Assembly (NCBI GenBank): GCA_903862955.1
Contig: CAIPAH010000011.1
Coordinates: 1-64,000 of the forward strand
Origin: an uncultured Opitutia bacterium
GTDB taxonomy: Bacteria > Verrucomicrobiota > Verrucomicrobiia > Opitutales > Opitutaceae
DNA length: 64,000 bases
Direction: 5' to 3'
A program made the position numbers and the translations under genes. Shown piece by piece: positions 1 through 64,000 of this stretch; within the stretch, counting starts at the first letter, position 1, and each line of letters begins with the position of its first letter. The notes below the pieces were generated by a model. That model was not told the DNA's origin and made no database searches. It saw only the letters and a program-made list of their open reading frames with translations.

Positions 1-898
1 ACTTCGGGGCCGCCAGGACCTGGCCGCGCTCGATGCCATCCTTTTCAATGCCGCGGAGGAGGATGCCGACGTTGTCGCCCGCCTGGCCGCTATCGAGCAG
101 CTTGCGGAACATTTCGATGCCGGTCACGACGGTCGAGGACGTGTCCTTGAGGCCGACGATCTCGACGGTGTCGTTCACCTTGACGGTGCCACGCTCGATA
201 CGACCGGTGGCGACGGTGCCGCGGCCGGTGATCGAGAAGACGTCTTCGACGGACATCAGGAAGGGCTTGTCCAGCTCGCGGGCCGGCTCCGGGATGTCGG
301 TGTCGATCGCGGTCATCAGGTCGGCGATCGCCTTCTCGCCCTCGGGCTTGCCCTCGAGCGCGGCGGTCGCGGAACCGCGAATGATCGTGGCGGTGTCACC
401 GGGGAACTGGTACTTGGTGAGGAGTTCGCGGATCTCCATCTCGACGAGGTCGAGGAGCTCCTTGTCGTCGATGAGGTCGACCTTGTTGAGGAACACCACG
501 ATCTTCGGCACGCCGACCTGACGGGCGAGGAGGATGTGCTCACGGGTCTGCGGCATCGGGCCGTCAGCAGCGGAGACAACGAGGATCGCGCCATCCATCT
601 GGGCGGCACCGGTGATCATGTTCTTGACGAAGTCAGCGTGGCCGGGGCAGTCGACGTGGGCGTAGTGGCGCTTGTCGGACTCATACTCCACGTGGGCCAC
701 CGAGATCGTCACGATCTTGGAGGCATCACGCACGGTGCCGCCCTTCGCGATGTCCGCGTAGGATTTGACCTCGGCGAGGCCCTTGCGCGCCTGAACCGCG
801 AGGATCGCGGTCGTGAGCGTGGTTTTGCCGTGATCGACGTGGCCGATAGTGCCAACGTTGACGTGCGGTTTCTTGCGTTCGAATGTACCTTTAGCCAT
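1..898 (-). CDS. tuf: Elongation factor Tu, C-terminus cut by window edge
   Basis: GTPase that delivers aminoacyl-tRNA to the ribosomal A site. The reading frame begins at an ATG (896-898) with the near-universal EF-Tu start [20 protein letters not shown], followed by the P-loop [10 protein letters not shown]. The first 299 codons are present and about 95 C-terminal codons lie outside the window. A tRNA-Thr gene sits 79 bases upstream on the same strand, the order seen in E. coli thrT-tufB, so the two may be cotranscribed. No clear Shine-Dalgarno sequence precedes the start. Whether a second tuf copy exists elsewhere cannot be seen. Confidence 0.98.
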
Positions 899-977
899 GT
901 GGAGTTTGAGCGTTAGCGGTTTAGACTGTGTGATTTGACCCCTATTTTTACGTCGCAGAAGTCGGGCGACGTTGACC

Positions 978-1053
978 TGGAGCCCAGAACCGGATTTGAA
1001 CCGGCGACCTCGTCCTTACCAAGGACGTGCTCTGCCAACTGAGCTATCTGGGC
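978..1053 (-). tRNA. tRNA-Thr (anticodon GGT)
   Basis: A 76-base cloverleaf reads on the minus strand from GCCCAGATAGCTCAG to GGTTCTGGGCTCCA. The acceptor stem GCCCAGA pairs with TCTGGGC, the D-arm is AGCTCAGTTGGCAGAGC, and the anticodon stem CGTCC/GGACG encloses TTGGTAA, which puts GGT at positions 34-36. The T-arm carries GGTTCAAATCC. The 3' CCA is encoded. It lies directly upstream of tuf on the same strand. Confidence 0.97.
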
Positions 1054-1088
1054 AGACCAAGGGAGGGTCAAAAAACGAAAAAGAGGGT

Positions 1089-1138
1089 AGAAAGTGCAGG
1101 CCGTAAAATAGCCCGTCAACAGCAAACTAGCACTTTCT
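1089..1138. repeat. Short inverted repeat between exb cluster and tRNA-Thr
   Basis: Nine-base arms (AGAAAGTGC at 1089-1097 and its reverse complement at 1130-1138) enclose 32 bases. It sits just after the last gene of the exb cluster and just before tRNA-Thr, both on the minus strand. It may end exb transcription or form part of the tRNA/tuf leader. There is no adjacent clean T-run, so a terminator role is only a guess. Confidence 0.35.
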
Positions 1139-1147
1139 CGGAAAAAT

Positions 1148-1870
1148 CTAGGGGCCGATGCAGACGCGATAAAATCCTGGGGCCAAGCGCTGACCGGCGT
1201 GGAGCGTTTTCACGAGGTAATTCTGGAAAAATCCGTCCACTGCCCCCACCCGCGAGCTTTCGGTCAGCACCGGCGGCCCCACCAAGCCCGCCGCGTCCAC
1301 CGCCACGAGAAATTCCAAGGGCTGCCAGGCCTTGCCCGGCGGCGCTCCATCCCAAATCGCCTGTGCCATCACCCGCTGGCCGTCCCCGGCCTGCAGAATC
1401 TCCACAAAAGCATTCCGGAAAACGAGTTGCGGCGGAGGCTGGTCCGCCCGGCCGAGCTCCGAAATCGAGCGCATTGACCCGTCGGACGCCAGCGCATCGG
1501 CCGGCCGGGCCGGCACGGCGACAGCCGCGGGGAAGTTCAGTTTGAGCTCGTTTTCCGCGAACGCCAGTTTGGCCGGATATCCTTGGAAAGTGCCTCCGGG
1601 CTCACGTTGAGTGTTCGCTGGCAACGCGTTCTGACCCGCATTCCACTCGGTCGGCAGGAAAAGGGGCGTCGGGTCCGTCAGCGCCGCCTCGTTCTTCTTC
1701 AGGCTGACCAGCCGAACTGCACCCGGATTGGCGGCCGTCACCGGCGAAGGGAGTTTCGCAACCGGCGCTGTGGGAGCACGAAAGAGAAGTGAAATCAAGA
1801 CGAGCACGACGACCGCACCGACCGTCGCGTAGACCCAGCGGTGCTGCCGCGTGCCCTTGGTCGTCGTCAT
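1148..1870 (-). CDS. Membrane-anchored TonB-like protein after ExbD
   Basis: A 240-residue protein starting at MTTTKGTRQH, four bases after the exbD stop. It has one N-terminal membrane segment (about residues 13-30) and a long periplasmic part, the topology of TonB. The last 50 residues (VDAAGLVGPPVL, then VDGFF, ending LAPGFYRVCIGP) loosely recall the TonB C-terminal pattern of a strand, a turn at G and a terminal Pro-Gly-Tyr-Arg strand. The usual Pro/Lys-rich linker is absent, so the family is not certain. Context as the fourth gene after a TPR protein, ExbB and ExbD suggests a dedicated transducer or effector of that motor. Upstream in-frame starts overlap exbD and were not used. Confidence 0.75.
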   Translation of the reverse strand: MTTTKGTRQHRWVYATVGAVVVLVLISLLFRAPTAPVAKLPSPVTAANPGAVRLVSLKKNEAALTDPTPLFLPTEWNAGQNALPANTQREPGGTFQGYPAKLAFAENELKLNFPAAVAVPARPADALASDGSMRSISELGRADQPPPQLVFRNAFVEILQAGDGQRVMAQAIWDGAPPGKAWQPLEFLVAVDAAGLVGPPVLTESSRVGAVDGFFQNYLVKTLHAGQRLAPGFYRVCIGP

Positions 1871-1874
1871 GAGA

Positions 1875-2321
1875 TCAGCGATTCGGGCTCGCGTTGCCCG
1901 CCGGCTCTTCTGCGGCCAGGGTGATATTGGAACCGAATCCCGCCTCACGCGCCGCACTGACAATCTCGTTCTGCACCGAGACCGGCACTCCGGCGCTCAT
2001 GCGCACCAGCAGCGACGGGTGCTTGTTCTTCTTCGCCTCGACCTTCAGCCACTCGCGCAACTGCGCCATGCTGAGGAGTCCGTCGGCGAAAATCTGCCCG
2101 GAGTTTTTCACGCTGATCGTGCTCGTCGTCAGCGCCCCAGGCAACGCGCCGGGCATTTCCGGCAGCTTGAAATCCACGCCCAAGCCCGGGGCCAGCACGA
2201 AGCGCGAACCGAAAACGAGGAAGAACAAAACCAGCGCACCGACGTTCACGTAAAAGAACGCATCGAAGCTCCGGGGCTCCGGGCGCAGCTTGCTCGCGAG
2301 ATCCAGGGGACGCGTGATCAC
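1875..2321 (-). CDS. exbD: ExbD/TolR-family protein with Asn in place of the membrane Asp
   Basis: A 148-residue protein with a short cytoplasmic tail, one membrane segment (about 21-38) and a periplasmic domain, as in ExbD/TolR proton-motive stators. The GTG start overlaps the exbB stop (GTGA), which argues for translational coupling. The usual family segment has an Asp at the start of the membrane helix, as in E. coli ExbD Asp25. Here the aligned residue is Asn26 in VNVGALVLFF, followed at the expected spacing by FVLAPGLGVD. ExbD Asp25 is reported as essential for proton use in E. coli, so this protein may be inactive as a proton channel or work with another ExbD. Family assignment rests on topology, size and the ExbB neighbour. 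Confidence 0.88.
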   Translation of the reverse strand: MITRPLDLASKLRPEPRSFDAFFYVNVGALVLFFLVFGSRFVLAPGLGVDFKLPEMPGALPGALTTSTISVKNSGQIFADGLLSMAQLREWLKVEAKKNKHPSLLVRMSAGVPVSVQNEIVSAAREAGFGSNITLAAEEPAGNASPNR

Positions 2322-2989
2322 GGCTTCTCCCCCGCCCCGCCCTCGCCCGCCGCGCCGTTGGCCGGGCCCGCGCCGCGATAATCCGTCAGCAGATACTTCA
2401 TGATCTCGTTGCCCGACCACTCCACGTCGCGGACGATCGCCCGCACGCGGCCACTCAGGAAATGATGCGCGAGGTGGGCCGGGATCGCGAGCATCAGCCC
2501 GCCCGCCGTGCACAGCAGCGACTGCCACATGCCCTTCGCCAGCACGCTCGCGGTGGCGTAGTCCCGCTCGAACGCGACGAATGTCGTGATGAATCCCAGC
2601 ACCGTGCCCAGCAAACCGACGAGCGGTGCGACCTGCGCGACCGCGGCAATGCTGCCAAGCCGGCGCTCGAGCGCGGGCAGCTCCACGATCGCCGCTTCCT
2701 GCACGTGAAAACGCATCGTGTCCGCGTCATCGTCTGCATGCAGCAACGCCGCCTTCACCACCGCGGCCACCGGGCCCGGCGTTTCCTCGCAGACGGTCAG
2801 CGCCTCGACGATGCGGCGCTTGGCCAGGATGTTCTTGATGCCGCTGATGAATGCGGTGGAGCGGATTTGCCCGCGATGCAGGTAAAGCGTCCGCTCGATC
2901 ACGAGCATCAGGCACAGGAGGCCGAGCACGAGCAGCACCCACATGATCGGGCCGCCTTTCGCGAAGAGACTGAATTCAAAAACGGACAT
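2318..2989 (-). CDS. exbB: ExbB/TolQ/MotA-family proton channel protein
   Basis: A 223-residue inner-membrane protein with three membrane segments near residues 14-33, 115-139 and 154-177, the ExbB/TolQ layout. The MotA/TolQ/ExbB signature is visible as APLVGLLGTVLGFITTF (residues 121-137) and TAGGLMLAIPAH (161-172). The start MSVFEFSLFAKGGPIMW matches the typical short N-terminus before the first helix; longer in-frame starts have no family similarity. The C-terminal tail is Gly/Ala-rich. It forms a tight operon with the TPR protein upstream (64-base gap) and exbD downstream (overlapping stop and start). It likely powers an envelope process with proton-motive force. Confidence 0.95.
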   Translation of the reverse strand: MSVFEFSLFAKGGPIMWVLLVLGLLCLMLVIERTLYLHRGQIRSTAFISGIKNILAKRRIVEALTVCEETPGPVAAVVKAALLHADDDADTMRFHVQEAAIVELPALERRLGSIAAVAQVAPLVGLLGTVLGFITTFVAFERDYATASVLAKGMWQSLLCTAGGLMLAIPAHLAHHFLSGRVRAIVRDVEWSGNEIMKYLLTDYRGAGPANGAAGEGGAGEKP

Positions 2990-3053
2990 CGGGGGAGGAG
3001 TTAGACTGGGTTCCGGCTCTGGGGTAAATTCGAATTCATGCCACGGCGCGCGC

Positions 3054-5645
3054 TCAGCGCTTCGTCTCCGGCAGGTGGAAGCGCGCGAGCCGCGCCTGCG
3101 CGAGTTCCTCACCCGGCGCGAGGTGCGCCTCCAGGATCAGGCGGTACGCATCCTTCGCCTGCTCGAGTTTTTCCTGCGACTCGAAGAGCGCGCCGAGTTC
3201 GAGCAGCGTCCGCGCCATCCAGTAACGGCCCTTCGAGCCGAGTTGCGCGGCGATCGCGGGATCCTTGACGAGGAATTCATGCACGACGTCCTTCCACCAG
3301 ACCTCCTCCGCCCGCCCGGCGTCACCGCGCCGCGCGTAGAGATTGCCGAGGTTGAAGCCCGCCTCGACGCGCACATCCACCGGCGCGTCCACGCGGTCGC
3401 GCAGGTGCTCGAAGAGGACAATCGCTCGCTCCGCCTGGCTGGGGTCGTTGGCGGATTGCGCGTTGTGACACTCCGCCAGCGCGAGCTGCGCGAGGATCAC
3501 GTCCTTGTGCGCGACGTAGTTGTTCACGAGCGTCTCGTAAACCTGCTGGGCCTGCGGAAACTGGTTCAGTTTTCGCAACAGGTCGCCCTGCTTGAGCCGC
3601 GCGTAGAACACCAGGTCGCTCTGCGGATACTTCTTCACCAGGTCCTCGATCAGCCGGTTGGCCTCGACGAAATTCGCGTCCTGGCCGCGTCGCTCCGCCT
3701 GCAGCGCCGCCTGGTAGAGCGCGTAGGGCGCGTAGGTGTTGTCCGGAAATTCGTCGGCGAGCTTCGTGAACAGCTGCTGGGCCTCCACGGTCTTGTCCTG
3801 CTTCTCGTAGTGCTCGGCCTCGACAAAGTAGGAATACACCGCGGCGTCCGAGCGCGGAAAATCCACGCGCAGTTTTTTCAACAGGTCCAGCGCCTCGCTT
3901 TCGCGACCGAGCGCAAAGCTCGCCTCGCCCTTCAGCAGCGCGCCGGTGCTCTGCATCTCATTCTTCAAGTCCGACGCGACGCCCTCGAGCTTGCCGGGCA
4001 GCGCGTCGACGAGCTTGAGCGTCGACTCCGGCTGGCCCGCCTCCAGCGACAGCCGCGCCTGCAGCCACGCCATGCGCGCCTGCAACTCCGGCGGCAGTTG
4101 CCCCGGCAGGAGCCGCGACTCCGCCAGCAGCCGGTTGATGCGGTTGTAAGCTTCCGTGGTCTGGTCATGCGCCTGCAGTGCCCGCGCGAGATTCCACTCC
4201 GCCTGCCAGCGGTTCACGGCGTCGAACGCCGGGTCCTTCGCGAGTTCGTCGAGCACGGTCTGCGCGGTGTCGAGCGAGCCCGTCTCAATCTCGGCGAGCA
4301 CCCGCTGGAACATCAGGTCGCCCGGCTTAACTCCCGCTGGCGGTTCGCGCAGGGTCGCCGCATACGCATCCGCCGCGCTGCGAAAATCCCGCGCCCGGAA
4401 CCACGCCTCGGCCACCAGCACGCCGAGCTGGGCGTGCTCCGGTCCCGCCGGCAATTCCGCGCGGGCCTTGGCCGCGTTGTCCGCCGCCGTGCGGTAGCGC
4501 AGCTGCGCCCAAGCCGAGCCGGTCAGCACGCCGAGCGCATGGGCCTTGAGCGGTGAGCCCGGAAATTTCTGCAGCAACTCATGCGCATCGTCCTCGGCCT
4601 GCGCGTAATTCCGGTCCGCCAGGGCGAGCTCGGCGCGAAACAGCAGCAGGTCCTCCAGGATGGGATGCGGCGCGGGCAGGTCGATCAGGGCATCCAGCCG
4701 GTGACGAAATTCCGAGCGGGCCGGCTCGTGCGCTGACACGCGCGCGAGCAATTGCAATGCGACACGCTGTTTGTCCCGGTCCGCCCCGTCGCGCAGAAGC
4801 TCGTTCAAGGCGTTGCGCCCCGCACCTTCCTCCGCGCCGGAGATCAGGCCCAGCACCAGGCGCGTGCTGTCCAGCTCGTCCCGCTCCTCCGCCGGCATCG
4901 TCGCCAGCTGCCGTTGCAGCAGCGCCACCGCCTCGCTCTTGCGCCCGAGCGCGTCGAGCAGCGCGGCATACGTGCGGGCAAACCCGTAGCCAATCCGGCG
5001 TCCCTGGTATTGCTCCAAATTCTTGCGCTGCGCCTCGGCATCCGCCTCCGACACCGGCCCCACCCGCAGCCGGGCCTGCTCGCGCGCCAGAATGAATCGC
5101 GCCCGCGCAAAGCTGCTGGGCGCCGCGCTTTCGGCCTGTTGGTAAAATCCTTTCGCCCCGTTCACGTCATTCGCGACGTCGGCCACCAGGCCCTGCAGAT
5201 ACAAGTACCAGGCCTTGTCCGCCGCGGACAAGTCGTCGGCCTTGACCTGAGCCACATCATTGCGTGCCGCGTCCACCTTGCGCTGCTGCATCGCCGCCAG
5301 CGCCGCGCGCAGGTGCCAGGCCGCGCCGCGCAGGCCCACGAAGCCCTGCAGCGCCTGTTCCGCTTCCGCCGCGCGTCCGTCGTCGAGCAAAGCCGTGGCC
5401 AGGCCGAGCGTCAGCCGCGAGCGGTCCCCTTCCGGCCGCGCGAGCAGGTTGCGGTAAAGCTCAGCCGCCACCGCCGGGAAACCCATCTCCTGCGCGCGAT
5501 CGGCGGCAGCCAAGGCCAGCGCGTCATCGCCCGCGGACGCCGCCAGGCTCACCCGCACGAGCGGCACCGGCGAATTGAGGGGTGCCTGCGCGCGGGTAAC
5601 GAGCGCTGTGCCGAGCCCGAGAAGGAGAAAAAGTCTGAAACGCAT
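3054..5645 (-). CDS. Large exported tetratricopeptide-repeat protein
   Basis: An 863-residue protein with a signal peptide (MRFRLFLLLGLGTALVTRAQA), so it is probably periplasmic. Most of the rest is alpha-helical repeats with TPR-like spacing of small and aromatic residues. Examples are EMGFPAVAAELYRNLL near the N-terminus, the segment around AEHYEKQDKTVEAQQLFTKL, and LYQAALQAERRGQDANFVEAN further on. TPR proteins of this size are often found just upstream of exbBD in Verrucomicrobia-like genomes and may scaffold the complex. The start at MRFRLF was chosen because it gives a proper signal sequence; the upstream in-frame start does not. Partner and cargo are unknown. Confidence 0.88.
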   Translation of the reverse strand: MRFRLFLLLGLGTALVTRAQAPLNSPVPLVRVSLAASAGDDALALAAADRAQEMGFPAVAAELYRNLLARPEGDRSRLTLGLATALLDDGRAAEAEQALQGFVGLRGAAWHLRAALAAMQQRKVDAARNDVAQVKADDLSAADKAWYLYLQGLVADVANDVNGAKGFYQQAESAAPSSFARARFILAREQARLRVGPVSEADAEAQRKNLEQYQGRRIGYGFARTYAALLDALGRKSEAVALLQRQLATMPAEERDELDSTRLVLGLISGAEEGAGRNALNELLRDGADRDKQRVALQLLARVSAHEPARSEFRHRLDALIDLPAPHPILEDLLLFRAELALADRNYAQAEDDAHELLQKFPGSPLKAHALGVLTGSAWAQLRYRTAADNAAKARAELPAGPEHAQLGVLVAEAWFRARDFRSAADAYAATLREPPAGVKPGDLMFQRVLAEIETGSLDTAQTVLDELAKDPAFDAVNRWQAEWNLARALQAHDQTTEAYNRINRLLAESRLLPGQLPPELQARMAWLQARLSLEAGQPESTLKLVDALPGKLEGVASDLKNEMQSTGALLKGEASFALGRESEALDLLKKLRVDFPRSDAAVYSYFVEAEHYEKQDKTVEAQQLFTKLADEFPDNTYAPYALYQAALQAERRGQDANFVEANRLIEDLVKKYPQSDLVFYARLKQGDLLRKLNQFPQAQQVYETLVNNYVAHKDVILAQLALAECHNAQSANDPSQAERAIVLFEHLRDRVDAPVDVRVEAGFNLGNLYARRGDAGRAEEVWWKDVVHEFLVKDPAIAAQLGSKGRYWMARTLLELGALFESQEKLEQAKDAYRLILEAHLAPGEELAQARLARFHLPETKR

Positions 5646-5776
5646 GCGATCGGCGCCAAAATGCCGGGCCCGCTGGAAACAATCAACCGCGTTGTAATCA
5701 GTTCCTTCTGGCGCGCCCGGGTTCCCTCGGCACACTGGGAATCCGTAACTTTTCCCACCTCCAACCTCACCCCGCC

Positions 5777-6379
5777 ATGAGCATCGCCCTAATCATCCTC
5801 CTCGTTCTGCTCGCCGTTGTGGTCGTCCTCGCCCTCTGGGCCACCGGCATCTACAACTCGCTCGTCACCCTCCGCAACCGGTTCAAAAACGCGTTCGCCC
5901 AGATCGACGTCCAGCTCAAGCGCCGCTACGATCTCATCCCCAACCTCGTCGAGGTCGCCAAGGGCTACATGAAGCACGAGAGCTCCACCCTCGAGGCCGT
6001 GATCAAGGCCCGCAATATCGCGCTCGCCGCGTCCCAGTCCGCCGCCGCCAACCCCGCCGACGGCAACGCCGTGAAGGGCCTCGTCTCCGCCGAGACCGGC
6101 CTCAGTGGCGCCCTCTCGCGGCTCATGGTGGTTTCGGAGCAATACCCCGACCTCAAGGCCAACCAGAACATGCTCCAGCTGACCGAGGAGCTCACTTCGA
6201 CGGAGAACAAGGTCTCCTTCGCCCGCCAGGCCTACAACGACAGCGTCATGACCTACAACACGACGCGCGAGACGTTCCCCAACGTCATCTTCGCCGGCAT
6301 GTTCGGCTTCCTCCCCGCCGAGCTCTTCAAGATCGAGGATCCCACCGAGCGCAACGCGCCCAAGGTCAGCTTCACCTGA
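5777..6379 (+). CDS. lemA: LemA family protein
   Basis: A 200-residue protein with an N-terminal membrane anchor (residues 3-25) followed by the LemA coiled helical domain. The family block YNSLVTLRNRFKNAFAQIDV and KRRYDLIPNLVEVAKGYM are clear, and the C-terminal part has RETFPNVIFAGMFGF, a frequent LemA ending. LemA function is unresolved; it often neighbours membrane proteases of family M48 and TPM-domain proteins. Here it opens a plus-strand trio with a YbjQ-family protein and an M48 protease. The leader before the ATG is C-rich without a Shine-Dalgarno. Confidence 0.96.
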   Translation: MSIALIILLVLLAVVVVLALWATGIYNSLVTLRNRFKNAFAQIDVQLKRRYDLIPNLVEVAKGYMKHESSTLEAVIKARNIALAASQSAAANPADGNAVKGLVSAETGLSGALSRLMVVSEQYPDLKANQNMLQLTEELTSTENKVSFARQAYNDSVMTYNTTRETFPNVIFAGMFGFLPAELFKIEDPTERNAPKVSFT

Positions 6380-6394
6380 CCCGGCCTTCCCGTC

Positions 6395-6715
6395 GTGCAC
6401 AACACCACCGCCTTCACCCTGGCCGGGTTCCGCGTCACGCGCGAACTCGGCACCGTCCGCGGCATTGTCGTCCGCTCCCGCTCCGTCGTGGGCAATATCG
6501 GCGCCAGCATCCAGACGCTCTTCGGCGGCGACATCACGCTCTACACCGAACTCTGTGAACACGCGCGCCAGGACGCCTTCGAGCGGCTCTGCGCGCACGC
6601 CTCCGCCCTCGGCGCCAACGCCATCATCGGGCTGCGTTACGACGCCACGGAGATCTCGCCGGGCGTGACCGAGGTGCTGTGTTACGGCACCGCGGTCGTT
6701 GTCACGCCGGAATAA
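6395..6715 (+). CDS. YbjQ/UPF0145 family protein
   Basis: A 106-residue cytosolic protein of the YbjQ family, a small beta/alpha fold thought to form pentamers. Family features seen are [24 protein letters not shown] near residues 22-45 and [13 protein letters not shown] near 72-84. It starts at GTG 15 bases after the lemA stop, so the two are probably cotranscribed. The family is sometimes called heavy-metal-binding, but no Cys or His cluster here supports metal binding. Function is unknown. Confidence 0.92.
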
Positions 6716-6777
6716 CTTTCCCGGCACGAGCGGGCGCATTTCGACTCCTCGGCGTTTCGCCACCTCGACCATCCGCC

Positions 6778-8760
6778 ATGGATTTCTTTGAAGCCCAGGC
6801 CCGCGCGAAAAAGCGCACATCGCGCCTCGTCGCGCTCTTCGCCCTGGCGGTGATCGGCACGATCGTGGCCGGTTACTTCATGACTTTACTCGGGCTGCGC
6901 AACGTCCACCGGTATCAATCGATCCGCGGCTCACGCTACCGCGACGCGGCGGAATATCAGCCGGAGAACCGGGAACTCTGGCAGCCTCGCGTGTTTTTCG
7001 CCGTCACCCTCGGCACCCTCGTCGTCGTCGGCGGCGCCTCGCTGGTCAAATGGCAGGAATTCTCCGCCGGCGGCTCCGCCGTCGCCGAGAGCGTCGGGGG
7101 CCGGGCCATCGATCCGCACACCACTGAACTCGGCGAGCGCCGGCTCCTCAACGTCGTCGAGGAGATGTCCATTGCCGCCGGCATTCCGACGCCCGCCGTC
7201 TTTGTCCTCGACGGCGAACCCGGCATCAACGCCTTTGCCGCCGGCCTCACCACCAGCGATGCCGTCGTGACCGTCACGCGCGGCGCGCTCGACAAGCTCA
7301 GTCGCGACGAGTTGCAGGGCGTGATCGGCCACGAGTTCAGCCACATTCTCAACGGCGACATGAAGCTCAACCTCGAGCTCAGCTCGCTCATCTTCGGCAT
7401 CCTCGTCATCGGCCTCGCCGGCCGCGGCATCCTCTGGGCCATGACGCGCGGACGCATCCGCGGCGACGGCAAGAACTCCGGCGGAGTCATCATCGCCGCC
7501 GGCGCTGTCGGCCTGATGCTGCTGATCCTCGGCTACGTCGGGTATTTCTTCGGCAAGCTCATCCAGGCCGCCGTCTCGCGCCAGCGCGAGTTCCTCGCCG
7601 ACGCCTCATCGGTGCAGTTCACGCGCAACCCCGGCGGCATCACCGGCGCGCTGAAAAAAATCGGCGGCTACGCGCTTGGCTCCTCCCTTGAGTCCCACAA
7701 GAGCTCCACCATCGGCCACTTCTTCTTTGCCCAGGCGTTTGAGTCCAATTTCGGCGGCCTCTGGGCCACGCACCCGCCCCTCACCGAACGCATCCGCGCG
7801 ATCGACCCGCAGTTCGACGGCCAGATGTTCAACCCGCCCGAAAAGGTCGATGTCGCCCACGAGTCCTTCCGCACCGCCGGCTACGCGCCCGGCGCCGTGC
7901 GCCCGCCCCCGATCCCGAAGATTGCCAATCCCCCCGTCCTCAACCCCGTCGCGATCGTCGCGACCATCGGCACGCTCGCACCCGCCAACATCGCGCACGC
8001 CGAGAACCTGCTCGCCGCCGTGCCGCCTCGCCTGCGCGATGCCGCCCGCTCGCCCACCGAAGCGCCCGTGCTGCTTTACGGACTGCTGCTCGACGGCGAC
8101 GCTGCCATGCTCGAACGCCAGCGCGGCATCGTCGCGACGAAGGCCGGCCCCGACGCCCGCCGCATCCTTGGAGAACTCGAGCCGGTCCTGCGTTCCCTCG
8201 GCCCGGAGCACAAGCTCCCGCTGCTCCAGCTCGCCGCGCCCGCTCTCCGCAACCTGCCGCCCACCGCGCTGGCGCCGTTCCTCGACACCCTCGACGAACT
8301 CGTCCACGCCGACGGCCGCATCTCCACCTTCGAGTTCGCCCTGCAGAAAATCCTCACGCGCTCGCTCGCGCTGGGCGAGAAGCCGGGGACTGCAACCGTG
8401 CAGATCTACTCCTTCAATGCGGTCGTCGACGAGATCAACGTTGTCCTCTCCGCCCTGGCCCACACCGCAAGCAACCCCGGCGTCGACGCCGGTGCCGCCT
8501 TCACCGCCGGGGCGGAGCAGCTGAAGCTCCTCGACGGCCGGCTCGCCCTGCTCGCGCCTGCCGCCTGCGACTTCGTCCGGCTCGACGCCGCCCTCGACAA
8601 ACTCGCCACCGCCAGCGGCCCGATCAAGCAGCGCCTGCTCGTCGCCTGCGCGCACGTCGTCGGCGCAGACGGCACCATCCTGATCGCCGAGGCCGAACTC
8701 CTCCGCGCGATCTCCGCCGCCCTCGACTGCCCCATGCCGCCGCTGCTCGCGGCCGCGTAA
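6778..8760 (+). CDS. M48-family membrane metalloprotease with long C-terminal extension
   Basis: A 660-residue protein with membrane segments near residues 16-38 and 72-90, then an M48 peptidase domain. The zinc motif HEFSH lies at 185-189 within GVIGHEFSHILNGD. Two further membrane segments follow (about 203-222 and 235-262), and the third-ligand region is QREFLADASSVQF. The repeat-rich loop SHKSSTIGHFFFAQAFESNF and HPPLTERI fit the large HtpX-like M48 subfamily. The last 280 residues are helical, lack a recognised domain, and include ELVHADGRISTFEFALQKIL, which resembles TerB-like helices. Likely envelope quality control, with LemA and YbjQ upstream. The start MDFFEAQARAKKR was chosen over an upstream in-frame start overlapping the previous gene. 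Confidence 0.94.
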   Translation: MDFFEAQARAKKRTSRLVALFALAVIGTIVAGYFMTLLGLRNVHRYQSIRGSRYRDAAEYQPENRELWQPRVFFAVTLGTLVVVGGASLVKWQEFSAGGSAVAESVGGRAIDPHTTELGERRLLNVVEEMSIAAGIPTPAVFVLDGEPGINAFAAGLTTSDAVVTVTRGALDKLSRDELQGVIGHEFSHILNGDMKLNLELSSLIFGILVIGLAGRGILWAMTRGRIRGDGKNSGGVIIAAGAVGLMLLILGYVGYFFGKLIQAAVSRQREFLADASSVQFTRNPGGITGALKKIGGYALGSSLESHKSSTIGHFFFAQAFESNFGGLWATHPPLTERIRAIDPQFDGQMFNPPEKVDVAHESFRTAGYAPGAVRPPPIPKIANPPVLNPVAIVATIGTLAPANIAHAENLLAAVPPRLRDAARSPTEAPVLLYGLLLDGDAAMLERQRGIVATKAGPDARRILGELEPVLRSLGPEHKLPLLQLAAPALRNLPPTALAPFLDTLDELVHADGRISTFEFALQKILTRSLALGEKPGTATVQIYSFNAVVDEINVVLSALAHTASNPGVDAGAAFTAGAEQLKLLDGRLALLAPAACDFVRLDAALDKLATASGPIKQRLLVACAHVVGADGTILIAEAELLRAISAALDCPMPPLLAAA

Positions 8761-8863
8761 TGCCGGCAGGCGATCGGACCTCCCGGTCCGTTCTCCGCGA
8801 AATCTTGCCGGACAGAAAGCAGTTGCCCGCCCGCGTCGGCTCGCCGTGCATGGTTGTCCCGCC

Positions 8864-10624
8864 ATGCCCGCGTCGCTCCCTTCCCACTCGTATCCCGCCC
8901 GTCGCCAGACCCATGGCCGGGATGATCTCGCCTGGTGGCGCAAGGCGCGCTTCGGGCTCTTCATCCACTGGGGCCTTTACGCCCTCCCCGCCGGCGTCTG
9001 GCGCGGCAAGCGCGTGCCCTACATCGGCGAGTGGCTGATGTTTCGCGAAAAGATCCCCGTCGCGACCTACGAGAAACTCGCCGCACAGTTTCATCCGCGC
9101 CACTGGGACGCCGCCGCAGTCGTCCGCCTCGCGCGCGAGGCCGGCATGGGCTACCTCGTCTTCACCGCGAAACACCATGATGGCTTCGCGATGTATCGCT
9201 CGGCCAACAGCGCCTACAACGTCGTCGACGCCACCCCGTGGCACCACGACCCCCTCGCCGACCTCGCGCGCGAATGCCGCCGGCAGGGCGTGCGCTTCTG
9301 CATCTACTACTCGCAGGACCTCGACTGGCACCATCCCGACGGCGCGTGGAATGACTGGGACTTCGCGAAGCAAAAGAAGAACCCCCGCCGCTATCTCCGT
9401 GAAAAAGTCCTGCCGCAGCTCACCGAGCTGCTCACGCACTACGGCCCCGTCGGCATGCTCTGGTTCGACATGCCGCTGACGTTGAACCGCGAGCTCAGCG
9501 CCGTCATCCGCCGCCACGTCAAACGCCTCCAGCCCCAATGCCTCGTCTCCGGCCGCATCGGCCACGGCCTCGGCGACTATCGTTTGCCCCGCGACAATTT
9601 CCTCCCGCCCGGCCGCCTCGACGGCGATTGGGAGACGTGCGCGACGCTCAACCACACCTGGGGTTTCAAGAAGCACGATCACGAGTGGAAATCGCCCTCC
9701 AACCTGATCACCACGCTCGTCGACCTTGCCAGCAAGGGCTGCAATTACCTGCTCAACATTGGGCCCGACGCTGACGGCCGCGTCCCGGCGCCGAGCGTGC
9801 AGCGGCTTCGCGCGGTGGGCGCGTGGCTGCGCGTCAACGGCGACGCCATCCGCGGCAGTTCGCCCAGCCCGTTCCGCTACGAATTTCCCTGGGGCCGCAT
9901 CACCGCGAAGGGCCGCACGCTCTACTTCCATTTCTTCGGCCCGCCGCCCCGCCCGTTCCGCGTCCACGGTCTGCGCACGCGCGTGACCGCGGTCACGGCC
10001 CTCGCCGCGCCGCGTCGGAAATTCGCCTTCACCCAATCCGTCGCCGCCACCGGCACGCCGATCCTCGAGATTGATTTCGCCAAACTCCGCTTCGCCTCGC
10101 CCGTCACAGTTGTTGCCGTCCAGCTCGCTGCCGCACCCGTGGTCGAGCCGCTCACGCTGCAGCAGCCCGACGGCAACGTCACCTTCATCGGCCCAATGGC
10201 CTGCGTCGGCTCCACGGCGAAAGCACCCGCCTTGCGCGTCGGCGGCACGGGCCTCACCGAGAACTGGCGCAACACCCGCGACTGGCTGCAATGGCGTTTC
10301 ACCGTCCTGGCGCCCGGCACGTTCGACGTCACGGTGGTCACAACCCACCAGCATCTCGAGTCCTGGAGCGGCGGGCACACGCTGCGCCTCACCTGCGCCG
10401 GCCAGGCGCTCCGCCGCGTCACGAAGAACGAAGGCGTCCTGCCCGGCCTGCGCTCCGCCTATTTCCCGCAGATCGCCACGCGCTTCGGTTCGCTCACCTT
10501 CGCCCGCCCGGGCACCTACTCGCTGCGGCTGCAGGCCGATCGTTTCCGCCTCGTAAAAAAAGCCCGCACGTTGCTTTCCGACGGTGGCATCATGTTCTCC
10601 GAAATCCGGCTGACACCCGCCTAG
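8864..10624 (+). CDS. GH29 alpha-L-fucosidase
   Basis: A 586-residue glycoside hydrolase that should remove terminal L-fucose. The GH29 barrel is evident from WWRKARFGLFIHWGLYALPAG near the start, YLVFTAKHHDGFAMY, and VGMLWFDMPLT, whose Asp is at the usual nucleophile position. The segment GCNYLLNIGPDADGRVP closes the catalytic domain, and about 250 residues of beta-rich C-terminal domains follow. No signal peptide is visible from ATG 8864. A GTG 18 bases upstream would add six residues without giving one. The gene stands alone, 103 bases after the protease gene. Plant or algal polysaccharide use is a plausible role. Confidence 0.93.
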   Translation: MPASLPSHSYPARRQTHGRDDLAWWRKARFGLFIHWGLYALPAGVWRGKRVPYIGEWLMFREKIPVATYEKLAAQFHPRHWDAAAVVRLAREAGMGYLVFTAKHHDGFAMYRSANSAYNVVDATPWHHDPLADLARECRRQGVRFCIYYSQDLDWHHPDGAWNDWDFAKQKKNPRRYLREKVLPQLTELLTHYGPVGMLWFDMPLTLNRELSAVIRRHVKRLQPQCLVSGRIGHGLGDYRLPRDNFLPPGRLDGDWETCATLNHTWGFKKHDHEWKSPSNLITTLVDLASKGCNYLLNIGPDADGRVPAPSVQRLRAVGAWLRVNGDAIRGSSPSPFRYEFPWGRITAKGRTLYFHFFGPPPRPFRVHGLRTRVTAVTALAAPRRKFAFTQSVAATGTPILEIDFAKLRFASPVTVVAVQLAAAPVVEPLTLQQPDGNVTFIGPMACVGSTAKAPALRVGGTGLTENWRNTRDWLQWRFTVLAPGTFDVTVVTTHQHLESWSGGHTLRLTCAGQALRRVTKNEGVLPGLRSAYFPQIATRFGSLTFARPGTYSLRLQADRFRLVKKARTLLSDGGIMFSEIRLTPA

Positions 10625-10687
10625 TGCCCCGCGGTCGCGGCATTTAGGCGGAACTTAAAGCCTGCTCCGGTTACTCCGTTTCAGCCG

Positions 10688-11281
10688 ATGGCCGCCCCCG
10701 CCCACTTCCGCTGCGTTCTCTACTTCGCCTGCGCGGCGCTGGTTTCCGCGGAAACACCCCCGGTCACGGCTTCTGTCACCGCTCCGCCCGCGGAATTGCC
10801 GGTCTCGCCCAAACTCGAAAAGCTCTTCGGCGGCGACCCGCCCAAGTTTGCGCCGCCCAAGCCTGACGCCTCGGCCTCCGTCTCCTCCGAGCCGCCCCGC
10901 AACGGCATCATCCGCCTTCCCACTTTCATCGTCCGCGCGCCGCGTCCGATCGGGGAAAACGACGTGATGACGCCCCAGGCCCGCGAGGACGCGATCGTCA
11001 AACGCTACGTCGGCGAACCGACCGGCCTGGATGTGGCACTGAACAAATACACGCTCAACACCCTCTGGAAAAAGATCCCCGTGCTCGGCTCCATTTCCGA
11101 TTTTGGGGCGACCAACGACGCTTCACGCAACATGAGCTACAAGGAACGCATCGCCACGGACTACTCCCGGATCGAGGCCAAGCGGAGATACCTCGAGGCG
11201 CTCGGCATCAGCGCCGATGTCCCGCCCACCAAGCCCGCGCCGGAAAAGGACAAGAAGCCGTCCCCGCCGGACGACAAATGA
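10688..11281 (+). CDS. Exported protein of unknown function
   Basis: A 197-residue protein with an N-terminal signal-like segment (MAAPAHFRCVLYFACAALVSA). It continues as a Pro-rich stretch, then a short ordered region with GIIRLPTFIVRAPRP and ALNKYTLNTLWKKIPVLGSI, and a Lys/Pro-rich charged tail. I do not recognise the family. It lies 63 bases after the fucosidase and 81 bases before the TRAP cluster on the same strand. It could be a periplasmic protein attached to either unit. Confidence 0.75.
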   Translation: MAAPAHFRCVLYFACAALVSAETPPVTASVTAPPAELPVSPKLEKLFGGDPPKFAPPKPDASASVSSEPPRNGIIRLPTFIVRAPRPIGENDVMTPQAREDAIVKRYVGEPTGLDVALNKYTLNTLWKKIPVLGSISDFGATNDASRNMSYKERIATDYSRIEAKRRYLEALGISADVPPTKPAPEKDKKPSPPDDK

Positions 11282-11362
11282 GCCCCGATCACGCGGGCTT
11301 GCACGGGATTTTCCCGTGCTCCACGGTGATTCCATGACGTGCCAAACTGAGCGCTTCGGCGG

Positions 11363-12331
11363 ATGAAACAGGTTCCGCTTCCATCCCTTGGCCGTCCCGT
11401 CCTGCGTTGGCATTGCCTGCTGGCTGCGATCGCCGTCGGCCTCAGCGCCGGTTGCAACTCGCTCAAGCACGTCGCCGTCAACCAGGTCGGCGATGCCTTC
11501 GCCTCGGGCAGCAGCGCGTTTGCCACCGATGACGACCCCGAGCTGATCAAGGCCGCCGCGCCGTTCAGCCTCAAACTCATCGAGAGCCTCCTCGCCGAAA
11601 CGCCCAATCACCGCGGCCTGCGGCTCGCCGGCGCCAGCGGCTTCACCCAATACGCCTATGCGTTTGTCCAGCAGGACGCCGACGAACTCGAGGCGACCGA
11701 CCTCGCCGGCGCCAACGCCCTGCGCGCCCGCGCCCGGCGGCTCTACCTCCGCGCCCGAGACCACGGCCTGCACGGACTCGAGGTCACGCATCCCGACCTT
11801 GCCGCTGCGCTCCGACGCGACCCACGCGCGGCCGTCCGCGCCTGCACGGCCGAAGACGTGCCGCTCATGTATTGGACCGCCGCGGCGTGGTCCGCCGCCA
11901 TCGCCGTCATGAAGGACCGGCCCGACCTGATCGCGGAGCTCCCGCAGGCCGAGGCGCTGATGGACCACGCGCTGGAGCTCAACGAGTCCTTCGACCAGGG
12001 GTCCATCCACACGTTCATGATCACCTACGAAATGGCCCGCCAGGGTGCCAAGGGTGATCCCGCCGTCCGCGCCCGCGTGCATTTCGACCGCGCGGTGACG
12101 CTCAGCGGCGGCCACCAAGCCGCGCCTTACGTGGCGTTCGCCGAGGCGGTCTGCCTGCCGCAGCAGGATCGCGCGCAATTCACCGCCCTGCTGCACACCG
12201 CGCTTGCGATTAACCCCGATGCGGAACCCAATTCGCGCCTCGTCAACCTCGTGCTGCAGCGCCGCGCCCGCTGGCTGCTCAGCCGGGTTGATGATTTGTT
12301 CCTGCCCGAGCCGCCGACCGCCAAGCCATGA
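11363..12331 (+). CDS. TRAP transporter TatT component lipoprotein
   Basis: A 322-residue lipoprotein: signal peptide with lipobox LSAGC near residue 31, then helical TPR-like repeats. It corresponds to the TatT (T-component) family known from Treponema pallidum TP0956, which binds the periplasmic solute-binding subunit. Family traits visible are the early block LKHVAVNQVGDAF, SLLAETPNHRGLRLAGASGF, and GSIHTFMITYEMARQG. The stop overlaps the start of the DctP gene (ATGA), indicating a coupled operon of T, P and fused QM components. The substrate cannot be read from sequence; hydrophobic ligands have been proposed for the treponemal system. Confidence 0.9.
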   Translation: MKQVPLPSLGRPVLRWHCLLAAIAVGLSAGCNSLKHVAVNQVGDAFASGSSAFATDDDPELIKAAAPFSLKLIESLLAETPNHRGLRLAGASGFTQYAYAFVQQDADELEATDLAGANALRARARRLYLRARDHGLHGLEVTHPDLAAALRRDPRAAVRACTAEDVPLMYWTAAAWSAAIAVMKDRPDLIAELPQAEALMDHALELNESFDQGSIHTFMITYEMARQGAKGDPAVRARVHFDRAVTLSGGHQAAPYVAFAEAVCLPQQDRAQFTALLHTALAINPDAEPNSRLVNLVLQRRARWLLSRVDDLFLPEPPTAKP

Positions 12332-13347
12332 AGCCCGCCACCCTCCTCTCTTTCGCCGCCCTGTCCCTCGCCGCAGTCTTTGCGACCGGCCGCGCCGCCG
12401 GCGACTCCGTCGTCGTGCGGATGGGCACCATCCTGCCCAGCGGCACCGCGCAGTATTCCCTCATCCAAGAGCTCGGTGAAACCTGGCGCCGCGAATCCGG
12501 CGGCACCGTCAAGCTCACGCTCTACCCCGACGGCCGCCTCGGCGGCGAGGCCGAGATGGTCAAGAAACTCCGCATCCGCCAGATCAACGCTGGCTTGTTC
12601 AGCGCCGTCGGCCTCGCGGAAATCGACCCGAGCACCAACGGCCTGCAGATCATGCCCCTCACGTTCCGCACGTGGGCCGAGGTCGACTACGTGCGCGAGC
12701 ACGTCCGCCCGCTCCTCGAGCAGCGCATCCGCGCGAAGGGCTTCGAGGTGCTGTTCTGGGCCGACGCGGGTTGGGTCCGGTTTTTTTCCAAGACCGCGGC
12801 CATTCACCCCGACGAGTTTCGCAAGATGAAGATGTTCGCCTGGGCGGGTGACGCGCGTCAGTTCGCCATCGAGGAGGCCGTCGGCTGCCAGCCCGTCTCG
12901 CTCGAAACCACCGACATCCTGCTCGGCCTCAACACCGGCATGATCAACACCGTCGCCGTGCCGCCCCTCATCGGCCTTGCCGGCCAGTTTTACCGCCCCG
13001 CCCCGCACATGCTCGACATGAACTGGGCCCCGATCGTCGGCGCCGCCGTCGTCCGCACCGACATCTGGGAAAAAATTCCGCCCGACATCCGCGCCCGCCT
13101 GAAAGCCGCCGCCGAGGCAACCGGCGAAAAGCTGCGCGAGCGCGGGCGTCTCGAGAGCGAGGAGGCGATCAAGGTCATGCAGCAGCACGGCCTGCAACTG
13201 CATGAGCTCACCCCCGCCGCCGACGCCGAGTGGCAGGAACTCGCCGCGCAGCTGCAGCCCAAGGTGCGCGGCGCGATTGTGCCGGAGGATATTTTTGACG
13301 CGGTCGAGCTGCACCTGAAGAACTTCCGCGCCGGCCACAAGGAATGA
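12328..13347 (+). CDS. TRAP transporter periplasmic solute-binding protein (DctP type)
   Basis: A 339-residue exported protein: signal peptide to about residue 24, then the DctP fold with MGTILPSGTAQYSLIQELG, LTLYPDGRLGGEAEMVKKLR and the usual PLTFRTWAEVDYV region. It should capture a small organic ligand in the periplasm and pass it to the membrane subunit. ATGA overlaps join it to the TatT gene upstream and the fused permease downstream. The canonical carboxylate-binding Arg of sialic-acid-type DctP proteins is not evident in the matching region, in keeping with a TatT-associated type with other substrates. That last point is inference. Confidence 0.94.
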   Translation: MKPATLLSFAALSLAAVFATGRAAGDSVVVRMGTILPSGTAQYSLIQELGETWRRESGGTVKLTLYPDGRLGGEAEMVKKLRIRQINAGLFSAVGLAEIDPSTNGLQIMPLTFRTWAEVDYVREHVRPLLEQRIRAKGFEVLFWADAGWVRFFSKTAAIHPDEFRKMKMFAWAGDARQFAIEEAVGCQPVSLETTDILLGLNTGMINTVAVPPLIGLAGQFYRPAPHMLDMNWAPIVGAAVVRTDIWEKIPPDIRARLKAAAEATGEKLRERGRLESEEAIKVMQQHGLQLHELTPAADAEWQELAAQLQPKVRGAIVPEDIFDAVELHLKNFRAGHKE

Positions 13348-15200
13348 ACGACGCCCCATCGGTCGCGACGTCCATCCCGTTTGCCGTCCCGCCGAGCGGA
13401 CCGCGGTCGCGGTTGATCGCCGCCGAGGACCACGTCGTCGCCGCCGCCCTCGCCGCGATGGTGCTGCTGCCGTTGAGCGAGGTTGTGCTGCGCACATTTT
13501 TCCACACCGGCCTGTTCAACACCGGCACGTTCGTGCAGCACCTGACGCTCGCCGTCGGCATGGCCGGCGGGGCGCTGGCCGCGCGTGACGGGCGCCTGCT
13601 CGCGCTCTCGACCGTCACCTGGCTGCGCGGCGCGTGGCTCGCGCGGGCCCGCTGGTTCAGCTTCACCTGCGCCGCCGCCATCGCCGCCGCCCTCGCGCTG
13701 GCGGGCGCCCAGTTCGTCTCGGCCGAGCGCGAAGGCGCGCAGATCTTTGCCCTCCACGTGCCGCTGTGGGTCGTGCAATGCATCCTGCCGGTCGGCTTCG
13801 GGGTCATTTGCCTCCGCCTGCTCTACCAAGCCGCCCCGGGTTGGCCCGCCCGCATCGGCGCGTTGGTCGTGGCCGCGGCCCTCCTCGCGCTCGGCACCTG
13901 GCCGCCGCTCGCCCCCGCCACGCTGATGTATGCGGGCCTCGGGGTGTTGCTGATCGCCACCGTGCTCGGAGCACCGATTTTCGCCATGATCGGCGGGTTG
14001 GGTTTGTTGCTGTTCTGGGGCGCGGACGTGCCGATCGCCTCGATGTCGGTCGAGCACTACCGGCTCACCGTCAACCCCGCCCTCCCCTCCATTCCGCTCT
14101 TCACGCTCGCTGGCTACCTCATGGCCGAGGGCGGCGCGTCGCGGCGATTGTTGCGCGTTTTCTCGGCGGTGTTCGGCTCCGTCATCGGCGGACCGGCCAT
14201 CGCGGTGGTGCTCATCTGCGCGTTCTTCACCGCCTTCACCGGCGGCTCCGGCGTCACCATCCTCGCGCTCGGCGGACTGCTCATGCCCATCCTGCTCGGC
14301 GCGAAATTCTCCGAGCGCGACGCCCTCGGGCTCGTCACCGGCGCCGGCTCGCTCGGCATCCTCCTGCCGCCCTGCCTGCCGGTCATTCTCTACGCCATCA
14401 TCGCGCGGGTGGACATCCGCGAGATGTTCCTCGGCGGTTTTCTGCCGGGCATCCTGCTGATTGGCATGACGGCCGCGTGGGGCATCTGGTCCGGGCGCCG
14501 CAACCCCGCGCCGCGTCCGCCCTTTGACGGCGCCGAGGCCCTCCGCGCCGTCTGGGCCGCGAAATGGGAGCTCCTCCTGCCCGTCGTCTCGCTCGCCGCC
14601 CTCTTCGGCGGCTGGGCCACGCCCGTCGAAGCGGCGGCGCTCACCGCGGCCTACGCCTTCATCGTCGAGGTGCTCATCCACCGCGACCTCCACCTCTGGC
14701 GCGACGTCCCGCGCGTCGCCGCCGAGGCCGGCCTGCTCATCGGCGGCATCCTCCTGATTCTCGGCGTCGCGCTCGGCCTCACCAACTACCTCATCGACGC
14801 CCAGGTGCCCGATCACCTCGCCGCGTGGTCCGAGGCGCACGTGCACTCGCGCTGGCTGTTCCTGCTCGGGCTCAACTTCGTGCTGATCGGCATCGGCAGC
14901 CTCGTCGAAATCTACGCCGCCATCATCGTCGCCGCACCGCTGCTCGTGCCGATTGGCCTCCAGCTCGGCATCAATCCCATCCACCTCGGCGTCCTCTTCC
15001 TCGCCAACATGGAGCTCGGCTTCCTCGCGCCCCCGATCGGCCTGAACCTCCTGCTCGCGTCCTATCGCCTGAAAAAGCCCGTGAGCGAAGTCACGCGCGC
15101 CACGTTCCCCCTGCTCGTCGTCATGTTCCTCGGCGTGCTGCTGATCACCTATTTCGAACCGCTGACGACCTGGCTCCCGCAACTGCTGCATCGGCCCTGA
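13344..15200 (+). CDS. TRAP transporter fused small and large membrane subunits (DctQ-DctM)
   Basis: A 618-residue inner-membrane protein. The first 180 residues form four helices of DctQ type, and from about residue 200 on the DctM domain shows LTVNPALPSIPLFTLAGYLMAEGG and ALGGLLMPILLGAKFSERDALGLV. GSLGILLPPCLPVILY and LEIYAAIIVAAPLLVPIG-like segments follow. It should couple sodium entry to solute uptake. It overlaps the DctP stop by four bases. Fusion of Q and M is a known variant. A small GC hairpin (GCCTGC at 15212-15217 with GCAGGC at 15224-15229) follows the stop, without a T-run. Confidence 0.95.
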   Translation: MNDAPSVATSIPFAVPPSGPRSRLIAAEDHVVAAALAAMVLLPLSEVVLRTFFHTGLFNTGTFVQHLTLAVGMAGGALAARDGRLLALSTVTWLRGAWLARARWFSFTCAAAIAAALALAGAQFVSAEREGAQIFALHVPLWVVQCILPVGFGVICLRLLYQAAPGWPARIGALVVAAALLALGTWPPLAPATLMYAGLGVLLIATVLGAPIFAMIGGLGLLLFWGADVPIASMSVEHYRLTVNPALPSIPLFTLAGYLMAEGGASRRLLRVFSAVFGSVIGGPAIAVVLICAFFTAFTGGSGVTILALGGLLMPILLGAKFSERDALGLVTGAGSLGILLPPCLPVILYAIIARVDIREMFLGGFLPGILLIGMTAAWGIWSGRRNPAPRPPFDGAEALRAVWAAKWELLLPVVSLAALFGGWATPVEAAALTAAYAFIVEVLIHRDLHLWRDVPRVAAEAGLLIGGILLILGVALGLTNYLIDAQVPDHLAAWSEAHVHSRWLFLLGLNFVLIGIGSLVEIYAAIIVAAPLLVPIGLQLGINPIHLGVLFLANMELGFLAPPIGLNLLLASYRLKKPVSEVTRATFPLLVVMFLGVLLITYFEPLTTWLPQLLHRP

Positions 15201-15277
15201 CCCGTCGGCGCGCCTGCCACGCCGCAGGCCGCGTCAAAGCATTTGCCTCCCGGGCGCGGCGGCGTTGATGCTCCGGC

Positions 15278-16141
15278 ATGCTCCTGGCCCTCGCGCTCTA
15301 CCTCGCCGCGTATGTGCTCTGCCTCGGCGCCCTCTGGCTCTTCCGCACCAACCGCCGCCGCGAACGCCCGCCGGTCGCGCCCAAGCTGCTCCGCGGCCCG
15401 GGTGAATCCCTCCGCTGGCGCCTGCAGCGGCTCGATGACGCCCTCCTGCTCCACGCGTTCGGCGCCGCGTTCCTGCCGATGGGCGTCTTCGTCGGCGGGC
15501 TGATGCTCGCGCTGAACGCCACTGGCCGGGACCGCGACGTCACCATGATCGCCGCCTTCGCGCTCTTCCTGGTGACGCTCTATTTCTGCGGCCGCTGGAT
15601 GCTGGAAAAATTCACCCTGCGCCGGGACTGCCACCTCGGGCTGCTCGGCGAAAAGATCGTTGCCGAGGCCATCCTTCCGCTCGCCGCCGAGGGCTGCCGC
15701 ATCTTCCACGACGTCCCCGCCGGCGCGTTCAACCTCGACCACGTCATCGTCGCCCCGACCGGCATCTTCGCGATCGAAACGAAAACCCGCCGCGCCGGCC
15801 GCGCGCTCCCTGGCCGCCGGCCGGACGAGATCATCTTCGACGGTGCGCAGCTCATTTTCCCGTGGGGCGAGGACGCCTATGGCCTCGAACAGGCCCGCCA
15901 TCGCGCGTCGTGGCTCGGCAACTGGCTGCGCGACGCCACCGGCGAGCCGTTCCTGCCCGTGCCCGTGCTCACCTTTCCCGGCTGGAACGTCTCCACGACC
16001 GCCGCCGGCGCCGACGTGTCCGTGGTCTCGCCCGGCGCGATCCCCGGCCTCGTCCGCAACCGCTCCGGCCTGCTCACCGATCTCCAAATCGACCACATCG
16101 CGAGGCAGCTCGAGGGCAAGTGCCGGGATGTGGAGTTCTGA
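15278..16141 (+). CDS. Membrane-anchored NERD-domain protein
   Basis: A 287-residue protein with an N-terminal membrane helix (2-21), two more helices near 65-86 and 90-107, and a NERD (nuclease-related) domain from about residue 118. NERD hallmarks are GLLGEKIVAEAIL, NLDHVIVAPTGIFAIETK (Asp and Glu-x-Lys of a nuclease-like core) and the later LTFPGW. NERD proteins are predicted DNA-processing or regulatory nucleases; biological roles are poorly known. It stands between the TRAP cluster and a convergent methyltransferase. No defence genes are adjacent. Confidence 0.85.
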   Translation: MLLALALYLAAYVLCLGALWLFRTNRRRERPPVAPKLLRGPGESLRWRLQRLDDALLLHAFGAAFLPMGVFVGGLMLALNATGRDRDVTMIAAFALFLVTLYFCGRWMLEKFTLRRDCHLGLLGEKIVAEAILPLAAEGCRIFHDVPAGAFNLDHVIVAPTGIFAIETKTRRAGRALPGRRPDEIIFDGAQLIFPWGEDAYGLEQARHRASWLGNWLRDATGEPFLPVPVLTFPGWNVSTTAAGADVSVVSPGAIPGLVRNRSGLLTDLQIDHIARQLEGKCRDVEF

Positions 16142-16181
16142 GCGGCACTCAGCTTTCAGCCGTCAGCGGATCGGAATTGAT

Positions 16182-16292
16182 GGCCACAAAGAGGCACAAG
16201 GGATCGATGACTGCGAAAGTCTCTCCATTGCGCCCATGGGCGCGCGGCTGGTTTGAGCCGAAACCACCGGGCCCTTGTGCTTTTTCGTGGCT
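16182..16292. repeat. Imperfect inverted repeat, CCACAAAGAGGCAC family
   Basis: A 21-base left arm (16182-16202) pairs with a right arm (16272-16292) at 17 of 21 positions. The arm core GCCACAAAGAGGCAC recurs at 32557-32629. It fills the convergent space between the NERD gene and a methyltransferase and could act as a bidirectional transcription end. Confidence 0.75.
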
Positions 16293-16314
16293 AATCCGGT
16301 TTGGAAGCTGGTAG

Positions 16315-17100
16315 CTACCTCATCGCCTTCCTCGCGACGAGGATGAGCCGCTGCCACCACCAGACGGTCTTCCCGTCCTCCTTGCCGATGCGCATTAACT
16401 CGCGCACCGCCGGCGTCACCGTGCGGATCGCCTCGCACACCTTCGCCCGGTTCCCCGGCGACGTCGCCGCCGCGTTGAAATACCACTCGAGGTCCGGTTG
16501 CTTCATCGGCTGCAGTTCGCTGTGCACGAGCGTCAGTCCCGCGGCGGCGCACCAGCGTTCCCACGTGCCCTTGGTCCACATCCGGTGATGACTCGGGTCG
16601 CGCCACTTCTCGACCTGGTGCAGCCATGCTTCCGCCTCCGGCCGGCCGTCCTCCATACTGCCGTCAATGAGCAGGAAATACCCGCCCGGCTTCAGCACCC
16701 GCGTGACTTCGCGGACAAAGCCCTCGGGATCGCTGAAGTGATGCGGCGCCACGCGACAGCTGACCAAGTCGAACTCGCCATCACCAAACGGGATCGCCTC
16801 CGCCGGGAATTGCCGTGTCGCCACGCGCAGCCCGCGCTCCGCGCCGAGCTTCGCCGCGCGCTCCAGCATGTTCGCTGAAATATCGCCGAGCGTCACCTCG
16901 CAGCCCCGCGCCGCCAGCAGCAGCCCCGTGTGCCCGCCGCCCGTCGCCACGTCCAACGCCCGCCAGCCCGCGCGCAGCGGGATGTGCTGCAACGCCAGCT
17001 CCACGTCCGGCGTCTGCTCGAGGATGTGCCCCTTGCCGTAATTCTGGCTCTGCTTGTCAAACTGCGCGGCCGCCGCCGCCTGGATCGCGTCGAGTTTCAT
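16315..17100 (-). CDS. Class I SAM-dependent methyltransferase
   Basis: A 261-residue cytosolic enzyme of the UbiE-like Methyltransf_11 type. The SAM-binding motif I is ALDVATGGGHTGLLLA (residues 48-63), then VTLGDISANML with the acidic ribose-binding residue, FPAEAIPFGDGEFDLVSCRV and VLKPGGYFLLID. The start MKLDAIQAAAAAQFDKQ was chosen because the homologous region begins at AQFDKQSQNYGKG; the 22 upstream residues look unrelated. The methyl acceptor is unknown. A perfect long inverted repeat follows upstream. Confidence 0.9.
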   Translation of the reverse strand: MKLDAIQAAAAAQFDKQSQNYGKGHILEQTPDVELALQHIPLRAGWRALDVATGGGHTGLLLAARGCEVTLGDISANMLERAAKLGAERGLRVATRQFPAEAIPFGDGEFDLVSCRVAPHHFSDPEGFVREVTRVLKPGGYFLLIDGSMEDGRPEAEAWLHQVEKWRDPSHHRMWTKGTWERWCAAAGLTLVHSELQPMKQPDLEWYFNAAATSPGNRAKVCEAIRTVTPAVRELMRIGKEDGKTVWWWQRLILVARKAMR

Positions 17101-17217
17101 GGGAGGAATTTGCCGAAAGGTGGATCTTGCCATTTCAAACGCAAGGGGCGGGACCGCGTTCGGCAAATTCTGAACTCCCGCTCATATTCTCGATTATCTC
17201 CCCATAAGCCGAGCTGT

Positions 17218-17307
17218 CGTAGGTCGGGCTTTACGCCCGATATGCCTTGGGCGAAACGCGTAGGGGCCAGACCTTCCAAGCATATCGGGCGTAAAGCCCG
17301 ACCTACG
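17218..17307. repeat. Perfect 27-base inverted repeat, GTAGGTCGGGCTTTACGCCCGATA family
   Basis: Arms at 17218-17244 and 17281-17307 are exact reverse complements over 27 bases with a 36-base centre. Each arm is itself partly self-complementary (GGGCTTTACGCCC). A related copy with two changes lies at 25175-25237. It sits between the divergent methyltransferase and sufE genes. A transposable palindromic element is likely; no transposase is nearby. Confidence 0.92.
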
Positions 17308-17365
17308 TGAATCGCCGCACGGCCCTAGGGTTGAAACTCCCGCCCAACCCTTTCAGCTTCCGCCC

Positions 17366-17776
17366 GTGAGCCTCACCACCGCCCAGCAACAACTCGTGGA
17401 CGACTTTGCCCTCATCGAGGATGCACAAGAACGCCTCGGCGCCGTGGTGGACCGAGCAAAACGACTTCCGCCGCTGCCCGCCGCGGACCGCACCGAGCAA
17501 AACCGCGTGCAGGGCTGCGTCTCGCAGGTGTGGGTCGTCGGCGAATTGCGCGACGGCCGCTGTTTCTTCCGCTGCGACGCCGACGGCCCGCTCGTGAAAG
17601 GCCTCGTGGCCTTTCTCTGCGAGTTTTTCTCCGGCGCCACGTCCGCCGAAATCGCCGCGAGTACAACCAATCCGCTCGAAACCCTCGGCCTGATGGGCAA
17701 TCTGTCCCCCACCCGCGTCAACGGCCTCGGCGCCGTCCGCGCCCGTATCCGCGAGCTGGCCGGAAAAATGACTTAA
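17366..17776 (+). CDS. sufE: SufE-family sulfur acceptor
   Basis: A 136-residue protein that should accept persulfide sulfur from a cysteine desulfurase. The acceptor Cys lies in the family motif VQGCVSQVW (about residues 48-56), and the C-terminal block GLMGNLSPTRVNGLGAVRARI is typical of SufE/CsdE. It starts at GTG. The stop codon TAA lies inside the left arm of a palindromic repeat. A tcdA gene lies about 1 kb away; in E. coli CsdE and TcdA (CsdL) work together, so it may serve as the CsdE partner. No cysteine desulfurase gene is in the window. Confidence 0.94.
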   Translation: MSLTTAQQQLVDDFALIEDAQERLGAVVDRAKRLPPLPAADRTEQNRVQGCVSQVWVVGELRDGRCFFRCDADGPLVKGLVAFLCEFFSGATSAEIAASTTNPLETLGLMGNLSPTRVNGLGAVRARIRELAGKMT

Positions 17777-17850
17777 CCACGAAGGGCACGAAGCACACGA
17801 AGCCCAAGCCCTGAATCTGAAGCTTTGTGTGCTTCGTGCCCTTCGTGGTT
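17775..17850. repeat. Long inverted repeat spanning the sufE stop, CCACGAAGGGCACGAAG family
   Basis: Arms 17775-17803 and 17822-17850 match at 28 of 29 positions, with an 18-base loop. The left arm begins within the TAA of sufE, and the right arm ends 11 bases before the TatD start. It may end sufE transcription, but the lack of a T-run fits a palindromic repeat better than a classical terminator. Confidence 0.9.
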
Positions 17851-17861
17851 CAAATCCAAGG

Positions 17862-18701
17862 ATGAATTTCTACGACGCCCACGCCCATTTGCAGGACGCC
17901 GAGCTCGTGCCGCATTACCCGCGCGTCTTCGCCGACCTCGCGGCCGCCGGCATCAAGCGCGTCGTGACCAATGGCTCCAGCGAGGCCGACTGGCCCGCCG
18001 TCGCAGCACTCGCCGCCGCCCAACCAATCATCCTCCCCAGCTTCGGCCTGCACCCGTGGGACGCCGGCAATCGCTCGCCCACATGGCAGCAGGCTCTCCT
18101 CGCCCACCTCGACGCCACCCCGGGCGCGGTGATCGGCGAAATCGGACTCGATCGCTGGATCGTCACCCGCGCGAAACCCGACGACCGCCGGCTCGCCGGC
18201 CTCCGCCGCGCGCCCATCAGGGAACAACTCGAAGTCTTCGCCTGGCAATTCGGCGTCGCCACCGAACGCAACCTCCCGGCCGCCATCCACTGCGTCGACG
18301 CACACGGGTTACTCCTCGAGGCCCTCCGCGCGACCGAACGCCCGGCGCGCGGCTTCCTACTCCACTCCTACGGCGGCTCCGCGGAGATGGCCGCGCGGTT
18401 CGCCGAGTTGGGCGCGTATTTTTCCTTCAATGCCAACTTCCTCGACGCCCGCCGCGCCCGCCTGCGCGAGGTTTACGCCGCGATCCCTGCCGACCGGCTG
18501 CTCGTCGAGACCGATGCTCCCTCGGTCCGCCCGCCCGTCGCGCAAGCGCCCTACTCGCTGCCCGACACCGACGGCGCGCACGTGAACCATCCCGCCAACC
18601 TCACCGCCACCTACGCCGCACTCGCGGGGTTACGCAGCGTAACCCCCGAAGTTCTCGCCGCCCAGTTGGAGCAAAACTTCCGGCGGCTGTTCGGATCCTG
18701 A
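17862..18701 (+). CDS. TatD-family metal-dependent hydrolase
   Basis: A 279-residue TIM-barrel hydrolase of the TatD family, members of which act as metal-dependent DNases or on other phosphoesters. The start MNFYDAHAHLQDAEL carries the first metal pair HxH. Other ligand regions are GEIGLDRW (Glu), PAAIHCVDAHG, LLHSYGGSAEM and VETDAPSVRPP (Asp). The start was set at MNFYDAH because upstream in-frame codons run through a palindromic repeat. The three-gene neighbourhood SufE, TatD and TcdA is suggestive but not a proven operon, since tcdA is convergent. Confidence 0.92.
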   Translation: MNFYDAHAHLQDAELVPHYPRVFADLAAAGIKRVVTNGSSEADWPAVAALAAAQPIILPSFGLHPWDAGNRSPTWQQALLAHLDATPGAVIGEIGLDRWIVTRAKPDDRRLAGLRRAPIREQLEVFAWQFGVATERNLPAAIHCVDAHGLLLEALRATERPARGFLLHSYGGSAEMAARFAELGAYFSFNANFLDARRARLREVYAAIPADRLLVETDAPSVRPPVAQAPYSLPDTDGAHVNHPANLTATYAALAGLRSVTPEVLAAQLEQNFRRLFGS

Positions 18702-18711
18702 GTCGGATTGG

Positions 18712-18770
18712 TCACGCAAAGGCGCGAAGCCGCCAAGTTTCCGACTCTGCGGCTTAGCGGCTTTGCGTGA
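18712..18770. repeat. Inverted repeat overlapping the tcdA 3' end, TCACGCAAAGGCGC family
   Basis: Arms 18712-18733 and 18749-18770 match at 20 of 22 positions with a 15-base loop. The right arm encodes the last residues of the minus-strand tcdA gene (ITQSR and stop). Related copies lie at 27641-27715 and 44257-44324. Confidence 0.9.
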
Positions 18771-19548
18771 TATCCTTCACGACCTCGCCCGCGGCGATCA
18801 GCCCGAACGCCCCGGTCACGAACACCGCCGAGCCGAAGCCTGTCTCGCAATCCATCATCAGGTTGCTGCCGGGCTCTTGCACGGCCGCGCACGTGCCGTC
18901 CGCCCACGGGTAGATCGGCGGCTCGGTCGACCACACGCAGCGCACGTCGAGCTTCGCGATCTTCTTCGTCGTGCCGTGCGTGAAGCCATAGTCGCGCCGC
19001 AACTTTTTCCGCACCTGCCGCAACAGTTCGTCGCTGAACGCCTCGCCGAGGTCCCCCGTGTGGATCTTCGTCGCGTCGCGCTTCCCGCCCGCCACGCCCA
19101 CCGTCAGCACGCGCTTGCCCAGCGCGCGGCTCTCGGCGATCAGCAGCGCCTTGTTCGACATCCGGTCGATCGCGTCCACCACGTAGTCAAACGGCGCCGC
19201 CAGCAGCCGGTCCGCCGACGCCTTCGTGAAGAATTCCTGCACAATCGTCACCCGGCAGGCCGGGTTGATCGCCGCCACGCGCTCCGCCAGCACCGCGACC
19301 TTCGGCCGCCCGATCTGGCCGTCGAGCGCAGGCAGCTGACGGTTGACGTTCGTCACGCAGACGTCGTCAAGGTCCACCAGCGTCAACGCGCCAATCCCGC
19401 TGCGTGCGAGGCCCTCGACCGTCCACGAGCCCACCCCGCCGACGCCCACCACGCAGACGTGCGCCGCCTGCAGCCGCGGCAGCGCCGCCATGCCATACAG
19501 CCGGCCGAGTCCGCCAAAGCGGGCGAGATAGTCTTCGTTCAGGTCCAC
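18754..19548 (-). CDS. tcdA: tRNA threonylcarbamoyladenosine dehydratase TcdA (CsdL/YgdL)
   Basis: A 264-residue E1-like enzyme that cyclises t6A in tRNA to ct6A using ATP. The nucleotide loop is VVGVGGVGSWTVEGLARSG (residues 33-51), followed by LVDLDDVCVTNVNRQ and the DAIDRMSNK block. The C-terminal part has FVTGAFGLIAAGEVVKDI, normal for TcdA. It starts at GTG. The final residues come from a palindromic repeat arm. A SufE-family gene lies nearby, consistent with the known CsdA-CsdE-CsdL link. Confidence 0.95.
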   Translation of the reverse strand: MDLNEDYLARFGGLGRLYGMAALPRLQAAHVCVVGVGGVGSWTVEGLARSGIGALTLVDLDDVCVTNVNRQLPALDGQIGRPKVAVLAERVAAINPACRVTIVQEFFTKASADRLLAAPFDYVVDAIDRMSNKALLIAESRALGKRVLTVGVAGGKRDATKIHTGDLGEAFSDELLRQVRKKLRRDYGFTHGTTKKIAKLDVRCVWSTEPPIYPWADGTCAAVQEPGSNLMMDCETGFGSAVFVTGAFGLIAAGEVVKDITQSR

Positions 19549-19776
19549 GATTCGGGGTTTATCCCCGGCGCCTCCGGCGTCCAGCCCGACCTGCAGAAAT
19601 CTTTTCCGTCCGCTCCCACGCCCCGCGCATTTCTTGGCATTAGGATGAGCAGCAGGACGCGATTCAAACCGTGATGAATGCGCGGCGCGGCGTTTGGGGC
19701 TTCTGGCTGGCGCCGTTGAGTCCTAGGCTCGGCCTCGGACCGGGCCCGCTTGGGTCCGCTTCGAACCCCGAACGTC

Positions 19777-21420
19777 ATGAAATTAAACCCCCTCCTCAAC
19801 GGCAAACGCGGCGCCGACCTGCTGCACGATCCCCTACTCAACAAGGGCACGGCCTTCACCGAGGCGGAGCGCGACGCGCTCGGCCTCCGCGGCCTCCTGC
19901 CCCCGCATGTCGCGACACAGGACCAGCAGCTCGCCAAGATCCTGGAAACCGTCCGCCGCAAACCGACCGACCTGGAGAAATACATCTACCTCATCTCGCT
20001 GCAGGAGCGGAACGAGAACCTGTTCTACCGCCTCATCACCGACCACGTGACCGAGATGATGCCGCTGATCTACACGCCGACCGTCGGTCTCGCCTGCCAG
20101 CGCTACGCCCTGATCTTCCGCCGCCCGCGCGGGTTGTTCATCAGCCTGAAGGATCGCGGCTCCGTGAAACAGGTCCTCCAAAACTGGCCGCACCGCGACG
20201 TGCGCATGATCGTGGTCACCGATGGTGAACGCATCCTCGGCCTCGGTGATCTCGGCGCCAACGGCATGGGCATTCCCGTCGGCAAGCTCTCGCTCTACAC
20301 CGCCTGTGCCGGCGTGGCCCCCAACCAGTGCCTGCCCGTGCTGCTCGACGTCGGCACCGACAACGAGGCGTTCCGCGCCGACCCGGACTACATCGGCACC
20401 TCGCGCCCCCGCGCGCGTGGGCCGGAATTTGATGCGTTCGTCGCCGAGTTCGTGGCCGCGGTGCAGGAGACCTTCCCCAGCGCCTGCATCCAGTTCGAGG
20501 ACTTCGGCAACGCCAACGCTTTCCGGCTGCTGCGCGAATACCGCGAAAAGATCTGCACGTTCAACGACGACATCCAGGGCACCGCCGCGGTCACCCTCGC
20601 CGGCGTTTACTCCGCGCTGCGCCTGACCAAGGACAAGCTCGCCAACCAGCGCTTCCTCTTTCTAGGCGCCGGCGAGGCCGGCATCGGCATCGGCGAACTC
20701 ATCGTCGAGGCCCTCAAGGCCGAGGGCGTCACCGAAGCCGCCGCCCGCCGACAGTGCTGGTATGTGGACTCGAAGGGCCTCGTCGTCTCTAGCCGCACCG
20801 ACCTTGCCGCGCACAAGCAGCTCTTCGCGCACGACCACGCGCCCGCCGCGTCCTTGCTCGCCGCGGTCGAGTCGCTCCGGCCCACCATGCTCATCGGCGT
20901 CTCCGGCATGCCGGGCACGTTCACCGAGCCGATCGTCCGCACGATGGCCAAGCTCAACCGCGCCCCGGTCATCTTCGCGCTGTCGAATCCCACCTCGAAG
21001 GCGGAATGCACCGCCGAGCAGGCTTACACCTGGTCGGACGGCCGCGCGATCTTCGCCAGCGGCAGCCCGTTCCCGGACTTCACGCTCAACGGCCGGACTT
21101 ACAAACCGGGCCAGGGCAACAATTCTTACATCTTCCCCGGCGTCGGCCTCGGCGTGATCGTCAGCCAGTCCCGCCGCGTCACCGACGAGATGTTCTTCGT
21201 CGCCGCCAAGACCCTCGCCACGCTGGTGACTGACGCCGACCTGTCCACCGGTCGCATCTTTCCCGAGCTGCAGCGCATCCGCGAAGTGTCCGCCGCCATC
21301 GCCGTCGGCGTGGCCGAGGTCGCCTTCAAACGCGGCCTGACCGACACCCTCAAACCCACCGACCTCCTCGGCCGCGTCCGCGCGCAGATGTACGATCCGC
21401 ATTACGCGAGCTACGTCTGA
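19777..21420 (+). CDS. maeA: NAD-type malic enzyme
   Basis: A 547-residue enzyme that decarboxylates malate to pyruvate with reduction of NAD(P). It has the long form seen in MaeA. Signature blocks are FYRLITDHVTEMMPLIYTPTVG, VVTDGERILGLGDLGANGMGIP and TFNDDIQGTAAVTLAG with the metal-binding Asp pair, plus the cofactor loop FLGAGEAGIGIGELI. The ATG at 19777 gives MKLNPLLNGKRG; in-frame codons upstream do not resemble the family. The 228-base space upstream holds no gene. The stop is two bases from the convergent nicotinamide riboside kinase gene. Confidence 0.97.
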   Translation: MKLNPLLNGKRGADLLHDPLLNKGTAFTEAERDALGLRGLLPPHVATQDQQLAKILETVRRKPTDLEKYIYLISLQERNENLFYRLITDHVTEMMPLIYTPTVGLACQRYALIFRRPRGLFISLKDRGSVKQVLQNWPHRDVRMIVVTDGERILGLGDLGANGMGIPVGKLSLYTACAGVAPNQCLPVLLDVGTDNEAFRADPDYIGTSRPRARGPEFDAFVAEFVAAVQETFPSACIQFEDFGNANAFRLLREYREKICTFNDDIQGTAAVTLAGVYSALRLTKDKLANQRFLFLGAGEAGIGIGELIVEALKAEGVTEAAARRQCWYVDSKGLVVSSRTDLAAHKQLFAHDHAPAASLLAAVESLRPTMLIGVSGMPGTFTEPIVRTMAKLNRAPVIFALSNPTSKAECTAEQAYTWSDGRAIFASGSPFPDFTLNGRTYKPGQGNNSYIFPGVGLGVIVSQSRRVTDEMFFVAAKTLATLVTDADLSTGRIFPELQRIREVSAAIAVGVAEVAFKRGLTDTLKPTDLLGRVRAQMYDPHYASYV

Positions 21421-21422
21421 TC

Positions 21423-21959
21423 TTACAAAACTCCTTCAACCGCCGCGATCGCGCGGCGCGTGCGTGCGTCGCCCTGACCGGTGATCTCGACAAATGGCAG
21501 GCCGCGTTTCTCGAGCGCGTCGCGCCAAAGCTGGCGGCCTTTCGTCCGGCTGGCGGCGTCGGGAAAGCACCGCTGCGGGTCGGGTTCAAACGGGATGTCC
21601 GTGTCGCACAGCAGCCAGAGGCTCACGCCCTTGGCCCGCTGCTCCGCCTCGGCCCGCACCCACGGCGGACACTCGCCGGGAAACAAAACGTCATCCCACA
21701 GCGTGCACGTGAGCAATTCGGTGTCGTGAAACACCACCCGCCGCGCACCCGACGTCGCACGTTCCTCGTTCGCCATCTGGCCCAGCGCGATCGTTCCGAG
21801 GTCCGCCGCGGTGATCTTGCCGTGCTTCAGGTCCCAGAACTCGCGCACGAATTCCGGCGACCACGGTTCACCGAAATGGGCCGCCAGCTGCGCAGCGAGA
21901 GTGGTCTTGCCGGTGGATTCCGTCCCGAAGACGACGACGCGTTTGATCGCTGCGTTCAT
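21423..21959 (-). CDS. NadR-type nicotinamide riboside kinase (kinase domain only)
   Basis: A 178-residue P-loop kinase equal to the C-terminal ribosylnicotinamide kinase domain of NadR. The Walker A loop is FGTESTGKTTLAAQL (residues 11-25), then WSPEFVREFWDLKHGKIT, VVFHDTELLTCTLWDD and the lid RCFPDAASRTKGRQLW. NadR of enterics also has an adenylyltransferase and a DNA-binding domain; both are absent here. It lies 70 bases after pnuC on the same strand, so the two should import nicotinamide riboside and phosphorylate it to NMN. Confidence 0.92.
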   Translation of the reverse strand: MNAAIKRVVVFGTESTGKTTLAAQLAAHFGEPWSPEFVREFWDLKHGKITAADLGTIALGQMANEERATSGARRVVFHDTELLTCTLWDDVLFPGECPPWVRAEAEQRAKGVSLWLLCDTDIPFEPDPQRCFPDAASRTKGRQLWRDALEKRGLPFVEITGQGDARTRRAIAAVEGVL

Positions 21960-22029
21960 TGGCGATTTGCCGAAGCCAAGAATTGGAGCCGCGGCTCAAA
22001 TCCGACCCGAGTAGAATCAGCCGCCTTCC

Positions 22030-22623
22030 TCATGCGGCCAAGCCTTTCCTCATGTCCCGCCACCACGCGCGCCAGCCCCACAGCGCCATCACCCAGAAAA
22101 TCAGGTAAAGCCCGCTCGTCAGGCGCAGGTCCTTCGCCCAATACACGCCCATCGCGACGGTGTTCACGACGACCCACGCGGGCCAGTTCTCGAGGTTCTT
22201 CCGCGCCTGCAGCCACTGCGCGATGAGGCTGAAGACCAGGATGAACGCGTCCCACCACGGCAGCGCCGCGTCCGTGTTGCGGTGCATGAACCACCCCCAA
22301 CCCGCCGTGAGCACCGCGCCCACCGCCACCCACCCGGCCACCTCCGCGCTGCTGAGTCGAGTGACCGGCAAACTAACCCGGGCCTGCCCGCCGTAGGCTT
22401 GGCGAAGGCGGGACCCGCGCCACCAGTGCCACCAGCCATAGGCTTGGATGAGGAAAAACGCGACCTGCAGAATCGTGTCGGAGTAGAGTTTGGCCGAGTA
22501 AAATACCCACGCGTATACCGCCACCTGGACAAGCCCGATCGGCCAGCCCCAGATGTTCTGCCGGATCATCAGCCACACGCCGATGACGCCCAGCACCGTG
22601 CCAACGATTTCCCATGCGCTCAT
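22030..22623 (-). CDS. pnuC: PnuC nicotinamide riboside transporter with in-frame repeat insertion
   Basis: A 197-residue inner-membrane protein of the PnuC family with about seven helices. The family motif region SLIAQWLQARKNLENWPAW (near residues 142-160) corresponds to the WQxxxN substrate-site block, and the C-terminus ends with a basic tail. Between helices, after WWHWWRG, the residues SRLRQAYGGQARVSLP are encoded by a GC palindrome (22383-22413). That segment is unlike PnuC and looks like a palindromic element inserted in frame into a cytoplasmic or periplasmic loop. The protein should still be functional because the loop is extended without a frameshift. The start MSAWEIVGTV was chosen over an upstream start in poor context. 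The partner kinase follows. Confidence 0.93.
   Translation of the reverse strand: MSAWEIVGTVLGVIGVWLMIRQNIWGWPIGLVQVAVYAWVFYSAKLYSDTILQVAFFLIQAYGWWHWWRGSRLRQAYGGQARVSLPVTRLSSAEVAGWVAVGAVLTAGWGWFMHRNTDAALPWWDAFILVFSLIAQWLQARKNLENWPAWVVVNTVAMGVYWAKDLRLTSGLYLIFWVMALWGWRAWWRDMRKGLAA
22383..22413. repeat. Palindromic element inside pnuC
   Basis: The plus strand reads CCTGCCCGCCGTAGGCTTGG then CGAAGGCGGG, with arms CCCGCC and GGCGGG. The minus strand encodes RLRQAYGGQA. Peptides of this kind are known from protein-coding palindromic repeats in other environmental genomes. I recall this pattern but could not search for copies. Confidence 0.8.
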
Positions 22624-22682
22624 GTCCGGAATGTCATGCCGTAGCGTCCAGCACCCACGCAACCTCTCCGTGAACGGTGATG

Positions 22683-22760
22683 TCTCGCGACGTCCGCGAA
22701 GGACGCGACGGCCTGAATTGTTCAGTTCCTGACGTCGCGTCCTGCGCGGTCGGCGCGAGA
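22683..22760. repeat. Inverted repeat upstream of pnuC
   Basis: Arms 22683-22710 and 22733-22760 match at 25 of 28 positions around a 22-base centre. The arm reads TCTCGCGACGTCCGCGAAGG and ends with ACGCGACG. It lies in the 157-base space between hslO and pnuC, both on the minus strand. Confidence 0.85.
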
Positions 22761-22780
22761 CCGTGTTCCTCCCCTACGGC

Positions 22781-23602
22781 CTACTTCGCCGACGCCACAA
22801 ACCCCTCCATTGCCTCGCGGGTGACGGCGTGACGCGCGCCGCAGCGCGGGCAGCGGATCTCGAGCTTCTCGGCGTCACCGAAGAGCACGGTCGGATCCTG
22901 TCGCATGGTCGGCGCCAGCACCTCCATCATGCGCGCATGGGTGCAACCGCAATGCCACCGGCAGATGCGCCGCTCCATCAACACCAGCGTCTCCGTCTTT
23001 TCCAAGTCGCGCACGGCGCTGGGCGTGAGCCCGCGCAGCCACGCCAGGTCGCAATCGGGATGCTCCGTCACCAGTGCAAACTCCTCCTCGCCCAGTTGGA
23101 AATACCGCGCGGCGCGCTGCTCGCTCTGGGCGTAGAAATTCTCCACCGCCACCAGCGGGTCGTTGCCCGCGAACGTGACGGCGCTGCGGCGCTTCGGCTG
23201 CTGGCCCCGCACGACGTCCGCGTAGAACAGGTTCTCGGGCAGTTCCTTCACGCCTTCCTCGAAGACCTGGCCCGTCACCGCGCCCGTCTCATTGTCGCCG
23301 GCGAGGAACAGGTTCACCAGCGGCGACTGAAAATTGATTGTCCAGGCGGTGAGTTCGTTCCACGGCCGCGACGCGCCGTGCAGCACGAAGCCCGCGAGCG
23401 CGCGCTTGAACATCGCGGCGGACTCCGCCGACGGCTTCATCCGCTGCGCCCCGAGGTGCAGGTAGTAGTCGACGAACAGTTCGCTGAATTCCGCACGGGC
23501 GACCATCACGTTGCGGTGCCGCACAAAATAAGTGCGCACCTCGAGGCCGGGATCGGCGGGATTGGGTGGAGTGATTTCAGGCATGGCGTACAAGGTTGCC
23601 AT
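22781..23602 (-). CDS. hslO: Hsp33 redox-regulated chaperone
   Basis: A protein of 267 or 273 residues, depending on whether the second or first ATG is used (MPEITPPNP at 23584 or MATLYAM at 23602); neither has a clear ribosome-binding site. The zinc-binding redox switch is complete: RWHCGCTHARM near residue 222 and EIRCPRCGARHAV near 253. Hsp33 is a cytosolic holdase activated by oxidation and unfolding. The core has NELTAWTINFQSPLVNLF, a divergent N-terminal region. An MsrA gene follows closely on the same strand, so a shared oxidative-stress role is plausible. Confidence 0.94.
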   Translation of the reverse strand: MATLYAMPEITPPNPADPGLEVRTYFVRHRNVMVARAEFSELFVDYYLHLGAQRMKPSAESAAMFKRALAGFVLHGASRPWNELTAWTINFQSPLVNLFLAGDNETGAVTGQVFEEGVKELPENLFYADVVRGQQPKRRSAVTFAGNDPLVAVENFYAQSEQRAARYFQLGEEEFALVTEHPDCDLAWLRGLTPSAVRDLEKTETLVLMERRICRWHCGCTHARMMEVLAPTMRQDPTVLFGDAEKLEIRCPRCGARHAVTREAMEGFVASAK

Positions 23603-23642
23603 GCAACGCCCGAAGTAAAGTCAGGCGGAGATTTTGCCCTGC

Positions 23643-24248
23643 TCAATCCTGCTTCAGCGCGGGGAAGTGTTCCTGCAGCTTCTTAATCTTCGGCGCAATC
23701 ACGAGGGCGCAATAGTTCTGCTCGGGATTCTTCTCGAAGTAGTCCTGATGGTACTCCTCCGCGCGCCAGAAATGCGTCAGGGGCACGATCTCGGTGGTGA
23801 TTGGGTCGCGGAAAATCTTCTGTGCCTCGGCCTTGGACGCCTCGGCCGCGGCCTTCTGGGCCGGGTTGGCATAGAGGATGATGGAGCGGTACGACGAACC
23901 CATGTCATGACCTTGGCCGCCGACCTGCGTCGGGTTGTGGATGGACCAGAAATAATTGAGGACCGAGTCGAGTGACACGACCGACGGGTCAAAGTCCACC
24001 TTGATCACCTCGGCATGCCCGGTGGTGTGCGTGCACACTTCCTCGTAGGTCGGGTTGCGTGTGGTGCCCCCCGCGTAGCCGCAGGTGACGTGCGTCACCC
24101 CGGGGAGCAGCTTGTAGGCGGCGTCGGTGCACCAGAAGCACCCGCCTCCAACGACGATGGACTCGATCTTGGGCGGAGGAGTGTTGGCAGCAGTCATGGC
24201 GGAAAAGGAAAAGCCGAACAGGGAAAGAAGCAAAGCGAGGCGTTTCAT
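23643..24248 (-). CDS. msrA: Exported peptide methionine sulfoxide reductase MsrA
   Basis: A 201-residue enzyme that reduces Met-S-sulfoxide in proteins. The catalytic motif GGGCFWCTDAAY lies near residue 34, followed by VTCGYAGGTTRNPTYEEVC and YRSIILYANPAQ. The start MKRLALLLSLFGFSFSAMTAA gives a signal peptide, so it acts outside the cytoplasm, probably in the periplasm. C-terminal resolving Cys in NYCALVIAPKIKK is present. It is 40 bases upstream of the Hsp33 gene start side and on the same strand. Confidence 0.96.
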   Translation of the reverse strand: MKRLALLLSLFGFSFSAMTAANTPPPKIESIVVGGGCFWCTDAAYKLLPGVTHVTCGYAGGTTRNPTYEEVCTHTTGHAEVIKVDFDPSVVSLDSVLNYFWSIHNPTQVGGQGHDMGSSYRSIILYANPAQKAAAEASKAEAQKIFRDPITTEIVPLTHFWRAEEYHQDYFEKNPEQNYCALVIAPKIKKLQEHFPALKQD

Positions 24249-24306
24249 GCAGATAAGACCCACGATGGCTCAAACTATTCCCGCCGCAACGCGGGTAATT
24301 GCGCAC

Positions 24307-25128
24307 TCAAGCCGGCACGCGCCCACCCAGCACCGGGACCTGCCACACGGCATATTCCTCCGGGTTGAGGATGCTCGAGATCATCCCGTCAAAATGCGCC
24401 CGCACGTCCTCGGGTTTCCACCCCGACTGCTGGCTCAGCATGTCCGTGTAGCCATCGCGCCATGCCTCGATGATGCCGGCAAATGTCGCCCGCGGCACCC
24501 GGATCGTGTCGACCGTCACGTAATCGACCGTCAGGTCCTGCAGCCCGAGCTCGCGCAGCAGCGTCCACGTGCGCCGGCCGACGCGCTCGTCCACGCCCGT
24601 GCCGCGCACGGCCTTAGGCACGCAGCTCGACCAGAAATCGTCCGCGTCCAGCTTCCCCCGCATGAAATGCAGCATGTGGTAGTCCTCGCTCAGCACGTGC
24701 AGCCACCCGCCGGGCTTGCAGATGCGCTTCATCTCCGCGAGCACCCGCTCCGGCTCGGGAATCGACTGCGTCACATGCCGGCAGACCACGAGGTCGAAGT
24801 GCGCCGCCGGCAACTTCAGCTCAAACGCGTCGCCCTGCTGGAACGACACGCGTGGCGCCAGGTCCGCATGCCGCCCCCGCGCCAATGCGACCGTGTGCTC
24901 CAGGATGTCGATGCCCACCACCTCCGCCCGCGGATAAAGCCCGGCAAGCCGCGACGTGATTTCGCCGCTGCCGCAGCCGATGTCCGCGATGCGGCAGTCC
25001 GGAACCAGCTGGTATCGCTCGAACAACGGCCGTTCCTGCGGCCAGATCGCGTTCGCCTGTGCCGCGAGGTTGCGGATCATCGACTCGTTCGCCATCTGCT
25101 CGGCCTGGGGGTTGCGGTCCTTGCTCAT
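24307..25128 (-). CDS. Class I SAM-dependent methyltransferase
   Basis: A 273-residue cytosolic enzyme. Motif I is IADIGCGSGEITSRLAGL (residues 47-64), with VVGIDILEHTVALARGR, FELKLPAAHFDLVVCRHV and ICKPGGWLHVLSEDYHML in order. The central segment ADDFWSSCVPKAVRGTGVDE and the rest resemble UbiE/COQ5-type small-molecule methyltransferases; the acceptor is unknown. The start MSKDRNPQAEQM was chosen; a longer form has no family support. It follows a divergent repeat-filled spacer shared with the GH78 gene. Confidence 0.9.
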   Translation of the reverse strand: MSKDRNPQAEQMANESMIRNLAAQANAIWPQERPLFERYQLVPDCRIADIGCGSGEITSRLAGLYPRAEVVGIDILEHTVALARGRHADLAPRVSFQQGDAFELKLPAAHFDLVVCRHVTQSIPEPERVLAEMKRICKPGGWLHVLSEDYHMLHFMRGKLDADDFWSSCVPKAVRGTGVDERVGRRTWTLLRELGLQDLTVDYVTVDTIRVPRATFAGIIEAWRDGYTDMLSQQSGWKPEDVRAHFDGMISSILNPEEYAVWQVPVLGGRVPA

Positions 25129-25174
25129 GGAGCTGCGAAAATTGGGCCCCGAACGTCCGGCTGCCAAGGCCAGA

Positions 25175-25237
25175 CGTAGGTCGGGGTTTACCCCCGATAT
25201 CTGGTGCCGGATTATCGGGCGTAAAGCCCGACCTACC
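25175..25237. repeat. Second copy of the GTAGGTCGGGCTTTACGCCCGATA inverted repeat
   Basis: The left arm (25175-25200) and right arm (25211-25237) match over 22 of 24 central positions with a 10-base loop. The right arm equals the perfect repeat at 17218-17307, and the left arm has two changes (CGGGG for CGGGC). It occupies the 196-base divergent space before the GH78 gene. Confidence 0.88.
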
Positions 25238-25324
25238 CCGGTCCCCTCCCACCCGCAACGCCCTCACCCGGCGCGGAATCCGCTCGAATCCCCGGGCATT
25301 GCCCTTCCATTCTGCGTCCCAGCC

Positions 25325-27634
25325 ATGCCCGCCGCCTCCCCTGCCGCCGCTGCCCTGCAACTGCCGTTTTTCTGGCACCCCGATCACAAGCCGGACGAAA
25401 AGGACTACCACGTCGCCTTCCGCGGCGAATTCGAGCTGCCGGCCGGCGGCGAGGTGTCGTTCCAGCTCTTCGGCGCCACCTGGTTCACCGGCTGGATCGA
25501 CGGGCGCTATTTCTGCGAGGGCCCGGCGCGCTTCCCGGCGGCGTTCCCTGAGTTTCAGACTTACGTCGAGAAACTCGGCCCGGGCCGCCACGTGCTGGCG
25601 ATCCAGGTCCATCATCTCGGCGCACCGACGCGCAGCCTGATGCCCATCGACCCATTTCTCGGCTGCACCGCCCACGCCGGCGGCCGTGAGCTTCCAATCC
25701 GCTGGAAATGCCACCGCCTCGCGGGCTACACGCCGGCGGTGCGCATGATCAACTTCACGCTGGGCTTCATCGAATGGAGCGACACGCGCCTCGACCCCGA
25801 GTGGAAGCCCCCGGCCTTTGACGACCAAACGTGGACCGCGCCCGTGCCCGTCACGCGCGCGCTCGGGCCGCTGAAACCTCTCTCCAGCGGCAACACGCAC
25901 GCCCTCCCGCACGACATCAAGCTCCTCGCACAGGGAGAATACACCGAGACCTTCGGCTATGACCGCGACGACCCGCCGGCCCGGTTTTTCCTCCGCGACC
26001 TCGCACCCGCCTCGCTGCCGCCGCAGGGCATCTGGCGCCGCTACGACCTCGGGCGTGTCCGGCTGATGCGCCCACGCTTCGAGCTCGAGCTGCCCGCCGG
26101 CACCGTCGTCGAATTCGCCTATTGCGAGATGCTCGTGACCGGCCGCGTGAATCCTTGGATCACGCTCTCGACCAGCTCGTCCTGCCACCTTGACCACTAC
26201 GTCGCGCGCGGCGGCCGCCAGGAATTTTTCCCGCTCACCCCGCGCGGCGCGCGCTTCATCGAGCTTCACATCTCCGCTCCCGCCAACGCGGTGAAGTTCC
26301 ACCGCGAGGGCGTCCTGGAACGCGTTTACTACGCCGCGGCCGCCGGCTCGCTCAGCACCGGCGACGCCCTGCTGGACCAGGTTTGGACGGTCGGCGTCGA
26401 GACGCACCGTGCCTGCGCCGAGGACGCCCTCACCGACTGCCCGACCCGCGAGCGTGCGCAGTGGGCGGGCGACGTCGTCACCGTCGGCATGGACATCGCC
26501 GCCGTGGCGTTTTCCGACCTGCGCATGTGCCGCCGCGGTCTCGTGCAATGCGCGCAATGCGCCCGCGAGGATGGCCTGGTCGCAGGTCTCTGCCCCGGCG
26601 ACTGCGGTTATCTCACGACCTACGCCGCGCAATGGATCACCGCGTGCCTGCATTACTGGGAGCTGACCGGCGACCGCGCGCTGCTCGTCGAAATGCTCGA
26701 CTACGCCGAGCGCAACGTCGGCGCCTTCGAGAAAAACCTCACGCCCGACGGACTGAAAGACGACATGGGCTGGGGCTTTGTGGACTGGGGCTACGTGCGC
26801 AATCCCGGCCCGAGCGACATGGCCGTGAACCTGCACGTGCTCGCCGCCATCCGCGACATGGCCCGCTGGTGCACCGCGCTCGGCCACGCCGACCGCGCCG
26901 CGAAACACCAGGCGCTCGCCGACCGTCTGGGCGCGATCATCGCGCGCTATTTCGCCGGCGAGTTCGCCACGGGCGGCGACGTCTGGTCGCGCATCGGCTA
27001 CCATCGCGCCGTGCTCGGACTACGCGTGGGTTTCTTCGACGCGACGCAGGCGAAAGCCGGCCGCGCCTTCCTGAAGGAACACATGCTGCGCTGCTTCCCC
27101 AACAACCCCGCCGCGCCTCGGCTCAGCGATCCCGCCGCCAACAACCCTCAGCTCATCACGCCGTATTTCGGCCATTTCGCGCTGCCGGAGCTGATCGAGC
27201 ACGGTGAGATGGACTTCGTGCTTGGCCAATACCGCACCTGCTGGGGCTGGTCGCTCGGCGACGGCCGCACCACGTGGCTCGAGGTCTTCGACACCCGCTG
27301 GAGCCACTGCCACCAGTGGGCCGGCTGCCCGACCTGGCAGCTCTCGCGCGCCCTCCTCGGCCTCCGCCCGCGCTTCGACCTCGGCGCAATGAACTTCGAC
27401 GTCTCCCTTGCCACCGGTTCGCTGTCCAAAGTCTCCGGCCAAGTCCCCGTCGCCGGCGCGAACCACGTCATCAAGGTCGCTTGGACCAAGGACGCCGCCG
27501 GCCTGCACTACACGCTCGAAAGCCCCGTGCCGCTCACGCTGCACCTCGACGCCTCGCTCACGGGTGGCAAGCCGCAGACGGTGAAAGTAGATCGCACGTT
27601 CGCCGCGACGTGGACGCTCTCCGCCTGCAGCTGA
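25325..27634 (+). CDS. GH78 alpha-L-rhamnosidase family protein
   Basis: A 769-residue glycoside hydrolase. N-terminal beta-sandwich domains (to about residue 330) precede the helical barrel with DALTDCPTRERAQWAGD, the strongest GH78 signature, then ELTGDRALLVEMLDYAERN, MGWGFVDWGY and TTWLEVFDTRWSHCHQWAG, the usual C-terminal catalytic block. It should release terminal rhamnose from plant or bacterial glycans. No signal peptide is seen from MPAASPAAAALQLPFFWHP, so the enzyme may act in the cytoplasm or the start may be wrong. With the GH29 gene it suggests use of fucose- and rhamnose-bearing polysaccharides. Confidence 0.9.
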   Translation: MPAASPAAAALQLPFFWHPDHKPDEKDYHVAFRGEFELPAGGEVSFQLFGATWFTGWIDGRYFCEGPARFPAAFPEFQTYVEKLGPGRHVLAIQVHHLGAPTRSLMPIDPFLGCTAHAGGRELPIRWKCHRLAGYTPAVRMINFTLGFIEWSDTRLDPEWKPPAFDDQTWTAPVPVTRALGPLKPLSSGNTHALPHDIKLLAQGEYTETFGYDRDDPPARFFLRDLAPASLPPQGIWRRYDLGRVRLMRPRFELELPAGTVVEFAYCEMLVTGRVNPWITLSTSSSCHLDHYVARGGRQEFFPLTPRGARFIELHISAPANAVKFHREGVLERVYYAAAAGSLSTGDALLDQVWTVGVETHRACAEDALTDCPTRERAQWAGDVVTVGMDIAAVAFSDLRMCRRGLVQCAQCAREDGLVAGLCPGDCGYLTTYAAQWITACLHYWELTGDRALLVEMLDYAERNVGAFEKNLTPDGLKDDMGWGFVDWGYVRNPGPSDMAVNLHVLAAIRDMARWCTALGHADRAAKHQALADRLGAIIARYFAGEFATGGDVWSRIGYHRAVLGLRVGFFDATQAKAGRAFLKEHMLRCFPNNPAAPRLSDPAANNPQLITPYFGHFALPELIEHGEMDFVLGQYRTCWGWSLGDGRTTWLEVFDTRWSHCHQWAGCPTWQLSRALLGLRPRFDLGAMNFDVSLATGSLSKVSGQVPVAGANHVIKVAWTKDAAGLHYTLESPVPLTLHLDASLTGGKPQTVKVDRTFAATWTLSACS

Positions 27635-27640
27635 GGGGTC

Positions 27641-27715
27641 TCACGCAAAGGCGCTAAGCCGCCAAGGTCTGCTTCGGAAAACTCTCCGGCTTAGCGGCTT
27701 TGCGCCTTTGCGTGA
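27641..27715. repeat. Inverted repeat, TCACGCAAAGGCGCTAAGCC family
   Basis: Arms 27641-27666 and 27690-27715 match at 24 of 26 positions around a 23-base centre. It fills the convergent space between the GH78 and ettA genes. It belongs to the same family as 18712-18770 and 44257-44324. Confidence 0.92.
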
Positions 27716-27727
27716 ACCCTCCGATCC

Positions 27728-29413
<1,686 letters not shown>

Positions 29414-29469
29414 GCCCCCACTCAAACGCGCGGTTGACGCGCCGCAAGCTCCGGGGCTTCGCTTGCGGC

Positions 29470-29979
29470 GTGCATCCCCGCCGCGCCACCCCCGCCGACG
29501 CCCAAGCCATCGCGGAGGTCCACGTCGCGTCCTGGCAGGTCGCCTACCGGGGATTTTTCCCCGACACCGTGCTGGACAACCTCTCGGCGGCCGACCGCCG
29601 GGCCATGTGGGCGCCCCGGCTCGCGGCCAGCAACCACACCATCTGGGTGACCGAAGACGCGGGGCGCGTGACCGGGTTCGTCTCCGCCTGCCCCTCGCGC
29701 GACGCTGACCTTCCACCGCCGGCATTTTCCGAGGTGGCCGCGCTTTATGTGCATCCCGACGCGTGGGCCACCGGCTGCGGTCGCGCGCTGTGCGCCGCGG
29801 CGTTCGCGGAAATGCGCCACACGCCCGCACAGACCGTGCTGGTCTGGGTGTTGACGGGCAACGTCCGCGCGCGGCGCTTTTACGAGAGCCTCGGCTTCCT
29901 CACCGACGATACCCAAAAGAACATCACGCTGTTCAACGTCACCCTCCCCGAGATCCGCTACCGGCTGAGCCTGCGGTGA
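29470..29979 (+). CDS. GNAT-family N-acetyltransferase
   Basis: A 169-residue acyl-CoA transferase. The order is RRATPADAQAIAEVHVASW, then FSEVAALYVHPDAWATGCGRAL with the acyl-CoA loop (Q/R-x-x-G-x-G/A form), and VLVWVLTGNVRARRFYESLGF with the Asn and Tyr common in GNAT active sites. It begins at GTG 29470, since an upstream TTG offers no family similarity. Substrate unknown. It is divergent from ettA and 31 bases before the next gene start. Confidence 0.85.
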   Translation: MHPRRATPADAQAIAEVHVASWQVAYRGFFPDTVLDNLSAADRRAMWAPRLAASNHTIWVTEDAGRVTGFVSACPSRDADLPPPAFSEVAALYVHPDAWATGCGRALCAAAFAEMRHTPAQTVLVWVLTGNVRARRFYESLGFLTDDTQKNITLFNVTLPEIRYRLSLR

Positions 29980-30010
29980 ACGCCGCCCGTTGACGTCCGC
30001 CCTCCTGCCC

Positions 30011-30808
30011 ATGGAACACCCACCCCTGCAACGCGCCACCCTCATCGCCGCCGTGCGCGGCGCGCTGGAGCCGCTGGCGTTCGTGCACTGCCTGTGGGAG
30101 GGCGGGGCCACCTGTTTCAGCCGCGCCGACGAGTGGAGCGACGTGGACCTGCAGTGCGAGGTGGACGACGATCGCGTCGCCGACACGTTCGCCGCCGTGG
30201 AGGCCGCGCTCGGGTGCGTGGCCCAAATCTCGCTTTGTTTCGCCGTCCCGGAACCCGCGTGGCACGGCCACAGCCAGCGTTTCTACCGTTTCGCCAACGC
30301 CGAGCCGTGGCTGCAACTCGACCTGTGCGTGATGAAGCGCAGCGCGGCTTACAAATTCAACGAGCCCGAAATCCACGGCGCCGCGAGCCTGCTCTTCGAC
30401 CACTCGGGCCTGTTCAGCAAGAACGTCGTCCGCACGGACCGCGAGGCCCTGGAAAAGCGCCTGCGCACCCGGATCGCGGCGCTGCGCACGCGATTCGCGA
30501 TGTTCCAGGTGCTGGTGGAGAAGGAAACCTGGCGCGGAAATCCCATCGACGCGCTGCATTTCTTTTCCGGCCTCACGCTGGCGCCGCTCGTCGAGCTGCT
30601 GCGCATCAAGCACGACCCGCTCCGCCACAACTGGGGCAATCGCTACCTGCATCGCACGCTGCCGCCGGCCGACGCGGACTTGCTGCAAAGCCTGATGTAT
30701 GTCGCAACGCCGGAGGAAATTCCCGCCAGGCGCGTTGCCGCCGCCGCGCGGTTCGAGGCGTTGGCCGCCGAGCTCGACGCCCGCCCCCGGCTGGTCCCGC
30801 CCGCCTGA
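30011..30808 (+). CDS. Nucleotidyltransferase-like protein
   Basis: A 265-residue soluble protein. Near the start GGATCFSRADEWSDVDLQCEV resembles the pol-beta nucleotidyltransferase core, where a Gly and Ser region is followed by two Asp residues on a strand. The rest, with WLQLDLCVMKRSAAYKF and FMVFQVLVEKETWRGNP-like helices, resembles aminoglycoside-adenylyltransferase-like proteins of unknown substrate. Whether the metal ligands are all present cannot be confirmed by eye. The ATG at 30011 was chosen over an upstream TTG. Confidence 0.7.
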   Translation: MEHPPLQRATLIAAVRGALEPLAFVHCLWEGGATCFSRADEWSDVDLQCEVDDDRVADTFAAVEAALGCVAQISLCFAVPEPAWHGHSQRFYRFANAEPWLQLDLCVMKRSAAYKFNEPEIHGAASLLFDHSGLFSKNVVRTDREALEKRLRTRIAALRTRFAMFQVLVEKETWRGNPIDALHFFSGLTLAPLVELLRIKHDPLRHNWGNRYLHRTLPPADADLLQSLMYVATPEEIPARRVAAAARFEALAAELDARPRLVPPA

Positions 30809-30865
30809 CAGGTTCGCCGAGCTGCCTGCTTGCCAGCGCCGGAAACGCCCGCTGAGGATAGGGAC

Positions 30866-32269
30866 TTGAGCGCAACCCCCCACCCCACCGGCGCCGACTC
30901 GGAGGCCGACCATTCCTTCTTTGGCCACCCGCGCGGACTCGGCTACCTCGCCTTCACGGAGGCGTGGGAGCGCTTTTCCTACTACGGCATGCAGACGCTG
31001 CTCGTGCTGTATATGGTCAAACAGCTGTTCCTGCCCGGCCACATCGAGCACATCGCGGGCTTCACCGCTTTTCGCGCCGGCCTCGAGTCGGCCTACGGCC
31101 ACGTGCTCACCAATGTCGCCCTGGCCTCCGCCATCTTCGGGCTCTACACGGGCCTCGTCTACCTGACGCCCGTGATGGGCGGCTTCGTCGCCGACCGCTG
31201 GCTGGGCCGCACACGCACGATCACCCTCGGCGCGCTGCTGATGGCCGCGGGGCATTTCCTGATGGCCTTCGACGTGTCGTTCCTCGCCGCGTTGCTCTGT
31301 TTGCTGACGGGCGTCGGGTGTTTCAAAGGCAACCTCGCCAGCCAGATCGGCTCGCTCTACGCGCCGGAGGACCTGCGCCGCGCCGACGCCTTCCAAATCT
31401 ACTACCTCTTCATCAACGCCGCGGTCATCATCGCCCCGCTCGTGGCGGGCACGCTCGGCGAGGTCTATGGCTGGCATTACGGCTTCGGCGCCGCGGGCGT
31501 CGGCATGGTCATCGGGCTGCTCATTTACCTTTCCGGCCGCAAATGGCTGCCGGTCGACCAGGTCGGTGCACGGGCAACCACGGCAGCGCGGCCGGCCATG
31601 ACCACCGACGAACGCCGGGCCCTGGCCGTGCTCATCGCGCTGCTGCCCGTGCTCGCCATCGGCGCGGTGGGCAACCAGCAGATTTTCAACGCCTACATGC
31701 TGTGGGTGCCCAGCCACGTCAGCCTCGTCTTCTTCGGGCGCACGATGCCCACCACCTGGCTGATCACGCTCGACGCCATCGTGAGCGTTTCCTGCCTCGT
31801 CGGCGCCGTGGCCTTCTGGCGGATTTGGGCCGCGCGGTTCAAGGAGCCCAGCGAAGTCGCCAAAATCACGATCGGCCTCGCGCTCAGCGCAGCCGCCATG
31901 CTGTGCCTCGCCGGGGCGGCGCTATTCCCCGGTCCGGACGGGAAGGCCTCCATTGGCTGGGTGCTCGGCTTCGAGCTCCTCAACAGCATGGGCTTCGCCA
32001 ACGTCTTCCCGGTGGGTCTCGCGATGTATGCGCGCGCCTCGCCCCGGGCCATCGTCGGCACGATGGTCGGCGTCTACATGCTGCACATGTTTCTCTGCAA
32101 CAATCTCGTGGGCTGGCTCGGCGGCTTGCTCGAACACATGTCCGGCGCGGGTTTCTGGTTGATGCACGCCGGCCTGGTCGGCACCGCCTGCATCCTCATG
32201 TTCGTCGCCGCCCGTTTCGCCGGCCACCTGCTCAACCCGGCCGGGCCGGCGGATTCGGCGCAGGGCTAG
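30866..32269 (+). CDS. POT-family proton-coupled peptide transporter
   Basis: A 467-residue MFS protein with about 12 to 14 helices. The POT signature is clear: LAFTEAWERFSYYGMQTLL near residue 25, ExxERFxYYG in form, which binds protons and peptides. The second signature region is CFKGNLASQIGSLY. TTG at 30866 is taken as the start, since GAGGATAGGGAC gives a Shine-Dalgarno-like site just upstream; a TTG 36 bases earlier gives 479 residues. It imports di- and tripeptides. Its stop overlaps the convergent YkgJ-type gene by four bases. Confidence 0.93.
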   Translation: MSATPHPTGADSEADHSFFGHPRGLGYLAFTEAWERFSYYGMQTLLVLYMVKQLFLPGHIEHIAGFTAFRAGLESAYGHVLTNVALASAIFGLYTGLVYLTPVMGGFVADRWLGRTRTITLGALLMAAGHFLMAFDVSFLAALLCLLTGVGCFKGNLASQIGSLYAPEDLRRADAFQIYYLFINAAVIIAPLVAGTLGEVYGWHYGFGAAGVGMVIGLLIYLSGRKWLPVDQVGARATTAARPAMTTDERRALAVLIALLPVLAIGAVGNQQIFNAYMLWVPSHVSLVFFGRTMPTTWLITLDAIVSVSCLVGAVAFWRIWAARFKEPSEVAKITIGLALSAAAMLCLAGAALFPGPDGKASIGWVLGFELLNSMGFANVFPVGLAMYARASPRAIVGTMVGVYMLHMFLCNNLVGWLGGLLEHMSGAGFWLMHAGLVGTACILMFVAARFAGHLLNPAGPADSAQG

Positions 32270-32538
32270 CCCGATTTGGTCCCGTCAGATCCGGTCGCCA
32301 GTTCCAATTTTTCCAGGAATTCCAAGGCTTCCTCTCGGTTCGCGCCGCACATTTCGTTCGTCGGGCGCAAACTCACGCAAAACGCCGGACGCTCGGGCCG
32401 GCCAAACAGCCCGCAACGCAGATCCGTCATGAGCTGCACGCACGGGATGCCCGCCGGCTTTCCGTGCGGCATGCCGGGGATCGGCAACGTGATGGAGGGC
32501 GCGATGCAACACGCGCCGCATTCGAGGCGACAGTCCAT
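32266..32538 (-). CDS. YkgJ/UPF0153 family cysteine-cluster protein
   Basis: A 90-residue soluble protein with the family Cys cluster: MDCRLECGACC at the start, GIPCVQL near residue 32, RCGLFGRP and FCVSLRP. These Cys probably bind zinc or an iron-sulfur group. Function is unknown. It converges on the POT transporter with a four-base overlap. The start at ATG 32538 was chosen since upstream codons run into a repeat. Confidence 0.88.
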   Translation of the reverse strand: MDCRLECGACCIAPSITLPIPGMPHGKPAGIPCVQLMTDLRCGLFGRPERPAFCVSLRPTNEMCGANREEALEFLEKLELATGSDGTKSG

Positions 32539-32556
32539 GGCTTCAAATGTGTGGAG

Positions 32557-32629
32557 AGCCACAAAGAGGTGCAAAAGGCACAGGAAACCGACTGCTCACT
32601 CTTGTGACTTTTCGTGCCTCTTTGTGGCC
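32557..32629. repeat. Second copy of the CCACAAAGAGGCAC-type inverted repeat
   Basis: The left arm (about 32557-32584) and right arm (about 32601-32629) are complementary, with the first 12 bases GCCACAAAGAGG exact and weaker pairing inward. It lies upstream of the YkgJ-type gene and downstream of the AsmA-type gene. Confidence 0.78.
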
Positions 32630-32643
32630 CTGGTTGGCTGGTT

Positions 32644-35600
32644 TCATTGCAGGCTGAGGAACACCCGCGGGCCCTTGTTCTGCTTCGTGGCGTCGGCACC
32701 CTGCGAGAGGAACAGCCGGTCGGCGGCGATGTGCCCGACGTTGATGAGTTCGTCCCGCACCCGCAGCGCACGCGCGGCGGCCAGGGCGCGGAGGTCGTCG
32801 TCGTTGACCACCATCGTCTCCGCCAGCCGGCCGGTCATTTCGTCCAGCGGCAGCCCGGTGGCTTCCGCCGCGACCACGGCTTTCTCGTGCTCGGCGGCGA
32901 GTTTCGCGTTCTCCTTCTTCACCGCGTGTTTTTCGCGTTGGTCCTTGAGCGTGATGAAATTCACCACGCTGCGGAAAAATCCCGGCGGCGGCGGGGGCGG
33001 CGGTGCGGCCACGGTGGGCGCCGGCGGCAGCGGCGTGCCGAATTTCGTGCCGGGCGGGAATTGCGCGTCAAAAAGTTTCTTCACCATCGCGGCGTTGGCC
33101 TCGGGCGTGATCTCCAGCTTGTCCGGTGGCGCGATGTTCGGGTTGATCGCATGTTGCGCCTCCCAGACCTGGCGACGCACGAGCTCGGCAAACTTCTGCC
33201 GCTTCAACGCGTAGGTGTCCGCCGCAGCGTCGTAGCTGCCCTCGAGGCCGAGGCTGAGCGCCGGCCGGTTCGTCAGCGCCTTGACCAGCGTGTCGAGCTT
33301 CGGCCGCTCCGTCGGCAAAAGGTCGTGGCCGCCCGGCGTGAATTCCTGGTAGGCCAGCTCGTCGCCACCGCCGCCGAACATCGAGCCCAGCAGCGAAAAC
33401 GGCGACGTCGCGGCCTTGGCCAGCAGGTTGCCGATCACGCGCCACACGACCTTGCCGATGTGGAAATCGGGGTCGTCGATCCGGCCCTCGACCGGCACGT
33501 CGATGACGATGTTGCCGTCGAGGTCCTTGAGCAGCGCCACGCCGAGGCGGACGGGGAGATGCACGGCGTCGGGGCTGTTCGTCGCAGCGCCAAACGTGAA
33601 CTGGTGCAGCGTGATGACATTCGTGGACGTCAGCTTGTTGCCCTCGACGCTGACCTTTGTGTCGACCACCAGCTTGCCGCGCGCGAGTTCGTAGCCGGCA
33701 AATTTTCCCGTGTAGGGACTGAGCGGGAGCAGGTCCACGTTCTTGTAGTCGACCTTGATGTCCAGCGAGCGGACCGCGCCGAGCGGGTCGAGCTTGCCGC
33801 TGATCGACACCGGCCCGGCCCCGTCAACCATGCCCTTCAAGTCGACGTCGGCCTTCGCCAGATGGGCCGAAGACAGCCCGGTGATCGTGCCGCCAAATTG
33901 GTTGATGCCCATCCGCACGTTCGGCTCGAGCGAGCGGTCAGCAAAGCTGAAATCGCCATCGGTGATCACGATCCTGCCCACCTCGACGTTCGGCAGCGCC
34001 GCCGCCGGCGCGGCTCCGGCCTCCGGGGCCGGCGCGGGGGCCCTCGACTTGAGCAGGCCGGGGCGGTGGTTGAGGAGGATCGCCACGAGATTGACCGATT
34101 TGTCGGTGTTGATCATCGCGCGCGCGTAGGGCCCGGCCAGATCCAGCTCCGTCAATGACACGGTGAGTTGCGGCGCGGTGCGGGCCTTGAGTTCCTTCAG
34201 CCGGAATGCCGCAAAGCCCGCGAGATCCTCGTTGTGCACGCCGTCCACCAGCCCGAATTGATCCACCGCGACATCGCCGGCGAAGCTCAGCACCGGCGCG
34301 CCACCCGCCGCCGGCAGGGCGAGATGCACCGTGTTCGACGTGGTTACGGTGCCCTGCGTGATGCGCACGTTGGCGAATTCCTCCACATACGGGCTCAGCG
34401 GCAGGATCGCGAGGGAGCTGACATCGGTCTTCAGGTCCGCCGTCACCTCGGGCTTCAACGTCACCTGGCCCGAAACCGACACCGTGCCCTGCGGCGCCCA
34501 AGTGAAGGCGAGGTGCATCGGCATCACCGCGCCGTCCGCGAGCGACACGTTCTTCAGCGAAAACTGCAGTCCGCTCAGCTCCAGGTGCGCGGGGCGTGGG
34601 GCGGCGTTGTCCGTCACGTCGATCTTGAAGTCCTTCACTTCGACGTCATCCACCCGCGCGTCGGGCAACGGCGTCGGCGCCTGGGCCGCACCCGCCGAGG
34701 CCACGCTGCCGGAAGCTCCGGGCTCGGGCGTCAGCATCGTGAGCAGGTTCAGCGAACCGTCCTGTTCGCGGCGCACCGCCACCTGTCCGCCGGTAATCAT
34801 CACATGGTCCACCCTCGTCTTGAACGTGATCGCGTCCGCCTGGATGCCCGTCACGTCGAGCGCCGGCAGGTCCACGGCGAGCTGGCCATTCCCGCGCTCG
34901 GCCAGCCGCAGGTCGCGGAGGTGCACCTCGCCGCCGGCGAGCTTCAGTGTCCGATTCTTGCCATCGAGGGCGGCGTCGTAATGCCCGCGAATCGTCAGCT
35001 TGCCGTCGGTCAGGTCCGCGCGGATCCGGTCCGCGAAATACGGCGAGTATTTCTTCAGGATCAGGTTCTCGATCGAAAAGTCGCCGTGCGACTCAAGCGG
35101 GTCGGCCGCCAGGCGGCCGGTCCAGAAAAATTTTTCCCCCGCCTCGGTCACCGCCTCAAAATGGTAGGGCGCCCCCTGCGCGCCCGTCGTGCGCAGCCCC
35201 GTCACGACGAACGTGACCGGGCCGAGTACGGTGGTGAACGGCTTGCTGCGCGAAAGATCCGAGAACTCGAGCCGCGCGCCGTTGACGGCGAGATGGCCGA
35301 TCCGGATGGGCCGCATCGGCTTGGACGGCGCGGCTGGCGCGCCCGGTGGCTTGGCGCTGAGCACCGCCGCCCGCTCGATCAGGTCCGCGAAATTCAGCGT
35401 GCCATCCGGCTTGATCACCACGGCCACGTGGTAACCATCGAGTTCGATTTCACTCAGCACCCAGTCGCCGGTCAGCGACGACAGCAGGTCGAAATTCACA
35501 TACAGCCGGTCCCAGCCGAGGAAGGAACCGTCCAAGTCCTTGAGGCGGATGTCGAATTGCTCGACCGTGACCGACAACGCGTAGGGATTCAGTCGGACTT

Positions 35601-35757
35601 TCCCGATTGTCACCTTGCGGCCGAGGGCGGCGGAGAGGCGCTTTTCGGCCTGGTCCTTGACGATGGGCGGCAGGACAAAGAAACCCACGACGGTGAATAG
35701 CAACAATGCGGTCGCTGCGATGATCATCCAGCGGCGGGAGCGCGGGGAGAGTTTCAT
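32644..35757 (-). CDS. AsmA/DUF748-like membrane-anchored envelope protein
   Basis: A 1037-residue protein with one N-terminal membrane helix (RRWMIIAATALLLFTVVGFF, about residues 9-28) and a very long periplasmic beta-rich region. Family traits are LGRKVTIGKVRLNPYALSVTV near residue 50, VNGARLEFSDLSRSKPF-like strands and DKSVNLVAILLNHRPGLL. Near the end, LPTERPKLDTLVKALTNRPAL and LGLEGSYDAAADTYALKRQ are typical of DUF748 C-termini. AsmA-like proteins are thought to bridge membranes for phospholipid transport. The Pro-rich last 100 residues are low complexity. Confidence 0.9.
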   Translation of the reverse strand: MKLSPRSRRWMIIAATALLLFTVVGFFVLPPIVKDQAEKRLSAALGRKVTIGKVRLNPYALSVTVEQFDIRLKDLDGSFLGWDRLYVNFDLLSSLTGDWVLSEIELDGYHVAVVIKPDGTLNFADLIERAAVLSAKPPGAPAAPSKPMRPIRIGHLAVNGARLEFSDLSRSKPFTTVLGPVTFVVTGLRTTGAQGAPYHFEAVTEAGEKFFWTGRLAADPLESHGDFSIENLILKKYSPYFADRIRADLTDGKLTIRGHYDAALDGKNRTLKLAGGEVHLRDLRLAERGNGQLAVDLPALDVTGIQADAITFKTRVDHVMITGGQVAVRREQDGSLNLLTMLTPEPGASGSVASAGAAQAPTPLPDARVDDVEVKDFKIDVTDNAAPRPAHLELSGLQFSLKNVSLADGAVMPMHLAFTWAPQGTVSVSGQVTLKPEVTADLKTDVSSLAILPLSPYVEEFANVRITQGTVTTSNTVHLALPAAGGAPVLSFAGDVAVDQFGLVDGVHNEDLAGFAAFRLKELKARTAPQLTVSLTELDLAGPYARAMINTDKSVNLVAILLNHRPGLLKSRAPAPAPEAGAAPAAALPNVEVGRIVITDGDFSFADRSLEPNVRMGINQFGGTITGLSSAHLAKADVDLKGMVDGAGPVSISGKLDPLGAVRSLDIKVDYKNVDLLPLSPYTGKFAGYELARGKLVVDTKVSVEGNKLTSTNVITLHQFTFGAATNSPDAVHLPVRLGVALLKDLDGNIVIDVPVEGRIDDPDFHIGKVVWRVIGNLLAKAATSPFSLLGSMFGGGGDELAYQEFTPGGHDLLPTERPKLDTLVKALTNRPALSLGLEGSYDAAADTYALKRQKFAELVRRQVWEAQHAINPNIAPPDKLEITPEANAAMVKKLFDAQFPPGTKFGTPLPPAPTVAAPPPPPPPGFFRSVVNFITLKDQREKHAVKKENAKLAAEHEKAVVAAEATGLPLDEMTGRLAETMVVNDDDLRALAAARALRVRDELINVGHIAADRLFLSQGADATKQNKGPRVFLSLQ

Positions 35758-35809
35758 CGGCCCAGCCTGCTCCCCGGCGCCAGATTGGCAACCCTCGCCG
35801 AATAGCACC

Positions 35810-36283
35810 TTAGGTCAATCCGAGTGCGGCCCGCAGCTGCGCGGCGTGGTCGGCGGTATCCACTTTCGGCACCACCGCGAGCACGGTGCCGTCGCGGTCC
35901 AGGAGATACGCGGCGCGGGCCGGCCCCGTGAAGGTTCGCCCATACATCGATTTTTCGACGACGGATTCCGTCGCCCGGGCGAACAGGTCATCCGGGTCGC
36001 TCACCAGCGTGTAGCCGATCTTTTTCTTCGCCGCATACTTCGCATGCGAGCCGCAGGTGTCGCGGCTGACCGCCACGAGATTGTACCCCGCGCGGTCGAA
36101 TTCCGCCGCATGGGCCGCCAGACTGTCATTCTGCCGGTCGCAGCCCGGTGTATTATTACGCATGTAAACCGACACGATCGTGCGGCGGATCAGCAGGTCG
36201 GAGAACCGGACAGTCTCCGTCTTGCCATTACGGAAGACCTTGATTTGGAAGCTCGTATCGATCTTTTTTCCGGCCGAAACCAT
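35810..36283 (-). CDS. Peroxiredoxin of the AhpC/TSA-BCP type
   Basis: A 157-residue thioredoxin-fold peroxidase. The peroxidatic Cys48 lies in NNTPGCDRQN, close to the consensus TPGCT, and Arg is in RDTCGSHAKY. A second Cys77 in that segment could be a resolving Cys in helix 3, as in some bacterioferritin comigratory proteins (atypical two-Cys). It has no signal peptide, so it is cytosolic. The start MVSAGKKIDTSFQIKV was chosen. It lies on the minus strand between the AsmA-like gene (53-base gap) and a divergent thioesterase. Confidence 0.9.
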   Translation of the reverse strand: MVSAGKKIDTSFQIKVFRNGKTETVRFSDLLIRRTIVSVYMRNNTPGCDRQNDSLAAHAAEFDRAGYNLVAVSRDTCGSHAKYAAKKKIGYTLVSDPDDLFARATESVVEKSMYGRTFTGPARAAYLLDRDGTVLAVVPKVDTADHAAQLRAALGLT

Positions 36284-36401
36284 GCGCGAAAGTTGAGCCC
36301 TGCGCCCTCGGCGGGTCAAGCTGCGGCTCGGTTCCGCGTCTCTGACATTTAACCCCGCGGGCTTTGACGTGGACCGAATAATGCTCCAACGTCGCCGCCC
36401 A

Positions 36402-36863
36402 ATGAAACCGGTCAAGGTCCCTGCTCTGGAGCTTTTCCTGCACGAAATGATCCCCCTCGCGAAGGCGATGGGCGTCGGCGTGGAGGTCAGCGATGACCGG
36501 GCGCTGGTCCTGACCGCGCCGAAGGAGCAGAACAAAAACTCCCTCAACACCGCGTTTGGCGGCAGTCTCGTTTCCCTCGCCACGCTCGCCGGCTACGGCG
36601 TCGTGTGGGAGCTGATGCGGAACGAGAAGGACTCCACCAAGCCCGTCTGGCACATCGTGGTGAAGGAAAGCCGCGCCGCCTACCGCCGCCCGGTGCTCGG
36701 TGACCTCCGCGCGATTTGCGAGCGCCCCGCGCAGGCGGCCATCGCCGAGTTCAAGGAAGCCCTCGCCCGCTACGGCAAGGCCAAGCTGAAGCTCAAGGCC
36801 CACGTCATCGAGGACGGCGCCATCGCCGTCGACGTGACCGCCGCCTTCGTCGTCACACGCTGA
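36402..36863 (+). CDS. YiiD C-terminal domain-type thioesterase
   Basis: A 153-residue hotdog-fold protein of the putative thioesterase family PF09500. Characteristic parts are LELFLHEMIPLAKAMGVGV, KNSLNTAFGGSLVSLATLAGYG with the Asn, Thr, Gly active loop, and VKESRAAYRRPVLGDLRAIC. It probably hydrolyses acyl-CoA or acyl-ACP. Start at MKPVKVPALE; an upstream ATG gives 11 more residues without similarity. A nested palindromic repeat follows its stop. Confidence 0.88.
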   Translation: MKPVKVPALELFLHEMIPLAKAMGVGVEVSDDRALVLTAPKEQNKNSLNTAFGGSLVSLATLAGYGVVWELMRNEKDSTKPVWHIVVKESRAAYRRPVLGDLRAICERPAQAAIAEFKEALARYGKAKLKLKAHVIEDGAIAVDVTAAFVVTR

Positions 36864-36878
36864 GTCGCGCTGTCCGTT

Positions 36879-37030
36879 GTAGGGCGGGGTCTCTGACCCG
36901 CCTTGATCTTGGGAATACCTTTCCGCGGATTACGCTGATGGACGCGGATAACCAGAGACTATCCGCGTCAATCCGTGATATCCGCGGAAATGTTTGCGAA
37001 AGATTGGCGGGTCAGGAGACCCCGCCCTAC
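36879..37030. repeat. Nested double inverted repeat
   Basis: Outer arms 36879-36902 and 37006-37030 (GTAGGGCGGGGTCTC then TGACCCGCC) match with one inserted base. Inner arms 36920-36950 and 36960-36990 are of a different kind, sharing TTTCCGCGGAT at the far ends and GACGCGGATA next to the 9-base loop. One element may have inserted into the other. It lies between the thioesterase and convergent dUTPase genes. Confidence 0.9.
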
Positions 37031-37031
37031 A

Positions 37032-37403
37032 TCAAATATGCTTCGAATCCGCTTCGTCCTTTTTGACGTAACCGGATTCCTGGCGCTGGTGATTCACCGC
37101 GTTCTTCTTGAGATAGGCCTGATAAACGTCGTCCGCCGTCATGCCGAGGGTTTGGGCCAGCGACACGAGAAAATGAAACAGGTCCACGACTTCGACCTTG
37201 GCGTTTTGCTCGTCGAACTTCTGGTATTTCGCCCACCACTTCCACGGCACGCTGTCGATCAGCTCGGCGGTTTCCTGCTGCATGGCGCGCGTGTAATTGA
37301 GGATCCACTTGGTCTTTTCCTCCTCCGTCGGGGGCGGCAGATGCACGCCAATCCGGGAATTTAACGCGTCCTGCATGCGGAAGATTTCCTCGAGTTTGTC
37401 CAT
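37032..37403 (-). CDS. Dimeric dUTPase (MazG-like all-alpha type)
   Basis: A 123-residue all-helical protein. The metal and nucleotide motifs of dimeric dUTPases are present: RAMQQETAELIDSVPWKWW (Glu pair), KFDEQNAKVEVVDLFHF with the Glu-x-x-Asp pair, and QAYLKKNAVNHQRQESGY. It should hydrolyse dUTP to dUMP and keep uracil out of DNA. It is somewhat shorter than typical family members. The start MDKLEEIFRMQDALN is the natural domain start. The 247-base divergent space upstream has no gene. Confidence 0.9.
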   Translation of the reverse strand: MDKLEEIFRMQDALNSRIGVHLPPPTEEEKTKWILNYTRAMQQETAELIDSVPWKWWAKYQKFDEQNAKVEVVDLFHFLVSLAQTLGMTADDVYQAYLKKNAVNHQRQESGYVKKDEADSKHI

Positions 37404-37650
37404 GGACGCCGAGGCTGCGAAGCGCTTCCGGCGCTGGCAAGCCCGCCTTGGTGCGTAAGTTGCACTCCCAGCCATAATTTGAAGTTGCCCCGGGAGGGAG
37501 GCTGGGCGACCGTTGGTCCTTCACGCCCGCGTTGAGCCGCAGTTTCTGCGCTCCGTGGGCCCAACAAAACACCGCCGCTCTCCCCTTTGACTTCCGACGC
37601 CTTGGCGATGGAAACCCTCGCGGGATGAGCGTTTAGCCAACAACACACCC
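37404..37650. other. Gene-free divergent intergenic space
   Basis: This stretch between the divergent dUTPase and RGG-protein genes has lower GC than the neighbours and includes a run near 37470 (CCATAATTTGAAGTTGCCC). I see no tRNA, 6S or SRP RNA fold and no long ORF. It probably holds the promoters for both genes, but no hexamer pair stands out. Confidence 0.4.
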
Positions 37651-38763
37651 ATGTCAGATCCAGTAACGTCCGGCGACCCCTCCGGGGCTTCCGCCGCGAC
37701 CGCCGGTTCGGCCGCTTCGGCCGCCTCCTCCGGCAATCCCGCGCCGATCGGCTCGTTCGGCACCGCCAAGGGCTCCGGCCTCCTGCGCGGCAAACGACCC
37801 AGCGCCCCCGCGGCCTCCGCCGCCTCGTCCCCCGCCCCGAGCGGTTATCAGCCCAGCACCATCGAGGTCATCCGGCCCCAGAGTGAGTACAAGAATCCGT
37901 TCACGGGCGAAACGTCCGTGCCTTCGCCTGTCGTCAACGAGCCTGCTCCCCAGGCCGCTCCCATCCCCGCCCCGATCGCCATCGCCCCGGCTCCGGTCGT
38001 CGCTGCCGTCGTCCCTGTGACGCCCGCACCCGTGCCCGCCATTGCCACCGCGAAGGAAGAACTGTTTCCGTTCACGCCGACTACGTCGAGCGCGGCCCCG
38101 GTCGCACCGGCCGTCTCTCCCGCGAAGGAGAGCGCTGCCAAGGCCGAGCTCAACATCCTCCCCACCGAGGAAGTGAAACGTCCCGCCGTCAGCTGGGGCG
38201 AGAGCGCGCCCGGCCATGCCGGCGAGCCCCGCGCCCGCCGTGACGAGCGTCCCACGTTCCGCCCGGAACGCCGTGACGCCCGTCCGTTCGAGCCGCGCGA
38301 ACCGCGCCGCGAACCCGCCGCCGGCGAGTCGCGTCCGGATCGCAACTCCTCCCCGCGTGACTTCTCCCGCGACGAGCGCCCGGCCCCGGCCGCCGCTCCG
38401 CAAAAGTCCGGCGGCTTCATCGCCTGGCTCAAGGGTCTCTTCGGCGCCAAGCCGGCGGCCCCCGAGGTTCGTCCGGGTGACCGTGACGAGCAGGGCCGTG
38501 ACGGCCATCGCCACAACCGCCGCCGTCATCGCGGTGGACGCGGTCGCGGTGGATTCAACGGCGAAAATCGCGGTCCCCGCGATGGCCAGCCGTACCAACC
38601 CCGCGATCCGCGCGATGAGGAAGGTCCTTCCTCCGAAGGCGGACAGGGCGGCGAACGTCGCTTCGAAGGCGGCGGCCGCCGTCGGCATCGTGGCGGCCGG
38701 GGTCGCAACCGCGATGATCGCGGTCCCCGTCCCGAAGGCCAGCAGGGCGGCGGCGCGATCTAA
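37651..38763 (+). CDS. Disordered protein with Pro/Ala-rich N-terminus and RGG-type C-terminus
   Basis: A 370-residue low-complexity protein. Residues 1-170 are Pro/Ala/Ser-rich without clear folds. A charged Arg/Asp/Glu segment follows (about 185-250), then a short amphipathic piece KSGGFIAWLKGLFGAK (near 251-266), and a long C-terminal tail of Arg/Gly/Asp repeats such as RRRHRGGRGRGGFNG and RRHRGGRGRNRDD. RGG-type tails commonly bind RNA. No known family was recognised. It is followed by a strong intrinsic terminator. It is oriented toward murA but has its own end. Confidence 0.72.
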   Translation: MSDPVTSGDPSGASAATAGSAASAASSGNPAPIGSFGTAKGSGLLRGKRPSAPAASAASSPAPSGYQPSTIEVIRPQSEYKNPFTGETSVPSPVVNEPAPQAAPIPAPIAIAPAPVVAAVVPVTPAPVPAIATAKEELFPFTPTTSSAAPVAPAVSPAKESAAKAELNILPTEEVKRPAVSWGESAPGHAGEPRARRDERPTFRPERRDARPFEPREPRREPAAGESRPDRNSSPRDFSRDERPAPAAAPQKSGGFIAWLKGLFGAKPAAPEVRPGDRDEQGRDGHRHNRRRHRGGRGRGGFNGENRGPRDGQPYQPRDPRDEEGPSSEGGQGGERRFEGGGRRRHRGGRGRNRDDRGPRPEGQQGGGAI

Positions 38764-38787
38764 CGCGCATCCCGCTCCATCAATCCA

Positions 38788-38816
38788 GGCGCCCGCCAAA
38801 AGCGGGCGCCTTTTTT
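38788..38816 (+). terminator. Rho-independent terminator after the RGG-protein gene
   Basis: A nine-base perfect stem (GGCGCCCGC at 38788-38796, GCGGGCGCC at 38802-38810) with loop CAAAA is followed at once by TTTTTT (38811-38816). It ends the unit 25 bases after the stop. It is the clearest intrinsic terminator in the window. Confidence 0.96.
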
Positions 38817-38893
38817 GTGTGCGGCGATGCGCGGTTAAAAAATCCGTGGTTCAGGCTTTCCACTTTCCCGTTTCAGCCTTCAACCTACCCCTC

Positions 38894-40183
38894 ATGGCCG
38901 ATCTCATCGTCACTGGCGGCAAGGCCCTCTCCGGCACCATCACGCCGTCGGGCAACAAGAATTCCGCCCTGCCCATCCTCTGCGCCACGCTCCTGACCGA
39001 CGCGCCCGTCCGCCTGCTCAACGTCCCGGCGATCACGGACGTCGACAAGCTCGTCGCGTTTTTCTCCGAGCAGGGTTCGCGCATCACCTGGGACAAGGCC
39101 GCGGGCACCATGCTGCTCGACCACTCGTCCTTCGATGCCGCGCACCTCGATGGCGAGCTGCCTTCGGGCATGCGTTCGTCCGTCCTGCTGTTTGCGCCAC
39201 TGCTCTATCGGATGAAGAAGATCGCCATCCCGACGAACGCCAAAGGCTGCTCGCTCGGCATCCGCGAACTCGATCCGCACCTCGAGATCCTGGAAAAACT
39301 CGGCGCGAAAATTTCCCACAACCACTCGCTCACGCTCACGCTCAAGGACCGCTTTCGCGGCGCGCGGCACTGGCCCGACTACATGTCGGTGACCGCGACG
39401 GAAAACTTCGTCATGGCCGCCGCCCTCGCTGAGGGCACGTCCGTCATCATCAACGCCGCCAGCGAGCCCCACGTGCAGGACCTGTGCGCCGTCCTCGTCG
39501 GCATGGGCGCGAAGATTTCCGGCCTCGGCACGAGCCAGCTCACCGTTGAGGGCGTCAAGCGCCTCAAGGGCGGCACGTTCACCATCAACACCGACTACCA
39601 CGAGGTCGTCACCTTCCTCGCCCTCGGCGCCATCACTGGCGGCGAGGTCAAGGTCCGCCATTCCTTGCCGCACCACTTCGACCTCATCACGCGCGCCTTC
39701 GAGAAACTCGGCGTCGTCATCGAGCACCAGGGCGACACCGCCATCGTCCGCCGCCGGCAGAAACTCCTCATCGAGGCCCCCTTCACGACCAACCTGCTCC
39801 CGAAAATCGAGGCCGCGCCGTGGCCGTATTTTCCCGTCGACCTGTTGCCGTGCATGATCGCGCTCTCCGTCCGCGCGAAGGGCGCCATCCAGTTCTGGAA
39901 CAAGGTCTACGAGGGCGGCTTCACCTGGATGCCCGAGCTGTCGAAGTTCGGCGCCCACGTCGTGGTGAGCGATCCGCACCGCATCATCGTCTTCGGCGAC
40001 CGCCCGCTGCGCCCCGCCACGGTGGACGCGCCCTACATCATCCGCGCCGCCGTGGCGCTCTACATGGTCGCCGCCAGCATCCCCGGCCGCTCCATCGTGA
40101 AGAACGCCGACACCATCATGCGCGCCCACCCGCGTTTCGTGGAAAACCTCCGCAGCCTCGGCGCCGAGGTGGAGTGGAAGTGA
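38894..40183 (+). CDS. murA: UDP-N-acetylglucosamine 1-carboxyvinyltransferase MurA
   Basis: A 429-residue cytosolic enzyme for the first committed step of peptidoglycan synthesis, transferring enolpyruvate from PEP to UDP-GlcNAc. The Lys-Asn pair is in TPSGNKNSALPILCATLL (about residues 18-35), and the catalytic Cys loop is TNAKGCSLGIRELDPHLE (near 116-133), so it is the Cys type sensitive to fosfomycin by the usual rule. The end IPGRSIVKNADTIMRAHPRF is also typical. The ATG at 38894 gives the family start MADLIVTGGKAL. An AT-rich palindrome and ruvB follow. Confidence 0.97.
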   Translation: MADLIVTGGKALSGTITPSGNKNSALPILCATLLTDAPVRLLNVPAITDVDKLVAFFSEQGSRITWDKAAGTMLLDHSSFDAAHLDGELPSGMRSSVLLFAPLLYRMKKIAIPTNAKGCSLGIRELDPHLEILEKLGAKISHNHSLTLTLKDRFRGARHWPDYMSVTATENFVMAAALAEGTSVIINAASEPHVQDLCAVLVGMGAKISGLGTSQLTVEGVKRLKGGTFTINTDYHEVVTFLALGAITGGEVKVRHSLPHHFDLITRAFEKLGVVIEHQGDTAIVRRRQKLLIEAPFTTNLLPKIEAAPWPYFPVDLLPCMIALSVRAKGAIQFWNKVYEGGFTWMPELSKFGAHVVVSDPHRIIVFGDRPLRPATVDAPYIIRAAVALYMVAASIPGRSIVKNADTIMRAHPRFVENLRSLGAEVEWK

Positions 40184-40187
40184 GTGG

Positions 40188-40289
40188 ATTTTCGATTTTC
40201 GAATCTCGATTTTCGATTGCCAACCAACACAGCTGAGTCCTCGTCGTCGCCATGAGCCAATCGAAAGTCGAAAATCAAAAATCGAAATT
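40188..40289. repeat. AT-rich inverted repeat entering ruvB
   Basis: Arms 40188-40219 and 40258-40289 match at 27 of 32 positions, built from TCGAAAATC-type units, around a 38-base centre. The centre holds the annotated ruvB start codon at 40252, and the right arm codes for residues 3-13. Confidence 0.85.
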
Positions 40290-41328
40290 GTCGCCGCCTG
40301 TGTCCGCGACCGGCCTGGGCTTTATCAGCAGTGCGCTCGCCGCGCCGGTCTCACCAGCCGAAGCCGCGCTGCGGCCGCTCTCATTTTCCGATTTCACCGG
40401 CCAGCCCAAGACCGTCGAGCGCCTGCAGATCATGGTCGGCGCCGCCCGCAAGCGCGACGAGGCGCTCAACCACATTCTGTTCTCCGGCCCGCCCGGCCTC
40501 GGCAAGACCACCCTCGCCTTCATCCTCGGCCACGAACTCGGCAAGAATGTCCGCGTCACCTCCGGCCCCGTCATCGAGAAGGCCGGCGACCTTGCCGGTC
40601 TCCTCACCAGCCTCGAGGAGGGCGACCTGCTGTTCATCGACGAGATCCACCGCATCCCGAAGACGGTCGAGGAATACCTCTACTCGGCGATGGAGGACTT
40701 CCGCCTCGACATCATGATCGACCAGGGCCCGAACGCCCGCAGCGTCCGCCTCTCCATCCCGCGCTTCACCCTCATCGGCGCCACCACGCGCAGCGGGCTG
40801 CTCACCGCGCCGCTCCGCTCGCGCTTCACCCTGCAGACGCGGCTCGACTACTACGATCACCCGACACTGGAGACCATCGTCCGCCGCAGCTGCGGGCTGC
40901 TCCAGGTTTCGATCGACGAGGGCGGCGCCCGGGAAATCGCCACGCGCGCCCGCGGGACGCCGCGCGTCGCCAACAATCTCATCAACTTCATCCGCGACTT
41001 CGCCCAGGAACGCGCCAAGGGAAAGATCACCCAGCCTGTCGCCGCCGCCGCGCTCGAGCTCCTTGAGATCGACGCCGCCGGCCTCGACGAGATGGACAAG
41101 CGCATGCTCCGTGTGATGGCGGAAAATTACGGCGGCAAGCCCGTCGGCATGAGCACCATCGCCGTCGCCGTCGGCGAGGAAGCCGAGACGCTCGAGGAAG
41201 TCCACGAACCCTTCCTCATCCAGGAAGGCTACCTCCAGCGCACGCCCCAAGGCCGCCTGCTCACCGCCAAAGGCTACGCCGCTGTCGGCCTCAAGCCCCT
41301 AGGCGGCGACCAAGGCACGCTGCTGTAG
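40252..41328 (+). CDS. ruvB: Holliday junction ATPase RuvB
   Basis: A protein of 358 residues from ATG 40252. It is the AAA+ motor that drives branch migration with RuvA. Walker A is SGPPGLGKTTLAFIL (near residue 78), Walker B is GDLLFIDEIHRIP (near 124), and sensor 1 and Arg-finger region is LIGATTRSGLLTAPLRSRF. The C-terminal winged helix is present (LEEVHEPFLIQEGYLQRTPQGR). Family similarity starts near residue 42 (LRPLSFSDF). Residues 3-13 (QSKVENQKSKL) are encoded by a palindromic repeat arm, so the true start may be TTG 40288 or GTG 40300. Confidence 0.96.
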   Translation: MSQSKVENQKSKLSPPVSATGLGFISSALAAPVSPAEAALRPLSFSDFTGQPKTVERLQIMVGAARKRDEALNHILFSGPPGLGKTTLAFILGHELGKNVRVTSGPVIEKAGDLAGLLTSLEEGDLLFIDEIHRIPKTVEEYLYSAMEDFRLDIMIDQGPNARSVRLSIPRFTLIGATTRSGLLTAPLRSRFTLQTRLDYYDHPTLETIVRRSCGLLQVSIDEGGAREIATRARGTPRVANNLINFIRDFAQERAKGKITQPVAAAALELLEIDAAGLDEMDKRMLRVMAENYGGKPVGMSTIAVAVGEEAETLEEVHEPFLIQEGYLQRTPQGRLLTAKGYAAVGLKPLGGDQGTLL

Positions 41329-41354
41329 GGGCGCAGTCTTGCTGCGCCCTTACA
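41324..41354. terminator. Hairpin at the ruvB stop
   Basis: Arms 41324-41336 and 41342-41354 pair at 12 of 13 positions around loop TCTTG. The stop TAG of ruvB is in the left arm. It lies between the convergent ruvB and oxidoreductase genes. No T-run follows, so it may be a bidirectional end or a short palindromic repeat. Confidence 0.55.
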
Positions 41355-41370
41355 ACGGAGCCCGAGCCCA

Positions 41371-42423
41371 CTAGAGCTTCAGCGCGATCTCCTTGCCCTG
41401 CGCGGAGGACGCGTAGATCGCTTCGAGGATGCCGATGACTTTGATCGTCTCGGTCCACGGCACCGGGGAGGGCTTGTTGTTCGTCACGCAGTCCACGAAG
41501 GCCGCGATTTCGTTCCAGTGCGGGTGCGGCACGTGTACCGGGCTCTTCAGCGTGCCCTGCGCGAAGGCACCGTTCGTGACGGTCGCGAAATCGGCGCTCG
41601 GCCATTTGATACCGCCCTTCTTGCCGAAGATCTGGGCGAGCAGTTCCTCGTCCTCCACCTGATGGCACATCCACGCGGCCTCGAGCATGAGCGTCGCGCC
41701 GTTGTCGAAGTGCACGATGCCCGCGGCGAAATCCTCGACGGAATAACGCGCGCGGTCCCACTCGCCCCACTGGTTGGGCATGTCGTGGCCCTTGGCAAAG
41801 ACCGTCTTGGACGTGCCGGACACGCGCACCGGTTTGGGAAAGCCCATCAGCCAGAGGCACAGGTCGAGCGCGTGGACGCCGATGTCCATGCACGGGCCGC
41901 CGCCCGCAAGCTTCGCGTCGATGAACCCCGGCGCCGTCGGCAGCCAGGCGCGGCGCACCGCCCGAACGCGTGCGTGATACGCTTCACCGAGATTGCCGCC
42001 GTCCACCCACGCCTTCGCCGCCACGCCGCTTTGCGTGAACCGCTGGTGCTGCGCGGTCATGAGCTTGAGCTTCTTCTTGTCGGCGAGCCGGCCCATCTCG
42101 CGGACTTCCGCGGTCGTCACCGCGAGCGGTTTCTCGCAGATGACGTGCTTGCCCGCATTGAGCGCAGCGAGCGCGGCGGGCGTGTGCACCTTGTTCGGCG
42201 TGCAGATGTCGACCGCATCCAGGTCGAGCTTCAGCAGGTCACGGTAATCGGAGAACGTCTGGGTGCAGCCCGCGGCGGCCGCGGCCTTCTTGGCGGTCGC
42301 CTCCGAGACGTCGGCGACGCCGACGATTTCGACCTCGGGGAGATTCCTCCAGCCGGGGATATGGACGGCCTGGGCGATGCCGCCGCCGCCAATGAGACCA
42401 ACGCGGAATTTACGGGTTTTCAT
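41371..42423 (-). CDS. Gfo/Idh/MocA-family oxidoreductase
   Basis: A 350-residue NAD(P)-binding sugar dehydrogenase-type enzyme. The dinucleotide loop is VGLIGGGGIAQAVHIPGW (residues 7-24), the EKP motif is KHVICEKPLAVT (near 90-101), and GGGPCMDIGVHALDL carries the substrate-side Asp and His. The C-terminal beta sheet follows. The substrate is not predictable; family members act on inositols, glucose and related sugars. Start at MKTRKFRVGLIGG; longer forms lack family support. The GH genes in the window would fit a carbohydrate role. Confidence 0.92.
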   Translation of the reverse strand: MKTRKFRVGLIGGGGIAQAVHIPGWRNLPEVEIVGVADVSEATAKKAAAAAGCTQTFSDYRDLLKLDLDAVDICTPNKVHTPAALAALNAGKHVICEKPLAVTTAEVREMGRLADKKKLKLMTAQHQRFTQSGVAAKAWVDGGNLGEAYHARVRAVRRAWLPTAPGFIDAKLAGGGPCMDIGVHALDLCLWLMGFPKPVRVSGTSKTVFAKGHDMPNQWGEWDRARYSVEDFAAGIVHFDNGATLMLEAAWMCHQVEDEELLAQIFGKKGGIKWPSADFATVTNGAFAQGTLKSPVHVPHPHWNEIAAFVDCVTNNKPSPVPWTETIKVIGILEAIYASSAQGKEIALKL

Positions 42424-42550
42424 AAGGGTAATCGAAGCAAGCGAGGCGCACCGCGCCCCCCGCGACAACATCAAACCCGCGGAGCCGCCGGCGAAAATTC
42501 AGTCCGCGGCGCCCGTGAGGAACAACCTTGGCTTCCCGTTGCTGGCGTTT

Positions 42551-43567
42551 ATGCCGATGCCCATGGACGCCCCGCTCCCGCCCCCGCTCGCGCCCGCCTA
42601 CAAGGACCGGTACACCGGCCTCGTGGTCTTCGGCGTGTTTGCCATCCTGATTGGCGCCGCCTGCGCCCTGTTTGTGCCGCTGATCTTCTTCGGCCAGATG
42701 GTGGCGGCCCGGCGGGTCGGCACGGACTTCGATGCCTCGAGCGCCATCGTCGCCGCCGCCGTCTACGGCCTGCTGGCCGCGACGCTCATCACGCTGGGCA
42801 TCGGGTCCATCCGCGCCCGCCGCTGGGCGCGGGCCCTGCTCCTTTGCCTCGGCGGGATCGGGCTCGCCATCGGGCTCCTGACCGTGCCCGTCGTGTTCGT
42901 CGCCATGAACTCCCTCGACGAAACGATGCGGGCGCAGAACCAGATCGTGCCGCCGGCGTCGCTGGCCCTGATCAAGGCCATCACACTGGTCAGCAGCGTC
43001 GTCATCTACATTGTGATGCCCCTGGTGACGGTGCTGTTCTACTGCGGCGCCAACGTGAAGCGCACCTGCGAAATCCGCGATCCCGTCGAGCGGTGGACCG
43101 ACCGCTGCCCGCTGCCCGTCCTCGCCTTGTGTGTGCTGAAGGCCGGGAGCCTCGTGATCGTCGCGTTCATCCTGCCGACCTATGGCCGGGTGTATCCGGT
43201 CTTCGGCACACTCGTGGAGGGCTGGCCGGCACGGTTGCTGTGGATCGGCGTGATCGCGTTTCTCGCCTACGCGATCCGCGGCTTCTACCGCCTCGAGATG
43301 CGCGCGTGGTGGGTTTACACCATCGGCTCGCTCGTCCTCGGGATTTCCGGGCTGGTCACTTTCCAGCGGCTTGGGCTGGTCGAGATGTATCGCCGCATGG
43401 GACTGCCGGAGCAACCGGTCGAGCTCGCCGCCAAGAGCCCGCTGCTGCAGGGCAACACACTCCTCTGGCTGAGCCTGGGCAGCGTGGCCGTCTGGTATGC
43501 CTACCTCTTGTTCGTCCGGCGCTTCTTCCGCCCGGTTACAGGTCGCCCTGCTGCGGCCGGAGGATGA
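42551..43567 (+). CDS. Polytopic membrane protein of unknown function
   Basis: A 338-residue inner-membrane protein with about eight hydrophobic segments. The first (GLVVFGVFAILIGAACALFV) starts near residue 23. Others are VAAAVYGLLAATLITLGIG, ALLLCLGGIGLAIGLLTVPV, ALIKAITLVSSVVIYIVMP and a final pair near LLWLSLGSVAVWYAYLLFV. I do not recognise the family. ATG 42551 is used, with two more in-frame Met near it. Its last 32 bases overlap the convergent SDR gene. Confidence 0.78.
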   Translation: MPMPMDAPLPPPLAPAYKDRYTGLVVFGVFAILIGAACALFVPLIFFGQMVAARRVGTDFDASSAIVAAAVYGLLAATLITLGIGSIRARRWARALLLCLGGIGLAIGLLTVPVVFVAMNSLDETMRAQNQIVPPASLALIKAITLVSSVVIYIVMPLVTVLFYCGANVKRTCEIRDPVERWTDRCPLPVLALCVLKAGSLVIVAFILPTYGRVYPVFGTLVEGWPARLLWIGVIAFLAYAIRGFYRLEMRAWWVYTIGSLVLGISGLVTFQRLGLVEMYRRMGLPEQPVELAAKSPLLQGNTLLWLSLGSVAVWYAYLLFVRRFFRPVTGRPAAAGG

Positions 43568-44246
43568 TCTCCTCGACCACCGTGCGCCGGCCCAGCCGGT
43601 AAACGTCGAGGAAGGCCCGCGCCACGTCCTCTGCCGGCATGATGCGCGCGGGATTGACGCCGCTGCCGCCCCACGACGGCGACCAGGTGGCGCCGGGATA
43701 CACGCAGCACACGCGAATTCCCGTGCCGCGGGTCTCGGCGCGCAGCACCTTGGCCAGCCCGGTGACGCCAAATTTCGCCGCACAATAACCCGCCGCCCGG
43801 GGATACGCACCCAGGCCGGCAATGGAGCTCATAAAAAAGATGTCGCCCTGCCCGCGCCGCAGCAGGCCGGGGAGAAAGGCCTGCGAGACGAGAAACGCGC
43901 TGCGCAGGTTGACGGCAATCATCCGGTCAAACTCCGCGACCTTCGTTCGCACGAACGGCGCCGTGGCGTAGGAGCCGGCGTTGTTGACGAGCACGTCCAC
44001 CGCGCCAAAGCGCTTCGTGACCGCTGTCCGCATCGCCTTGACCGAGGCCTCGTCCGCCACGTCGCACGCGAACACCTCGGCGGTGGCGCCGAGCTTCGCA
44101 CACGCGCGCGCGACGGTGCCGAGGTTCTTCGCGTTGCGCGCCACCAGCGCGAGCCGCGCCCCGCGGATCTCCTTCGCAAAAACCTTGGCGATAGCCGCGC
44201 CAATACCCTGCGACGCACCGGTGATAAGAATGACGGGATTGCTCAT
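43536..44246 (-). CDS. Short-chain dehydrogenase/reductase
   Basis: A 236-residue Rossmann oxidoreductase. The cofactor loop is ILITGASQGIGAAIAKVFA (residues 6-24), the structural motif is VLVNNAGSYATAPF, and the catalytic Ser and Tyr-x-x-x-Lys are in FMSSIAGLG and AAGYCAAKFGVTGL. The Arg at SRLALVARN-type position after strand 2 suggests NADP. Substrate unknown. Start MSNPVILITG; an upstream in-frame extension runs through a palindromic repeat. It is downstream of folE2, so possibly cotranscribed, with the repeat between. Confidence 0.9.
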   Translation of the reverse strand: MSNPVILITGASQGIGAAIAKVFAKEIRGARLALVARNAKNLGTVARACAKLGATAEVFACDVADEASVKAMRTAVTKRFGAVDVLVNNAGSYATAPFVRTKVAEFDRMIAVNLRSAFLVSQAFLPGLLRRGQGDIFFMSSIAGLGAYPRAAGYCAAKFGVTGLAKVLRAETRGTGIRVCCVYPGATWSPSWGGSGVNPARIMPAEDVARAFLDVYRLGRRTVVEEIILRPQQGDL

Positions 44247-44256
44247 AGGTTTGTTT

Positions 44257-44324
44257 TTCACGCCAAGCCGCCAGGAACGCAAAGTCAGAGTAGCTTGGCT
44301 TCGCGCCTTTGCGGCTTTGCGTGA
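44257..44324. repeat. Third, degenerate copy of the TCACGCAAAGGCGC-type inverted repeat
   Basis: The right arm (about 44294-44324, ending CTTTGCGTGA) matches the family at 18712 and 27641, and the left arm (about 44257-44284) is decayed. It lies between folE2 and the SDR gene on the minus strand. Confidence 0.8.
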
Positions 44325-44329
44325 CCCGC

Positions 44330-45307
44330 TCAGCACAGCAACGAGCCGAAGTCCATGAAGTCGGCCGCGAAGCCGCCCTTCACGCCCTTGCAGATCACGC
44401 TCACGGCGTCGTGCGAATGCAGCGACTCAAGGTGCGAGCAGGCGATCTGGAAATCCTTGATGCGGCGGTCGCCGTCGAACTCCCGGTAAAGCAGCCGCGC
44501 CGCGTCCTCGACGAACTTCAGGTTCGCGCCGTTGAGCTCCGCGAAGGCCTGCTCGTCCTCGCGCTTCACCATCACCTGCGTTTCGGTCTGCAGCGCCTTC
44601 ACGCAGTGCGCGCGCACGTCCTCGATCCAGATCTTTTTGCCCTCGGCCTCCTCGATCGTGATGCGCGCCTTGCTGCGCTGCGAATGCGGCACGCCGTATT
44701 TGCCCCGCCGGTCCCGCGCGTGCTCGGTCAGCTCCGCGGAGCACGGGCACGCCGACGAGTAAACAAAATCGAAATGGATGAACCGCCGGTAGTGACCCTC
44801 GCGTGTCATCACGCCCTCGAACGCCACCTCGTAATACTGCCATCCTTCCAGGCCGCTGCGGAGGCTCCGCTGGAGCATCGGGTAGGAGAACGCCACCTTC
44901 AGCCGCGCCGACTTGCGGCCCACGTTGCGCAGGTAGGCCTTGAGGATCCGCCCCATCCACTCGCCCGTGATCACGCCGTCCTTGTGCTCGTAAAACGAGC
45001 GCATGATGCGGCTCATGTTGATGCCCTTCAACTCGGCCTCGAGCGAGACCGTGCCCGTCACGCTGGTCTCGAGCGTGAGCACCTGGCCGGCCTTCGTGCG
45101 GTATTTCAGCGGCAGGCGGAAATTGTGGATGCCGACCTGCTGGATCGGGACCTTGATGCCCTGCAGGTCGTCGTGCGCCGCCTCCATCATGTCCGGCAGC
45201 GTCGCCCGATAGGCCGGGGTCGCGCGGAACTTCGCGTCGTAAACGTGGGCAATGCTCGCAGAGGTCCCGTCCGCGGAGCGGTGGAGATACATCGGCTTTT
45301 TCTTCAT
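44330..45307 (-). CDS. folE2: GTP cyclohydrolase FolE2 (type IB)
   Basis: A 325-residue enzyme converting GTP to dihydroneopterin triphosphate, the first step of folate, biopterin and queuosine pathways. The active-site Cys region is [19 protein letters not shown] (near residue 184), and the block [16 protein letters not shown] follows. Other family blocks include [15 protein letters not shown]. FolE2 uses varied metals and often replaces zinc-dependent FolE under zinc limitation. A PTPS-type gene lies upstream, 82 bases away, so the two likely form one pterin operon. Confidence 0.96.
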
Positions 45308-45389
45308 GTCGTTTTTTGCGTCGGAGCCAGGCGGTTGTGACGATAACCGTAGCCCCGGCGAAAGTCGGGGTTAACTGGCCGGTGGGTGC

Positions 45390-45866
45390 TTACGGGAGGT
45401 CGGGACCGAAAAATTCGGCGTAGTTGCGCGGGGTTTCGTAGAGCCGCACGCAGTGCAGCCGGCCGGCGGGCAGGCGCGGCGCGATCTCGTGCCAGAAGGC
45501 GATGACGAGATTCTCCGTCGAAGGAATGATGCCGCGCAGGAAAGGGACCTCGTCGTTGAGGTTGCGGTGGTCGCACTTGTCCACCACCGCCTCGTGGAGG
45601 AGGCGCTTCAGCACCCCGAGGTCGATGATGTAGCCCGTTTCCGGGTCGGGCTGCCCGCTGACCGTGACCTCGAGCACATAGTTGTGGCCGTGCCAGTGCG
45701 GGTTGGTGCAGAGGCCGTATTGCCGCTGGTTCCAGGCGAGGCTCTTCGTCGGGTTGTAGAGCCGGTGCGCTGAGTTGAAATGCACCTGCCGCGTGATGAA
45801 AACCGTCCCAGCGAGCACGCGTGGCGCGCGACGCGAAGCGGACGGACGGGAGGGGCGTTTCGGCAT
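45390..45866 (-). CDS. 6-pyruvoyl-tetrahydropterin synthase/QueD-family protein
   Basis: A 158-residue enzyme acting on the FolE2 product. Zinc His ligands are in FNSAHRLYNP (near residue 30) and WHGHNYVLEV (near 58), and the catalytic Cys is in LCTNPHWHGHN. The DHRNLND triad block and the Glu in YETPRNYAEFF are present. The Cys lies five residues before HGH, as in the animal PTPS pattern, rather than three as in E. coli QueD. So it may make 6-pyruvoyl tetrahydropterin, though queuosine precursor synthesis is not excluded. The first 16 residues are basic and may not be translated if a later start is used. Confidence 0.9.
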   Translation of the reverse strand: MPKRPSRPSASRRAPRVLAGTVFITRQVHFNSAHRLYNPTKSLAWNQRQYGLCTNPHWHGHNYVLEVTVSGQPDPETGYIIDLGVLKRLLHEAVVDKCDHRNLNDEVPFLRGIIPSTENLVIAFWHEIAPRLPAGRLHCVRLYETPRNYAEFFGPDLP

Positions 45867-46010
45867 GGAGGGGCAGAGGTATGCAAATTTCGGCGCGGGT
45901 CAATGCGCCGTCGTGGAATAGTGGCGTGGCACGGCTGTTCCACCCGTGCCACGCCCGGGCTGCCAGAATTGCGTTGTCGCCGGCGTCGGGGAGCGCTTGC
46001 TGACAGCATC

Positions 46011-46814
46011 ATGGCCATGCGGTTTTGCATCCTCGGGAGCGGCAGCTCGGGCAACAGCGCCCTGCTGCAAACCGAGGGCGCGCGCGTGCTGGTCGACGCG
46101 GGGTTTTCCGCTCGCAAACTCGGTACCCTGCTCACGGCGGCGGGCGAGGCGCTCGAGCGAATCGACGCGATCTTCCTCACCCACGAGCACGGCGACCACG
46201 CCGCGGGGATCGAGGGGCTCAAGAAATTTCCCCACATCCGCGTTTTTGCGAACGCCGCGACCGCCCGCGCCGTGCAGGCCGGGCTCACCCACCGGCCCGA
46301 CTGGCAGATCTTCGAGACGGGCGCACGCTTTCGCTTCCGCGACCTCGACGTCGAGAGTTTCACCGTGCCCCACGACGCGCAGGAGCCGGTGGGCTTCCGC
46401 TTCAGCAGCGGCGCCGAGGGCGACTTGTTCGCGCCGCGGCGTTCCCTCGCGTTCCTGACCGACCTCGGCCACGCGCCCCAGCACATCCGCGAGCACATCC
46501 GTGAGTGCGAGGTGCTCGTCGTCGAGGCCAACCATTGCCCCGACTTGCTCAAGGCCGACCTGCGCCGCCCTTGGTCCACCAAGCAGCGCATCGGCGGCCG
46601 CCACGGACATCTCTCCAACGACGGCGCGCGCGAACTCCTCGCGGCCGTCGCCAGCCCGCGCTGGCGCCGGGTTTACCTCACGCACCTCTCGCGCGACTGC
46701 AATTCCCCCGCCGCCGTCGAGCGCGCGCTCACCGAGGTGCGCGTGACGCTGCAGGCCTGCGAATTCGCCATCGTCGGCGCCGGCGAGGGCACGCCGTTCT
46801 ACGAATTCGTCTGA
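46011..46814 (+). CDS. MBL-fold metallohydrolase, YycJ/WalJ-like
   Basis: A 267-residue beta-lactamase-fold hydrolase. The metal motif is FLTHEHGDHAAGIEGL (near residue 55), with VLVDAGFSARKLG upstream, LAFLTDLGHAP and YLTHLSRDCNSP later. The start MAMRFCILGSGSSGNSALL is the YycJ family pattern (GSGSSGNS). YycJ members are reported 5' exonucleases in repair or cell-wall regulation. The spacer upstream to the PTPS gene (divergent) is 144 bases. Substrate is inferred only from the family. Confidence 0.92.
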   Translation: MAMRFCILGSGSSGNSALLQTEGARVLVDAGFSARKLGTLLTAAGEALERIDAIFLTHEHGDHAAGIEGLKKFPHIRVFANAATARAVQAGLTHRPDWQIFETGARFRFRDLDVESFTVPHDAQEPVGFRFSSGAEGDLFAPRRSLAFLTDLGHAPQHIREHIRECEVLVVEANHCPDLLKADLRRPWSTKQRIGGRHGHLSNDGARELLAAVASPRWRRVYLTHLSRDCNSPAAVERALTEVRVTLQACEFAIVGAGEGTPFYEFV

Positions 46815-46894
46815 TCGCGAGCGGTGATGCAGCCGGCGGAATGTCACGCAGGCGTCCCCGCCGGACCTACTTCACCATCATGGACCGGCGGCAC

Positions 46895-48244
46895 TCAGTG
46901 CGTGTCGCCCTTTTTCAGGCTGTGCCGGTGCGCGATGGAGTACATCAGCACGCCGCCGAGCAGGCCAAACGGCACCTGGTAGTAAAAATAGTAGCCCCAG
47001 CCGTAGTGGTCGAGCACCCAGCCCAGGCCCTTGATCGCGAGCGCGGCGCCGAAATATTGGAACGCGTCAATGACGCCGGACGCGAACGCCGCCATCTTGC
47101 GTCCGCCGATGTCCATCGCCGCCGCGGGACCGAGCAGCGAGTGGGTTGAGTTCACCGTGAACGCGATCATGACCACCATGATGAGCGTCCAGTTGACCGA
47201 GGTGACCTGCGCCGCGATGAACGTGATGGCGACCTGTAGGAAATAGATGATTGCCGCGACCGGCGCGCGCCGCGAGTGGAAGAACCGGTCCGAGATCCAA
47301 CCGGAGAGGAGCGAACCGGCCGAGGCCGCGACCGGGATGGCCAGCCCGAGCGACTGGAATTTCCACCCCCGTGGGTCCAAGTGGTAGACGTCCTGGAAGA
47401 GCCGGGGAAACCACTGGTCGATGCCCTGCCGCACGGCGCCCGTCGTGGCGTAGGCGACGGCCACAATCCACACGATGGGATTGGTGATGATGTGCCGGAA
47501 GACCGTCCAGATTTCCGTGCGCACCTCTTGATCGGCGTGGTCGGCCTCGCCGGGGAAGAGATTCTTGTAGCCGCACTCCTCGGGCGTGTCCTTGACCACC
47601 AGCGCCAGCAGGACGGCGACCAGGGATGCGAGGCCCGCCGGGATCCAGAACAGCCAGCGCCAGTGCTGCGGCGGTACGTGCCACATGCCGAGGAAGACAA
47701 AGCCTGCGAGCAGCGCCGGCAGCAGCCAGTTCGCCACGCCGCGGCCGAGGTTGATCATGCATCCGAAAATGCCCGCAAAGGTGCCGCGCTCGCGTTCGCT
47801 GAACCAGGCGGTGTTGATCTTGATGAAACCGGGCGCCCCGAACGCTTGCGCATAGCCGTTGAGGCCCCACAGCAGGGCGAAGAGCCACAGCATGCCCCAG
47901 AACGACGCCGCGCCAAACGCCAGGCTCATGGTGACCGTGCCCGCCGCGCCGATCAGCATCGCGCGCTTGCCGCCGATCCGGTCGGTGAGGAGGCCGTTGA
48001 TGATCTGGCCGCAGCCGTAGGCGACGAACTGGCAGGCTAGGATCGTGCTGATGTCGCCCTTCGAGAAATGAAACTCGTCGCTGATGGCCTTGTTCGCGTA
48101 GGAAAAATTATACCGGCACAGGTAAAAACTGGTGTAGGTCAGGCCGACGATCGCCCAGTTCATTCCCCGGCGGGCGCGGAAGCCGGGTGGCAGTTGAGGG
48201 CGGGGATCGGGGATCGGCAGCGGGGCGACGGACGAAACGGGCAT
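46895..48244 (-). CDS. MFS transporter of the organophosphate:phosphate antiporter type (first of tandem pair)
   Basis: A 449-residue membrane protein with 12 predicted helices. The N-terminal half has the OPA-type block YTSFYLCRYNFSYANKAIS (near residue 38) and the loop LLTDRIGGKRAMLIG. The C-terminal half has SGWISDRFFHSRRAPVAAI and the late STHSLLGPAAAMDIGGRKMAA. GlpT/UhpT-family proteins exchange sugar- or glycerol-phosphates for phosphate; the ligand here is unknown. A related gene lies immediately upstream on the same strand. The start is ATG at 48244; GTG one codon earlier is also possible. Confidence 0.9.
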   Translation of the reverse strand: MPVSSVAPLPIPDPRPQLPPGFRARRGMNWAIVGLTYTSFYLCRYNFSYANKAISDEFHFSKGDISTILACQFVAYGCGQIINGLLTDRIGGKRAMLIGAAGTVTMSLAFGAASFWGMLWLFALLWGLNGYAQAFGAPGFIKINTAWFSERERGTFAGIFGCMINLGRGVANWLLPALLAGFVFLGMWHVPPQHWRWLFWIPAGLASLVAVLLALVVKDTPEECGYKNLFPGEADHADQEVRTEIWTVFRHIITNPIVWIVAVAYATTGAVRQGIDQWFPRLFQDVYHLDPRGWKFQSLGLAIPVAASAGSLLSGWISDRFFHSRRAPVAAIIYFLQVAITFIAAQVTSVNWTLIMVVMIAFTVNSTHSLLGPAAAMDIGGRKMAAFASGVIDAFQYFGAALAIKGLGWVLDHYGWGYYFYYQVPFGLLGGVLMYSIAHRHSLKKGDTH

Positions 48245-48329
48245 CACACCAACCTACACAAGGCCCGGCTCCCACCACGAGCCAATACCCACGCCGTTCC
48301 CCTGCCGACCTCGGGACGCACGCCCCGGC

Positions 48330-49814
48330 TCAGGCCGTGGGCGCGGACTTCTGCTCGTGCTCGTTGATGTACTTCCGCGTGGCCGCCGGCAGCTCGTTCC
48401 AGATGCGGTAGGCGATGAAGACGCCCACCAACGCGAACGGCATGAGGAAGATCGGCCACCACTGCCAGCTGTGACCGGTCCATTTCGTCCCGGTCAAATA
48501 TCCGACGCAGACGGATTGAATGCCCGAGCCGAGGTAGACGCAGCCGTCAATGAGGCCGGAGCCTGTGGCCGCGGCCTTGCGGCCGCCGAAGTCGGCCGCG
48601 GCCGTGCCCGACATGAGTGAGTGCACGCCCGTCACGGCGGCCACGATCAGCAGCGCCGCCACGCCGACCATGAACGGGAACTTGAAGAGGTTCATCGCCA
48701 TCACCGCGGCCATCATGAGCATGAAGGCGCAAAAAATGGCGGCGGGAGGGCCGCGCCGCGACTGGAAGAACCGGTCCGAGATCAGCCCGCCCGCGAATCC
48801 GCCGACGATCCCGAAGAGGCACAGCAACAACCCCCAGTTGTGCAGGATGCCCTCGGCGCCTTGCTGCGGCACCTGGTTCGCAAAGACCGTGTACCACTGC
48901 ATGATGCCATTCCGCAAAACGCCAGCGGTGAGGGATACTCCGCCCAGCATCAACATGATCGGGTTGAAGATGACCTTCTTCAGCAGATCCAACATCGTGT
49001 AGGTCTCGTGCATGTGCCCGGTGGAGGCATCGTGCACGTCAAGATGCGGAAAACCGGCATCCTCGGGCGTCTCCTCAATGAGCCAAGCGTCCAGCACCAC
49101 CCAGACCACCATGATGGCCGCCGGGACGAAAAACACCGCCCACGTCGCATCCTGCGTCGCCCCGCCCGGAACGAAAATCGTCCGCAGCAACCTGGCCACG
49201 AAACTGTCGGCACCCGCGTGCACCTTCGTGACGTCCACGATCGCCTGGCCCCACTCGAAGGCGAAATAGACGCCGAACGAGATCAGCGTGCCGAAGATCG
49301 CGCCGAACACGCCGCGCTCGCGCACGTGGAACCAGTTCGCCTTCACCTTGATGATCGAGACCGCGCCGTAGCTCTGGAAATACATGTTCAGCGCGTAAAT
49401 CCACACAAACGGCCAGAACAACGGAATCTTCGTGCGGCCGGTCAGCACCAGCCAGGTAATCACGCCGAGCACGACGTTCGCCACGCTCGAGCCAATGGCA
49501 GCAATGATGATGCCTTTCTTGCCGCCGATGCGATCCACCAGCGGCCCGTTGACCAAAAACGAGAACGCGTAGGTCACGGTCCCCGCAAAAAACACCCACC
49601 CGAAATCCTCATTGCCCATCAGCGACCCGAACGCGTTCTTCGCCACCGTCAGGTTGTACCGGCCCATGTACAGGAAGGCATACGTCATCCCCAGCGGGAA
49701 CCAGTTGATGAACCGCCGGCTCAGGAACCACGGGCCGTGCTTCAGCGGGTTGTTGTAGAAATAGATCCCGATGACGGCAATCAGGCTGATGGCAACGATT
49801 CCGAGTGACGACAT
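48330..49814 (-). CDS. MFS transporter of the organophosphate:phosphate antiporter type (second of tandem pair)
   Basis: A 494-residue relative of the downstream gene. Matching blocks are MTYAFLYMGRYNLTVAKNAFG, LVDRIGGKKGIIIA, ISDRFFQSRRGPPAAI and GVHSLMSGTAAADFGGRKAAAT. It has an extra N-terminal helix (GIVAISLIAVIGIYFYN) before the usual first one, and a longer charged loop mid-protein (DVHDASTGHMHETYTM). It lies 85 bases upstream of the other transporter, which suggests an old tandem duplication. Pyruvate kinase is divergent upstream. Confidence 0.9.
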   Translation of the reverse strand: MSSLGIVAISLIAVIGIYFYNNPLKHGPWFLSRRFINWFPLGMTYAFLYMGRYNLTVAKNAFGSLMGNEDFGWVFFAGTVTYAFSFLVNGPLVDRIGGKKGIIIAAIGSSVANVVLGVITWLVLTGRTKIPLFWPFVWIYALNMYFQSYGAVSIIKVKANWFHVRERGVFGAIFGTLISFGVYFAFEWGQAIVDVTKVHAGADSFVARLLRTIFVPGGATQDATWAVFFVPAAIMVVWVVLDAWLIEETPEDAGFPHLDVHDASTGHMHETYTMLDLLKKVIFNPIMLMLGGVSLTAGVLRNGIMQWYTVFANQVPQQGAEGILHNWGLLLCLFGIVGGFAGGLISDRFFQSRRGPPAAIFCAFMLMMAAVMAMNLFKFPFMVGVAALLIVAAVTGVHSLMSGTAAADFGGRKAAATGSGLIDGCVYLGSGIQSVCVGYLTGTKWTGHSWQWWPIFLMPFALVGVFIAYRIWNELPAATRKYINEHEQKSAPTA

Positions 49815-49933
49815 GACGACCGGTCACGCTGAGCAGAACCGCGCCGCGCTGCACGGAAAATCTGCAAACGACACGCCAATGTGACGTGCGCGGCACTTGC
49901 GCCGCCGTTCGGAATCCGGCACAAGGCTCGCCC

Positions 49934-51367
49934 ATGAGCGCCGCCCTGCCCTTCCGCCGGACCAAGATCATCTTCACCCTCGGGCCCGCCACCGAGAGTG
50001 AGGAGATGCTCGAGAAGATGCTGCGCGCCGGCGCCGACGTCGTCCGCCTCAACATGGCCCACGCCAGCCACGAGTGGACCCGCGACGTCATCCGCCGCAT
50101 CCGCACCGTCAGCGCCCGCGTCGGCCGCGAGGTCGCGATCATGATGGACATCAAGGGCCCCGAGATCCGCACCGGCGACCTCGCCGCGCCGATCGAACTG
50201 AAGGCCGGCGAGATCTTCGACTTCACCGTCAAACCCGGCGCCGGGCGTGACGGCGGCGAGGAAATCCGCTCCGTCGACGTGAATTACCAGAACCTCGTCA
50301 ACGACATCTCCGTCGGCAGCATTGTCCTCGTCGACAACGGCCTGCTCCGTCTCGAGGTCCTCACAAAAAGTGACGCGCATATCCGCTGCCGCGTACTCAT
50401 CGCCGGCCAACTCAGCTCGCGCCGCCACATCAATCTCCCGGGCGTGAAGGTCAACCTGCCCGCCTTCACCGAGAAGGACCGTGCCGACACCCTCGTCGGC
50501 CTCGAGGAGGGCATCGACTTCGTCGCGCTTTCCTTCGTGCGCGAGGCCAAGGACGTCGCCGAACTGCGCCTCTTCCTCGCGGAGCGGAAATCCACGGCGC
50601 GCATCATCGCCAAGATCGAGGACCAGTCCGCCATCACCAACCTCGACGAAATCGTCACGGCCTGCGACGGCCTCATGGTCGCCCGCGGCGACCTCGGCAT
50701 CGAGTGTCCCTTCGAGGATTTGCCGGTCATCCAGCGCCGCGCCGTCCGCGCCTGCATCGCGCAGGGCCGGCCGGTCATCGTCGCCACGCACATGCTCGAG
50801 TCGATGATCGTGCAGCCCGTGCCCACCCGCGCGGAGATCACCGACGTCGCCAACGCTGTCTATGAATTCGCCGACTGCGTGATGCTCTCCGGCGAGACCA
50901 CCGTGGGCAAATACCCCGTCGAATGCGTGCAGATGCTCGACAAGATCGCCCGGCGCATCGAGGCCGAGGACGACGCCGACCGCCGCACCCCCGCCGTCTT
51001 CACCGCCGAGCGCATGAAGGTGCTGCACTCCGCCGTCGTGCTCGCGAACGAGATCCCTCACTCGAAGATTCTCACGTTCACGCGCCACGGCTTCATGGCC
51101 AACGGCCTCGCCGCCCTCCGGCCCGTGCGCGCCCCCATTCTCACCATCACGCCGTCGGTCGGCCTGCAGCGCCAGCTGCGGCTGCTCCGCGCCGTCGAGC
51201 CGTATCTCATGCCGCTGGCCACCGATCCCGACGCCACCATCGAGAACGCCATCCAACTGCTCCGTCGCGCCGGCCGGATCGCGCCCGGCGACAAGCTCAT
51301 CGTCGCGACCGACATCCTCTCGCTCGACCGCCTCGTCGACAGCGTGCAGCTGCGCACGGTGACGTGA
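49934..51367 (+). CDS. pyk: Pyruvate kinase
   Basis: A 477-residue glycolytic enzyme making ATP and pyruvate from PEP and ADP. Signatures: TKIIFTLGPATESEEML at the N-terminus, RLNMAHASHEW, IIAKIEDQSAITNLDEIV with the active-site Lys, and LMVARGDLGIECPFEDLP. The C-terminal allosteric domain is present. The ATG at 49934 gives the normal start MSAALPFRRTK. No ribosome-binding site is evident in the C-rich leader. It stands divergently from the OPA pair. Confidence 0.97.
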   Translation: MSAALPFRRTKIIFTLGPATESEEMLEKMLRAGADVVRLNMAHASHEWTRDVIRRIRTVSARVGREVAIMMDIKGPEIRTGDLAAPIELKAGEIFDFTVKPGAGRDGGEEIRSVDVNYQNLVNDISVGSIVLVDNGLLRLEVLTKSDAHIRCRVLIAGQLSSRRHINLPGVKVNLPAFTEKDRADTLVGLEEGIDFVALSFVREAKDVAELRLFLAERKSTARIIAKIEDQSAITNLDEIVTACDGLMVARGDLGIECPFEDLPVIQRRAVRACIAQGRPVIVATHMLESMIVQPVPTRAEITDVANAVYEFADCVMLSGETTVGKYPVECVQMLDKIARRIEAEDDADRRTPAVFTAERMKVLHSAVVLANEIPHSKILTFTRHGFMANGLAALRPVRAPILTITPSVGLQRQLRLLRAVEPYLMPLATDPDATIENAIQLLRRAGRIAPGDKLIVATDILSLDRLVDSVQLRTVT

Positions 51368-51417
51368 CAGGCAAAAGACTTGCCCCGCGTCCCGGTCCCC
51401 GTTTGCTCGCCGCCAAC

Positions 51418-51813
51418 ATGCGCCGGCGTTTCTCCCTCGTCCTCACGCTCACCGCGTGGCTGCTCGCCACCGGCGGCCAGTGGGACGTCGTGCAGACTTT
51501 CGGCTGGGGCCGGATGATCTTCACCTACTCGCAGTCGATGCCGCTGTTGCGCGCCGTCGAGCAAACCTTCCGCGGTGACACGCTCTGCGGCGTCTGCCTC
51601 GCCGTGCAGGCCGCAAAGCAGCAACAGCAGTCCGCCGACGCCAAGGTTCCCAACCCGCCCGCGCCGGAGAAAATTTTCCTGGCGAACACCGTGCACGTGG
51701 GCGTGTTCGCCTCCGCCGCTTTCGCCTGCACGGGACTCGTGCCCGACTGGCCCGCGCCTGTGAGCGCGGAGCGCTCCGCCCCGCCCGGCCCGCCGCCGCG
51801 GCGCCTGGCCTGA
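51418..51813 (+). CDS. Small exported protein with a CxxC pair, metal-locus neighbour
   Basis: A 131-residue protein with an N-terminal signal or anchor (RRRFSLVLTLTAWLLATGG). Then FGWGRMIFTYSQSMPLLRAVEQTF leads to GDTLCGVCLAVQAAKQQQQ, a CxxC pair near residue 57. The rest is Pro-rich and ends in a basic tail. I cannot name the family. It is the first gene of the plus-strand metal block and 133 bases before the outer-membrane-like gene. The CxxC may bind copper, but that is inference from context. Confidence 0.72.
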   Translation: MRRRFSLVLTLTAWLLATGGQWDVVQTFGWGRMIFTYSQSMPLLRAVEQTFRGDTLCGVCLAVQAAKQQQQSADAKVPNPPAPEKIFLANTVHVGVFASAAFACTGLVPDWPAPVSAERSAPPGPPPRRLA

Positions 51814-51946
51814 GCCTGATCCCGCACCGCTGAGTGCGCCCGCGCGTCCGCCCCACGGCGGAACGCCACCGCGTCGGTGTCGACGCGTTGCCCTGTCCCG
51901 CCGGTTCTCTGACCGGCCATCTTCCACCTCTCTCCATTTTCGTTTC

Positions 51947-52921
51947 ATGAAACGCATTTCTCTTTCCCGTTTTGTTTCCCTCCTGTCGCTGGCATCGCTC
52001 ATTTGGGCCGCCGGTGTTCCTCCCGTTCGCGCCTGCTCGACCTGCGGTTGCTCGCTCAGCGCCGACTGGGCCGCCCTCGGCTACGACCTGATGCCCGGTT
52101 TCGAGGCCGGTCTGCGCTACGAATATTTCGACCAGTCGGATCTTCGGTCCGGCACCGGCAGCGCGGATCGCGCCGCCTTCCCGCTGCCAAACAACGCGGA
52201 GCTCCAGCAACGCACGCTCAATCGCAACACCTGGTTCGACCTCGGCTACGCATTCAATCGCTCGTGGTCCCTCACGGCGTCCGTGCCGTTCCATGACCGT
52301 TTTCACACCACCATCGCCGAGGGCGACACCGAGATTTCCACGTCCCGCGCCAGCGGACTCGGCGATCTGCGGTTGCTCGCGCGTTACGAGTCCTTCACCT
52401 CCAGCCACGGTCTCGGATTTCAATTCGGGCTCAAGCTCCCCACCGGCCGGTTCGACCAGACATTCGCCGAAGGCCCGCAAGCCGGCGAGCTCCTCGACCG
52501 CGGCCTGCAACTGGGCACCGGCACGACCGACATGCTGGCCGGCATCTCCTGGTTTGCCCGGCCGGCGGAAAGCCTCGGCGCGTTCCTCCAACTCACCGCC
52601 CAACAGCCGCTGGCCGCGCGCGATCATTTCCTGCCGTCCGCCAGCCTCAATCTCAGCGGCGGGCTCCGCTGGCTGAACTCGAGTCGCTTCACCCCGCAGT
52701 TGCAGTTCAACGTGAAGGCCGAGGGACGCGAACACGGCTCCGCCTCGGACCGCGACAACAGCGGCGGCACCCTGGCCTACCTCAATCCCGGCCTGACCGC
52801 CGAGCTCGCCGCCCGCACCCGCGCTTACGTCTTTGTGCAGCTGCCCGTCTACCAGCGCGTCAACGGCCTCCAGCTTGAGCCGAAATGGATCTTTTCCGCG
52901 GGAGTGAGCCAGCATTTCTAG
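51947..52921 (+). CDS. Outer-membrane beta-barrel-like protein with CSTCGC mature N-terminus
   Basis: A 324-residue exported protein. The signal peptide (to about residue 29, ending PPVRA) is followed at once by CSTCGCSLSADW, a Cys-rich mature end. From about residue 47 on, alternating strands (GFEAGLRYEYFDQSDLR, WSLTASVPFHDRF, GLGFQFGLKLPTGRFD, GGLRWLNSSRFTPQLQFNV) and the terminal Phe (VSQHF) are typical of an outer-membrane barrel. It resembles barrels found near metal pumps and in phenol-metabolism MetA-type families. It may replace or assist an outer-membrane factor for the RND pump, or bind copper outside. Confidence 0.82.
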   Translation: MKRISLSRFVSLLSLASLIWAAGVPPVRACSTCGCSLSADWAALGYDLMPGFEAGLRYEYFDQSDLRSGTGSADRAAFPLPNNAELQQRTLNRNTWFDLGYAFNRSWSLTASVPFHDRFHTTIAEGDTEISTSRASGLGDLRLLARYESFTSSHGLGFQFGLKLPTGRFDQTFAEGPQAGELLDRGLQLGTGTTDMLAGISWFARPAESLGAFLQLTAQQPLAARDHFLPSASLNLSGGLRWLNSSRFTPQLQFNVKAEGREHGSASDRDNSGGTLAYLNPGLTAELAARTRAYVFVQLPVYQRVNGLQLEPKWIFSAGVSQHF

Positions 52922-53081
52922 CCCCGTGCTAAGCCCACGCGACGGAGCGGGTTGGGTTTTTCCGGCCGGCCCATCCGACTGCGGACCGGCCGGTTCGCCC
53001 TCAAAAAATGCCCAGTGAATGTCAGCTTTCGCGCAGGTTTGCCGCTTGCGACGCCGGGGCTTTGGACCGATCATTTCTCCC

Positions 53082-53438
53082 GTGATTCGCCGCTTTGCCA
53101 TCTTCCTGCTCGTGCTCGCCGGGGCCTTGGCCCCGGCGCTGCCGGCACTCGAAAAGATGGTCCCGGCGCGCGTCACGTGTGGCTGTGTCCACTGTCGGTG
53201 CAACCATGCCGCATGCCCCATGCCGGCACCCGTTCGCACCGAAAACACAGCCACTAGCGCTTTCGTCGCGGGTCTCGTCACCCGCGCCACCGCCCCGCGG
53301 TCCGTCCGCGTCGCGCGCGTGATTTCCACCCCAGTGGCCGTCTTCCCCGCTGCAACGCAGACGAGGTTCCCGGTTGCGGAGTCGGTGACGCCTGCGAGTG
53401 TGCCCCTGTTCAAGGCCCACTGCAGTTTCCTGATCTGA
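53082..53438 (+). CDS. Small exported Cys-rich protein
   Basis: A 118-residue protein with a signal sequence (RRFAIFLLVLAGALAPALPA) and, just after it, CGCVHCRCNHAACPMP, seven Cys or His in 16 residues, a likely soft-metal-binding cluster. The rest is Val/Ala/Thr-rich without known domains. GTG 53082 is chosen as the start because it places the signal sequence at the terminus; a longer form from ATG 53019 is possible. It lies between the barrel gene and the CusB-like gene and may be a periplasmic copper scavenger. Confidence 0.65.
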   Translation: MIRRFAIFLLVLAGALAPALPALEKMVPARVTCGCVHCRCNHAACPMPAPVRTENTATSAFVAGLVTRATAPRSVRVARVISTPVAVFPAATQTRFPVAESVTPASVPLFKAHCSFLI

Positions 53439-53583
53439 GTTCCCCCGGGCGCAGTGTGTCCGGACCTCGGTGTGCCCGCTCCTCGCGGACCGCGCGCTCC
53501 GGACACCGCCCGCCGCTAGCCTCCGGCACGTTTCACGCTGCCGTTCCGCCTGGGTCCCCCGTTTTCCGCTCAGATTCCCTGCC

Positions 53584-55245
53584 ATGAAACTCTCCTCTTT
53601 CCTTCCCTTCGCCGCCGTCGCGCTTCTGGCCCTGTTCGCCGGCGGATTTCCCACTCCCGTCCGCGCCGCGGAAAAAGCCGTCTACCAGTGCCCCATGCAC
53701 CCGTGGATCAAGTCCGACCATCCGGGCGATAAGTGCACCATTTGCGGCATGGACCTTGTCGCCGCTGCCCCGGGCGACGCCGCCATCGATCCGAATCTCG
53801 TCGTGCTCTCGCCCGCCGCCGCCGCCGTCGTCAATGTCCAGACGTCCGAGGTCCACCGTGGCGCGTTGCTGCACACGTTGCGCGTCGCCGGCGTGATCGA
53901 GGACGACGACACGCGGCACCACATTCTCACCGCCCGTGTCCCCGGCCGCGTTGAAAAGCTCTTCGTCAACTACGTCGGCGCCGAAGTCCGCGAGGACGAG
54001 CCCCTCGCCATCGTCTACAGCCCGGAAATGCTCACCGCCCAGCGCGAGTATGTGCAACGGCTCAAGGGCGGCGCCGCCTACGCCGCCTCCGACCTCTCCG
54101 CCGCCCGCGAGCGGCTCCTCGACATGGGCCTGACCGAGGCCGAGGTCGTCGTCCTGGAACACACGCTCGAGCCGTCGGCATTCGTCACCGTCCGCGCGCC
54201 CATGACCGGCACCGTCGTCGCCCGCCACGTTTACGAAGGCCAGCAGATCAACCAGGATCCCGCCGAGGCCGCGTCGCGGCTGTTTGAGGTCGGGGATTTC
54301 TCGAAGATGTGGTTCATCTTCGACGCCTACGAAACCGACCTCGCGTGGCTCCGCGTCGGCCAGACCGTCGCCGTCACCACGCCGTCGCAGCCCGGCCGCA
54401 TCTTCACCGCGCCCGTCGCGTTTATCGACCCCAACCTCAACGAGGCCACCCGCACCGCGCGCGTGCGCGTGGTCCTGGAAAACCCCGATCGCGCCCTGCT
54501 GCACAAACTGACCGCCTATGGCGCGGTGCAGGCCGAGTCGCCCAACGTGCTGCTCGTCCCCCGCAGCGCCGTGCTCCGGCACAGCGGCAGCCCCGTCGTA
54601 TTCGTCGACCGCGGCCACGGCTCGTATGCCGCCCGCAACGTGCAGCTCGGCCGCATGGGCGACACGGACGCCGAGGTGATCGCGGGCCTCGCCGCGGGCG
54701 ATCGCGTCGTCACCGAGGGCGGCCTCCTGCTCGACGGCCAGGCCCAGCTGGCCCACGCCGCCGTCGGCGGCGATGAACCGCGGAACGTGCCCGGCCCCAC
54801 CGTCATCAACGCCGCGCCCGTCCCGCTCGATGCGCACGCCTACAGCTTGCTCAAGACACTTGCCTTCGCCGCGGCTGACAGCGCGGCGGCCCTCGCAAAC
54901 GACGACCTGCCCCACTATCAGAAGTCCCTGCCCAGCCTGCGCGCCGCGCTCGCGGCCTACCTCGACGGCTACGCTCCCGCCGCCCGCACTCCGCTCGCGG
55001 ATTCGCGCGACACCCTCGTGGACGGACCCGATCTCCGCACCGCCCGGCGCGCGTTCGAGGTGTTCAGCACCGCGCTCGCCGACACGGCCCGCGACAACAG
55101 CCTGCCCGCGCGCGAGAACCTGCACGTCATGCAATGCCCGATGTCCCCCGTCCTCGGCGTGGGCCGCTGGCTCCAGCGCGACGCCAAGGTTCACAACCCG
55201 TTCTTCGGTTCCGCGATGCCGCACTGTGGCGACGAAATCAAGTAA
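53584..55245 (+). CDS. CusB-like RND periplasmic adaptor with metal-binding N-domain and C-terminal DUF3347
   Basis: A 553-residue membrane-fusion protein: signal peptide (to about 28), heavy-metal-binding domain with YQCPMHPWIKSDHPGDKCT then CGMDLV (about 33-58), lipoyl/hairpin and barrel domains (RVPGRVEKLFVNYVGAEV, VRAPMTGTVVARHVYEGQ), and a C-terminal DUF3347 domain from about residue 415. The latter ends in the typical VMQCPMSPVLGVGRWLQ and VHNPFFGSAMPHCGDEIK. It should link the inner-membrane pump to the outer membrane and hand over Cu(I)/Ag(I) or similar ions. It is 12 bases upstream of the pump gene. Confidence 0.94.
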   Translation: MKLSSFLPFAAVALLALFAGGFPTPVRAAEKAVYQCPMHPWIKSDHPGDKCTICGMDLVAAAPGDAAIDPNLVVLSPAAAAVVNVQTSEVHRGALLHTLRVAGVIEDDDTRHHILTARVPGRVEKLFVNYVGAEVREDEPLAIVYSPEMLTAQREYVQRLKGGAAYAASDLSAARERLLDMGLTEAEVVVLEHTLEPSAFVTVRAPMTGTVVARHVYEGQQINQDPAEAASRLFEVGDFSKMWFIFDAYETDLAWLRVGQTVAVTTPSQPGRIFTAPVAFIDPNLNEATRTARVRVVLENPDRALLHKLTAYGAVQAESPNVLLVPRSAVLRHSGSPVVFVDRGHGSYAARNVQLGRMGDTDAEVIAGLAAGDRVVTEGGLLLDGQAQLAHAAVGGDEPRNVPGPTVINAAPVPLDAHAYSLLKTLAFAAADSAAALANDDLPHYQKSLPSLRAALAAYLDGYAPAARTPLADSRDTLVDGPDLRTARRAFEVFSTALADTARDNSLPARENLHVMQCPMSPVLGVGRWLQRDAKVHNPFFGSAMPHCGDEIK

Positions 55246-55257
55246 CCCGCGCCCGCC

Positions 55258-58200
55258 ATGATCGCCTCCATCATCCGCTGGTCCCTCAACAACCGCTTCC
55301 TGGTGTTGTGCGGCTTCGTCGCGCTCTGCGCGTGGGGCGTCGTCGCCCTGAAACGCGTGCCGATCGACGCCATTCCCGACCTGTCCGAAAACCAGGTCAT
55401 TGTTTACGCCGACTGGGCGGGACGCTCGCCGCAGGAGGTCGAGGACCAGATCACCTACCCGCTCAGCGTTTCGCTGCAGGGCCTCGCCGGCGTCAAGACC
55501 GTGCGCGCCACCTCGATGTTCGGCTTCTCATTTTTCACCGTCATCTTCGAGGACTCCGTCGACACCTACTTCGCCCGCACCCGCGTGCTTGAGCGCCTCA
55601 ACTCGCTCGGCAATCTCCTGCCGGAAGGCGTTACCGCCCGACTCGGCCCCGACGCCACCGGCCTGGGCTGGGTTTACCAGTATTACCTGAAGGACGACTC
55701 GGGGAAACAGGACCTCGGCTCCCTGCGCTCGTTGCAGGACAACTTCGTGCGCTACCAGCTCGCGGCCGTGCCCGGCGTCGCAGAGGTCGCCAGCCTCGGC
55801 GGCTTTGTGCGGCAGTATCAGGTCGAGGTTTCCTCGCTCAAGCTGAAGCAATTCAACGTCACCCTCGGCGACGTGATGGACGCCGTCGCGCGCAGCAACC
55901 GCAACGTCGGCGGCAAGACCGTCGAGGAGAACGGCGCCGAATACATCGTCCGCGGCCTCGGCCTCGTGCAGAGCGAGGCGGATTTGGAGATCATCCCCGT
56001 TCAGGCCCGCGGTGGCAAGCCGCTCTACCTGGGCGACGTCGCCCACGTGCGAATCGGCGGCGACTTCCGCCGCGGTGCGCTCGATGTCAACGGCCGCGAG
56101 GTCGTCGGCGGCATCGTCATCATGCGCTACGGCGGCAACGCCTTCCAGGTCATCGCCGACGTGAAGGCCCGCCTCGCCGCGCTCGCCCCCGGGCTGCCGC
56201 CGGGCGTCACGGTCGCGTCCACCTACGACCGCAGCGGCCTGATCGAGCGCGCGATCGACACGCTCAAGCACGCACTCACGGAGGAAATCCTCCTCGTGAC
56301 GCTGATGCACATCCTGTTCCTGTTCCACTTCCGCAGCATCCTCGTCGTCACGCTGCCACTGCCCGCGGCGATCCTGATCTCGTTCATCCTGATGGACCGG
56401 TTCGGCATCCCGTCGCACATCATGTCGCTCACCGGCATCGCCATCTCCATCGGCGTACTGGTGGATGCCGGCATCGTGATGACGGAAAATGTCATCCGCC
56501 ATTGCGAGAAAGCCGAGGACGCCCTCGGTCGCCGCCTCACCCCGCCGGAGGTGTTCAGTGAGACGCTCGCCGCCGCCACGCAAGTCGGACGGCCGATGTT
56601 CTTCTCGATGATGATCATCATCCTCGCCTTCGTGCCGGTATTCCTGCTCACCGGCCAGGAGGGCAAGCTCTTCCACCCGCTCGCCTACACGAAGTCCTTC
56701 GCGCTGCTCGGCGCTGTGCTGCTGGCGATCACCGCCGTGCCGGTGTTCTGCACGCTGCTGGTGCGCGGGCCGTTCAAGCCCGAGAGCGAAAACTGGCTGA
56801 TGAAGAACCTGCTGCGCGTCTACGACCCGGTGCTCGACTGGGCGCTCGGCCACCGGCGGACGGTGCTCGGCCTCGCCTTCGCGCTGCTCGGCTTCAGCCT
56901 CATCGTGGCCTTCGGCCTCCCGCGCGTCGTCAACGACCGCCTGCCTGTCTCCGTCGCGCGACACACGCAGGGTTTCGGCAACGAGTTCATGCCCACGTTG
57001 CAGGAAGGCAGCCTGCTGTTCATGCCCGTGCTGCTCCCCGCCACGTCGCTCACCGAGGTGAAGCGCATCATGGCGTGGCAGGACAAGGTCATCAGCCAGC
57101 ACCCCGCCGTGCTCTCCGTCGCCGGCAAGCTCGGACGCGCCGAGACCGCCACCGATCCCGCGCCCGTCGAGATGATCGAAACCACCATCATGCTCCGCCC
57201 GCCGGAGGAATGGCCCAAGGGCCTGACGAAGCAGCAAATCATCGCCGATCTTTCCGCCCGGTTGATGAACGTCCCCGGCTACGCGCCCGGCTTCCTCCAG
57301 CCGATCGAGAACCGTGTGCTCATGACCAGCACCGGCATCCGCGCGCAGGTCGGCGTGAAAATCTTCGGCGACAACCTCGACGCACTGCAGGCTAAAGCCT
57401 TCGAAGTGGAGCGCGTGATCAACCGCGTGCAGGGCGCCACCGGCGTCGCGCCGTCCCGCGTGCAGGGCAAGCCCTACCTCGAGATCGCGGTGCGCCGCGA
57501 CCTCATCGGCCGCTACGGCCTGCGCGTGCAGGACGTGCTCGAGTACGTCGAAACCGGCCTCGGCGGCACCACCGTCACGACGACCCTCAAGGGCCGCGAG
57601 CGCTGGCCGATCCAGGTGCGGCTCGAACAGGCGGATCGGGAGGACATCACACGCCTCGGCGAACTGCTCATCCCCGTGCCCGCCGGCGGCCACGTGCCGC
57701 TCGGCCAGCTCGCCGACATCACGCGCGTCGTCGGCCCCAACGAGATCGCCTCCGAGAACGGCCGCCTGCGCGTTTTCGTGCAGGCCAACGTCAACGACCG
57801 GGACCTCGGCGGCTTCGTCGAGGAAATCAAGGCCCGCCTCGCCCGCGAGGTGAAGCTCGACCCCGGCATGACCATCGAGTTCTCCGGCCAATACGAACAC
57901 CAGATCCGCGCCCGGCAGACGCTGCTCTACGTTTTTCCCGCGGTAATCGTCATCATTTTCATCCTGCTCACGATGACGTTCAAGTCGGTCCCCGAGGCCG
58001 CGCACGTCCTGCTCGCCGTGCCGTTCGCGCTCACCGGCGGCGTGCTGCTGCAGGCGTGGATGGGTTTCAACTTCAGCGTCGCCGTCTGGGTCGGCTACAT
58101 CGCGCTCTTCGGCACGGCCATCCAGACCGGCGTGATTATGGTCATCTACCTTGAGGAAGCCCTCGCGCGGAAAGTCGCCGAACTCGGCGGCGCTCCGCTG

Positions 58201-58446
58201 GATCACGTCGCGCTCGTCGCCGCTGTCAAGGAAGGCGCCCGCCTGCGGCTGCGGCCGAAGGTCATGACCGTCGCCACCACCGTCGCGTCACTGCTGCCGA
58301 TCTTTTGGAGCCACCGCACCGGCGCCGAAATCATGCAGCCGCTCGCCACCCCCGTCATCGGCGGCATGCTCTCCAGCCTCGTGCACATTCTCATCGTCAC
58401 GCCCGTGATCTTCACCTGGCTGCGCGAACGGAAACTCGCCGCATGA
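55258..58446 (+). CDS. cusA: CusA/CzcA-family heavy-metal RND efflux pump
   Basis: A 1062-residue inner-membrane proton-driven pump with 12 predicted helices and two large periplasmic loops. Family blocks are [49 protein letters not shown] (helix 4 region with Asp and Glu used for proton relay), and [21 protein letters not shown]. Met-rich segments ([23 protein letters not shown]) are in the pore domain, in line with the CusA type for Cu(I)/Ag(I). Its stop overlaps the ATPase start (ATGA). No TolC-type channel gene is present in the window. Confidence 0.96.
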
Positions 58447-60617
58447 ATCACCCCCATGCGCACACCAAGGGGGTGCCGGCGCCTTCCCCTGAAGCCGGGA
58501 GCGCACCGGGCATGATCTGGACCTGCCCGATGCATCCGCAGATCGAGCAGGATCACCCCGGGGCGTGCCCCATCTGTGGCATGGCGCTCGAGCCCAAGAC
58601 CGCGACCGCCGGGACGGAGGATAATGCCGAGCTCCGTGACATGACCCGCCGGCTCTGGATCGGCGGGGCGCTCGCCCTGCCGGTGTTTGTGCTGGCCATG
58701 GCTCATTTTTTTCCAGCCGCCAGCCATGCGGCCGGTGGCAGCTTGAGCCGATGGATCCAACTCCTCCTGTCCGCGCCGGTGGTGCTGTGGGCGGGCTGGC
58801 CCTTTTTCGTGCGCGGCGGGCAATCGATCCGGAGCGGCCATTGGAACATGTTCACCTTGATTGCGCTCGGGGTCGGGTCGGCCTGGCTCTTCAGCCTCGT
58901 CGCGTTTTTCCTGCCGGGGGTATTCCCGCCCGCCATGCGCCCGCATGGCATGGTTGATGTCTATTTCGAGGCCGCCGCCGTCATTGTGGTGCTGGTGTTG
59001 GTTGGACAGGTGCTCGAATTGCAGGCCCGCGCGCAAACCTCCAGTGCGATCAAGGCGCTCCTCAATCTCACCCCGCCCACCGCCCTGCGGGTCATGCCGC
59101 AGGGTGATGCCGAGGTCGCCCTCGCCGAGGTCGAGACCGGGGATCGCCTCCGCGTCCGCCCGGGCGCAAAAATTCCGGTCGACGGCGTGATCGAGGAAGG
59201 CGCCTCCTCCGTCGACGAGTCCATGCTCACGGGCGAATCGCTGCCGGTGGAAAAACAGCCGGGCGATCGTGTGACCGGGGGCACGGTCAATGCCACCGGC
59301 AGTTTTGTCTTCAAGGCGGACAAGGTCGGCGCCGATTCGTTGCTCGCCCGCATCGTCTCGATGGTGGCGGAAGCCCAGCGCAGCCGGGCCCCCATCCAGG
59401 GGGTGGTCGACCGGATTTCCGCCGTCTTCGTGCCAACGGTCCTGGCCGTTGCGGTCCTAACCTTTCTCGTCTGGTTTTTTGCGGGCCCCGAGCCCCGGCT
59501 GGCCTACGCCATCGTCAATGCCGTCGCCGTCCTGATCATTGCCTGCCCGTGTGCACTGGGCCTGGCCACCCCGATGGCGATCATGGTCGGCGTCGGCCGT
59601 GGCGCCCAAGCCGGCGTGCTCGTGAAAAACGCCGAGGCGCTCGAGTTCCTCGGCAAGGTCAATTGGCTCGTCGTGGACAAGACCGGGACGCTCACCGAGG
59701 GAAAGCCCCAGCTGACGGATGCCGTGCCGGTCGCCGGCTTCGATGAAACCGCCCTGCTGCAGATGGCGGCGTCCCTCGAACGCTCGTCGGAGCACCCGTT
59801 GGCTGCGGCCATCGTTCGCGGCGCGGCAGAAAAGCAGATTCCATTGCAAGAGGTCGCGAATTTCCGGTCGGTCACGGGTGGCGGCGTCGCGGGAACGATT
59901 GGCGGGCAAGCCGTGCTCGTCGGGAAACTGAAATTTCTGGCCGCCGAGGGCGTCGCGCTGGACGCCGCCCAGTCGCAACCCGCGGACCGGCTTCAAGCCG
60001 AGGGTAAGACCGTGCTGTTTGTGGCGGTGAATGGAAAATCAGCGGGTCTGCTGGCCGTCGCCGACCCCATCAAGGAATCCACCACCGAGGCCATCACGCT
60101 GCTGCACGAACTCGACGTGAAGCTCATCATGTCCACGGGCGACAACCGGCGCACGGCGGAAGCCGTGGCGCGAAAGCTCGGTCTCGATCAGTTCGAGGCC
60201 GAGGTCGAACCCGCCGACAAGATCCGAAAGGTCCGGGAGCTCAAACAGGGAGGCCAGGTCGTCGCGATGGCGGGTGACGGCGTCAACGACGCCCCCGCGC
60301 TCGCCGCCGCGGATGTCGGCATCGCGATGGGCACCGGCACCGATGTGGCAATGGAGAGCGCCGGCATCACCCTCGTCAAAGGCGACCTGCGCGGCATCGC
60401 CAAGGCCATCCGGCTTTCCCGCGCTACGATGCGCAACATTCGCCAGAATCTGTTTTTCGCCTTCATCTACAACGCCGGCGGCGTCCCGATTGCGGCGGGT
60501 GTGCTCTATCCGTTTTGTGGCCTGCTGCTGAGCCCGATGATCGCCGGCGCCGCCATGAGTCTCAGCTCAGTCTCGGTCATCACCAATGCCCTCCGCCTCC
60601 GGCGCGCGCGGCTGTAA
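58443..60617 (+). CDS. copA: Cu(I)-exporting P1B-type ATPase
   Basis: A 724-residue membrane ATPase. The N-terminus has a His-rich lead and a heavy-metal-binding domain ([15 protein letters not shown], then CPICGMAL, about residues 23-48), not the usual ferredoxin-like HMA. The membrane CPC motif is [13 protein letters not shown], the phosphorylated Asp is in [13 protein letters not shown], and the end has [13 protein letters not shown] and [13 protein letters not shown], both marks of the Cu+ class. The start overlaps the pump stop, implying coupled translation. Codon choice looks less GC-skewed than its neighbours, which might mean a different origin; I could not measure this. Confidence 0.94.
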
Positions 60618-60634
60618 TTCAGTGGTTGCCGGGC

Positions 60635-60720
60635 GCTTTTAGCGCTTTCCCGGCGCCGGGACTGGCCCCGGCGCAAGCGAGTGGAGCTTGCGGCGCAGGA
60701 AGTCAGGAGGCATAGGTCAC
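60635..60720. repeat. Hairpins and first copy of a 15-base direct repeat after copA
   Basis: TTTTAGCGCTTTCCC (60635-60649) recurs exactly at 61456-61470. Next, GCGCCGGG (60651-60658) pairs with CCCGGCGC (60665-60672), and GCAAGC (60671-60676) can pair with GCTTGC further on. These lie between copA and the membrane gene. A terminator is not evident. Confidence 0.55.
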
Positions 60721-60723
60721 CGA

Positions 60724-61425
60724 ATGAATTGGTCGGTCCTCCTCACCATCGGCATCACCGGGTTCACCGTGGCGTTCCTGCACGCGGCGATTCCCACGCA
60801 TTGGCTGCCGTTCGTGCTGACGGGCCGGGTGCAACACTGGGGCCGGGGTAAGACCCTTCTGATCACCGCTTTCTGTGGCTCGGGTCACGTATTCATCACG
60901 GCCCTGCTGGGCTTCTTCGTCGTCTGGCTGGGCTACGCGCTGAGCGACCAGGTCGGAGCGTGGTTCCCGCGCATCGCCGGCAGCGCACTGCTGGCCTTCG
61001 GACTCTACTATCTTTGGCGGCAAGTGACCGGGCGCGGCCATTGCCATAGTCACGGACCCGGGCACGACCACGGGCACGATCTGGATCCGGATCACAAGGG
61101 CGAATTCCACGAGGAACTGAAGCCGGCCGGTCCCGCGAAATCCGACCGCGCCGCCATCCTCAGCCTGCTCGTGATGCTCACTTTTTCCCCCTGTGAGTCC
61201 TTCATCCCGGTCTACGTCACGGGCGTCCGTTACGGCTGGAAGGGTTTCGCGATGCTGACGGGCGTGCTTTCCGTTGGGACCGTGCTGGGCATGGTGGCCT
61301 TCACGTGGCTGACGCTGCTGGGCATCGACAAGCTGAAATCACGGTGGCTCGAGCACTACGAAAGCGGCATCCTGGGCAGCATTCTGTGCACCCTCGGGCT
61401 GTTCGTGATGCTATTCGAGAAATAA
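60724..61425 (+). CDS. Polytopic membrane protein with His-rich loop
   Basis: A 233-residue inner-membrane protein with about six helices. The first half has AFLHAAIPTHWLPFVLTG and ITAFCGSGHVFITALLGFFVV. A His-rich loop (GHCHSHGPGHDHGHDLD, residues 105-121, continuing to His124 and His129) sits between the halves, and the second half holds LTFSPCESFIPVYV, a Ser-Pro-Cys-Glu motif. This layout recalls NicO/RcnA-type or LysE/TauE-DsbD-type transporters. It probably moves a transition metal or sulfur-related compound, with the loop as metal buffer. ATG 60724 gives MNWSVLLTIGITG. It is flanked by two copies of a 15-base repeat. Confidence 0.75.
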   Translation: MNWSVLLTIGITGFTVAFLHAAIPTHWLPFVLTGRVQHWGRGKTLLITAFCGSGHVFITALLGFFVVWLGYALSDQVGAWFPRIAGSALLAFGLYYLWRQVTGRGHCHSHGPGHDHGHDLDPDHKGEFHEELKPAGPAKSDRAAILSLLVMLTFSPCESFIPVYVTGVRYGWKGFAMLTGVLSVGTVLGMVAFTWLTLLGIDKLKSRWLEHYESGILGSILCTLGLFVMLFEK

Positions 61426-61455
61426 GCTGTCCCTCGGGCTGGCTGGTCGGCTGGG

Positions 61456-61470
61456 TTTTAGCGCTTTCCC
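61456..61470. repeat. Second copy of the 15-base direct repeat
   Basis: TTTTAGCGCTTTCCC is identical to 60635-60649. The copies are 821 bases apart and bracket the gene at 60724-61425. The surrounding bases differ. Confidence 0.7.
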
Positions 61471-61532
61471 CTCAGGAATGTGCGGACAAGCTTTAACCGC
61501 CCGCCCCGCTGGGGCGTCATTCTCCTGTCCGC

Positions 61533-62213
61533 ATGTCACTCCTGGCCGTTTCCGCCCTGCAAAAATCCTTCCGCACCCCTGAGGGCGAACGGAAGCTGAT
61601 CGTGGATGTCCCGCAATTCACCCTCGCGGCCGGACAGCAGCTGGCCCTCCGCGGTGAGAGCGGCTCCGGCAAAACCACGTTTCTCCACCTCATCGCCGGA
61701 ATCCTCGCGCCCGACTCGGGCTCGATCCTCCTCGGCGAGCGCGACATGGCCGCCCTCGGCGAGTCTGCCCGGGACCGCCTGCGCGCCGAGTCCATCGGCT
61801 ACATTTTCCAGACTTTCAACCTGCTCCAGGGTTACTCTTGCCTGGAAAATGTCATGCTCGGCATGGCGTTCGGCGTCGGCGCCGACCGCGAGCGCGCCAC
61901 CGCGATGCTGACCCGCGTTGGGCTCGGCCACCGGCTGGGACATTATCCCCGCCAGCTTTCCACCGGCCAGCAGCAGCGCGTCGCCGTCGCCCGCGCGCTC
62001 GCGAACCACCCCAAGCTCGTGCTCGCCGACGAGCCCACCGGCAACCTCGACCACAAAAACGCCGGCGAATCGCTCGCTCTCATCCGCGAGACCTGCCGCG
62101 AAAACGGCGCCACGCTGCTCCTCGTCAGCCACGATGCCGGCGTGCTCGCCACGTTCGAGGAGGTCCAGGATTTCGCCGTGCTCAATCGCGCGGTCACGGA
62201 GGTGGCGCCATGA
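61533..62213 (+). CDS. ABC transporter ATPase of the LolD/MacB type
   Basis: A 226-residue ATPase. Walker A is LRGESGSGKTTFLHLIAG (about residues 38-55), the signature is LSTGQQQRVAVARALANHP with Ser-Thr-Gly in place of Ser-Gly-Gly, and Walker B is LVLADEPTGNLDHKN. It should drive the FtsX-type permease encoded next, whose start overlaps this stop (ATGA). Such pairs release lipoproteins, act in efflux, or work in copper delivery next to NosFYD-like systems. The substrate is not known. Confidence 0.93.
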   Translation: MSLLAVSALQKSFRTPEGERKLIVDVPQFTLAAGQQLALRGESGSGKTTFLHLIAGILAPDSGSILLGERDMAALGESARDRLRAESIGYIFQTFNLLQGYSCLENVMLGMAFGVGADRERATAMLTRVGLGHRLGHYPRQLSTGQQQRVAVARALANHPKLVLADEPTGNLDHKNAGESLALIRETCRENGATLLLVSHDAGVLATFEEVQDFAVLNRAVTEVAP

Positions 62214-63412
62214 CGCTCGCGCTCATCATCCTCCGCAGCCTGCGCCAGCACCTGCTGTCCACCGTCATCACCGCCCTCTCCATCGCGCTCGCTGGCGGCC
62301 TGCTCATGTCGGTGTGGGTTGTGAAGGTGCAGTCGCAGACGACGTTCACGCAGGTCAACACCGGCTTCGACGCCGTCCTCGGCGCGCGCGGCTCGAAGCT
62401 CCAGCTCGTCCTCAACGCCATCTTCCACCTCGAGGCCTCGCCGGGCAATCTGCCGTTCTCCGACTACGAGTTCATCCGGCGCCACCCAGCGGTGAAACTC
62501 GCCATCCCCATCGCCGTTGGCGACAACCTCCGCGGCTACCGCATCGTCGGCACGATCCCGGAGCTGTTCTCCGAGGTTGAATACACACCCGGCCGGAAAT
62601 TCGCGTTCAGCTCCGGGCAGCTCTTCAACCCGGCCGCCAAGGAGGCGGTGCTCGGCAGTTTCGCCGCGCAGAAGCTGCGTCTCCACGCCGGCGACACGTT
62701 CCACCCGTTCCACGGGCTGATCTACGACGAGAAGAACCAGCACGCCGAGACCTACGTCGTGACCGGCGTGCTCGCGCCGTCCAACACGCCGGCCGACAAG
62801 GTCATCTGGATCCCGCTCCACGGCCTGCAGACGATGAGCGGCCATGATCCCCGCGCCGCGACCGACGTCAGCGCCGTGCTGATCCAGCTCCGGTCCCCCA
62901 CCGCCGGCTTCATGCTCGACATGATGTATAACAAGCAGGGCAACCGCCTCACCTTCGCGTATCCGATCGGCGCCATCATGGCCGAGCTCTTCAACAAGAT
63001 CGGCTGGTTCGATCAGGTGCTCACGCTGATCTCGTATCTCGTCGCGCTCGTCTCCGCCGGTGGCGTGCTCGTGGCCATCTACAATTCCATGGCCGCGCGC
63101 CGCCGCGACATCGCGATCCTCCGCGCTCTCGGCGCCCGCCGGCGGATGATCTTCGGCGCCATCGTGCTCGAGGCTGCGACGATCGGGCTCCTCGGCATGA
63201 TCGTCGCGTTCCTCGCCTACGCCGTCATCCTCACCGGCGTCGCAGCCATCATCCGCGCGCAGACGGGCGTGATGCTCAACGCCTGGGCTTACAACCCCGT
63301 CATGCTCTGGGCGCCCCTCGGCATGATCGCCCTCTGCGCCCTGGGCGGCCTGCTGCCCGCGTGGAAGGCCTACCGCACCGACGTCGCACAAAACCTCGCC
63401 CCCGTTTCCTGA
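62210..63412 (+). CDS. FtsX-family ABC transporter permease
   Basis: A 400-residue permease with an N-terminal helix (LLSTVITALSIALAGGLLMSV), a large periplasmic domain (about residues 40-260), and three C-terminal helices with the FtsX/MacB signature YNSMAARRRDIAILRALGARRRMIFGAIV-type block (near residues 290-318). It pairs with the LolD-type ATPase upstream. The following gene encodes a His-rich lipoprotein, which suggests this unit handles metal or a metal-linked envelope task. Confidence 0.93.
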   Translation: MTLALIILRSLRQHLLSTVITALSIALAGGLLMSVWVVKVQSQTTFTQVNTGFDAVLGARGSKLQLVLNAIFHLEASPGNLPFSDYEFIRRHPAVKLAIPIAVGDNLRGYRIVGTIPELFSEVEYTPGRKFAFSSGQLFNPAAKEAVLGSFAAQKLRLHAGDTFHPFHGLIYDEKNQHAETYVVTGVLAPSNTPADKVIWIPLHGLQTMSGHDPRAATDVSAVLIQLRSPTAGFMLDMMYNKQGNRLTFAYPIGAIMAELFNKIGWFDQVLTLISYLVALVSAGGVLVAIYNSMAARRRDIAILRALGARRRMIFGAIVLEAATIGLLGMIVAFLAYAVILTGVAAIIRAQTGVMLNAWAYNPVMLWAPLGMIALCALGGLLPAWKAYRTDVAQNLAPVS

Positions 63413-63496
63413 TCGGCCCGCGACTTGCTTTACCCCGTCCGCCCAAGTCCCATTCGGGGCTCAGCGCTTTCCGCTTACGGCTTACCGCCATCACCG

Positions 63497-63985
63497 ATGC
63501 CCGCGCCCAAACTCACCGGACTCCTCCTGCTGCTCCCGCTGGTCCTCGCCGTCAGCTGTAGCAAGCCGGCCCCCACGCCCGAGACGACGGCAGCGCCCGC
63601 CAAGCACCAGCACCATCCGCCCCACGGCGGTACGCCCGTGGTGCTCGGCGACGAGGTTTACCACGTCGAACTCGTGCGCGTCGCCGCCGAGGGTAAACTG
63701 CAGGCCTACCTCCTCGACGGCGAAATGGAAAACTTCATCCGCTCCGCCGCGCCGTCCTTCCAAGTCGACGCCATCGTGGACGGCCAGCCGCAGGTGCTCC
63801 GTTTCGACGCCATCGCCAATCCCGCCACTGGCGAAACGGTCGGCGACACCTCGCTCTTCGAGGCGCGCGCCGGCTGGTTGAAATCGACCAAGACCTTCGA
63901 CGGCATCCTCAAGAGCATCACCGTCCGCAGCACCACGTTCACCGACGTGGAATTCAATTTCCCCCTCGGCAACGACAAGGATTGA
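63497..63985 (+). CDS. Lipoprotein with HxHHPPHGG metal-binding-like motif
   Basis: A 162-residue lipoprotein. The lipobox is VLAVSC (Cys near residue 21), then HQHHPPHGGTPVVLGDEVYH (about residues 36-55), rich in His and Gly and similar to PHGG segments seen in metal-efflux proteins. The remaining C-terminal part (LLDGEMENFIRSAAPSF, then strands to LGNDKD) has no clear family. It is 84 bases after the FtsX-type permease. It may bind and pass metal at the outer face of the inner membrane or at the outer membrane. Confidence 0.78.
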   Translation: MPAPKLTGLLLLLPLVLAVSCSKPAPTPETTAAPAKHQHHPPHGGTPVVLGDEVYHVELVRVAAEGKLQAYLLDGEMENFIRSAAPSFQVDAIVDGQPQVLRFDAIANPATGETVGDTSLFEARAGWLKSTKTFDGILKSITVRSTTFTDVEFNFPLGNDKD

Positions 63986-64000
63986 GCCGGGGGAGCAGCG

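Follow-up and report, generated by a model that had tools for sequence, protein, structure and literature searches.

The ExbD-family protein encoded at positions 1875..2321 (−) of the window, that is, the whole stretch of 64,000 nucleotides that was analysed, carries asparagine (Asn26) at the site of the membrane aspartate of ExbD and TolR (Asp25 and Asp23, respectively). The change is family-wide and recurs across the class, which is taken to be Verrucomicrobial judging by its named relatives; the earlier note on this DNA had spotted the Asn and missed that extent. Loss of the Asp was linked to loss of a pore-ring threonine in the partner ExbB, no acidic residue consistently took its place, and the genes were found to be under constraint. 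That the pair is kept and evolves under constraint despite repeated loss of the Asp suggests that it does a job without being a proton motor. The pair is related to proton-driven motors that energise uptake across the outer membrane. Judged from sequence, the probability that the operon encodes a retained, de-energised ExbB-ExbD-TonB-like complex, a 'pseudomotor', is put at roughly 60%.

The membrane Asp of ExbD and TolR is called 'absolutely required' in the available part of a 2026 review (PMC12905483), and the ExbD variant D25N as well as the TonB variant H20A are described as inactive in the accessible text of PMC11658791. The window frame was confirmed as 148 codons plus stop; the protein of 148 amino acids, which starts at a GTG and opens VITRPLDLASKLRPEPRSFDAFFYVNVGALVLFFLVFGSRFVLAPG..., comprises a single membrane helix and a periplasmic domain. 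Its score with the PF02472 (ExbD/TolR) model passes the curated cut-off narrowly (29.7 vs 25.4 bits), and a structure search with the single ExbD sequence retrieved no ExbD of known structure. When a profile of 48 orthologs was used, the membrane segment was aligned to E. coli ExbD (6tyi_Y; E 4e-14) without gaps around the site, and Asn26 was placed on the Asp of NVTPFID, which is residue 25 given the printed start at 14. Frame check and profile alignment thus confirmed that Asn26 replaces the membrane Asp, as had been claimed. An AF2 model of the protein consisted of a helix (residues 19-41) and a periplasmic domain (mean pLDDT 64), and Foldseek returned five matches at E<=1e-3, all of them ExbD periplasmic domains.

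The Asn26 codon (AAC; 2244..2246 (−)), assigned by profile alignment and genus comparison, was AAC in 12/12 genus members examined, which rules out a point mutation or an assembly error as its source. The point-mutation alternative, for which close relatives would carry Asp, was not borne out: the close relatives have Asn and more distant ones Asp. Median dN/dS within the genus was 0.20 for ExbD, 0.15 for ExbB and 0.21 for the TonB-like protein; these Nei-Gojobori values are rough, as dS was often about 1.

All genes of the run lie on the minus strand in the order exported TPR protein, ExbB, ExbD, TonB-like protein. The ExbB/TolQ-family partner (2318..2989 (−)) has 223 amino acids from its ATG (residues 8-230 of P0002) and scores 87.1 bits with PF01618; its closest solved relatives are TolQ chains. 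Its stop overlaps the ExbD start by 4 nt (GTGA, 2321-2318), and the next ATG follows the ExbD stop after a gap of 4 nt, so that the description of an intact gene in a tight operon holds. Both pore-ring threonines of ExbB, the equivalents of E. coli Thr148 and Thr181, are Thr in the window, the latter being Thr168 of P0002 (2507..2509 (−)). In TM1, Gly30 of P0002 (2921..2923 (−)) was aligned with TolQ Ser28 through a weak ungapped stretch (−0.6 bits); Asp-type relatives have Ser or Ala at this site.

The TonB-like protein (P0003; 1148..1870 (−)) has one N-terminal membrane helix, a DPTPLFLPTxWN motif and a C-terminal stretch resembling TonB. A profile of the protein gave a borderline match to TonB 9ddz (E 0.019, 39 positions), TonB_2 matches were obtained for 2/48 members and were weak (best E 0.061), and an AF2 model built from seven rows (pLDDT 45) had no Foldseek match at E<=1e-3. 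On this borderline evidence, the C-terminal part may be related to TonB. The membrane helix of the window protein holds no motor-docking His (SHLS motif). A TonB-like gene was present in 167/187 loci searched, and three of the 20 misses were canonical ExbD loci of this genome. The first gene of the run codes for the exported TPR protein (3054..5645 (−)), its start at 5645 being the Met ahead of an apparent signal sequence as judged by eye. Almost every order locus examined that had sufficient DNA on the upstream side, Asp or non-Asp, carries a TPR gene there (exception L053); outside the order, only L218 matched. The Ttp accessory proteins of Vibrio may also have a TPR likeness.

The window ExbD had matches at E<=1e-3 in 50/57 relatives, 189/200 genomes of the family and 126/196 genomes of the order. 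The other 70 order genomes, several of about 1 Mb, had no match to this single ExbD query. A profile of the ExbB group matched in 368/384 class genomes at E<=1e-40, a count that may include other ExbBs, since low-scoring families (e.g. f30) lie outside the rows read. For the order alone, a first tree comprised 169 rows, 69 with Asp and 100 without. Outside the order 72 loci were read, taken mostly from the best-scoring ExbB among the matches listed; four yielded no ExbB-ExbD pair, and the remaining 68 pairs had Asp (24), Asn (21), Gly (9), Thr (6), Ala (4), Ser (2), Gln (1) or a gap (1) at the site. The class sample thus amounted to 237 pairs (93 Asp, 143 non-Asp, one gapped), with Asn in 112 of the 143 non-Asp pairs, Gly in 9, Ala in 8, Thr in 7, Ser in 4, Leu in 2 and Gln in 1. 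Many genomes are drafts, and the sample leans towards one family and, beyond the order, towards families with high scores. The trees omit five of the 183 initial rows (L036-L040), which duplicate genus operons filed under a second source; L184, also a duplicate; L075 and L149, which contain too many gaps; and loci where no adjoining ExbB could be read. L172 was retained as an Asp row though it resembles a canonical ExbD. In-frame stops occurred in the matches at L043 and L082 (genus g11) and at L084 (G164), for which decay or assembly error is possible. At L122 (G082), two ExbD-like fragments lie in different frames, again a possible case of decay or assembly error.

On a maximum-likelihood tree of ExbB and ExbD (237 rows), from which the trait columns were excluded, the Asp state changed at least 17 times; for the order alone, five changes were seen. 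The window ExbD falls in a clade of 88 rows (branch support 96), none with Asp: 84 have Asn, 2 Ala and 2 Ser, and 87 belong to the family of the window. In the alignment across relatives proposed in the earlier note, Asn is shared by the 12 genus members read and the 88-row clade lacks Asp, whereas 93 of the 237 class pairs retain it. Parsimony at the midpoint root assigned nine losses and eight gains of Asp, so the direction of single events is not fixed; these counts come from one quick tree, a single tree method and uneven sampling. Family f10 has an Asp-bearing ExbD (L054) that groups within a poorly supported clade (25 in one tree, 51 in another) of ExbDs lacking Asp, most of them from small genomes; either Asp was regained or the tree is in error.

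The available parts of two papers (PMC12905483, PMC12215075) place ExbB Thr148 and Thr181 at the pore together with Asp25. The hydroxyl at Thr181 (Thr or Ser) was present in 93/93 Asp pairs and in 90/143 non-Asp pairs, i.e. it was lost in 53 of the latter. On the tree, 16 losses of this hydroxyl mapped to branches without Asp, which total 77.9 units, against none on the 62.7 units with Asp (binomial p=1.3e-4), and a likelihood ratio preferred a model in which change at Thr181 depends on the Asp state (p=1e-7 for the class sample). The order alone gave 11 losses versus 0 (p 0.001; likelihood p 4e-6). Independent-pairs sign tests had too few informative pairs and did not reach p<0.05; they never pointed in the opposite direction.

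Loss was confined to few positions. Thr148, likewise essential, remained Thr in 135/143 non-Asp rows. Drift of the entire complex would be expected to erode other conserved columns as well, yet of the 44 columns conserved in Asp rows, 35 were still conserved to at least 90% in the rows without Asp. Seven conserved columns dropped below 75% in non-Asp rows: in ExbD, Asp25, the Pro/Ala three residues ahead of it and one other; in ExbB, Thr181 together with its preceding residue, the Gly three positions beyond Thr181 and the Ser/Ala site of TM1 that corresponds to TolQ Ser28. Solved complexes described in the accessible part of PMC12215075 have TonB Ser16 and His20 in contact with ExbB Ser34 and Trp38, and TolA His22 in contact with TolQ Ser28.

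Of the order rows, 51/62 with Asp and 0/90 without it have the docking His in the TonB-like protein; calls for L114, L183 and L167 were adjusted by eye, and L157 was dropped. Outside the order it was present in 23/23 Asp rows and, by script, in 26/32 non-Asp rows, including L254 and L289, in which the scored His appears to lie outside the helix. Since most rows of the non-Asp type beyond the order keep the His, docking can persist once the Asp is gone, and the link between His and Asp is confined to the order of the window. Loss in a set sequence (first His, next Asp, finally Thr) was considered, as the states were nested in 152/152 order rows; it was rejected because L221, L227 and L229 outside the order keep the His without the Asp.

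The suggestion that another acidic residue takes the place of Asp25 found no support, as no membrane column of ExbD or ExbB gained an acid in the non-Asp rows as a group (screen: more than one quarter of the rows and 20 points above the Asp rows, helices judged by eye). The helix core of the window ExbD holds no titratable residue. A charged residue or His was present from four residues before to 14 after the site in 94/143 non-Asp rows; most of these charged residues are the Arg or Lys of a GSR motif at the periplasmic end, five rows have Asp in the end motif, and the single cases differ. In ten of the 143 rows a titratable His lies three residues ahead of the site. Two candidates for compensation were rejected: (i) an Asp shifted six residues earlier (Asp20; Asn in E. 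coli), because an acid is common there in both types (78% of non-Asp and 55% of Asp rows); (ii) replacement of ExbB Glu176 by Gln, because this site is mostly Gln in both types (44 Gln and 18 Glu among the 69 Asp rows with ExbB). In five loci of the window's genus (L010, L012, L014, L016 and L017), the Glu176 site holds His instead of Gln, beside Val or Phe at Thr181. L210, the only ExbD above the cut-off in a 0.8-Mb genome of family f7 (G349), has Cys at the Asp site, a titratable substitute unique among the rows read.

These data bear on the possibility that the complex is still ion-driven by a route without a carboxylate, be it a water wire, a different ion or polar groups (Asn, Thr148, Gln in place of ExbB Glu176). 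The retention of Thr148 and, in 90 non-Asp rows including that of the window, of the Thr181 hydroxyl favours such a drive and counts against the pseudomotor, as do the His kept in most non-Asp rows outside the order and the His three residues ahead of the site in ten rows. Yet no conserved titratable membrane group stands in for the Asp, Gly, Ala and Leu are among the replacements, the Thr181 hydroxyl was lost on non-Asp branches only, and the Glu176 site is mostly Gln whether or not Asp is present. We therefore consider a drive by another route unlikely. Among the guesses offered in the earlier note, uncoupling from protons is the one favoured by the data, given that the Thr181 hydroxyl was lost only where Asp is missing and given the His pattern in the order.

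A search for a second exbD in this genome (G000) revealed four more ExbDs (loci L001-L004 on contigs C8, C7 and C14), all with Asp. On C14, two of them lie in tandem after a single ExbB, and a nearby frame starts with a His-bearing membrane helix. As a control, 55 distinct other ExbD genes (57 rows), the best-scoring PF02472 matches of this genome and 43 searched genomes, were read and all had Asp. Twenty further stretches, mainly of lower-scoring matches, gave 29 rows, 27 of them with Asp; a stretch with a match below the cut-off (L333) contributed no row, and together the controls cover part of the 195 PF02472 matches. The exceptions were L337 (Asn), which is closer to the group profile of the window (5.5e-25 vs 3e-16), and L344 of genome G394 (Ser), which had been picked as a probable group member and fits both profiles about equally.

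In 13/13 tested small genomes (0.8-1.3 Mb, 64-93% complete; families f7, f15, f25 and f27), the single PF02472 gene above the cut-off lacks the Asp, with Asn in nine, Ala in three and Cys in one. One of them (G340) has a second PF02472 match, below the cut-off, within a frame of 3626 residues. Provided that the assemblies lack none of the genes, the 13 cells are without any Asp-bearing ExbD. The pattern is not general: in family f40, outside the order, the only ExbD of a closed 0.9-Mb genome (G402) carries Asp, and another genome of the same genus (G394, closed, 0.9 Mb) has one Asp ExbD and one Ser ExbD. G402 had no ExbB of the window's group at E<=1e-40. A further genome of the Asn type (G048, 1.3 Mb) has three PF02472 genes; the two that were read both have Asp.

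Accordingly, the idea of a regulatory ExbD beside a second copy can apply to this genome, with its four other Asp ExbDs, and fails as a general account, since all 13 small genomes have a sole non-Asp copy. In its specific form, the Asn-type ExbD would form a mixed dimer, as its silent member, together with the Asp ExbD of another operon and would tune that motor. Such a dimer fits the Asp of the four other ExbDs and of almost every further ExbD read in genomes of this kind, as well as the Asp-bearing and Ser-type ExbDs that coexist in G394. It is at odds with the sole non-Asp ExbDs of the 13 small genomes and with the covariation of Asp with Thr181 of the operon's own ExbB, which points to the local ExbB as the partner, and is regarded as quite improbable.

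Less credible still, and in our judgement very improbable, is a misalignment, or paralogy between the Asp and Asn genes, with no Asp ever lost. The low PF02472 score and a sample lacking lower-scoring class members would leave room for it. Against it stand the ungapped alignment to E. coli ExbD obtained via the 48-row profile, the sharing by both types of the same ExbB, of the TonB-like gene in most cases and of the neighbouring TPR gene within the order, and ExbB scores that set the group (4.6e-46 or better) apart from the other ExbBs of this genome (2e-17 or worse). A decaying relic devoid of present function is extremely improbable: several motor residues were lost together, 70/196 order genomes lack a match to the single protein and G402 lacks the group ExbB, but the open frames, the tight overlapping operon, dN/dS of 0.15-0.21, the group ExbB profile match in 368/384 class genomes and retention in 13 genomes of 0.8-1.3 Mb all speak against decay.

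Under the pseudomotor reading, ExbB would most likely still form a pentamer around an ExbD dimer (5:2). Asn in place of Asp would neither take up nor release a proton, and hence a proton-driven stroke would not be expected. The available part of PMC9389320 describes MotB D22N as a mimic of the protonated state; as Asn resembles protonated Asp, the ExbD helix pair may be fixed in one state. Selection would then keep the envelope-spanning body, i.e. the ExbB cage with the periplasmic domain of ExbD plus the TonB-like and TPR proteins, and the complex might serve as a tether, as a platform for assembly or as a channel that stays sealed. Besides the retained Thr and His residues, the undirected tree events, the independent-pairs test and genomes G402 and G394 count against the pseudomotor. 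For the broader proposal of a class-wide natural pseudomotor family, whose core function does without the Asp so that Asp was discarded many times while the relay drifts and the scaffold stays fixed, the chances appear evenly balanced.

If this broader proposal is correct, 5:2 complexes would have a further role in the envelope that needs no energy, and there would be reduced cells lacking any proton-driven ExbD motor. Loss of Asp with linked loss of Thr separates the role of the ExbB-ExbD body from that of proton flow, and the Asp and non-Asp relatives are ready material for testing a non-motor role and for defining proton-relay residues. The results also caution against annotating every ExbD as an energiser.

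Compared with known systems, the operon resembles TonB-ExbB-ExbD of E. coli and S. marcescens in its protein families, the ExbB-ExbD order, the single-helix TonB-like partner and the Thr148 and Thr181 sites; it differs in that Asp25 and the docking His are missing, Gly occupies the Ser site of ExbB TM1 and a TPR gene comes first. Likeness to TolQ-TolR-TolA lies in TolQ being the best solved relative of the window ExbB and in the expected 5:2 architecture, whereas an equivalent of Asp23 is missing and the four genes of the run include no tolB or pal. Loci of Planctomycetes and Verrucomicrobia with the order TPR, tolQ-like, two tolR-like and vWA genes, described in the available part of PMC12204202, share the phylum group and the TPR gene beside a tolQ-like gene. 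These loci have two tolR-like genes and a vWA transducer with an SHLS His, in contrast to the one ExbD and the TonB-like protein of the window, and the tandem ExbD pair on C14 fits their description there better than the window operon does. A conserved Asp is mentioned in that part of the paper; its loss is not. Vibrio TonB2 and TonB3 with accessory Ttp (PMC6957404) likewise combine ExbB-ExbD-TonB with extra partners and differ in serving iron uptake. The mutants MotB D22N and ExbD D25N represent the same chemical change made in the laboratory, while the Asn of the window is the natural state of a clade. No report of a natural ExbD or TolR family without the Asp was recognised among titles and abstract starts of the open literature, a search that leaves bioRxiv preprints and most subscription papers outside, and this is weak evidence that such a non-Asp ExbD family is new to the literature.

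As to the surroundings of the operon, a tRNA-Thr (GGT) is located just past its end (978-1053 (−)). A divergent neighbouring frame at 5777-6379 (+) is followed by a short frame and then by a frame resembling a membrane peptidase. By eye, the divergent neighbour resembles LemA, and the next-but-one frame is presumably peptidase-like.
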